Positions 1 to 25,364 of a DNA stretch of 25,364 bases are shown piece after piece. The notes under the pieces are model-generated. The model searched no databases and was not told the DNA's origin. It saw only the letters and a program-made list of their open reading frames with translations. The translations under genes were made by a program, and so were the position numbers. The stretch is from a virus, in the IMG/VR virus record IMGVR_UViG_3300046751_000453, positions 1 to 25,364 of that record; one strand, written 5' to 3'. The stretch's first letter is position 1. Each line of letters starts with the position of its first letter.

Positions 1-1
1 T

Positions 2-709
2 AACTACACACACATCCGTCGCCGCACAACTATCGTTGCAGACAACTTCTCAGCGCTAGATTTGGCCGGAAGAAATGACGAATTAAGCTACCAAATCGCA
101 AAGCGCGGCAAAGAATTGAAGCGCGATATAGAAGCGGTTTTGACTGCGAACAACGCGCAAGTTGCTGGCGATAGCGCAACAGCTCGTGAAACAGGTGGCT
201 TGGGCGCGTGGATCGCGTCAAACGCAAACGCTGGTGCAGGCGGTGCGTTGGCAACTGGTAACGGTACTACTGCACGTACAGACGGCACTCAGCGTGATTT
301 CACTGAGACAATGCTGAAAGACGCGATGCAGCAAGCATTCGTTTCTGGCGGTCAGCCTTCAATCTTGATGGTAGGCCCACACAACAAGACAGTTGTGTCA
401 GGCTTTGCGGGTATCGCGGCACAGCGTTACCAAGCGCCATCAGACGCGCCGACAACAATCATCGGTGCGGCTGACGTGTATCTGTCTGACTTCGGGACGC
501 TAAATGTGGTTGCAAACCGCTTTAGCCCAGAGCGGACAGCATATCTACTCGACCCAGAGTACGCATCTGTATGCTACCTACGTCCAATCCAGAACGTCGA
601 GCTTTCGAAAACTGGTGACGCCGAGAAGTCAATGGTTATCGCCGAGTTCGGCTTGAAGGTGACCAACGAAGCGGCACACGCGGTTGTTGCGGACTTGAAC
701 GTATCATAA
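2..709 (+). CDS. Major capsid protein, SU10-type (5' end cut by window edge)
   Basis: This is the main head-shell subunit. The frame is open to the left edge, reading NYTHIRRRTTIVADNFSALD before the first in-window TTG at 62, so the true start lies outside and TTG 62 is not a start. The segment KRGKELKRDIEAVL followed by a Gly/Ala-rich stretch (TARETGGLGAW) and a C-terminal half with GPHNKTVVSGF and AADVYLSDFG matches my memory of the SU10/DUF5309 major head family. About 235 residues are visible; family members are usually about 300-350, so roughly a quarter to a third is missing. The SU10-type adaptor gene two genes downstream supports the call. A GC-rich tetraloop hairpin follows the stop. 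The family assignment is by motif recognition, not by alignment. Confidence 0.85.
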   Translation, partial: NYTHIRRRTTIVADNFSALDLAGRNDELSYQIAKRGKELKRDIEAVLTANNAQVAGDSATARETGGLGAWIASNANAGAGGALATGNGTTARTDGTQRDFTETMLKDAMQQAFVSGGQPSILMVGPHNKTVVSGFAGIAAQRYQAPSDAPTTIIGAADVYLSDFGTLNVVANRFSPERTAYLLDPEYASVCYLRPIQNVELSKTGDAEKSMVIAEFGLKVTNEAAHAVVADLNVS

Positions 710-716
710 GACTGAC

Positions 717-736
717 GGGGCGACTTCGGTCGCCCC
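717..736 (+). terminator. UUCG-tetraloop hairpin after the capsid gene
   Basis: GGGGCGAC (717-724), loop TTCG (725-728), GTCGCCCC (729-736) form a perfect 8-bp stem with the very stable C(UUCG)G loop, 7 nt after the capsid stop. The bases after it (TCTCACTTCT) are pyrimidine-rich but not a clean T tract. It is therefore either a leaky terminator lowering downstream expression or a 3' mRNA stabiliser for the abundant capsid transcript. Confidence 0.65.
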
Positions 737-757
737 TCTCACTTCTGGGAGATAGGC

Positions 758-1063
758 ATGCCACAAAAGAGATTATTTGGACACGATCCACTTACCGGCA
801 TCACGCAATATTGGCACGTTACTGATAAGGGCGAGTACGTGATTGAGACGCAGCAAGACGTCACGGCGATCGCGGAAGCAAACAAGCGTCAGTACAACGA
901 TACCCCCGATAAACACCGCGACGTCAACAAGGTGGCGTCAATCCCATTAAACGTGTATTATGACCTCAAGAGACGAGGCATTGCGGACGACCCGAAGAAG
1001 TTTAAGCAGTGGCTCAACGACCGAGACAACAGAGTATTTAGGACAAGGGCGGGCACGCTGTGA
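758..1063 (+). CDS. Small conserved head-region protein, function unknown
   Basis: 101 aa, starting at ATG 758 behind a GGGAG Shine-Dalgarno. It opens with MPQKRLFGHDPLTGITQYWH and has a basic C-terminal half with KKFKQWLNDRDNRVFRTRAG. No signal peptide or membrane segment is visible. It lies between the major capsid and adaptor genes, and its stop overlaps the adaptor's GTG start in a GTGA tetramer, which suggests translational coupling. Small genes of this kind commonly follow the capsid gene in short-tailed marine phages; a minor head or head-completion role is inferred from position only. Confidence 0.75.
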   Translation: MPQKRLFGHDPLTGITQYWHVTDKGEYVIETQQDVTAIAEANKRQYNDTPDKHRDVNKVASIPLNVYYDLKRRGIADDPKKFKQWLNDRDNRVFRTRAGTL

Positions 1064-1680
1064 GCATTACAACTTATTCCGAGCTGAAGTCTAGCATAGC
1101 TGACTGGTTGCTACGCGACGATCTGACGTCCGTCATACCGACGTTCATCTCGTTGGCCGAGAGCCAGATTAACCGCGACATCCGCGACCACCGCATGGTG
1201 AAGCGTGCGACGGCGGAAGTTGACACGAAATACTTCTTAAAGCCGTCAGACTGGCTGGAGACGATCCGCTTTCAGCTTAACACGACGCCAATTGCGACGC
1301 TGCTGTTTGTCACGCCGGATCAGGCGTCGGAGGAGCAAGTGCGGTTCACCGCATCTGGCAAGCCGAAATACTTTACCAACGTGGGCACGCAGATCGAGGT
1401 CGTGCCGACGCCAGACGCCGTATACACCGGCGAGCTGATGTACTACGCGAAGGTGCCCGCACTTTCCGATAGTAATACGAACAACTGGCTGCTAAACTCT
1501 GCACCAGACATCTACCTGTACGGCACGCTGATGCAGGCGGCGCCATACCTTAATGACGATGAGCGTATTGCCGTGTGGCAGGGCTTGTATCGTCAGGGAG
1601 TTGAGGCGCTAAAAGTGCAGGACGAAAGATCACGCGTTGGATCGTCCAGCCTGAGAATGCGCCCGCGCGCTATAGCATAG
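1060..1680 (+). CDS. Head-tail adaptor protein, SU10 adaptor-like
   Basis: 206 aa, GTG start at 1060 overlapping the previous stop by 4 nt. The N-terminal helix pattern TYSELKSSIADWLLRDDLTSVIPTFISLAESQINRDIR, the central KPSDWLETIRFQLN and ASGKPKYFTNVGTQIEVVPTP, and the C-terminal helix beginning PDIYLYGTLMQAAPYLNDDE are the recurring elements of the phage adaptor family of SU10 and P22-gp4-like systems. Such proteins form the dodecameric ring between the portal and the tail nozzle. Length fits the family (about 200 aa). Position after the capsid and before the tail genes agrees. Assigned by remembered motif pattern. Confidence 0.75.
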   Translation: MSITTYSELKSSIADWLLRDDLTSVIPTFISLAESQINRDIRDHRMVKRATAEVDTKYFLKPSDWLETIRFQLNTTPIATLLFVTPDQASEEQVRFTASGKPKYFTNVGTQIEVVPTPDAVYTGELMYYAKVPALSDSNTNNWLLNSAPDIYLYGTLMQAAPYLNDDERIAVWQGLYRQGVEALKVQDERSRVGSSSLRMRPRAIA

Positions 1681-1689
1681 GAGAAACAC

Positions 1690-2061
1690 ATGGCAACCAT
1701 ATCAGATTATGTATTGGATGCAGCGCTGTCTAAGTTAGACACAGAAGCCAATCGCATAGACATTACATCACAGGAAGTAACGAGCTACACAGAGGCGACT
1801 AGCACATATACGCTAGGGAATAGCACCTCAGTTTCGTTTGGTGCGCCGCAAGATGGTGATACGTCAGGCCGCAAGACAACATGCGCAGCGATTACGGATG
1901 GCAGCGTTACTGGGTCTGGCACGGCAACGCACTATGCGGTTACTGATACGTCAAACACGCGCCTGCTTTGCACTGGCTCATTAACAACATCGCAGAGTGT
2001 GGTTTCTGGCAATACGTTTACCGTTACAGCATTTGATGTAGAAATTCCTGATCCTTCATAA
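1690..2061 (+). CDS. Small Ser/Thr-rich structural protein, unknown
   Basis: 123 aa, ATG 1690 preceded by AGGAGA. The N-terminus (MATISDYVLDAALSKLDTEANRIDITSQE) is helical in character; the rest is a Thr/Ser/Gly-rich beta-type sequence (STYTLGNSTSVSFG...GSGTATHYAVTDT). No transmembrane segment or signal is seen. It begins the lower-GC fibre block that runs to about 6160 and sits between the adaptor and the first fibre. A decoration, tail or fibre-base role is a guess from position and composition. Confidence 0.65.
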   Translation: MATISDYVLDAALSKLDTEANRIDITSQEVTSYTEATSTYTLGNSTSVSFGAPQDGDTSGRKTTCAAITDGSVTGSGTATHYAVTDTSNTRLLCTGSLTTSQSVVSGNTFTVTAFDVEIPDPS

Positions 2062-2072
2062 GTAGGTGAAAT

Positions 2073-4361
2073 ATGGTTGTTTTAGCCAATAGAGTTAAGG
2101 TAGCTACGGCAACCACTGGTACTGGTGTAATTACGCTAGGTAGTGCCGTAACGGGCTACCAATCTTTTGCTGATGGCGGCGTGGCTAATGGTGAGACTGT
2201 TCGCTACACGATAGAAGATGGTGATAACTGGGAAATCGGCACAGGCACCTATACGGCTTCTGGAACAACGCTTTCACGCACAGTTTTAGAAAGTAATAAC
2301 GCAGACAATGAGATTAACCTGTCTGGCGATGCGGTAGTGTTTATCACGGCGGCGGCTGATGATATACAGCAACCACCATCAGAAGGTGCATTTGCTAACG
2401 GCGATAAAACCAAGCTAGACGGCATTGAAAGTGGTGCTACTGCTGATCAGACTGCTGCTGAGATACGTACTCTTGTAGAAAGTGCTTCTGACAGTAACGT
2501 ATTTACTGATGCAGACCACACAAAGTTAAACGGGATTGAAACAGGTGCAACTGCTGATCAAACTAAGTCAGACATTGATGCACTGAATATTGATGCAGAC
2601 ACAGTAGACAGCCTACATGCAAGCAGCTTCTTGCGTAGTGATGCAAATGATACTTATACAGGGTTGCTTTCTTTTGGTAGCACAGGAACAGGAATATATG
2701 GAAGCGATGGTTTTCCATTAGTGCAAGTCAACTCAAGCAGGGCTTATTTTGGTAGCACAAGTAGATCAACTACGACACTTGCAAGTAATTCGTCTACGGG
2801 CGCAAAAGCAAATGTAAGTGGCACAGACTACACAATCTGGCATGCTGGCAATGACGGTTCTGGTAGTGGCTTAGATGCTGATACTGTTGATGGATACCAA
2901 ACAAGTGAAGGTAGTACAGCAAGTACACTAGCTGCGAGAAACAGTAGTGGCGATCTTTATATGAGGTATGGCGTTTCAAGTTATCTCAATATGTCCCATT
3001 CGTCTGCCACACGCAGTTCAGACACAGTATTCTATTCATCTACAGACAACTACCTACGCAAAAACAATGCGACAGGTTTCAAAACTTCATTAGGGTTAAG
3101 TTCCACAGACAGCCCGACTTTTTCTGGCCTTACAATCACAGGTGATAACTATATCACGATGCAAGAAGGCCACTACGTTAATCGTCGCTTTGAGGTAGAC
3201 AGTGCGGATAACTCTGGTACGATTTACATTTTACTATGCCGTAACGCTGCAAACAATGATGTCAATGGCACGATCACGATGGATCGCACAAGTGGGCTTA
3301 GACACGCTTGCAAATGGGACATAATTGTTAGCTCTGGAAGCAGCACAACACCTGTTGGCAGCCTTATGGGGCATAGCGTTGCGGGTAATGGTCAACCGAC
3401 AGCAAGATTGGTGACACTGACTTACAGTTCTGCGAGCTATGTCGCCTTGGAGATTACTAACCCTGACAACTACTACGAAACCACAGGGGCATATTTCAAC
3501 GGTCGCATCGTTAACTCTGGGTCAAACACTTTTACATGCTTACAGCCAGCGAGTGTGAGTGCTGTTAGCTCAATGTATACTTCAACTAGCCGCACAATAA
3601 TGAGTAACGACTTGGTAGTTGGAAACTCTATTTATGTGCCAAATAACATTTACCACGATGGTGACACAGACACTTACATAAACTTTGGTACTAACACTAT
3701 TACCCTTGCCACAGGCGGTTCTAGTGAAATCACAGTTGACACCACAGGTGTACGTCTAGGCGACACAGGCAACGGCTACTTCCAACCTGTCACTGGCAGC
3801 TATGGCTCTATCCAGATTGATGGCGGTGCGCATAATAGCTACGAGGGCTATAGCATCGGCGGTCGGGCTGTGTTTATGCATAATAATAGTACCCTTTATG
3901 GTCTGTTTGATGACATAAACAATAGTTGGGCTATTAGAGGTACTTTTAACGGTACTACAGAACTATACCACTCAGGTAATTCCAAACTCCAAACAACCAG
4001 CTCTGGCTGTACAATAACAGGTGACGTAAACAGCACTTCAGACATCCGTTATAAGAAGAACATTGAACCCATAGACAATGCACTAGAGAAGGTGCAGTCC
4101 CTTAAAGGTGTGACATTTGATTGGGACAATGATGCGTTCAAGGAAACAGAACAAACCAAGAAGCCAGAGTTCACAGAACGTGCCACAGGTGTCATTGCTC
4201 AAGATGTTGAGAAGGTATTACCAGAAGCAGTTCGTGAAAACGAGGATGGCTTCAAGAACGTTGCATACGGTAACATGGTTGGCTTGTTGATAGAAGCAAT
4301 CAAAGAACAGCAAACTCAGATTGATGAACTCAAGGCAGAGGTTGCGGAACTTAAAGGCTAA
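2073..4361 (+). CDS. Tail fibre with C-terminal S74 autocleaving chaperone domain
   Basis: 762 aa, ATG 2073 behind AGGTGA. Residues 1-100 form a virion-attachment-like domain common in marine phage fibres. Residues 111-127 and 148-165 are two trimerisation-type linkers of the form D(K/H)TKLxGIExGATADQT. A long beta-rich shaft follows (roughly 180-640). From residue 656 the sequence [20 protein letters not shown] and [19 protein letters not shown] is a Peptidase_S74 intramolecular chaperone. By analogy with endosialidase tailspikes, the Ser656/Lys661 dyad would self-cleave and release about 107 residues after trimer folding, ending in a coiled coil ([18 protein letters not shown]). The gene is AT-richer than the head genes. 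It is probably a receptor-binding fibre; the receptor cannot be read from sequence. Confidence 0.88.
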
Positions 4362-4379
4362 TAGTGGAGTAACACGAAG

Positions 4380-5036
4380 ATGGCTATACAAATCAGTGGT
4401 ACAGAAGTAATCAGCAACAGCAGGGGCTTGAACAACATAGCTTCTGTTGACGCAACTACGGCAGCATCCATAAGTGCGGCTGGTGTAGGTGGTGGTGGTA
4501 CTTTTGAGAAACTTTCAACCACAACCATATCTAGCAGTACATCTGTGGTTTATACAAATCTATCAGTAGACACCCATAACAGGTTTCAGGTTCATTTGTC
4601 AGGAATAGAGGCCGCAAGTGGAAGCACAAAGCTATCTATGCGGCTTGTGTCAGGCCCAGATAGTAATGGCTGGTACAATAACTACAACATATATGGAAGT
4701 GAAGCAGCTATATTTCAGATGGGTCAGTCAGCCACAGTCATAGACAACGACAGCCAAATTGGAATGATTTGGTTACTTCATGAGGATATGGAGTTGGGGC
4801 GTACTACACCTTATTCGGCAGATTTAATCATTAATGTATATGGCGTTGGCTCTGCATCTTCATTGTATCCAAGAGCGCATTGGTTTGGAAAAGTAAACAA
4901 CGATACAATTGCAGGGCATTGGTATAACACCAATTCTGTGGCGGGTACACCAAGCGGGAAACAGGCTTTTGCGTTTTCTGCTTCTGGCGGCACTATGGAT
5001 AAGGGTACATTTACTTTATATGGGGTTAATGACTGA
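4380..5036 (+). CDS. Second tail-fibre / receptor-binding-like protein
   Basis: 218 aa. The N-terminus MAIQISGTEVISNSRGLNNIASVDATTAAS is a recurring leader of marine phage tail proteins, followed by a Gly spacer (GVGGGG) and a beta-rich C-terminal domain of about 170 residues ending FTLYGVND. No chaperone domain is present. The stop overlaps the next ATG as TGATG, coupling it to the putative tail chaperone at 5036. It shares the lower GC of the neighbouring fibre. A short accessory fibre or fibre tip is likely; exact role unknown. Confidence 0.65.
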   Translation: MAIQISGTEVISNSRGLNNIASVDATTAASISAAGVGGGGTFEKLSTTTISSSTSVVYTNLSVDTHNRFQVHLSGIEAASGSTKLSMRLVSGPDSNGWYNNYNIYGSEAAIFQMGQSATVIDNDSQIGMIWLLHEDMELGRTTPYSADLIINVYGVGSASSLYPRAHWFGKVNNDTIAGHWYNTNSVAGTPSGKQAFAFSASGGTMDKGTFTLYGVND

Positions 5037-5317
5037 TGCCTAAAAAGTATATAGACGGTGTAGAGCATGAGCTAACTGCAGAAGAAGTTGCGGCATGGGA
5101 AGCTGAAGTTGCTGCATGGGAAGCAGAAAGACCGACAAGATTAGCCAAGCACCAACGAAGAAAAAGAGACAGATTGCTTCAAGAAACAGATTGGTGGGCT
5201 TTGTCTGATGTAACCATGACTGATGCGCAAACGGCTTATCGTCAGTCTTTGCGTGACATTACCACACATTCTAATTGGCCCGATCTCAATGATGATGATT
5301 GGCCTACGAAACCGTGA
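5036..5317 (+). CDS. Tail-fibre assembly chaperone-like protein (Phage_tail_APC type)
   Basis: 93 aa, ATG 5036 overlapping the upstream fibre stop by 1 nt. The N-terminal part is an acidic, Trp-containing helix with an imperfect tandem repeat (EEVAAWEAEVAAWEAERP). The C-terminal part, RRKRDRLLQETDWWALSDV and AYRQSLRDITTHSNWPDLND followed by a final WP, matches the R-D-x-LL-x-x-(T/S)DW ... YRQxLRD ... WP pattern of Phage_tail_APC. Such proteins are thought to help fibres fold or assemble. A second gene with this C-terminal domain lies at 9941, again directly behind a fibre gene. Confidence 0.7.
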   Translation: MPKKYIDGVEHELTAEEVAAWEAEVAAWEAERPTRLAKHQRRKRDRLLQETDWWALSDVTMTDAQTAYRQSLRDITTHSNWPDLNDDDWPTKP

Positions 5318-5328
5318 GGAATAACTAA

Positions 5329-6159
5329 ATGCTTGGCTTTGTCGCATTAGCATCAGCACCGTTAGCAGATGACGTTTCCAAAATTAACTACGAGTTTTCT
5401 GCTAACGAAATAACTGCTGGCGTTCCAGTAGTAGATAGCGCCAATGCGTTTATTACTGTTCCATGCACTGCTGATGACATAACGACAACGCCCGTTGTTG
5501 ATGCGATAAGCATAAGCCACATTTACAACTTTGCTGCCACTGAAATAACTACAGGCGCAGTCCTCGTTGACATTGTGACAATGTTTGAAGATGAAACGAT
5601 TATCCCAGCGGATACGATTTCATCCAATCCAACGATAGACCAAATTGATGTATCAGTTACGTCAAACTTTACGGCGGATAGCATTAGCGCAACGCCAGTT
5701 GTTGACAGTATACCATTGTCGGTTACGTCCAACCTCACAGCGACAGAGATTACAAGCGCTGCGCCAACTATAGACAGCCTCACACTTAGCTTTGTCTATA
5801 ACCTTGCTGGCGATGAAATATCCACTGCTGCGTCAAGCGTAGATAGTATTGCGGTTTCTGTTATCAGTAACTTTGTGCCGATTGATATTAGCACAACGCC
5901 CGTTGTTGACACTCTGCCAATACAGCAGAGATACAATCTGTTAGCTAACGAAATCACTGCAGGCATACCAACGCTTCCCGCGCGCTTCTTGTGGGACTTC
6001 CAAGAGTTAGTGTCAGAAACGTGGAGCGAAATAGATGAATTATCTATGTCTTGGGTAGCGCAGAATGAGACAAGCGAGACTTGGTCTAACATTTCTGATA
6101 TAAATGCAGTATGGTCGGAGCAAAGCGAAACGCAGGAAACGTGGAGCAGCGCAGCATAA
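5329..6159 (+). CDS. Repeat protein with VDS repeats and C-terminal Trp-Ser repeats
   Basis: 276 aa, ATG 5329 behind GAGGAA. Residues up to about 225 consist of about nine degenerate units of 21-24 residues following (N/Y)-h-x-A-x-x-I-(S/T)-x-x-P-x-V-D-(S/T)-h (for example NFTADSISATPVVDSIPLSV). The final part carries three shorter units of the ETWS(E/N)I...WSEQS type, ending QETWSSAA. No Cys-rich motif or membrane segment is evident. Repeat proteins of this type occur among tail genes of marine phages and probably form an elongated fibre or baseplate appendage; function is unproven. The repeats invite unit-number variation between related phages. Confidence 0.65.
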   Translation: MLGFVALASAPLADDVSKINYEFSANEITAGVPVVDSANAFITVPCTADDITTTPVVDAISISHIYNFAATEITTGAVLVDIVTMFEDETIIPADTISSNPTIDQIDVSVTSNFTADSISATPVVDSIPLSVTSNLTATEITSAAPTIDSLTLSFVYNLAGDEISTAASSVDSIAVSVISNFVPIDISTTPVVDTLPIQQRYNLLANEITAGIPTLPARFLWDFQELVSETWSEIDELSMSWVAQNETSETWSNISDINAVWSEQSETQETWSSAA

Positions 6160-6171
6160 AAGGTCTTTAAG

Positions 6172-7113
6172 ATGGCAGATACAACGACAACAACTTATAA
6201 CTTAACGAAGCCAGAAGTCGGCGCGTCCGCCGATAGCTGGGGCACAAAGCTAAATAGCAACTTCGACAGTATCGACAACTTGCTCGATGGAACGACGGCC
6301 ATTGCTCCAAATCTGACCGAGGGATCGTGGAGTGTTGGCGGCACTTCCATCGCATTGACAGCGGCAGAGTTAAACATCTTGAGCGGCGTCACTGCAACGT
6401 CTGCTGAGTTAAACTTGTTAGACGGTGCGACGACAGCCACGTCGACTACAATTGCGGACGGTGACCGTGTAATCGTAAACGACGGCGGCACGATGGTGCA
6501 AGTTGCCATGACAGACTTGGCCACATACTTTGGCGGCGGCATCACAAGCATGACGACGCTTACGGCAGTAGGCGCGCTAGATAGCGGCAGCATTACATCT
6601 AACTTTGGCGCAATCGACAACGGATCGTCGAACATCACAACGACCGGCACAGTGTCGTTTGGCACGCTGACAGACGCAACGACAAGCGTGACGTCGATTA
6701 AAGACGAAGACGACATGGCGTCTGACGATGCCTCCGCGCTTGCAACGCAGCAATCGATCAAGGCGTATGTCGATGACAAGTCAATTACGCAAACGTCTGG
6801 CTCTGCGCCGTATTATGGCGCGCGTGCGTGGGTAAACTTTGAAGGCTCAGCGTCTGGCGCCACAATTCGTGGAAGTCAAAACGTGGCCAGCGTGACGCGC
6901 AACGCCGCTGGTGACTACACAGTGACCCTGACAACGGCTATGGCTGATACGAATTACGCTGTCGTCGTAAATGCTATGGCGAGCGATGGTACGGGTGGGG
7001 TTAGATTCCACGGCGGATATCCAAGCTCGACAACTGAGATAAATGTTTACGCTACGAGTGATGCTAGAGCCGGCAGTGATTTATCAATGTGGAATGTAGT
7101 CATCTTTGGTTAG
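6172..7113 (+). CDS. Tail fibre protein with AELNxLxG linker repeats
   Basis: 313 aa, ATG 6172. The N-terminus ([33 protein letters not shown]) is the standard attachment module of many phage fibres. It is followed by [27 protein letters not shown], a classic trimeric shaft repeat, then a Gly/Ser/Thr shaft, a short linker ending [13 protein letters not shown], and a C-terminal beta-rich tip of about 105 residues ending [11 protein letters not shown] rises again from here relative to the preceding block. Probably a host-recognition fibre or a tail-tip component. It stops 9 nt before the nozzle-like gene. Confidence 0.75.
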
Positions 7114-7122
7114 GAGTACGCT

Positions 7123-8601
7123 ATGCCTCTGGTGAAGCTAGACATACCAGCCGGCGCGGTACGCAACGGCACAGAATACGAAACAGGCGGACGTTGGCGC
7201 GATATGTCACTCGTCCGCTTTTACAATGGCGTCCTTCAGCCGATCAACGGGTGGCGTAAACGCGTCACAAACCAGCTCACCGGCATCCCGCGCGCAATGC
7301 ATACGTGGCGCGAGAACGACGGCACGCGCTGGTTGGCCGTTGGCACAAACTCTAACCTGTACGCGTTTGAGGCGGGCAACACTCTAGACGACATTACGCC
7401 AGCAGACTTAACATCTGGCTCCGCGACGCAGACAGGCTCCGTGGGCTACGGCGTTGGCGCATACGGCGCTGATGAGTGGGGCGCGCCACGTCCAGAGGCG
7501 TCTACAACGCTTGTAACGCCAGCGGCGGCGTGGAGCTTGGATAACTGGGGCGAGTACCTTGTTGGCGTCTTATCTAGCGATGGACGCATGTTTGAGTGGG
7601 ACTTAACGTCTGGGACTGCGTCGGTAATCGCCAACGCGCCTGTCGGCGTTGACGGCGTCATCGTCACAGAGGAGCGCATCATCTTCGCGCTCGGCGCGCA
7701 GAACGATCCGCGTCGCATCGACTGGTGCGACCAAGAAAACAACACTCAGTGGACTGCGTCGGCGACAAACCAAGCCGGTAACCAGATACTGGCGACCAAC
7801 GGCAAGATCGTCACCGGCTCCAAAGTGCGCGGCGGCACGCTAATCCTCACGGACATCGATGCACACTTAGCCACATACTTGGGCCAACCGTTCGTGTATC
7901 GATTTGACCGCGTAGGCACTGGCTGCGGCGCTGCGTCGCAAGGCTGCGTCGTGCAAGTTGACGTAGGGGCAGTGTGGATGGGCCGCGACGGCTTCTGGAT
8001 TTACGACGGTGCAGTGCGTCCGTTAGAGAGCCCAATTGCTGATTACGTGTTCCGGAATCTTAACGAGAGCCAGATCACGCGTGTGACGGCGTTCAACAAC
8101 TCCAAGTATGGCGAGGTATGGTGGCTGTATCCAAGTGGAGACAGCAACGAGTGCAATCGCTACGCCGCGTGGAGCTATCGCAATAACACATGGACAATCG
8201 GCGAGCTTGGCCGCACCGCAGGCACTGACGGCGGCATCTTTGGCCAGCCTATTATGGTGACCGCGGACGGCTACGTTTACGATCACGAGGTTGGCTGGAA
8301 CTACGACGGCAACGATCCGTTTGCTGAGACGGGGCCAATTGAAATCGGTCAGGGCGATAACTTAGCCGTCATTACGCGCCTCATACCTGACGAGCGCAAC
8401 TTGGGCGACGTCACAGCGACGTTCACGAGCCGCTTGTACCCGAATGCAGACGAAAGCACGCACGGGCCGTTTACGCTCACCGCTGAGACAGACGTGCGCT
8501 TTACTGGACGGCAAGTGAAGCTGAAGGTGACGGGCGCCAAGAATAGCGACTGGCGTGTTGGAGACATGCGCGTTGACGTGAAGCAAGGGAGCAAGCGATG
8601 A
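7123..8601 (+). CDS. Tail nozzle / P22 gp10-like stabilisation protein (tentative)
   Basis: 492 aa, GC-rich. The N-terminus PLVKLDIPAGAVRNGTEYETGGRWRDMSLVRFYNGVLQPINGW and subsequent blade-like segments (RWLAVGTNSNLYAFE, GEYLVGVLSSDGRMFEW, DGFWIYDGAVRPLESPIADYVF, NNTWTIGELGR) suggest a beta-propeller-like fold as in the P22 gp10 and SU10 nozzle families. Those bind the adaptor ring and hold the tail tube and needle. The order after the adaptor and among fibres fits, but no diagnostic catalytic residues exist and the assignment rests on pattern and context. The stop overlaps the next ATG (GCGATGA). Confidence 0.55.
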   Translation: MPLVKLDIPAGAVRNGTEYETGGRWRDMSLVRFYNGVLQPINGWRKRVTNQLTGIPRAMHTWRENDGTRWLAVGTNSNLYAFEAGNTLDDITPADLTSGSATQTGSVGYGVGAYGADEWGAPRPEASTTLVTPAAAWSLDNWGEYLVGVLSSDGRMFEWDLTSGTASVIANAPVGVDGVIVTEERIIFALGAQNDPRRIDWCDQENNTQWTASATNQAGNQILATNGKIVTGSKVRGGTLILTDIDAHLATYLGQPFVYRFDRVGTGCGAASQGCVVQVDVGAVWMGRDGFWIYDGAVRPLESPIADYVFRNLNESQITRVTAFNNSKYGEVWWLYPSGDSNECNRYAAWSYRNNTWTIGELGRTAGTDGGIFGQPIMVTADGYVYDHEVGWNYDGNDPFAETGPIEIGQGDNLAVITRLIPDERNLGDVTATFTSRLYPNADESTHGPFTLTAETDVRFTGRQVKLKVTGAKNSDWRVGDMRVDVKQGSKR

Positions 8602-9941
8602 AGAAGCTACCCGTCGCCGGCCCAACGTATGACTATAAGCTGGAAAACATTCGCAACGACATTATTGAGCAGGAGCTTGCGCTTTGTTTGAAGCGGCAAG
8701 AAGATTTAGCTCAAAACGCTACAATCGTGGATGGCGATGGAAACACGACGACGCTGCGCGCTAATTTAGACACTGAGTTTTACACGCGAACTGAGGCGGA
8801 TGCGGCCATTGCGTCGGCCACTACTACTTTGGTTTCAACTTCTGACCTAACTACAGCATTGGGTAGTTACACGACGACAGCAAGTCTAGAGCTAAACTAT
8901 TACACAAAAACAAGTACAGATTCAGCGATATCATCCGCAACAACAAATCTGGTTTCAACTTCTGATCTGACTACAGCTCTTGGAGATTACACGACAACGG
9001 CTACTCTAACGGCTAATTACTACACAGAAACTGAAGCTGATAACGCTATTTCATCAGCGATTACCACCAATAACGTAACAATTGGCGACACTTACGCTAC
9101 AATTTCTACTGTTTCGTCAGTTTCTGGCGATGTTGACGACATTGAAGGTAAGTACGCCGTTAAAATCGACAACAACGGCTACGTGTCTGGCTTTGGATTA
9201 ATTAGTACGGCCAATAATGCGGCAATATCTGGCGATGGTATTTCGGGCGCTGCGACCACTAGCACATTCACCATAGCCGCAGACGCGTTCAAAATCGTTG
9301 ACACGAGCGATTCCAACACTCCCAAGACACCTTTTTCTGTTTATAATTCATCACGCGTTGTAGATGGAATTACGCTCCCAGCGGGAGTGTATATGGAGAA
9401 TGCTTTTATTACAAAAGCTGAGATAGTAACGCTTGATGCTGATGTAATTGATGCAGGCACTCTCAACGCAGAGCGCATAAACATTGACGGAACCATGTTA
9501 GACGTTACAGCTCTAGGTGAGTTAAAAATTAAAGATGCTGGCGTTGACACAACACAACTCGAAACAAACTCAGTAACTAAACTCGCCGCCCAAAGAACAG
9601 CGAGCCTGTCACAAACGTTTGGCACTTCCATGACGAATGTCAGGAATTTGACATTTACAGAAACGCTCGTTTATGATGTTTACACTTGGCTAAGTGTAGA
9701 TGTTAAAAATGTCTCCGGAAGCTCTGTAGATGTCATTTTTGAGCTCCATGATACATCTGACACAATACTTGCTCAGACAGTGAGAACATTAGCAAATAAT
9801 GAGGAGCAAAACGTTTCTCTTGCTGGGTTTAGCACGACAGTAAATGGAAGTAACTCTTTTGCTTTTGCTGCACAGGTTGTCGGAGGCGGTGATCTTGAGT
9901 TTGATTATTTGAGCTTGCAAATTTTAGGGAGAAAGCGCTGA
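8598..9941 (+). CDS. Central tip fibre with DUF1983-like domain and 40-residue repeats
   Basis: 447 aa, ATG 8598 overlapping the previous stop by 4 nt. The first about 55 residues are GC-rich and helical (YDYKLENIRNDIIEQELALC) and likely anchor it to the tail. Residues 61-100, 101-140 and 141-158 are tandem 40-residue units built on (Y/F)YTxTxxDxAI(A/S)SA...LVSTSDLTTAL, a trimeric-shaft type repeat. Residues about 185-235 (GKYAVKIDNNGYVSGFGLIS...FTIAADAFKIVD) match the DUF1983 domain of lambda gpJ-like central tip fibres. The C-terminal about 110 residues form a beta-rich tip. Composition falls from GC-rich to AT-rich inside the gene, suggesting recombination. It is paired with a chaperone-like gene downstream. 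Confidence 0.75.
   Translation: MKKLPVAGPTYDYKLENIRNDIIEQELALCLKRQEDLAQNATIVDGDGNTTTLRANLDTEFYTRTEADAAIASATTTLVSTSDLTTALGSYTTTASLELNYYTKTSTDSAISSATTNLVSTSDLTTALGDYTTTATLTANYYTETEADNAISSAITTNNVTIGDTYATISTVSSVSGDVDDIEGKYAVKIDNNGYVSGFGLISTANNAAISGDGISGAATTSTFTIAADAFKIVDTSDSNTPKTPFSVYNSSRVVDGITLPAGVYMENAFITKAEIVTLDADVIDAGTLNAERINIDGTMLDVTALGELKIKDAGVDTTQLETNSVTKLAAQRTASLSQTFGTSMTNVRNLTFTETLVYDVYTWLSVDVKNVSGSSVDVIFELHDTSDTILAQTVRTLANNEEQNVSLAGFSTTVNGSNSFAFAAQVVGGGDLEFDYLSLQILGRKR
8778..9071 (+). repeat. Tandem 120-nt repeats inside the tip-fibre gene
   Basis: Two full 120-nt units (8778-8897, 8898-9017) and a partial third encode the 40-residue shaft repeats. The shared core includes TGGTTTCAACTTCTGA followed by (T/C)CT(A/G)ACTACAGC. 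Conservation at DNA level suggests fairly recent duplication, and such repeats can expand or contract by recombination. Confidence 0.75.
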
Positions 9942-10330
9942 TGTTTGTTATAACAACATACAAAACATCGTCTGGCGAGATCACTGGCACTTTTTACACT
10001 TCAAATGAAGATGACTTAATTCTTAATGTAAAACAGGATGAAAGTTACATAGATGGCGAATACCTTTCTTCCGAGTTTATAGTTGTAAACGGTTTGCCGC
10101 AAAGAAAATCAAACGATGAACTACTTATCATCAAGAATCAAAAGGCAATGAGAAGTTTACGGCGTAGACGGCAAGTAGATTTATCGTCCTCCGACTGGAC
10201 GCAAGCCGCCGACAGCCCGCTCTCCGACACGAAGAAGGCGGAGTGGGCAACGTACCGCCAGCAGCTCCGCGATTTACCCGCTAACACGACCGATCCTGCT
10301 AACCCAACATGGCCTACGCCTCCGTCCTAG
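9941..10330 (+). CDS. Tail-fibre assembly chaperone-like protein, second copy
   Basis: 129 aa, ATG 9941 overlapping the upstream stop (TGATG). The N-terminal about 65 residues (MFVITTYKTSSGEITGTFYTSNEDDL...YIDGEYLSSEFIVVNGLPQRK) form a beta-type domain often seen in fibre-assembly proteins. The C-terminal part (RRRRQVDLSSSDWTQAADSP, then WATYRQQLRDLP and WPTPPS) is the Phage_tail_APC motif, also found at 5036. The N-terminal coding half is strongly AT-rich (10021-10080 about one third GC) whereas 10201-10260 is about two thirds GC. The gene therefore looks like a hybrid with a breakpoint near 10150-10190. Confidence 0.72.
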   Translation: MFVITTYKTSSGEITGTFYTSNEDDLILNVKQDESYIDGEYLSSEFIVVNGLPQRKSNDELLIIKNQKAMRSLRRRRQVDLSSSDWTQAADSPLSDTKKAEWATYRQQLRDLPANTTDPANPTWPTPPS

Positions 10331-10334
10331 CCAA

Positions 10335-10787
10335 ATGAGTAATAATGTTATACAATTCAGGCAAGCGCCAAATGTGAGGGTGCTACCGGCGATCCCAGAG
10401 TGCCTAGACGAGTTTCTGGATGACGCTATAAAGCTACTCACACCGGCGATACGACGTCAGGAGCATAACGCTACCGTTGAGGACGTCATAGAAGACATAC
10501 GAGGTGGAGGTGCAGTCTTGTGGTGCATCTACCTAGAGGACAAGTTGACCGCGGCGCTGACGACATGCGTTGTGAAACACCCTCGAAGGACTACCCTAAA
10601 AATTGAGTTTATGGGCGGAACACGAATGGACGAGTGGATGGACGAAACGATCGCAACGCTCTCCGAGCTTGCAAGGCGCGCGGAGCTAGATGGCATCGAG
10701 GCGGATGGCCGCAAGGGATTTGATAAATATGTAGGCGCGTCGCCGTTTCGCGAAGTCTACAGACACTACGAGATGGAGTTGCTCTGA
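10335..10787 (+). CDS. GNAT-like (acetyltransferase-fold) virion-region protein
   Basis: 150 aa, ATG 10335; no clear Shine-Dalgarno, so coupling to the stop 5 nt upstream is likely. The order helix (VEDVIEDIRGGGA), strand (LWCIYLEDKLTAALTTCVV), strand (TTLKIEFMGGTRMDEWMDE), helix (TIATLSELARRAELDG) and IEADGRKGFDKYV resembles the degenerate GNAT-like proteins encoded among internal virion genes of T7-like and marine podoviruses. The canonical acetyl-CoA loop (Q/RxxGxG/A) is not obvious, so a structural role is as likely as enzymatic activity. It overlaps the next gene by 1 nt (TGATG). Confidence 0.6.
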   Translation: MSNNVIQFRQAPNVRVLPAIPECLDEFLDDAIKLLTPAIRRQEHNATVEDVIEDIRGGGAVLWCIYLEDKLTAALTTCVVKHPRRTTLKIEFMGGTRMDEWMDETIATLSELARRAELDGIEADGRKGFDKYVGASPFREVYRHYEMELL

Positions 10788-11677
10788 TGGGTACTACGAA
10801 GACCGAAACAAGCAAGATGGACCCGCTCCAGCAGCAGTTTATGGAGGAGGCGCTTCTTCCGTTTGCTCGTGAAATTGCTGGCACGCCATATGAGACGTTC
10901 GAGGGCGAGCGCGTAGCGGGATTTACTCCAACGCAGCAACGCGCGTTATACGGTTACGGACAGCTTTCATTGCCAAGTGAGCTTGCAACGGCATCTGGCG
11001 TTGTGGAAGACGTCGCGACGATGACGCCAGAAGAGCTGTCAGCGCAGCGTGCACAGTACGCGCAAGAGTATACCGACTTAATCATGGATCCGACGCGCGC
11101 ACGCTTGCGTCGCGAGCAAGACATCGCCCGCTCAACGGAAGCTGGCCAGATGACACGCGCGCTTGGCGGCGCTGGATTTGATTCAACACGCCGCGGAATT
11201 GCCGAAGGTGAGCGCGAGGCAGCGCGTGACGTTGCAATGGGCGAGCTAGAGGCGCGCATCGCAGGCCAAGGGCTCGACTATGGCACGCAGCGCCTGATGT
11301 CAGACATCGGCTTGCGCACGGGCGCAGCGGGTCAGCTTGCCGGACTTGGCATGACGGGGCTAGGTGCAGAGGTCGACATATTAGGTCGCCAGATGGGCGC
11401 AGGCGAGGCGGAAAGAGCGCTGGATCAGGCGCGTTTGGATGTGCCATATCAAGATTACCTTGCCAGAATGCAGTATCCGCTGACGCAGTTTGGCGTACTT
11501 ACTGGCGCTGGTCAGGCGTTCCCTGCGGGCATTGGCTCGACGACACAGAGAACCGGCGGACTTGGGCCTACCTTGGGTGCTGTTGGAAGCGCTGGAATGG
11601 GCCTAGCTGGTATGGGTGTGTTTGGCCCAGCCGCTGCAAAATCAGCGCTAGGCTTTCAGTTTAATCCGTTTGCGTAG
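10787..11677 (+). CDS. Internal virion / DNA-ejection protein A
   Basis: 296 aa, ATG 10787. The N-terminal pattern TPYETFEGERVAGFTPTQQRALYGYGQL recurs in phage ejection proteins. The middle is Arg/Glu-rich and helical (LRREQDIARSTEAGQMTRALGG). The C-terminus is Gly-rich and hydrophobic (GPTLGAVGSAGMGLAGMGVFGPAAAKSALGF), suitable for membrane insertion. Together with the next two genes it forms a set of three, matching the usual number of podoviral ejection proteins that leave the capsid ahead of the DNA and build a channel across the envelope. Function is inferred from position and composition. Confidence 0.65.
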   Translation: MGTTKTETSKMDPLQQQFMEEALLPFAREIAGTPYETFEGERVAGFTPTQQRALYGYGQLSLPSELATASGVVEDVATMTPEELSAQRAQYAQEYTDLIMDPTRARLRREQDIARSTEAGQMTRALGGAGFDSTRRGIAEGEREAARDVAMGELEARIAGQGLDYGTQRLMSDIGLRTGAAGQLAGLGMTGLGAEVDILGRQMGAGEAERALDQARLDVPYQDYLARMQYPLTQFGVLTGAGQAFPAGIGSTTQRTGGLGPTLGAVGSAGMGLAGMGVFGPAAAKSALGFQFNPFA

Positions 11678-11691
11678 AAGGGGAATAGAAA

Positions 11692-12882
11692 ATGGCTATG
11701 CCACGCGATCCAGCAACAGGTTTACCGCTAGTACCAATTTTGGCGCCTGATGTTCCCGTTGAGGAGCAGACAAATATATTTCCAAATGGACTGCCAACTG
11801 CGGATGATCCGTCATTAACAGTTGCAACCGGCGATCCTTTGGTTGAGCCCATGCCCGCAAGCATGCCCGCAGGCGCACCACTTATGGCAAATATGAACCC
11901 TGATGCTACTGTGCCGCGAGTAAGTTCAATTCTTAATCAACCAATACCTCAAGACCCGTTTGAGGGGTTATCACGTAATCAACGTATGATGATCGGATTT
12001 GCAGCACTTAAAGACGCTGGACTAGCGCTACAAGGTAAAGAGGGTGGAGCTATAGAGGCGACATTTAAAGGCTTTCGTGAGCGCGCCGACATGGAGCGCA
12101 AACGCCAAGCGGCTGTGGCGCGTCAAGAAGCCTTAAAGTCTATGATGCCTAGCGCAATGCCGGTAGCGGCTGGTGGTGACATGATTGCGCAACTTGAAGC
12201 GCAACGTCAGGCGCTTTTACAGCAAGCGTATTTGTATCCTGATTTAGCTCCGTCAATTAAGATGTCTATTGACAACATTAACTCTGAAATCGACCGTCTA
12301 CGCAAAGAAGAGTTTGCGAGCCAAGACACCGCGATGGGGGCGTCGACAGTGCTCAACACTGTCAAAGACCTATCTAACGCGATTAAGGCAAATCCAAATA
12401 TCACAGGCCCAATTGGCATGATACTTGGAATTGCGCCATTTACTGAAGCCGGCGAAGCAAGACTAAATGTCGAAACTCTTCGCGCCAATTTGGCATTTGA
12501 CACGCTGCGCAACATTAAGGCGGGCGGCGCTACACTTGGCTCTGTTAGTGCCCCAGAGCTTGCGTTGCTGGAAGCTAAAGTCGCAAACTTGAACCTGAAT
12601 AGGTCACCAGAGGCTGTGTTGAAATCTCTTGAAGAGATTGACCGCTACTACAAGCAGCTCGTCATAAACACGTACAATCGCGCGGACGATCCAAGTAAAC
12701 TAGACGACATCTTCGGTGGCCGCCCAGCGTGGGCTGGCGGAGAAACACAAGATCTGCCGTCGTTCACATTTGAGAACGCGCCAATTGGTGAGCTGGTTGT
12801 CGATCCAGAAGACAACAAAGTTTACAAATTTTTAGGCGGCAATCGCGATAGCGCATCAAGTTGGCAAGAGGTGCAATTATAA
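11692..12882 (+). CDS. Internal virion / DNA-ejection protein B
   Basis: 396 aa, ATG 11692 after GAAGGGG. A Pro/Ala/Met-rich N-terminal about 90 residues (MPASMPAGAPLMANMNPDA) precedes coiled-coil segments (FRERADMERKRQAAVARQEAL and MIAQLEAQRQALLQQAYLY). Then comes the recognisable stretch NPNITGPIGMILGIAPFTEAGEARLNVETLRANLAFDTLRNIKAGGATLGSVSAPELALLEAK, seen in several phage DNA-transfer proteins. The C-terminus ends in a small beta segment (VDPEDNKVYKFLGG). Stop TAA overlaps the next ATG (TAATG). Role inferred from neighbours and family pattern. Confidence 0.65.
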   Translation: MAMPRDPATGLPLVPILAPDVPVEEQTNIFPNGLPTADDPSLTVATGDPLVEPMPASMPAGAPLMANMNPDATVPRVSSILNQPIPQDPFEGLSRNQRMMIGFAALKDAGLALQGKEGGAIEATFKGFRERADMERKRQAAVARQEALKSMMPSAMPVAAGGDMIAQLEAQRQALLQQAYLYPDLAPSIKMSIDNINSEIDRLRKEEFASQDTAMGASTVLNTVKDLSNAIKANPNITGPIGMILGIAPFTEAGEARLNVETLRANLAFDTLRNIKAGGATLGSVSAPELALLEAKVANLNLNRSPEAVLKSLEEIDRYYKQLVINTYNRADDPSKLDDIFGGRPAWAGGETQDLPSFTFENAPIGELVVDPEDNKVYKFLGGNRDSASSWQEVQL

Positions 12883-15206
12883 TGGCTGGCCCATCATGGA
12901 CAAAACAAGACAGCGAAGCGGCCCCTAAAAGCGGCCCATCTTGGACAAAAGAAGCGCAAGCGCAACCGCCCGCAAGCGCAACTAAAGTCATCACCGACTT
13001 TGGCGATGGCAGTTTCATTGTTGAAGGCACAAGCGGTCAGCCGACATTTGTTGACCAGATTTCTGGCTACTCAACAACCGACATTGCTAAGATTTCAGAG
13101 ATTGCGAAGTCTAAAGGCGGACGCCAACGCGCCGGCGACATCTCCCGCGGAGAGATTGCACAGGAGATCGCCGGAGAGCTGCCAACGCGCGCCGCATCAA
13201 TGGCTAAGGGCATACCGTTTGTGCGTGGATATGTTGAGCCTGCATTTGCTGGTGCACGCGCCGTTACGCAGGGTATGTCGCCAACAACTGCGATGGACAC
13301 GATCCGCGAGGCAATCGCACGTCGCGAGCAGGAGGCGCCACTTACCGTTGGCGCATCACGCCTTGGCACAGGCATTGCCACAGCAGCCGCTACAGCGCCG
13401 TCTATGACAGCTAAAAATGTTGTGGGGCGTACCTTGCAAGCGGCAGGCTACGGAGGCGCCTTGGGCACGCTCGAGGGGCTCGTAGGCGGCTTTGGTGAGG
13501 GCTTGTTTGCTCGTGATGGCGGATTTGACGAGGCAATGCAAACGGCAACGCGTCAGGCCGGCATCGGTGGCGTTGCAGGCACAGTGTTTGGTGCAGCCGG
13601 TCAGCCAGCCGCCGAAGGCTTAGGCGCATTGTATGGCAGCTATTTACGTGAGCCAGTGCGCGACATTGTCGAGAAAATCGGGTTCAAGAAAGACGCAGCC
13701 AACGTCGTCGAAGAGTTCTTGGCTATGGATGCGGCGCAGGCCGTAGAGAGCGCAGAGCAAGTTGGCCCATATGGATCAATCTCAACGCTGGGCCCGAATA
13801 CAGAGGCGCTACTAGACGCCGTAGCCAACACGCCTAGCGAAGGCGCGCGCATCGCAAAGCAGAACCTAGACGAGACGGCGCTTGCAGCGTCACGCGATTT
13901 GAACGATCGTTTAAATAACGTACTTGGTGAGCCAACACCAGTAGGCGAAGGCATACTGACGCAGAAGTCTGACATTATGATCTCGACAGCCGCGGAGCGT
14001 CGTGAGGCGTATGGAGATGCATACGACTTCCAGATCGACGCAGACACCGAGGGCGGAGCGACAGTGCTTAACCTATTTGGACGTGTTGACCCGTCAGACT
14101 TAACTGAAGCAAAGACACTTTTACGCGAATCTGGTGGAAACCCAGAGCTGATAGGCGGACGTCGCATTAGCGCAGATGAAGTAACAGATGCACTAGCTAA
14201 TGCGCCAGAGGGCGCTGTTATCGTATCAAACGCTGACGGGTCGTACACAGTTCAGGCGAAGCCAACTGTGGAAACGATAGACTATGTCACTCAACAGCTT
14301 TATGATGCTGGCATGTCTCTAAAGCAGCAAGGTAAGGCACGCGCAGGGCAGTCCAAGATGAACCTTGCACGCGAGCTGCGGTCAGCGTTGGATGAGATTA
14401 ACTCAGACTATGCCAAGGCACGCGCAGCCGGTAAGGATGCGATTGACCAGAAGCTCGCAGCGGACTTGGGCAACGACATCCTAAGCCCACGCGTAACGCG
14501 TGAGGACGTCGCACTGGCTATGAAGAACGTAGACGAGGTTGGCGCGAAGCAGCTCAAACTTGCGCTACGTAATCGCATCGACGAGCTTATGGCTAACGCA
14601 AAGATCAACCCGCGCGCTCGCAATGACGCAGAAGTCGTCGAGGCGCTCGCGGCGCTGAAGGCGATGAACAACCGCGCGGTTGCACAGAAATTGCAGCTTG
14701 CACTTGGCAAGGATGCAGCGGATGCAATCGGAGAGCAGATCGCGCAGACATCTGGCGCATTGTTGCAACAAGCACAGGTTGCCGCAGGGTCACGCACAAA
14801 CATTCGACGCCTAGTCGATGAACGTCTAAAAGAAGTAGTCGGAGAGCCGCTGGGAGCGACCGTGGGGCGCCAAGGCATCATTCCTACGATTGCGGGTGGT
14901 GTCGCAGATACCGTGCTCAGTGGGCCAAGCCAGCGAGAGCGTGTCGCCGGTCTGGCAAGCGAAATTGCGCCTGTACTTACGCAGCGCATGACGCCGGCCG
15001 ACTTGCGTCGTCAGGCGGAGATGATGCAGCAAATGACGGGCTACATCGATCGTGCAAGCCAAGGCGCGCGTGCAGCTCGTGATGTGACTGCGGGCATCGC
15101 GCAGGGTGCAGGACGCCAGCAGGCGAGACGTGAAGAGCAAGACCCAATGACGGTCAACTTAATGCGTCAACTGGGCCTCGATGCATTCGTAAACCGTATG
15201 CGCTAA
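12882..15206 (+). CDS. Large internal virion / DNA-ejection protein C
   Basis: 774 aa from ATG 12882, chosen over an in-frame TTG at 12861 because AAGAGGTG sits about 8 nt upstream and the ATG overlaps the previous stop by 1 nt. The N-terminus has two copies of GPSWTK. Residues about 140-250 are Gly/Ala-rich amphipathic or hydrophobic (GTGIATAAATAPSMTAKNVVGR, GYGGALGTLEGLVGGFGEGL, GIGGVAGTVFGAAGQPAAEGL). The remainder is long, helical and charged. No lysozyme or transglycosylase motif was found. This fits the largest subunit of a trans-envelope ejection channel. It is the last gene of the virion operon; its stop overlaps that of the convergent gene at 15203. Confidence 0.65.
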   Translation: MAGPSWTKQDSEAAPKSGPSWTKEAQAQPPASATKVITDFGDGSFIVEGTSGQPTFVDQISGYSTTDIAKISEIAKSKGGRQRAGDISRGEIAQEIAGELPTRAASMAKGIPFVRGYVEPAFAGARAVTQGMSPTTAMDTIREAIARREQEAPLTVGASRLGTGIATAAATAPSMTAKNVVGRTLQAAGYGGALGTLEGLVGGFGEGLFARDGGFDEAMQTATRQAGIGGVAGTVFGAAGQPAAEGLGALYGSYLREPVRDIVEKIGFKKDAANVVEEFLAMDAAQAVESAEQVGPYGSISTLGPNTEALLDAVANTPSEGARIAKQNLDETALAASRDLNDRLNNVLGEPTPVGEGILTQKSDIMISTAAERREAYGDAYDFQIDADTEGGATVLNLFGRVDPSDLTEAKTLLRESGGNPELIGGRRISADEVTDALANAPEGAVIVSNADGSYTVQAKPTVETIDYVTQQLYDAGMSLKQQGKARAGQSKMNLARELRSALDEINSDYAKARAAGKDAIDQKLAADLGNDILSPRVTREDVALAMKNVDEVGAKQLKLALRNRIDELMANAKINPRARNDAEVVEALAALKAMNNRAVAQKLQLALGKDAADAIGEQIAQTSGALLQQAQVAAGSRTNIRRLVDERLKEVVGEPLGATVGRQGIIPTIAGGVADTVLSGPSQRERVAGLASEIAPVLTQRMTPADLRRQAEMMQQMTGYIDRASQGARAARDVTAGIAQGAGRQQARREEQDPMTVNLMRQLGLDAFVNRMR

Positions 15207-15385
15207 GACTTCGCCGCGCGCTTCTTTGGCGCCGGCTTCGCTTCATTCAGCTTATCGATTTCAGCGGCTTGATCTTGGATCAGGGTCGCGGCTTTTTCGC
15301 ATGAGCGGAACAGCGCCAGCATGTTGTGTACACGGTGCGGCTGGTTCAGGATGCGGACGAGTTCGCGTTGTTCTTCAGTTAGCAT
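15203..15385 (-). CDS. Small convergent protein, unknown
   Basis: 60 aa on the minus strand. ATG at 15385-15383 has an excellent Shine-Dalgarno (GGAGGAT, 5 nt before the start). The sequence is helical (MLTEEQRELVRILNQPHRVHNMLALFRSCEKAATLIQDQAAEIDKLNE) with a Lys/Ala/Pro tail (KPAPKKRAAKS). The stop TAG shares bases with the TAA of the convergent ejection gene in CTAA. It is monocistronic and opposite to its neighbours, suggesting separate, perhaps early, expression. The coiled-coil core plus basic tail could bind nucleic acid or protein; no family recognised. Confidence 0.75.
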   Translation of the reverse strand: MLTEEQRELVRILNQPHRVHNMLALFRSCEKAATLIQDQAAEIDKLNEAKPAPKKRAAKS

Positions 15386-15432
15386 GGGTAATCCTCCGTT
15401 AAATGCTAGTTAACTTTTAACACGCATAGGGA

Positions 15433-15461
15433 TTGTAAAGCAAATCGGAACTAAATATAGT
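15433..15461 (+). promoter_or_regulatory. Sigma70-like promoter with inverted repeat at the start site
   Basis: TTGTAA (15433-15438), a 17-nt spacer and TATAGT (15456-15461) match the bacterial consensus at 4/6 and 5/6 positions. GTGCA-N6-TGCAC (15460-15464/15471-15475) overlaps the expected start site near 15468 and could be an operator. Transcription would meet the terminator at 15511 after about 70 nt. Confidence 0.5.
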
Positions 15462-15510
15462 GCACTGGAATGCACAGGACACACCATGTTCCTCATTCGC
15501 CTCCCTGTAC

Positions 15511-15540
15511 TGCCCTGCGCGAAAGCGTGGGGCATTTTTT
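15511..15540 (+). terminator. Strong rho-independent terminator
   Basis: TGCCCTGCGC (15511-15520), GAAA loop, GCGTGGGGCA (15525-15534) form a 10-bp stem with two G-T pairs, followed by TTTTTT (15535-15540). It could end the virion operon, whose last gene stops at 15206, or attenuate transcripts started at 15433. The next promoter-like element begins directly after it. Confidence 0.85.
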
Positions 15541-15570
15541 CTTGCATATGTGTTAGCACAATGTTAACAA
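15541..15570 (+). promoter_or_regulatory. Shared promoter/operator element, copy A
   Basis: CTTGC (15541-15545), 13 nt, CAATGTTAACAA (15559-15570), 26 nt before the first gene of the small-gene operon. The same two blocks with exactly the same 13-nt gap occur at 19229-19258 before the replication operon. The layout resembles a -35 (TTGCAT) and a weak -10 (TTAACA or TAACAA), or a phage-specific regulator site containing the GTTAAC palindrome. Confidence 0.6.
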
Positions 15571-15596
15571 GGGGAAGTACAGAAGGAGAATCAAAA

Positions 15597-15749
15597 ATGA
15601 CACACGAGCAAGCAAAGATCGCAGCAGACGCGCTACGCGAAAAAGGCCACCACGATTTAGCAGAAACGCTAGAAACCCAAGCCCGTGAAAAGGTTTACAA
15701 GGATTGGTGGCAGAATGTTTATGACAACGACATGCAGGACTTATACTAA
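15597..15749 (+). CDS. Small protein, first gene of a five-gene mini-operon
   Basis: 50 aa from ATG 15597, preceded by AGAAGGAG at good spacing. The frame also stays open to an ATG at 15486, but that would read through the terminator stem at 15511 and is less likely. The product is charged and helical (MTHEQAKIAADALREKGHHD, AETLETQAREKVYKDWWQNV) with an acidic, Trp/Tyr-containing C-terminus (YDNDMQDLY). No family recognised. It is probably an early host-takeover or regulatory small protein, judged from its position behind a promoter-like element and its size. Confidence 0.7.
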   Translation: MTHEQAKIAADALREKGHHDLAETLETQAREKVYKDWWQNVYDNDMQDLY

Positions 15750-15751
15750 GT

Positions 15752-15847
15752 ATGTGGTCAACTATCCTAACAGAATTCATTCAAGAAATGCATGGCGTCG
15801 ATGTTGTGTGGCGCCCAACAACACCGGAAGAGGAGTGTCCGTTTTGA
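15752..15847 (+). CDS. 31-residue micro-protein
   Basis: ATG 15752 lies 2 nt after the upstream stop. The product begins MWSTILTEFIQEMHGVDVVW and ends EECPF. Its TGA (15845-15847) overlaps the TTG start of the next gene in TTGA, the same 4-nt coupling style used elsewhere in this genome. There is no strong Shine-Dalgarno of its own, so it probably relies on termination-reinitiation. The N-terminal half is amphipathic; function unknown. Confidence 0.5.
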   Translation: MWSTILTEFIQEMHGVDVVWRPTTPEEECPF

Positions 15848-16077
15848 CATATAATGAAGTAACAGGCGAATATGAAATCACGCCAAAGGAACGCATGGAG
15901 CAACTGGTCGATCGCATCAAGAAGCGTCTCATTAAGATTGAGCGCCTAAACGAAGTCAGAGGCGTGCGTTGGAGCGGCCACAGCGCGGATATTGGCATGG
16001 AGCATGCACTGCTCTCAGACGACCGCGCAGAGCTGCGCCAGTTACAGAGGGAGCTTGGAATAGATGTCACTGTCTAA
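15844..16077 (+). CDS. Small charged coiled-coil-like protein, unknown
   Basis: 77 aa from TTG 15844, chosen because AGAGGAG lies about 8 nt upstream and the start overlaps the 31-residue ORF's stop by 4 nt; GTG 15835 is an alternative. The N-terminus TYNEVTGEYEITPKERMEQL is followed by basic helical segments (VDRIKKRLIKIERLNEVRG) and an acidic C-terminal helix (LLSDDRAELRQLQRELGI). No family recognised. Its 3' end overlaps the next hydrophobic micro-ORF by 14 nt. Confidence 0.65.
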   Translation: MTYNEVTGEYEITPKERMEQLVDRIKKRLIKIERLNEVRGVRWSGHSADIGMEHALLSDDRAELRQLQRELGIDVTV

Positions 16078-16159
16078 TGCACTACTGATCACGCTGTGCG
16101 CCTTAGCGGGCGCCTCAGTGGCACGTATGTTTGAGATGCTAGTAATGGGGGTAATGTAA
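16064..16159 (+). CDS. 31-residue hydrophobic membrane micro-protein
   Basis: ATG 16064, with GAGGGAG upstream inside the preceding gene. The product begins MSLSNALLITLCALAGASVA and ends RMFEMLVMGVM, essentially one transmembrane helix with a single Arg near the middle. Its TAA overlaps the ATG of the helix-turn-helix gene at 16159 (TAATG). Tiny inner-membrane proteins of this kind in phages can act in lysis control, superinfection exclusion or host membrane modulation; which applies is unknown. Confidence 0.55.
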   Translation: MSLSNALLITLCALAGASVARMFEMLVMGVM

Positions 16160-16449
16160 TGAGTTTTACTTGGCCAAAGGGCGTGCCGCCTACGGAAGAG
16201 CGCTGGCTAAAGTGCCTGCATCACCTCTACGCGACGTGCTCTATCGAAAATAAGATTCTACAGAAGAAGGTAAACATGACAAACGCGCAGCGTGCAGCCG
16301 GTCAGAGAGGCGGACGCAAGCGCAACGAGAGACATTACCAGACCGTCAAGGAGATGGCCGCGCAGGGCTACAACAACGAACAAATTGCGCGAAGGTTGGA
16401 TATAACGCGGCAGCGGTTATACGAGTTTCGGTCTAAGCATAAAATATGA
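16159..16449 (+). CDS. Helix-turn-helix DNA-binding protein
   Basis: 96 aa from ATG 16159. The C-terminal residues about 61-93 (YQTVKEMAAQGYNNEQIARRLDITRQRLYEFRSKHK) form a clear HTH of the resolvase/sigma-factor-region-4 type, preceded by a basic arm (AAGQRGGRKRNERH). An internal ATG at 16276 (residue 40) has its own AGAAGG site and would give a 57-residue form containing only the arm and HTH, so two products are possible. It ends the mini-operon and is followed at once by a strong terminator. Likely a phage transcription regulator; candidate targets are the repeated promoter element or the inverted repeat at 15460. Confidence 0.7.
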   Translation: MSFTWPKGVPPTEERWLKCLHHLYATCSIENKILQKKVNMTNAQRAAGQRGGRKRNERHYQTVKEMAAQGYNNEQIARRLDITRQRLYEFRSKHKI

Positions 16450-16452
16450 TAT

Positions 16453-16475
16453 AAGGCTCCTACGGGAGCCTTTTT
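16453..16475 (+). terminator. Rho-independent terminator after the HTH gene
   Basis: AAGGCTCC (16453-16460), TACG loop, GGAGCC (16465-16470) and TTTTT (16471-16475) give a perfect 6-bp GC stem extended by A-T pairs and a T tract. The GGAG in its 3' arm is also the best-spaced Shine-Dalgarno for an ATG at 16478, so terminator and HNH translation signal overlap. Confidence 0.88.
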
Positions 16476-16477
16476 CT

Positions 16478-16834
16478 ATGGAGGACGTAGCCATTCCCTA
16501 TGCTGATAAGGAGCGCCAGAAGGCGTATAATAAAGAGTATCGCAAAAAGTATTACCAGAAAAACAAGAGGAAAATCCAAGACAGAATCAACAGCTATCGC
16601 CGCAAGAAGCGCGTGGAATATCGTGAGTGGAAGGCAACGCTATCATGCGTCAAGTGCGGCTTCTCCCACCCAGCAGCGATAGACTTTCATCACGTCATCA
16701 AAAGCGATGACAACCAACGCGTCACCGACCTTGTCCGCAATGGTCGGTTCGGCGCGGCTCAGAAGGAAGCATTGGAGCGTTGCATCGTTCTATGTGCAAA
16801 CTGTCACCGAATACTTCACGACGAAGAGAAGTAA
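16478..16834 (+). CDS. HNH endonuclease (free-standing)
   Basis: 118 aa. Residues 57-60 (CVKC), 69-72 (DFHH), N79 and 106-110 (CANCH) give the C-x2-C / H-H / C-x2-C pattern of zinc-bound HNH nucleases. The first 50 residues are extremely Lys/Arg/Tyr-rich and probably bind DNA. ATG 16478 is the first start, but related proteins often begin MPYxDKEKQ. Here the equivalent position is an ATT codon (16493) with GGAGGA 7 nt before it, so a non-standard start is possible. It sits outside any interrupted gene and looks like a mobile free-standing homing-type endonuclease, or possibly a packaging or anti-competitor nuclease. Confidence 0.85.
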   Translation: MEDVAIPYADKERQKAYNKEYRKKYYQKNKRKIQDRINSYRRKKRVEYREWKATLSCVKCGFSHPAAIDFHHVIKSDDNQRVTDLVRNGRFGAAQKEALERCIVLCANCHRILHDEEK

Positions 16835-16839
16835 ATCGT

Positions 16840-16936
16840 GCGGAGAGCCAGTAAGTGTCGGGCTATACTGGGGAACCAACAACACCGCCCGTGGTAGGGA
16901 CGCGGCTAATTAGTCTGCTCTCCGCTACGCCTTTTT
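16840..16936 (+). ncRNA. Candidate structured RNA with 9-bp closing stem
   Basis: Non-coding gap between the HNH gene and the lysis operon. GCGGAGAGC (16840-16848) pairs perfectly with GCTCTCCGC (16917-16925), enclosing a hairpin CAGTA/TACTG (16849-16853/16866-16870) and a weaker CCGC/GCGG arm (16885-16888/16902-16905). TTTTT follows at 16932-16936. CCGCTAC (16922-16928) can instead pair with GTAGCGG (16940-16946), so two mutually exclusive folds exist. It is of tRNA-like length but lacks a T-loop, so it is not called a tRNA. It may be a regulatory RNA, a terminator-like 3' structure or a nuclease target; unproven. Confidence 0.35.
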
Positions 16937-16951
16937 AATGTAGCGGGTGGC

Positions 16952-16980
16952 GCGGTCAACGGCAAAATGCTACTGACCGC
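16952..16980. repeat. Inverted repeat overlapping the o-spanin stop
   Basis: GCGGTCA (16952-16958) and TGACCGC (16974-16980) are perfect inverted copies separated by 15 nt. They flank the minus-strand stop codon of the o-spanin gene. With the adjacent CCGCTAC/GTAGCGG pair it could end the convergent lysis transcript, although no T tract follows on the minus strand. Confidence 0.5.
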
Positions 16981-17179
16981 AAATTCTTTCGAACGTCTCG
17001 TTGTGTACAATCGTATCGGACAATAATCCGCGATCGTACTGCATCAGAATGTCCACTGTATCGCTAGACTTAAACATGTGTGGCCTAGCGAGATCGCAGT
17101 AGCTACCGCCCGTTATCGTTGCGCACCCACTTAGAAGCACGCTCAGCGAGCCCAACGTCATCCAGAGCTTCAACTTCAT
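16970..17179 (-). CDS. o-spanin, Rz1-like outer-membrane lipoprotein
   Basis: 69 aa, ATG at 17179 with AAGGAG 8 nt upstream. A signal peptide with lipobox LLSGC places the lipidated Cys at residue 19, leaving a mature lipoprotein of about 51 residues. C-terminal motifs CDLARPHMF, LLSDTIVHNETFERICGQ recur in marine phage lysis cassettes. Its 5' end overlaps the i-spanin gene by 77 nt in another frame, the hallmark of two-component spanins. It would pair with the i-spanin to fuse inner and outer membranes in the last step of lysis, which implies a Gram-negative host. Confidence 0.85.
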   Translation of the reverse strand: MKLKLWMTLGSLSVLLSGCATITGGSYCDLARPHMFKSSDTVDILMQYDRGLLSDTIVHNETFERICGQ

Positions 17180-17345
17180 CCTCTATCTCCTTCGCCTTCA
17201 TAATATCTTCGAGGCGTTTATCTTTGATTTCGTATTCAAGATCGTGGCGTCCATCCGCCTTGCCGCGGAAGTACACAGTGACAACCGCCACAAGTGCAGC
17301 GCCAACGAGCCACAAGTACATCTTCAGTCTGGCCAATATAAACAT
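17103..17345 (-). CDS. i-spanin, Rz-like inner-membrane protein
   Basis: 80 aa, ATG 17345 sharing one base with the endolysin stop (TGATG). One N-terminal transmembrane segment (about residues 9-26, MYLWLVGAALVAVVTVYF) is followed by a charged periplasmic helix (LEYEIKDKRLEDIMKAKEIEDEVEALDD), the normal i-spanin plan. Partner of the lipoprotein encoded in the overlapping frame. It is short for an Rz protein, but complete. Confidence 0.8.
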   Translation of the reverse strand: MFILARLKMYLWLVGAALVAVVTVYFRGKADGRHDLEYEIKDKRLEDIMKAKEIEDEVEALDDVGLAERASKWVRNDNGR

Positions 17346-18001
17346 CAGCGGTCGCCCTTATTCCACTTCTTCAGGCGCTCCATATCGACCACCCCTAACG
17401 CTACCATACCCACCAGAGCGAATACGCCCATCAGGGCCAGCTTCTGCCACTCTAGCCCACCGATAACACCAACAAGGGGTGTGGCGGCAGACGTAACCTT
17501 TGCAATGGTTGATGCCTGTACCGTCTTCGACTGGATGATCCGCGTCTTCTGTTTCTTTGGTTCCGGTTCTGCGTTGCTGAGCCATGCTGACACCTCGAAG
17601 CAGGGGCACATTTTCGGAGATACGGAATTGTGCCCGATGATGGTTGCGATTGCGGGGTACTCCATGCGGAGCTGTGCAATCAGCCGGCGTAGCGCGCGAT
17701 CCTGTTGAGGTGTGAAGTGCTCTTCGAACTTATCGTCCTGAGAGCCACCGTGTCCGCCCCATAATGCGATGCCAACTGATGACTTATTATATCCCTTCGC
17801 GTGCGCGCCAGACTTCTCAATCGGGCGCCCTTCCGTAACCGTACCGTCGCGGTCAATGAGGTAATGGTATCCAATGTCCGACCAGCCGCGGTCTAAGTGC
17901 CAGCTCTTACACTCGGCCATCTTATCTTCCGCTGATCTGCTCTCCCACCACTCCGCGCGTGTCGCAGTGCAGTGAACTATAATCTTGTCTATTTTCCGCA
18001 T
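17345..18001 (-). CDS. Endolysin: N-acetylmuramoyl-L-alanine amidase with C-terminal membrane segment
   Basis: 218 aa, ATG 18001 with AAGGAGG upstream. An Amidase_2 (T7 lysozyme-like) domain covers residues 1-140: H10 (IIVHCTATR), Y46 (GYHYLIDRDG), H124 (IIGHNSVSP), K130 and C132 correspond to the T7 lysozyme Zn ligands and catalytic residues. It cleaves the MurNAc-L-Ala bond of peptidoglycan. Unlike T7 lysozyme it carries about 75 extra residues: a Lys-rich linker and a hydrophobic helix (about 187-205, KLALMGVFALVGMVALGVV) followed by a basic tail. This suggests membrane attachment at the C-terminus. Whether it also inhibits an RNA polymerase, as T7 lysozyme does, cannot be told. Confidence 0.9.
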   Translation of the reverse strand: MRKIDKIIVHCTATRAEWWESRSAEDKMAECKSWHLDRGWSDIGYHYLIDRDGTVTEGRPIEKSGAHAKGYNKSSVGIALWGGHGGSQDDKFEEHFTPQQDRALRRLIAQLRMEYPAIATIIGHNSVSPKMCPCFEVSAWLSNAEPEPKKQKTRIIQSKTVQASTIAKVTSAATPLVGVIGGLEWQKLALMGVFALVGMVALGVVDMERLKKWNKGDR

Positions 18002-18240
18002 TTCTCACAAGCCTCCTTCTTGGCTGGCGCCACGTTAACAGATGACTTGCTATTTGTATATATGCCGAAGAAGCCCGCACCTGCGCCCACGATTACGCTG
18101 ACGAAGGCGCTCTGGGCGTTTGTGGGCATGTCGAGCGCCATGAACCAAGTCGTCGTCTGGTAGAACGCCACGCCGTACAGCGTGATAATCATACGTGGCC
18201 AGATGCGCCACTTATCGAGCCATTCAGGTGTTATCGGCAT
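17989..18240 (-). CDS. Holin-like protein, two membrane segments
   Basis: 83 aa, ATG 18240, overlapping the endolysin start by 13 nt. Two hydrophobic helices (about residues 17-35, MIITLYGVAFYQTTTWFMA, and 42-62, AQSAFVSVIVGAGAGFFGIYT) are followed by a short Lys-rich cytoplasmic tail ending CEKCGK. Size, topology and position immediately before the endolysin make it the best holin candidate. The terminal C-x2-C is unusual and could bind metal or form disulfides. Another single-TM protein in the operon (18956) is an alternative or accessory holin. Confidence 0.75.
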   Translation of the reverse strand: MPITPEWLDKWRIWPRMIITLYGVAFYQTTTWFMALDMPTNAQSAFVSVIVGAGAGFFGIYTNSKSSVNVAPAKKEACEKCGK

Positions 18241-18331
18241 AATGTTCTGCGATCCTTTTGTTTGTGGTGATTAGGAGTACCCTGCCACTGTCGTCGTAGA
18301 CGACGTATTTTCCGTTGCGCTCTGTGATCAC
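18224..18331 (-). CDS. 35-residue protein in the lysis operon
   Basis: GTG start at 18331 overlapping the upstream TGA in GTGA; its own TGA (18226-18224) lies inside the holin gene (17-nt overlap). The product begins MITERNGKYVVYDDSGRVLL and continues ITTNKRIAEHYADNT: two short beta strands and a helix, a compact soluble mini-domain. Perfectly coupled junctions on both sides argue that it is translated. Function unknown; it may modulate the holin because their reading frames overlap. Confidence 0.6.
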   Translation of the reverse strand: MITERNGKYVVYDDSGRVLLITTNKRIAEHYADNT

Positions 18332-18795
18332 CACTTACCCATATATTGGCCAAGATAATACAAGCCGACGATGCATACGCAGAACGCAATGAAGATGCTG
18401 GCGGCCGTGGCGATCTGCTCGTTGCGCTGCTCACGCGCCTTCATGGCCGCCTTCTTTGCCTCGGCGCGCTGCGTGCGCACCTTGGCTTCATAGGACACCC
18501 AGCGATCCCATGTGCCACTGGGCGCATACAAGCGGCACCAGCTCTCGAGTTCGGCACGCTTCTGGCGGATGTCTTCCAACGCTTGGAACTCTTCCCAGTC
18601 CCCTTGCTCTCCGCCAGTAATCGCGGTCAGAGGGCTCTTCTTCTTACGCTCGACGGCGGACTTAATATCCTCTTCGGCAGAGAGAAACTTGCCGATCGAG
18701 CCCATGAGGCTGGCGGTTTCTTTTCCGTTAGAGAGAGCGGTGCGAATCACAGAATAGGCTGCGTTCGCGGCGGCAATGGATTCCAGTATGGCCAT
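18328..18795 (-). CDS. Membrane-anchored coiled-coil protein, unknown
   Basis: 155 aa, ATG 18795. The N-terminal part is helical and small-residue rich (MAILESIAAANAAYSVIRTALSNGKETASLMG). A charged middle follows (EEDIKSAVERKKKS, WEEFQALEDIRQKRAELESW), then a long Lys/Ala/Glu helix (YEAKVRTQRAEAKKAAMKAREQRNEQ) and a C-terminal transmembrane helix (IATAASIFIAFCVCIVGLYYL). A tail-anchored protein with its bulk in the cytoplasm is predicted. Position upstream of the holin suggests a lysis-regulation or membrane role, but proteins like this are also found as uncharacterised virion-associated proteins in marine phages. Confidence 0.7.
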   Translation of the reverse strand: MAILESIAAANAAYSVIRTALSNGKETASLMGSIGKFLSAEEDIKSAVERKKKSPLTAITGGEQGDWEEFQALEDIRQKRAELESWCRLYAPSGTWDRWVSYEAKVRTQRAEAKKAAMKAREQRNEQIATAASIFIAFCVCIVGLYYLGQYMGKW

Positions 18796-18797
18796 AG

Positions 18798-18956
18798 TCA
18801 GACATTCCTATACTCCGCACACGGCTCCCACAGCGGTTGATACTTTTGCAAATTATACTCTATTTCGGGTGAGGAATAAACGCAGACAATCACGGGCACT
18901 GGCCCCGCTGGCATCATGACCCACGTCACAGCAACGTGGATCAAAACCCAAAGCAT
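18798..18956 (-). CDS. 52-residue membrane-targeted or secreted small protein
   Basis: ATG 18956-18954 shares one base with the preceding gene's TAA (TAATG), and the gene stops 2 nt before the next start. The first about 27 residues are hydrophobic (MLWVLIHVAVTWVMMPAGPV and PVIVCVY), a transmembrane or signal segment. The rest is polar with a Cys (EPCAEYRNV). Two cysteines overall; no clear lipobox. Coupled junctions and the membrane-rich operon support expression. Function unknown. Confidence 0.6.
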   Translation of the reverse strand: MLWVLIHVAVTWVMMPAGPVPVIVCVYSSPEIEYNLQKYQPLWEPCAEYRNV

Positions 18957-19183
18957 TACTTTCTCAATGCTTGTTCGATGTTGTCTAGTTTCTGGAAGAT
19001 GGCTTTGATGGTTTCTTTCATCTCTTTCATCTCACGGTCGTGCGCGGTTTTGTCCGCCTCATACTTAGATTTCAACACAGCAATCTCCGTATCATGCTTG
19101 TTTACGCGGGTATGCAATAGCCACACAAACGCCACAAGGGGCGCCACAAGCCAACGCAGAATAGGCTCAATCATATCCAGCAT
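18956..19183 (-). CDS. Single-TM coiled-coil protein, possible accessory holin
   Basis: 75 aa from ATG 19183, chosen because GAGG lies 6 nt upstream; the frame is open further upstream to 19288 but without a good ribosome site, and that extension would cross the regulatory region. One N-terminal membrane helix (about residues 8-24, ILRWLVAPLVAFVWLLH) is followed by a long charged coiled coil (EIAVLKSKYEADKTAHDREMKEMKETIKAIFQKLDNIEQAL). The design resembles XhlA-type and other phage accessory holins, with inverted orientation relative to i-spanin possible. First gene of the minus-strand lysis operon. Confidence 0.7.
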   Translation of the reverse strand: MLDMIEPILRWLVAPLVAFVWLLHTRVNKHDTEIAVLKSKYEADKTAHDREMKEMKETIKAIFQKLDNIEQALRK

Positions 19184-19228
19184 GTCTAACCTCAAGAAAC
19201 TTTTTACCAACATATCACATGCAACCCA

Positions 19229-19258
19229 CTTGCGCCACACCGACATCAATGTTAACAA
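19229..19258 (+). promoter_or_regulatory. Shared promoter/operator element, copy B
   Basis: CTTGC (19229-19233), 13 nt, CAATGTTAACAA (19247-19258), 22 nt before the first gene of the replication operon. Identical blocks and spacing to 15541-15570, while the 13 intervening bases differ. This pattern fits a promoter or regulator site rather than a copied sequence. It lies in the divergent gap between the lysis and replication operons, so it could also affect the minus-strand operon; no convincing minus-strand promoter was seen there. Confidence 0.6.
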
Positions 19259-19280
19259 AGTGTGAAAGATGGAGGATTGT

Positions 19281-19448
19281 ATGTACAAACTTAAACAAAT
19301 TGGCCCACGTATTCGTGAGCAAGTATACGACGCGCTGCACAGTTACAGCGCAATGACACGGCTATCCATGTCGAAGATAGTTGAAGACGCCGTAAGGGAA
19401 TACTTGGAAAAGCAAGGCTTTGAGGTGTCTGATGATAATCGGAGTTGA
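19281..19448 (+). CDS. Ribbon-helix-helix (Arc/CopG-like) protein
   Basis: 55 aa from ATG 19281 with GGAGGA 4 nt upstream. MYKLKQIGPRIREQVYDALH is followed by SAMTRLSMSKIVEDAVREYLEKQGFE: a short basic strand, a helix and a second helix of the S-x-(S/T)-x-(I/L)-V-E-D-A-(V/I)-R-E-(Y/F)-L type typical of RHH dimers. It is the first gene of the replication operon, right behind the shared promoter element, so autoregulation is likely by analogy with Arc and CopG. Its 3' end overlaps the resolvase start by 17 nt. Confidence 0.7.
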   Translation: MYKLKQIGPRIREQVYDALHSYSAMTRLSMSKIVEDAVREYLEKQGFEVSDDNRS

Positions 19449-19878
19449 TTGCGGATACCGCACAGGCGGCGTGGCGCTCGTTGGCGACGACTGGGCAGAG
19501 GTTCACGACTTGCCAACATACGATGAAGGCGGCGTCGACGTCGTGGCTTTGATGGACATATTAACGTCGGTCGATCGCGTTGACCACATATACATCGAAA
19601 AGCAACAGGCAATGCCAAAGCAGGGCGTGTCATCCACATTTAAACTTGGATACGGATTCGGTCAGATCGTTACAACGTGCGCGCTCTCGCGCTCGCCATA
19701 TACGCTGGTGACGCCTAACAACTGGAAGCGTTCGCTCAACCTACCGCGCGACAAGGACGCTGCTCGTAGGCTTGCGCAGCAATGGTTTCCGGATTTAGCT
19801 GGCCAGCTTAAACGTAAGAAAGACGAACACCGTGCGGAGGCGCTTTTAATCGCACTGTACGGGAGGGGAAAGAATTAA
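19432..19878 (+). CDS. RuvC-like Holliday junction resolvase
   Basis: 148 aa from ATG 19432 (GAGGTG upstream), preferred over an in-frame upstream codon at 19420. RNase H-fold features: D6 in MIIGVDCGYRTGGVAL, E56 in HIYIEKQQAMPKQGVSSTF, and the C-terminal helix KKDEHRAEALLIALYG with E136, in which H133 sits where bacterial RuvC has an Asp. The GVSSTFKLGYGFGQI segment matches the phage branch of the family. It would resolve branched recombination or replication intermediates before packaging. TAATG couples it to the exonuclease. Confidence 0.85.
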   Translation: MIIGVDCGYRTGGVALVGDDWAEVHDLPTYDEGGVDVVALMDILTSVDRVDHIYIEKQQAMPKQGVSSTFKLGYGFGQIVTTCALSRSPYTLVTPNNWKRSLNLPRDKDAARRLAQQWFPDLAGQLKRKKDEHRAEALLIALYGRGKN

Positions 19879-20672
19879 TGCCAGTACATTACGACATACC
19901 AAACGAAAACTATCACCAGTTGCACCACCTGTCGTCGTCAGGCGCAAAGACGATAGCGCTGCAATCGCTGGCCGACTACAAGCACGGCGAGCGTAAGGAG
20001 ACTACGGCGATGCTATTGGGATCAGCGGCGCACACGTTAACGTTTGAGCCGCACCTCTCAGATACCATCTGGGAGTGGGGCGGCAGACGCGTCGGCAAGG
20101 AATACAACGAGCTAAAGGAAAGCGCAGACGCTGCGGGCGCGATCATCTTGAACACGCAGGAATACGATAAGGTGCACCGCATGGCGGAGGCCGTCAGAGC
20201 CAATAGCGCGGCCGCTGAGTTGCTATCTGGTAAACTTGTGTGCGAGGCCAGCATTCTAACGACAGACGCGCTGACAGGCGTTGACATGCGCGCACGCCCT
20301 GACGGGTGGCGCACCGACATCGCGTGCCTGTTAGACTTGAAGACGACGATCGATCCATCGCCGGAAGGCTTTGCAAAGCAGTCCGCAAATCTGGGTTACC
20401 ACATACAAGAAAGCTGGTATCGTCGCGTGATGGAGCTTGACGGGCATGAGGTAGATCGGTTTATCTTTATAGCTGTCGGCAAAGACGCACCATACAAAGT
20501 AGGTATTTACGAACTCGACACCGAGAGCCTTAATGAGGGCGATGCGGCTGTCCAGTACGCGCTAGAGCAGTATGCAATAGCGCAAGCAAATGACGACTGG
20601 GGTTACGATTATGGAGACTTAACAACGATCCGTATTCCGCCATGGTCGTTCAAATTTACTCAGGCAAACTAA
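19878..20672 (+). CDS. RecE-like PD-(D/E)XK exonuclease (DUF3799 type)
   Basis: 264 aa, ATG 19878 sharing one base with the resolvase stop. Conserved elements: LSSSGAKTI near residue 18-26, GSAAHTL (H52), E123, RPDGW (D142), LLDLKTT (D153, K155) and YHIQESWYR (Q177, Y181). This is the arrangement of phage exonuclease VIII/lambda-exo-like nucleases with a D-x(10)-D-x-K core. It would resect double-stranded ends to give 3' single strands for annealing. No RecT/Beta annealase follows directly; an SSB-like protein does. Confidence 0.85.
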   Translation: MPVHYDIPNENYHQLHHLSSSGAKTIALQSLADYKHGERKETTAMLLGSAAHTLTFEPHLSDTIWEWGGRRVGKEYNELKESADAAGAIILNTQEYDKVHRMAEAVRANSAAAELLSGKLVCEASILTTDALTGVDMRARPDGWRTDIACLLDLKTTIDPSPEGFAKQSANLGYHIQESWYRRVMELDGHEVDRFIFIAVGKDAPYKVGIYELDTESLNEGDAAVQYALEQYAIAQANDDWGYDYGDLTTIRIPPWSFKFTQAN

Positions 20673-20688
20673 GTCAAGGAGACACATT

Positions 20689-21276
20689 ATGCCAATTTCA
20701 TTCGGATCAACTGACGGCGAGAACACCGGCCTATACATTCGCGGCAACCTACCGCAAAACCGCTGGTGGACTAAAACGGAGGCAGGCGATGAAACTATCG
20801 ACATGGATCGCGGCTTTGCGATCGACATTAAAGACGTCACCTTTGGGTGGCTTCACATCGACATCGGCGTCCGCGATTGGCAGCCGTGGCCGTCGCCAGC
20901 TCAGCGCACTGAGAAGCCAAGCGAAAACCACAAGCAAGGCTTTAGCGTCAATTGCTGGCTCAGTGATGGGCGCCCTGCGGAGTTTTCTGGCAATTCATAC
21001 GGACTGGGCCAGTTCATTGCGAAGCTGTATAACCAAGCTGAGACGATGCCAGAGTTCACTGCTGGCAAAGTTCCGGTCGTCCAAGTGACAGCGACAACGC
21101 CTGTCGTTGTGGGCAAGGGCACGTCGTATGACGTCGGCTTCAACATTCGCACATGGATCGACAAGCCCGCGGCAAATGTTGCGCAAAATGTTGCGCAAGA
21201 TGCTGTACAAGCCGCGCCAGCTCCTGCACCGGAGCCTGCGGCGGCACCAGCCGGAGACAATAACTTCGGGTTCTAA
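20689..21276 (+). CDS. Single-stranded DNA-binding protein-like
   Basis: 195 aa, ATG 20689 after AAGGAG. A beta-rich body (residues about 1-155, with many aromatics such as RWWTK, FGWLHIDIG, RDWQPWP) is followed by an Ala/Pro/Gln linker and an acidic-aromatic tip GDNNFGF, the hallmark of SSB proteins that recruit partners through their last residues. Position between the exonuclease and helicase fits. The OB fold is inferred; a divergent annealase is the main alternative. Confidence 0.6.
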   Translation: MPISFGSTDGENTGLYIRGNLPQNRWWTKTEAGDETIDMDRGFAIDIKDVTFGWLHIDIGVRDWQPWPSPAQRTEKPSENHKQGFSVNCWLSDGRPAEFSGNSYGLGQFIAKLYNQAETMPEFTAGKVPVVQVTATTPVVVGKGTSYDVGFNIRTWIDKPAANVAQNVAQDAVQAAPAPAPEPAAAPAGDNNFGF

Positions 21277-21292
21277 CAAATGTAATAACGTG

Positions 21293-21329
21293 GGGCGCTG
21301 CGGCGCCCTGCGTACAACGACGCACAGGG
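21293..21329 (+). promoter_or_regulatory. Two competing hairpins over the helicase ribosome-binding site
   Basis: Hairpin 1: GGGCGC (21293-21298)/GCGCCC (21303-21308). Hairpin 2: CCCTGCGT (21306-21313) with ACGCACAGGG (21320-21329, 2-nt bulge), which buries the AGGG of the helicase Shine-Dalgarno. They share CCC 21306-21308, so forming hairpin 1 leaves only TGCGT/ACGCA and exposes the site. There is no T tract, so termination is unlikely; translational control is inferred. Confidence 0.45.
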
Positions 21330-21336
21330 AAAGCCA

Positions 21337-23529
21337 ATGTCAGAAGCATATTTTAACAAGGTCGTCGATGGAGCAGTAGGCGACGTCATTGCGTCCATGA
21401 AGGGCGGCAGAAACGAAAACCTCAACAAGGCAGCATTTTCGATTGGACGCCATGCGCACATGTCGCCGGCCAACATCGACGCGGCCATCTTGCAGCTACA
21501 CGCGGCGGCACGTCAGATCGGGCTTAAGGATTTCGAGATCAAGTCCACCATTGGCAGCGGATTTAAGCGCGGCGGAGAAAACCCTAAGCAGCTCGAAAAC
21601 TCGGATATACAACCGTATATACCAAGTGAACTTGAGCGGCTGGTTACACGTCTGGCCAGTAAAGACTTAATCATACGCGACGAGGAAAGCCGCAGAGACA
21701 AAATCAAGAAGGCGCAGGAGGCGTGGGAGCGCGCCGTACCGATCACAAGGGAAAACCTAGACGCGGTAAAGCCTGCGCTGCTTTACCTTAACTCACGCGG
21801 CCTTAGAGCAAGCGCAGCGGTTAACGTGGCGAAGTTTACACCAAACGCATACGACGGGCCAGCGATTATCTTTGCGGCGTCAACGCCGGAGGGCGAGATC
21901 GAGGGCATCCAGAGCGTGCTCCTAACGCCAGAGGGAAAGAAACGCGAGGTAAACGGAATATCGAAATACTCGCGGGGCGTCATTGCTGGAAATGTAATGC
22001 AAATCGGCGAAACGCAAGGCGAAAAGCCAATTGTCATTGTCGAAGGGCCAGAGGATGCGCTAAGCATACGTCAGGCAGCCAAAGACGATGCGGCGGTGAT
22101 CTGCACGTTCGGTAAGGCTGGCATGGCGACGTACACGCCTCCACGCGCCTCAGACGTTACGATCTGCGCAGACCCCGACCTCGACATTGAAAAGTGCGTC
22201 GACGTCCTCAAGGGCGACGGAAGTACTCAAGTGCACGTCATACGCTTTGACCAGCTAGACGCGGAAAACGTAAAGGACGCAAACGACTACCTACGTGAGG
22301 CTGGCGAAACAAAGTTGCGTGAAGCGCTGGCAACCGCGCAACTTTATGAAGAGGCCAAGCAGATACAGCTCGAAAGCGAGCGCCAGTGGCCAACTGAGTT
22401 TGAGGTCATCGACCCGTCGCTAATACCAAAGCGGCGTTGGATATATGGCACGCATTACATCCGCGGATACGTCAGCGTGTTGGCATCGATGGGCGGCGTG
22501 GGCAAGACATCCATGCAAGGCGTGGAGGCGTGCGCCATTGCGCTGGGAAAGGCGCTCCTTGAAGAGCCGGTGCGTGAGCAGTGCAACGTCTGGGTGATTA
22601 ACGGCGAAGACCCATACGAGGAAATGCAGCGACGCTTCGCGGCCATCTTCATCCACTACGGCATTAAGCCGGAGGACATACGCGGCAAGCTATTTCTCGA
22701 CGCTGGCCGTGATCTCATGATCCAGTTCGCAAAGCAAACGCGTGACGGCATCGTTACGGATGAAGACATGCTCGAGTACATGATCGAAAAGATTAAGCGC
22801 CACAACATCGGGCTGGTCATCATCGACCCGTGGGTTGGCTTCAACGATATCAACGAAAACGATAACGTCGCGATGAACGCAGCGGTCGCAGCGGCGCGCT
22901 ACGTTGCAGACAAGACCGACGCCGCGATCGTGCTAACGCACCACATTCGCAAGACTAACGGCGAAGACGCAACGGTCGACAGCGTCCGCGGCGCCGGATC
23001 GCTGATCGGTGCAGCGCGCGCAGCCCGCGTCATCAATCGCGTTAGCCAAGAAGACGCGATGAAGCTGGGCGTGTCGGAGCATGAGGCGCTCGGCATATTC
23101 CGTGTCGACGATGGCAAGGCAAACCTTGCGCCGCCGGCCGCAAAGGCGCTGTACCGGCGCATGCACGGGGTGGAGCTGCCAAACGGTGAATACGTGGGCG
23201 TCTGCGTGCCGTTCAAAATGCCAGACTTGTTCGACGGGGTCAGCGCAAAAGACGCGCAGGCCGTGCAGCGTTTAATCGGGGCAGCCGCGGAGCGTGGAGA
23301 GCCAATGCGCGCAGATGCGCGTGCAAAGTCGTGGGCGGGCAACGCGGTGGCCGTGCAGCTCGATCTCGACATGGACAAGCAGCACGAGAAGGCGCGTGCA
23401 AAGGCGATCCTGAAGAAGTGGATTGAGACAAACGTGCTGAAGGTCGAAGAGTGGCCAGACAAACGGCAGGGGCGTGACGTGCAATGCGTCGTCGTCGGGG
23501 AATGGATTAACGCGTCGGAGGTGGGGTGA
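21337..23529 (+). CDS. Toprim primase-like / RepA-type replicative helicase
   Basis: 730 aa, ATG 21337 behind AGGGA. Residues 20-82 form a small helical domain (GGRNENLNKAAFSIG...FEIKSTIGSGFKRGG) common in phage primase-helicases. Residues about 175-325 are a Toprim domain with E237 (IVIVEGPEDAL) and D279/D281 (ICADPDLD). Residues about 370-600 are a RecA-fold ATPase of the RepA/AAA_25 type: Walker A SMGGVGKT (384-391), Walker B LVIIDPW with D497, and the switch LTHH (533-536). No N-terminal zinc finger or complete DnaG RNA-polymerase domain was recognised. The primase part may therefore be divergent or act with another subunit. Core replication enzyme. The stop overlaps the next ATG. Confidence 0.88.
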   Translation: MSEAYFNKVVDGAVGDVIASMKGGRNENLNKAAFSIGRHAHMSPANIDAAILQLHAAARQIGLKDFEIKSTIGSGFKRGGENPKQLENSDIQPYIPSELERLVTRLASKDLIIRDEESRRDKIKKAQEAWERAVPITRENLDAVKPALLYLNSRGLRASAAVNVAKFTPNAYDGPAIIFAASTPEGEIEGIQSVLLTPEGKKREVNGISKYSRGVIAGNVMQIGETQGEKPIVIVEGPEDALSIRQAAKDDAAVICTFGKAGMATYTPPRASDVTICADPDLDIEKCVDVLKGDGSTQVHVIRFDQLDAENVKDANDYLREAGETKLREALATAQLYEEAKQIQLESERQWPTEFEVIDPSLIPKRRWIYGTHYIRGYVSVLASMGGVGKTSMQGVEACAIALGKALLEEPVREQCNVWVINGEDPYEEMQRRFAAIFIHYGIKPEDIRGKLFLDAGRDLMIQFAKQTRDGIVTDEDMLEYMIEKIKRHNIGLVIIDPWVGFNDINENDNVAMNAAVAAARYVADKTDAAIVLTHHIRKTNGEDATVDSVRGAGSLIGAARAARVINRVSQEDAMKLGVSEHEALGIFRVDDGKANLAPPAAKALYRRMHGVELPNGEYVGVCVPFKMPDLFDGVSAKDAQAVQRLIGAAAERGEPMRADARAKSWAGNAVAVQLDLDMDKQHEKARAKAILKKWIETNVLKVEEWPDKRQGRDVQCVVVGEWINASEVG

Positions 23530-23768
23530 TGAGTAGACACAGCCAGAAATCGAAGCAGCGTCATCCTGATGCGCCGCGGGAACACTTTGAGGTGGCGCAC
23601 ATAACATTCGAGATTGCGCCGGACGCGAAGACGTTCGCGCTCATAGCGGGCCAAGCGTACAGCGCAAAGGATCGCCGGCCGCTGTTCAGCGCGCACATAG
23701 AAAAAGGCATGAGCGAACAGCTACGTGAGCTGGCGTTCAGGCTTAGACAATTGGAGGAGGAGTTATGA
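23529..23768 (+). CDS. Small protein in replication operon, unknown
   Basis: 79 aa from ATG 23529, which overlaps the helicase TGA by 1 nt and has GGAGGTGGGG upstream; a GTG one codon earlier is an alternative. Basic N-terminus (SRHSQKSKQRHPDAPR), a beta-type centre (HFEVAHITFEIAPDAKTFALIAG) and a Leu/Arg/Glu C-terminal helix (LRELAFRLRQLEEEL). No family recognised. It shares ATGA with the next gene, so it is tightly co-translated. Confidence 0.7.
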   Translation: MSRHSQKSKQRHPDAPREHFEVAHITFEIAPDAKTFALIAGQAYSAKDRRPLFSAHIEKGMSEQLRELAFRLRQLEEEL

Positions 23769-24520
23769 TTAAAAAAGTTATAGCGGTTTGGTTTTCATGT
23801 GGCGCCGCTAGTGCGGTTGCCGCGCATTTAACGATAAAGAAGTACGGCGACTTTTGTGACGTGCGTGTCATCAATAATCCCGTGGCGGAGGAGGACGAGG
23901 ATAACAGACGCTTTTTGCACGACGTGGAAGACTGGATCGGCCAAGAAATTGAGATATGTACGAACGAAAAGTTCCCAAGTGCATCCGCAGTTGACGTGTG
24001 GGCAAAGCGCAAGTTCATGTCTGGCGTTGCAGGCGCACCGTGCACGCTCCTGCTGAAAAAGGAAGCGAGGCAGCAATGGGAAGCAAAAAACCATGTCGAT
24101 TTTCATGTGTTAGGCTTCACCTCAGAAGAAGAGGGTAGGCACGAACGCTTCGTACGCACTGAGCGCGAGAACGTACTGCCAGTGCTTATTGACGCGCAAT
24201 ATTCGAAGCTAGATTGCTATCAGCTCTTACGCGCAAACGGAATAAAACCTCCACGCGTTTATAATATGGGCTATCCAAACGCAAATTGCATTGGATGCGT
24301 GAAGGCGTCGTCTCCTACATACTGGAACCATGTGCGCAAAGTGCACCCAGATGTGTTCGAAGAGCGCGCCAGTCAATCGCGGGAGCTTGGTGCAAAGTTG
24401 GTGCGGGTAAATAACCAGCGTATATTCTTGGATGAGCTGCATCCAGACGCACTAGGAAAGCCAATGAAGAACTTAGACTTTGAGTGCGGATTATTTTGTG
24501 AGGAGTGGGATCATGACTAG
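23765..24520 (+). CDS. PAPS reductase-like (adenine nucleotide alpha-hydrolase) protein
   Basis: 251 aa, ATG 23765 behind GGAGGAGGAG. The N-terminal VWFSCGAASAVAAHL (residues 8-22) is the PP-loop in the variant SCGAAS form. GAPCTLLLKKEAR (C93) and the C-terminal pairs CIGC (C175, C178) and CGLFC (C241, C245) are consistent with a metal or Fe-S site. Family members activate a substrate by adenylation or transfer/reduce sulfur; relatives include PAPS reductase, DndC and tRNA thiolation enzymes. In a phage replication operon this could serve DNA or RNA modification or sulfur metabolism; the substrate cannot be assigned from sequence. Confidence 0.8.
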   Translation: MIKKVIAVWFSCGAASAVAAHLTIKKYGDFCDVRVINNPVAEEDEDNRRFLHDVEDWIGQEIEICTNEKFPSASAVDVWAKRKFMSGVAGAPCTLLLKKEARQQWEAKNHVDFHVLGFTSEEEGRHERFVRTERENVLPVLIDAQYSKLDCYQLLRANGIKPPRVYNMGYPNANCIGCVKASSPTYWNHVRKVHPDVFEERASQSRELGAKLVRVNNQRIFLDELHPDALGKPMKNLDFECGLFCEEWDHD

Positions 24521-24938
24521 ACCCATTTACGAGACGCAGACAGATCGCAACAACGAAAGACGCCTCGCAGCGAAAATCGAAAAGCACTACAACTGCATCC
24601 TGCTAAAGATGCCAATGAAGCTAAGCCTAGACTTCATGGCGATCCGCGACGGGAAAGCGGTGGCGTTCATCGAAGCTAGACAACGTAAGATCGCGATGAA
24701 CACGTATCCGACGTACATGCTGTCGCTCTACAAGGCGATGCAGGCACGCTCGCTCACAATGACAACCGGACTACCGTGTTTCCTCGCGGTGCAGTGGACG
24801 GACAAGGCTGGCATCGCAACACTCCCGCCAAGCCACGAGGATATGCACGTCGAAATGGGCGGCACAACGAGAAGAGACGATCCACAAGACATCGAGCCTA
24901 TGGTACACTTTGACATAGCTAAGTTTAAGGAGCTGTGA
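24513..24938 (+). CDS. PD-(D/E)XK nuclease-like protein
   Basis: 141 aa from ATG 24513 (GAGGAG upstream), overlapping the previous stop by 8 nt. A longer frame from 24480 lacks a ribosome site. The order N-N-E15 in the first helix (TDRNNERRLAAKIEKHY), D40 in LSLDFMAIRDG and FIEARQRK (E54-A-R56) follows the E...D-x(n)-E-x-K plan of small restriction/resolvase-like nucleases. An Arg stands in place of the usual catalytic Lys and a Lys lies at residue 59. The C-terminal half is beta/alpha (GLPCFLAVQWTDKAGIATL). It may be an active VRR-NUC/Mrr-like endonuclease or a DNA-binding derivative. Confidence 0.6.
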   Translation: MTRPIYETQTDRNNERRLAAKIEKHYNCILLKMPMKLSLDFMAIRDGKAVAFIEARQRKIAMNTYPTYMLSLYKAMQARSLTMTTGLPCFLAVQWTDKAGIATLPPSHEDMHVEMGGTTRRDDPQDIEPMVHFDIAKFKEL

Positions 24939-24940
24939 CA

Positions 24941-25195
24941 ATGACACTACCAATACCATTACGTGAGATAGAAGAAGACGAAAGCAAGCTGGAGCTTGGA
25001 CGCATCGTGTGGGACGAGGAAGTTGGAGGCGCCGTGATTGAGTGGTGCGCAGACGAGATGCCAATGATGTCATCAGCGGAGATAGACGTGGCATTCGTGA
25101 TGGAGGTGCTGCAAGGGATCGACACCGACGTGACGATGGCCAAGGCACTCAATATGGCGTTGCTGCGTGAGGGGTCGAATGGCACTTTGCACTAG
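24941..25195 (+). CDS. Small acidic protein, unknown
   Basis: 84 aa from ATG 24941, 2 nt after the upstream stop, with AAGGAG 8 nt before it; a GTG at 24935 is too close to that site. Very acidic (REIEEDESKLELGRIVWDEE and VIEWCADEMPMMSSAEIDV) with a C-terminal helix. Acidic mini-proteins in phages sometimes act as DNA mimics or inhibitors of host enzymes, but nothing here proves that. Last gene before the repeat array. Confidence 0.7.
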   Translation: MTLPIPLREIEEDESKLELGRIVWDEEVGGAVIEWCADEMPMMSSAEIDVAFVMEVLQGIDTDVTMAKALNMALLREGSNGTLH

Positions 25196-25197
25196 CT

Positions 25198-25332
25198 CCT
25201 CAGTTTCCTCAGTTGAACTGAGGTAGAGTGAGGAAGTGAGGTAAAAGAGGCCGATTTTAGTTCCTCCTCAGTTATTACGTATATATACGTAACTGAGGAG
25301 GTAACTTCGGACTGAGGTGAAAGTAACTGAGG
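25198..25332. repeat. Array of ACTGAGG/CCTCAGT repeats (iteron-like)
   Basis: Exact CCTCAGT at 25198, 25207 and 25266; exact ACTGAGG at 25217, 25292, 25311 and 25326; near copies AGTGAGG at 25227-25233 and 25235-25241. Copies at 25207 and 25217 form CCTCAGTT-G-AACTGAGG, an 8-bp inverted repeat with one central base. Seven exact 7-mers in about 135 bp is far above chance. The array fills most of the gap between the 84-aa gene and the gene starting at 25352. It could be a replication origin (iterons), a repressor array or an mRNA structure. Confidence 0.85.
25263..25301. promoter_or_regulatory. AT-rich 18-bp palindrome inside GC arms, possible origin or operator
   Basis: TTACGTATATATACGTAA (25275-25292) is a perfect 18-bp palindrome. 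It is bracketed by CCTCCTCAGTT (25263-25273) and AACTGAGGAGG (25291-25301), an 11-bp inverted pair that includes two of the heptamers. A long cruciform or hairpin can form. The TATATA centre would melt easily, as expected of an initiation site, but it could also be a dimeric protein's operator. Confidence 0.6.
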
Positions 25333-25351
25333 AAAGTGGAGGTATTGTTGC

Positions 25352-25364
25352 ATGGCAAAGAAAG
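25352..25364 (+). CDS. Start of next gene, cut by the right edge
   Basis: ATG 25352 preceded by GTGGAGG (25336-25342) at 9-nt spacing; only MAKK is visible. In this layout a DNA polymerase or other replication gene would be expected, but the visible residues cannot identify it. Confidence 0.55.

Follow-up and report, generated by a model that had tools for sequence, protein, structure and literature searches.

A repeat array and the phage primase-helicase that probably reads it: a candidate replication origin varying across about 100 uncultivated relatives

The window, that is, the whole stretch of DNA analysed here, is an IMG/VR virus record of 25,364 bases. Its genes include those of a RuvC-like nuclease, an exonuclease, a 730-aa primase-helicase and a PDDEXK nuclease, and RHH and HTH genes are also encoded by the phage. 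A PAPS-reductase-like gene (23765-24520), with close homologues in few relatives only, lies amid the replication genes. Towards the right end, a gap of 157 nt between an 86-aa ORF (end at 25195) and a gene starting at 25353 is filled by an array of nine heptamers, seven exact ACTGAGG and two AGTGAGG, spanning 25198-25332 with the orientation order - - + + + - + + +. The features of the locus are the following:

21337-23529, + strand: primase-helicase gene, 730 aa (DUF7146/Toprim primase, AAA_25 RepA-like helicase, C-terminal winged helix)
23245-23508, + strand: winged-helix DNA-binding domain predicted by AlphaFold2, codons 637-724
23320-23322, + strand: codon 662 (Arg), predicting the base before TGNGG
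23467-23469, + strand: codon 711 (Gln), at the wing tip in R-Q-G-R, predicting N of TGNGG
25198-25204, - strand: site 1, ACTGAGG
25207-25213, - strand: site 2, ACTGAGG, which makes an 8-bp inverted repeat with site 3
25217-25223, + strand: site 3, ACTGAGG
25227-25233, + strand: site 4, AGTGAGG, variant in the base preceding TGAGG
25235-25241, + strand: site 5, AGTGAGG, variant
25266-25272, - strand: site 6, ACTGAGG, left half of the inverted pair on either side of the AT palindrome
25292-25298, + strand: site 7, ACTGAGG, right half of the same pair
25311-25317, + strand: site 8, ACTGAGG
25326-25332, + strand: site 9, ACTGAGG
25263-25301, no strand: central hairpin/palindrome, with 12-bp arms CCTCCTCAGTTA/TAACTGAGGAGG (25263-25274/25290-25301) enclosing TTACGTATATATACGTAA (25275-25292)
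25353-25364, + strand: first codons of the next gene, which runs past the end of the window (197 aa in the relative L011, without Pfam match)

The first-pass annotation had described seven exact and two variant heptamers in both orientations over about 135 bp of a non-coding gap, together with two inverted repeats, one of them around an AT palindrome. Coordinates and sequence were confirmed on all these points, the inverted repeats being CCTCAGTT-G-AACTGAGG at 25207-25223 and the central pair at 25263-25301. ACTGAGG occurs 10 times in the whole window, and seven of these copies fall within the 135 bp of the array; the expected number per window is 2.1 +/- 1.6, and none of 100 shuffles reached 10. 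As in iteron-type origins, a short repeat is present in several copies, in one cluster per genome, and adjoins an AT-rich element (TTACGTATATATACGTAA in the window, with counterparts in relatives). The sites are not direct repeats, however, since they occur in both orientations and with irregular spacing (--+++-+++), and the array is therefore iteron-like rather than a classical iteron array.

In the centre of the array, the palindrome of the arms and that of the AT core are 1.5 bp out of register, so that a single strand is predicted to form one continuous hairpin, interrupted by a bulge of 3 nt. This hairpin is preserved by compensatory change across relatives, with a mean folding energy of -22.5 kcal/mol for the native sequences versus -12.2 kcal/mol for halves joined from different phages. 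Such covariation fits a melting or priming element, for which the hairpin is a candidate (as duplex melting element or as single-strand priming signal), although paired protein sites on duplex DNA would also lead to it.

Relatives were obtained from IMG/VR scans for the same locus, and all of them are uncultivated contigs. The 98 distinct loci considered are those with an intact helicase, only identical duplicates having been removed. The array is found at the same position in all 98, with a mean of 7.9 sites, and --+++-+++ is the commonest orientation string. The repeat core, (C/G)TG(A/T/C)GG, is uniform within a phage and differs between phages, with TGGGG in one clade; thus, 775 of the 819 TGNGG pentamers within arrays share the N of their own array. 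Each of 10 long genomes scanned contains one array, with a single N. The heptamer is consequently not as frequent elsewhere in these genomes as in the array, and the array is retained where the flanking genes are the same; both outcomes are the opposite of what, according to the first-pass annotation, would have refuted its reading. As sites in + orientation outnumber those in - orientation, pairing within a strand of RNA or DNA cannot explain the concerted change, while a protein reading the sequence can. L022 has lost the left part of its array near 7129 and retains three sites, by either deletion or assembly collapse at the hairpin. In L139 the helicase frame stops early, inside the helicase part, although the array is intact.

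In the longer relatives, the genes 3' of the array encode, in this order, a 197-aa protein, DUF6378, the small terminase and the large terminase, which places the array between the replication and the packaging genes. The 197-aa protein is conserved directly 3' of the array in all relatives (L011:11670-12263); it has no match in phage records or Pfam, and its only match in PHROGs is a weak one to a WhiB profile (E 0.018). Two contigs end within about 15 nt of the right border of the array (the window at 25364, and L159 at its start), probably as an assembly effect of the inverted repeats. GC skew climbs along each of the 10 long genomes in the coding direction and carries no origin signal. A nucleotide search of 24500-25364 against 50,697 phage records gave no match, and a search with the helicase in genome_contigs gave no relative, so that no host or prophage was identified.

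The primase-helicase combines, in one chain, matches to Toprim_3 and AAA_25 with a predicted C-terminal winged helix, which is the architecture of the P4 alpha type. The helicase of P4 alpha is an SF3 enzyme. The helicase part of the window protein is instead AAA_25/RepA-like: its core matches RepA of RSF1010 (1g8y) both in sequence (E 8.6e-08) and in fold (E 4.3e-07, TM 0.76 by target), and both the sequence and the predicted hexameric-helicase fold assign it to the RSF1010 RepA family. In the AlphaFold2 model, residues 637-724 form three helices (637-652, 668-674 and 682-697) followed by the wing strands 701-708/713-720, with residue 711 at the wing tip and residue 662 in the loop before helix 2, outside the canonical recognition helix. 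Over 637-724, model confidence lies at about 85-91 when the full-length protein is modelled and at about 76-87 for the domain by itself. A Foldseek search with the isolated C-terminal model gave weak PDB matches, the best of them to the BLM RQC winged-helix domain at E 0.012, and nothing below E 0.001.

The link between this protein and the array was found by testing every residue column of conserved phage proteins as a predictor of the variable bases of the repeat. In the first scan, covering 11 proteins, helicase residue 711 was error-free over three bases in 54 loci. The rule for this residue, within the motif R-X-G-R, is Gln with A, Asp with C, and Ala or His with T. It is correct in 96 of 98 loci overall, and it held in 47 of the 49 loci fetched after the rule had been stated, some of these being closely related to loci already used. 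Across 99 loci, a row with a gap at this position being counted as correct, residue 711 reached 98%, versus 80% for the next of the 730 columns and a baseline of 40%. The two exceptions are the sister loci L126 and L131, with Gln and TGGGG. Their arrays (TGGGG/GGTGGG) lie upstream of the 197-aa gene, and the C-terminal change that they share relative to the neighbours L132 and L129 includes Asp708Ala; Asp708 is possibly a third specificity residue.

The base preceding TGNGG follows residue 662, with Arg for C and Gln for G, in 98 of 98 loci (56 R-C and 42 Q-G); the next best helicase column reaches 95% and the baseline is 57%. This rule was spotted in a 36-row C-terminal alignment which is itself part of the 98 loci, and hence the figure is not a held-out one. 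Eight pairs of residues 662/711 were found, and each has the expected repeat except in the two TGGGG loci: with Arg662, RQ-CTGAGG, RA-CTGTGG, RD-CTGCGG and RH-CTGTGG; with Gln662, QQ-GTGAGG, QD-GTGCGG, QH-GTGTGG and QA-GTGTGG. On this comparative basis the code reads as combinatorial, with positions that are largely interchangeable. Of seven conserved proteins scanned residue by residue, the primase-helicase was the one that followed the repeat; the other six, taken as controls over up to 98 loci, had best columns of 71-83% (N) and 82-90% (preceding base). In the first scan, VRR/PDDEXK, p86 and DUF6378 gave 96-100%, in subsets which held A and T types only and are therefore not comparable.

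Many of the loci are related, which reduces the number of independent events to about 6-12. Placed on a tree built from helicase residues 1-640 (LG+G4, quick search), the changes number 12 for N and 11 for residue 711, and six each for the preceding base and residue 662. Independent contrasts agreed with the rules in 7/7 cases for T, 5/5 for C, 3/4 for A and 5/5 for the preceding base; p < 0.05 was reached by the sign test for T and not by the other three. Moreover, residue 711 differs in none of 296 pairs with the same N (82-99% identity), versus 17 of 19 pairs that contrast in N.

Several loci can be regarded as natural experiments. L051 and L053 differ in 17 of 730 residues, and in the C-terminal domain only by D711H, V719I and N725S; between their arrays, C is switched to T. 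In L217 and L218, residues 1-640 are 98.8% identical, 35 positions differ in 640-730 and the arrays are switched, as if recombination had exchanged the DNA-binding domain along with the array. Finally, L219 has a homologous primase part, a replaced helicase half and no TGNGG array. At 4406-4545, where its helicase gene has just ended, it carries five exact copies of TATGACG, which occur in both orientations and flank an AT hairpin; the layout is that of the TGNGG arrays, with a different motif. Joint inheritance of array and domain could be explained by physical linkage alone; linkage is nevertheless insufficient by itself, since the same residue-base pairs arose in separate clades.

Taken as a comparison of sequences, these observations make it very probable that the primase-helicase and the array are a binding pair, matched by two residues and two bases. 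With a probability of about 0.86, the array would also be the phage replication origin, its heptamers (core (C/G)TGNGG) being read by the predicted winged helix of the phage's own primase-helicase. Binding on its own does not prove origin function, and we infer origin activity from the residue-base link together with the analogy with established systems. An origin with iteron-like repeats beside an AT palindrome, as first suggested, thus appears as the best-supported reading. As for the binder, the HTH, RHH and helicase proteins had all been named as candidates: among them, it is the primase-helicase whose residues follow the repeat.

Other functions have to be weighed against this one. Immediately 3' of the array stands a gene, with the terminase genes farther on, and the phage has its own RHH and HTH genes; the repeats might therefore be an operator array through which a phage repressor, or the helicase-primase itself, controls transcription of the downstream gene and the terminase operon. 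Nevertheless, the residues that follow the sites are those of the replicative primase-helicase, which weakens this early alternative; for RHH59, the first scan gave a best column of 0.89 over 28 loci, and a homologue was found in only 31 of 63 loci; a crude test revealed no promoter-like (sigma-70-like) site in 24900-25364; and in L219 the array stands after the helicase gene, not before the 197-aa gene. An operator as the principal function is thus improbable, and a secondary autoregulatory role may exist. Still less probable is a packaging site (cos or pac) read by the small terminase encoded two genes downstream. Packaging sites often lie near the small terminase gene, and an Sf6-like one is found about 0.9 kb downstream of the array; besides, two contig ends are close by, that of the window 12 nt inside the next gene and the start of L159 15 nt before it. 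However, of 76 contig ends in the vicinity, 3 fall in the array bin, which is no enrichment, and the TerS columns, with 80% for N and 90% for the preceding base, are no better than those of other controls.

The first-pass annotation had also considered a folded mRNA leader with GGAGG decoys of the Shine-Dalgarno site, to which an antitermination-type RNA can be added. The central arms fold strongly and covary, and a GGAGG stands about 10 nt before the ATG of the downstream gene; an inverted repeat of duplex DNA flanked by paired protein sites would, however, covary alike. With six + and three - sites, three of the + sites are left without a partner, yet all change in concert, and they do so following protein residues 662 and 711, while Rfam gave no match up to E = 1; the leader can therefore be given very little credence. 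The same holds for a partition/incompatibility-like site or a recombination hot spot bound by the helicase-primase, with replication starting elsewhere. Binding alone does not show initiation, which leaves room for such a site, but none of the annotated neighbours was recognised as a partition gene, and origins usually have just this arrangement, with one array in each genome that the replicative helicase reads.

If the array is the origin, several copies of the primase-helicase would assemble on the sites in both orientations and open the AT-rich palindrome between the inverted sites 6 and 7. The protein would load as hexamers and then prime, with the central hairpin acting as melting element or as single-strand priming signal, and extension would be left to a host polymerase, which is proposed because no DNA polymerase gene was recognised among the annotated proteins. 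A more specific version is tentative and falls somewhat short of even odds: a one-protein starter, in which a fused Toprim-primase and RecA-type (RepA-like) helicase, reading its origin by means of a winged helix with a two-position code, would work without separate initiator or loader, the inverted sites placing two rings and the hairpin serving as priming template.

The origins of uncultivated phages are rarely assignable, skew and synteny being of little help. Here, about 100 natural variants serve as a mutagenesis series in which a helicase residue and the repeats have changed together many times, naming both the putative origin and its binding protein and giving a readable code (662, 711). 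This suggests a general method for finding origins, namely the search for a repeat array whose variable base tracks one residue of a neighbouring replication protein. Furthermore, if a RecA-type helicase recognises its own origin, this would be relevant to the loading of helicase rings where neither a dedicated initiator nor a loader takes part. Searches of the open-licence literature yielded no account of this array, and none of a phage helicase of the RepA type that recognises its origin by itself.

Among more distant relatives, the RecA-family ATPase of the Microcystis phage Mae-Yong1326-1 (OP028995), an isolated phage with an integrase gene, is a remote relative of the helicase (28% across 36% of the query). 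Directly after its gene (L221:7272-7465) lie GACTGGCGC-like sites in both orientations around a 27-nt inverted repeat. The motif is another one, and with a single genome there is no comparison of codes; by analogy, this array is possibly an origin of a related kind, and no description of it as an origin was found. Rhizobium phage RHph_X2_26, with another distant relative of the helicase, has no clear array within the stretches scanned.

With regard to established systems, the alpha protein of the satellite phage P4 is a single chain made up of a Toprim primase, a helicase and, at the C-terminus, a winged helix by which origin repeats are bound (PMC4234260). The window protein resembles it in uniting the same three kinds of domain, the likeness of the winged helices being one of architecture, and differs in its RepA/RecA-type (AAA_25) ring, in the sites arranged in both orientations around a hairpin and in the two-residue code across a phage group. 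As its helicase is not SF3, it stands outside the P4 alpha family, though it would work like P4 alpha and the Rep of SaPI. In SaPI Rep and SCCmec Cch2, the C-terminal domain of a helicase reads short origin repeats near its own gene (PMC7581432); these proteins belong to other helicase families and lack a fused primase, and the SaPI origin is directly downstream of rep, whereas the window array, L219 excepted, lies about 1.7 kb downstream with intervening genes. The oriV of RSF1010 (IncQ) combines repeats with the stem-loop priming sites ssiA/ssiB and is served by RepA, RepB' and RepC (PMC4234260). The helicase part of the window protein is homologous to that RepA, but RSF1010 employs three separate proteins, of which RepC reads direct repeats, whereas one polypeptide is proposed for the window phage. 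Finally, in the iteron-related domain of geminivirus Rep, a few initiator residues correspond naturally to the iteron sequence (PMC9083202); that protein is an unrelated rolling-circle initiator of eukaryotic ssDNA viruses, and the correspondence described here belongs to a winged helix on a helicase-primase. What is new is the putative fused initiator of RepA type, whose two-residue code can be followed through about 100 phages.
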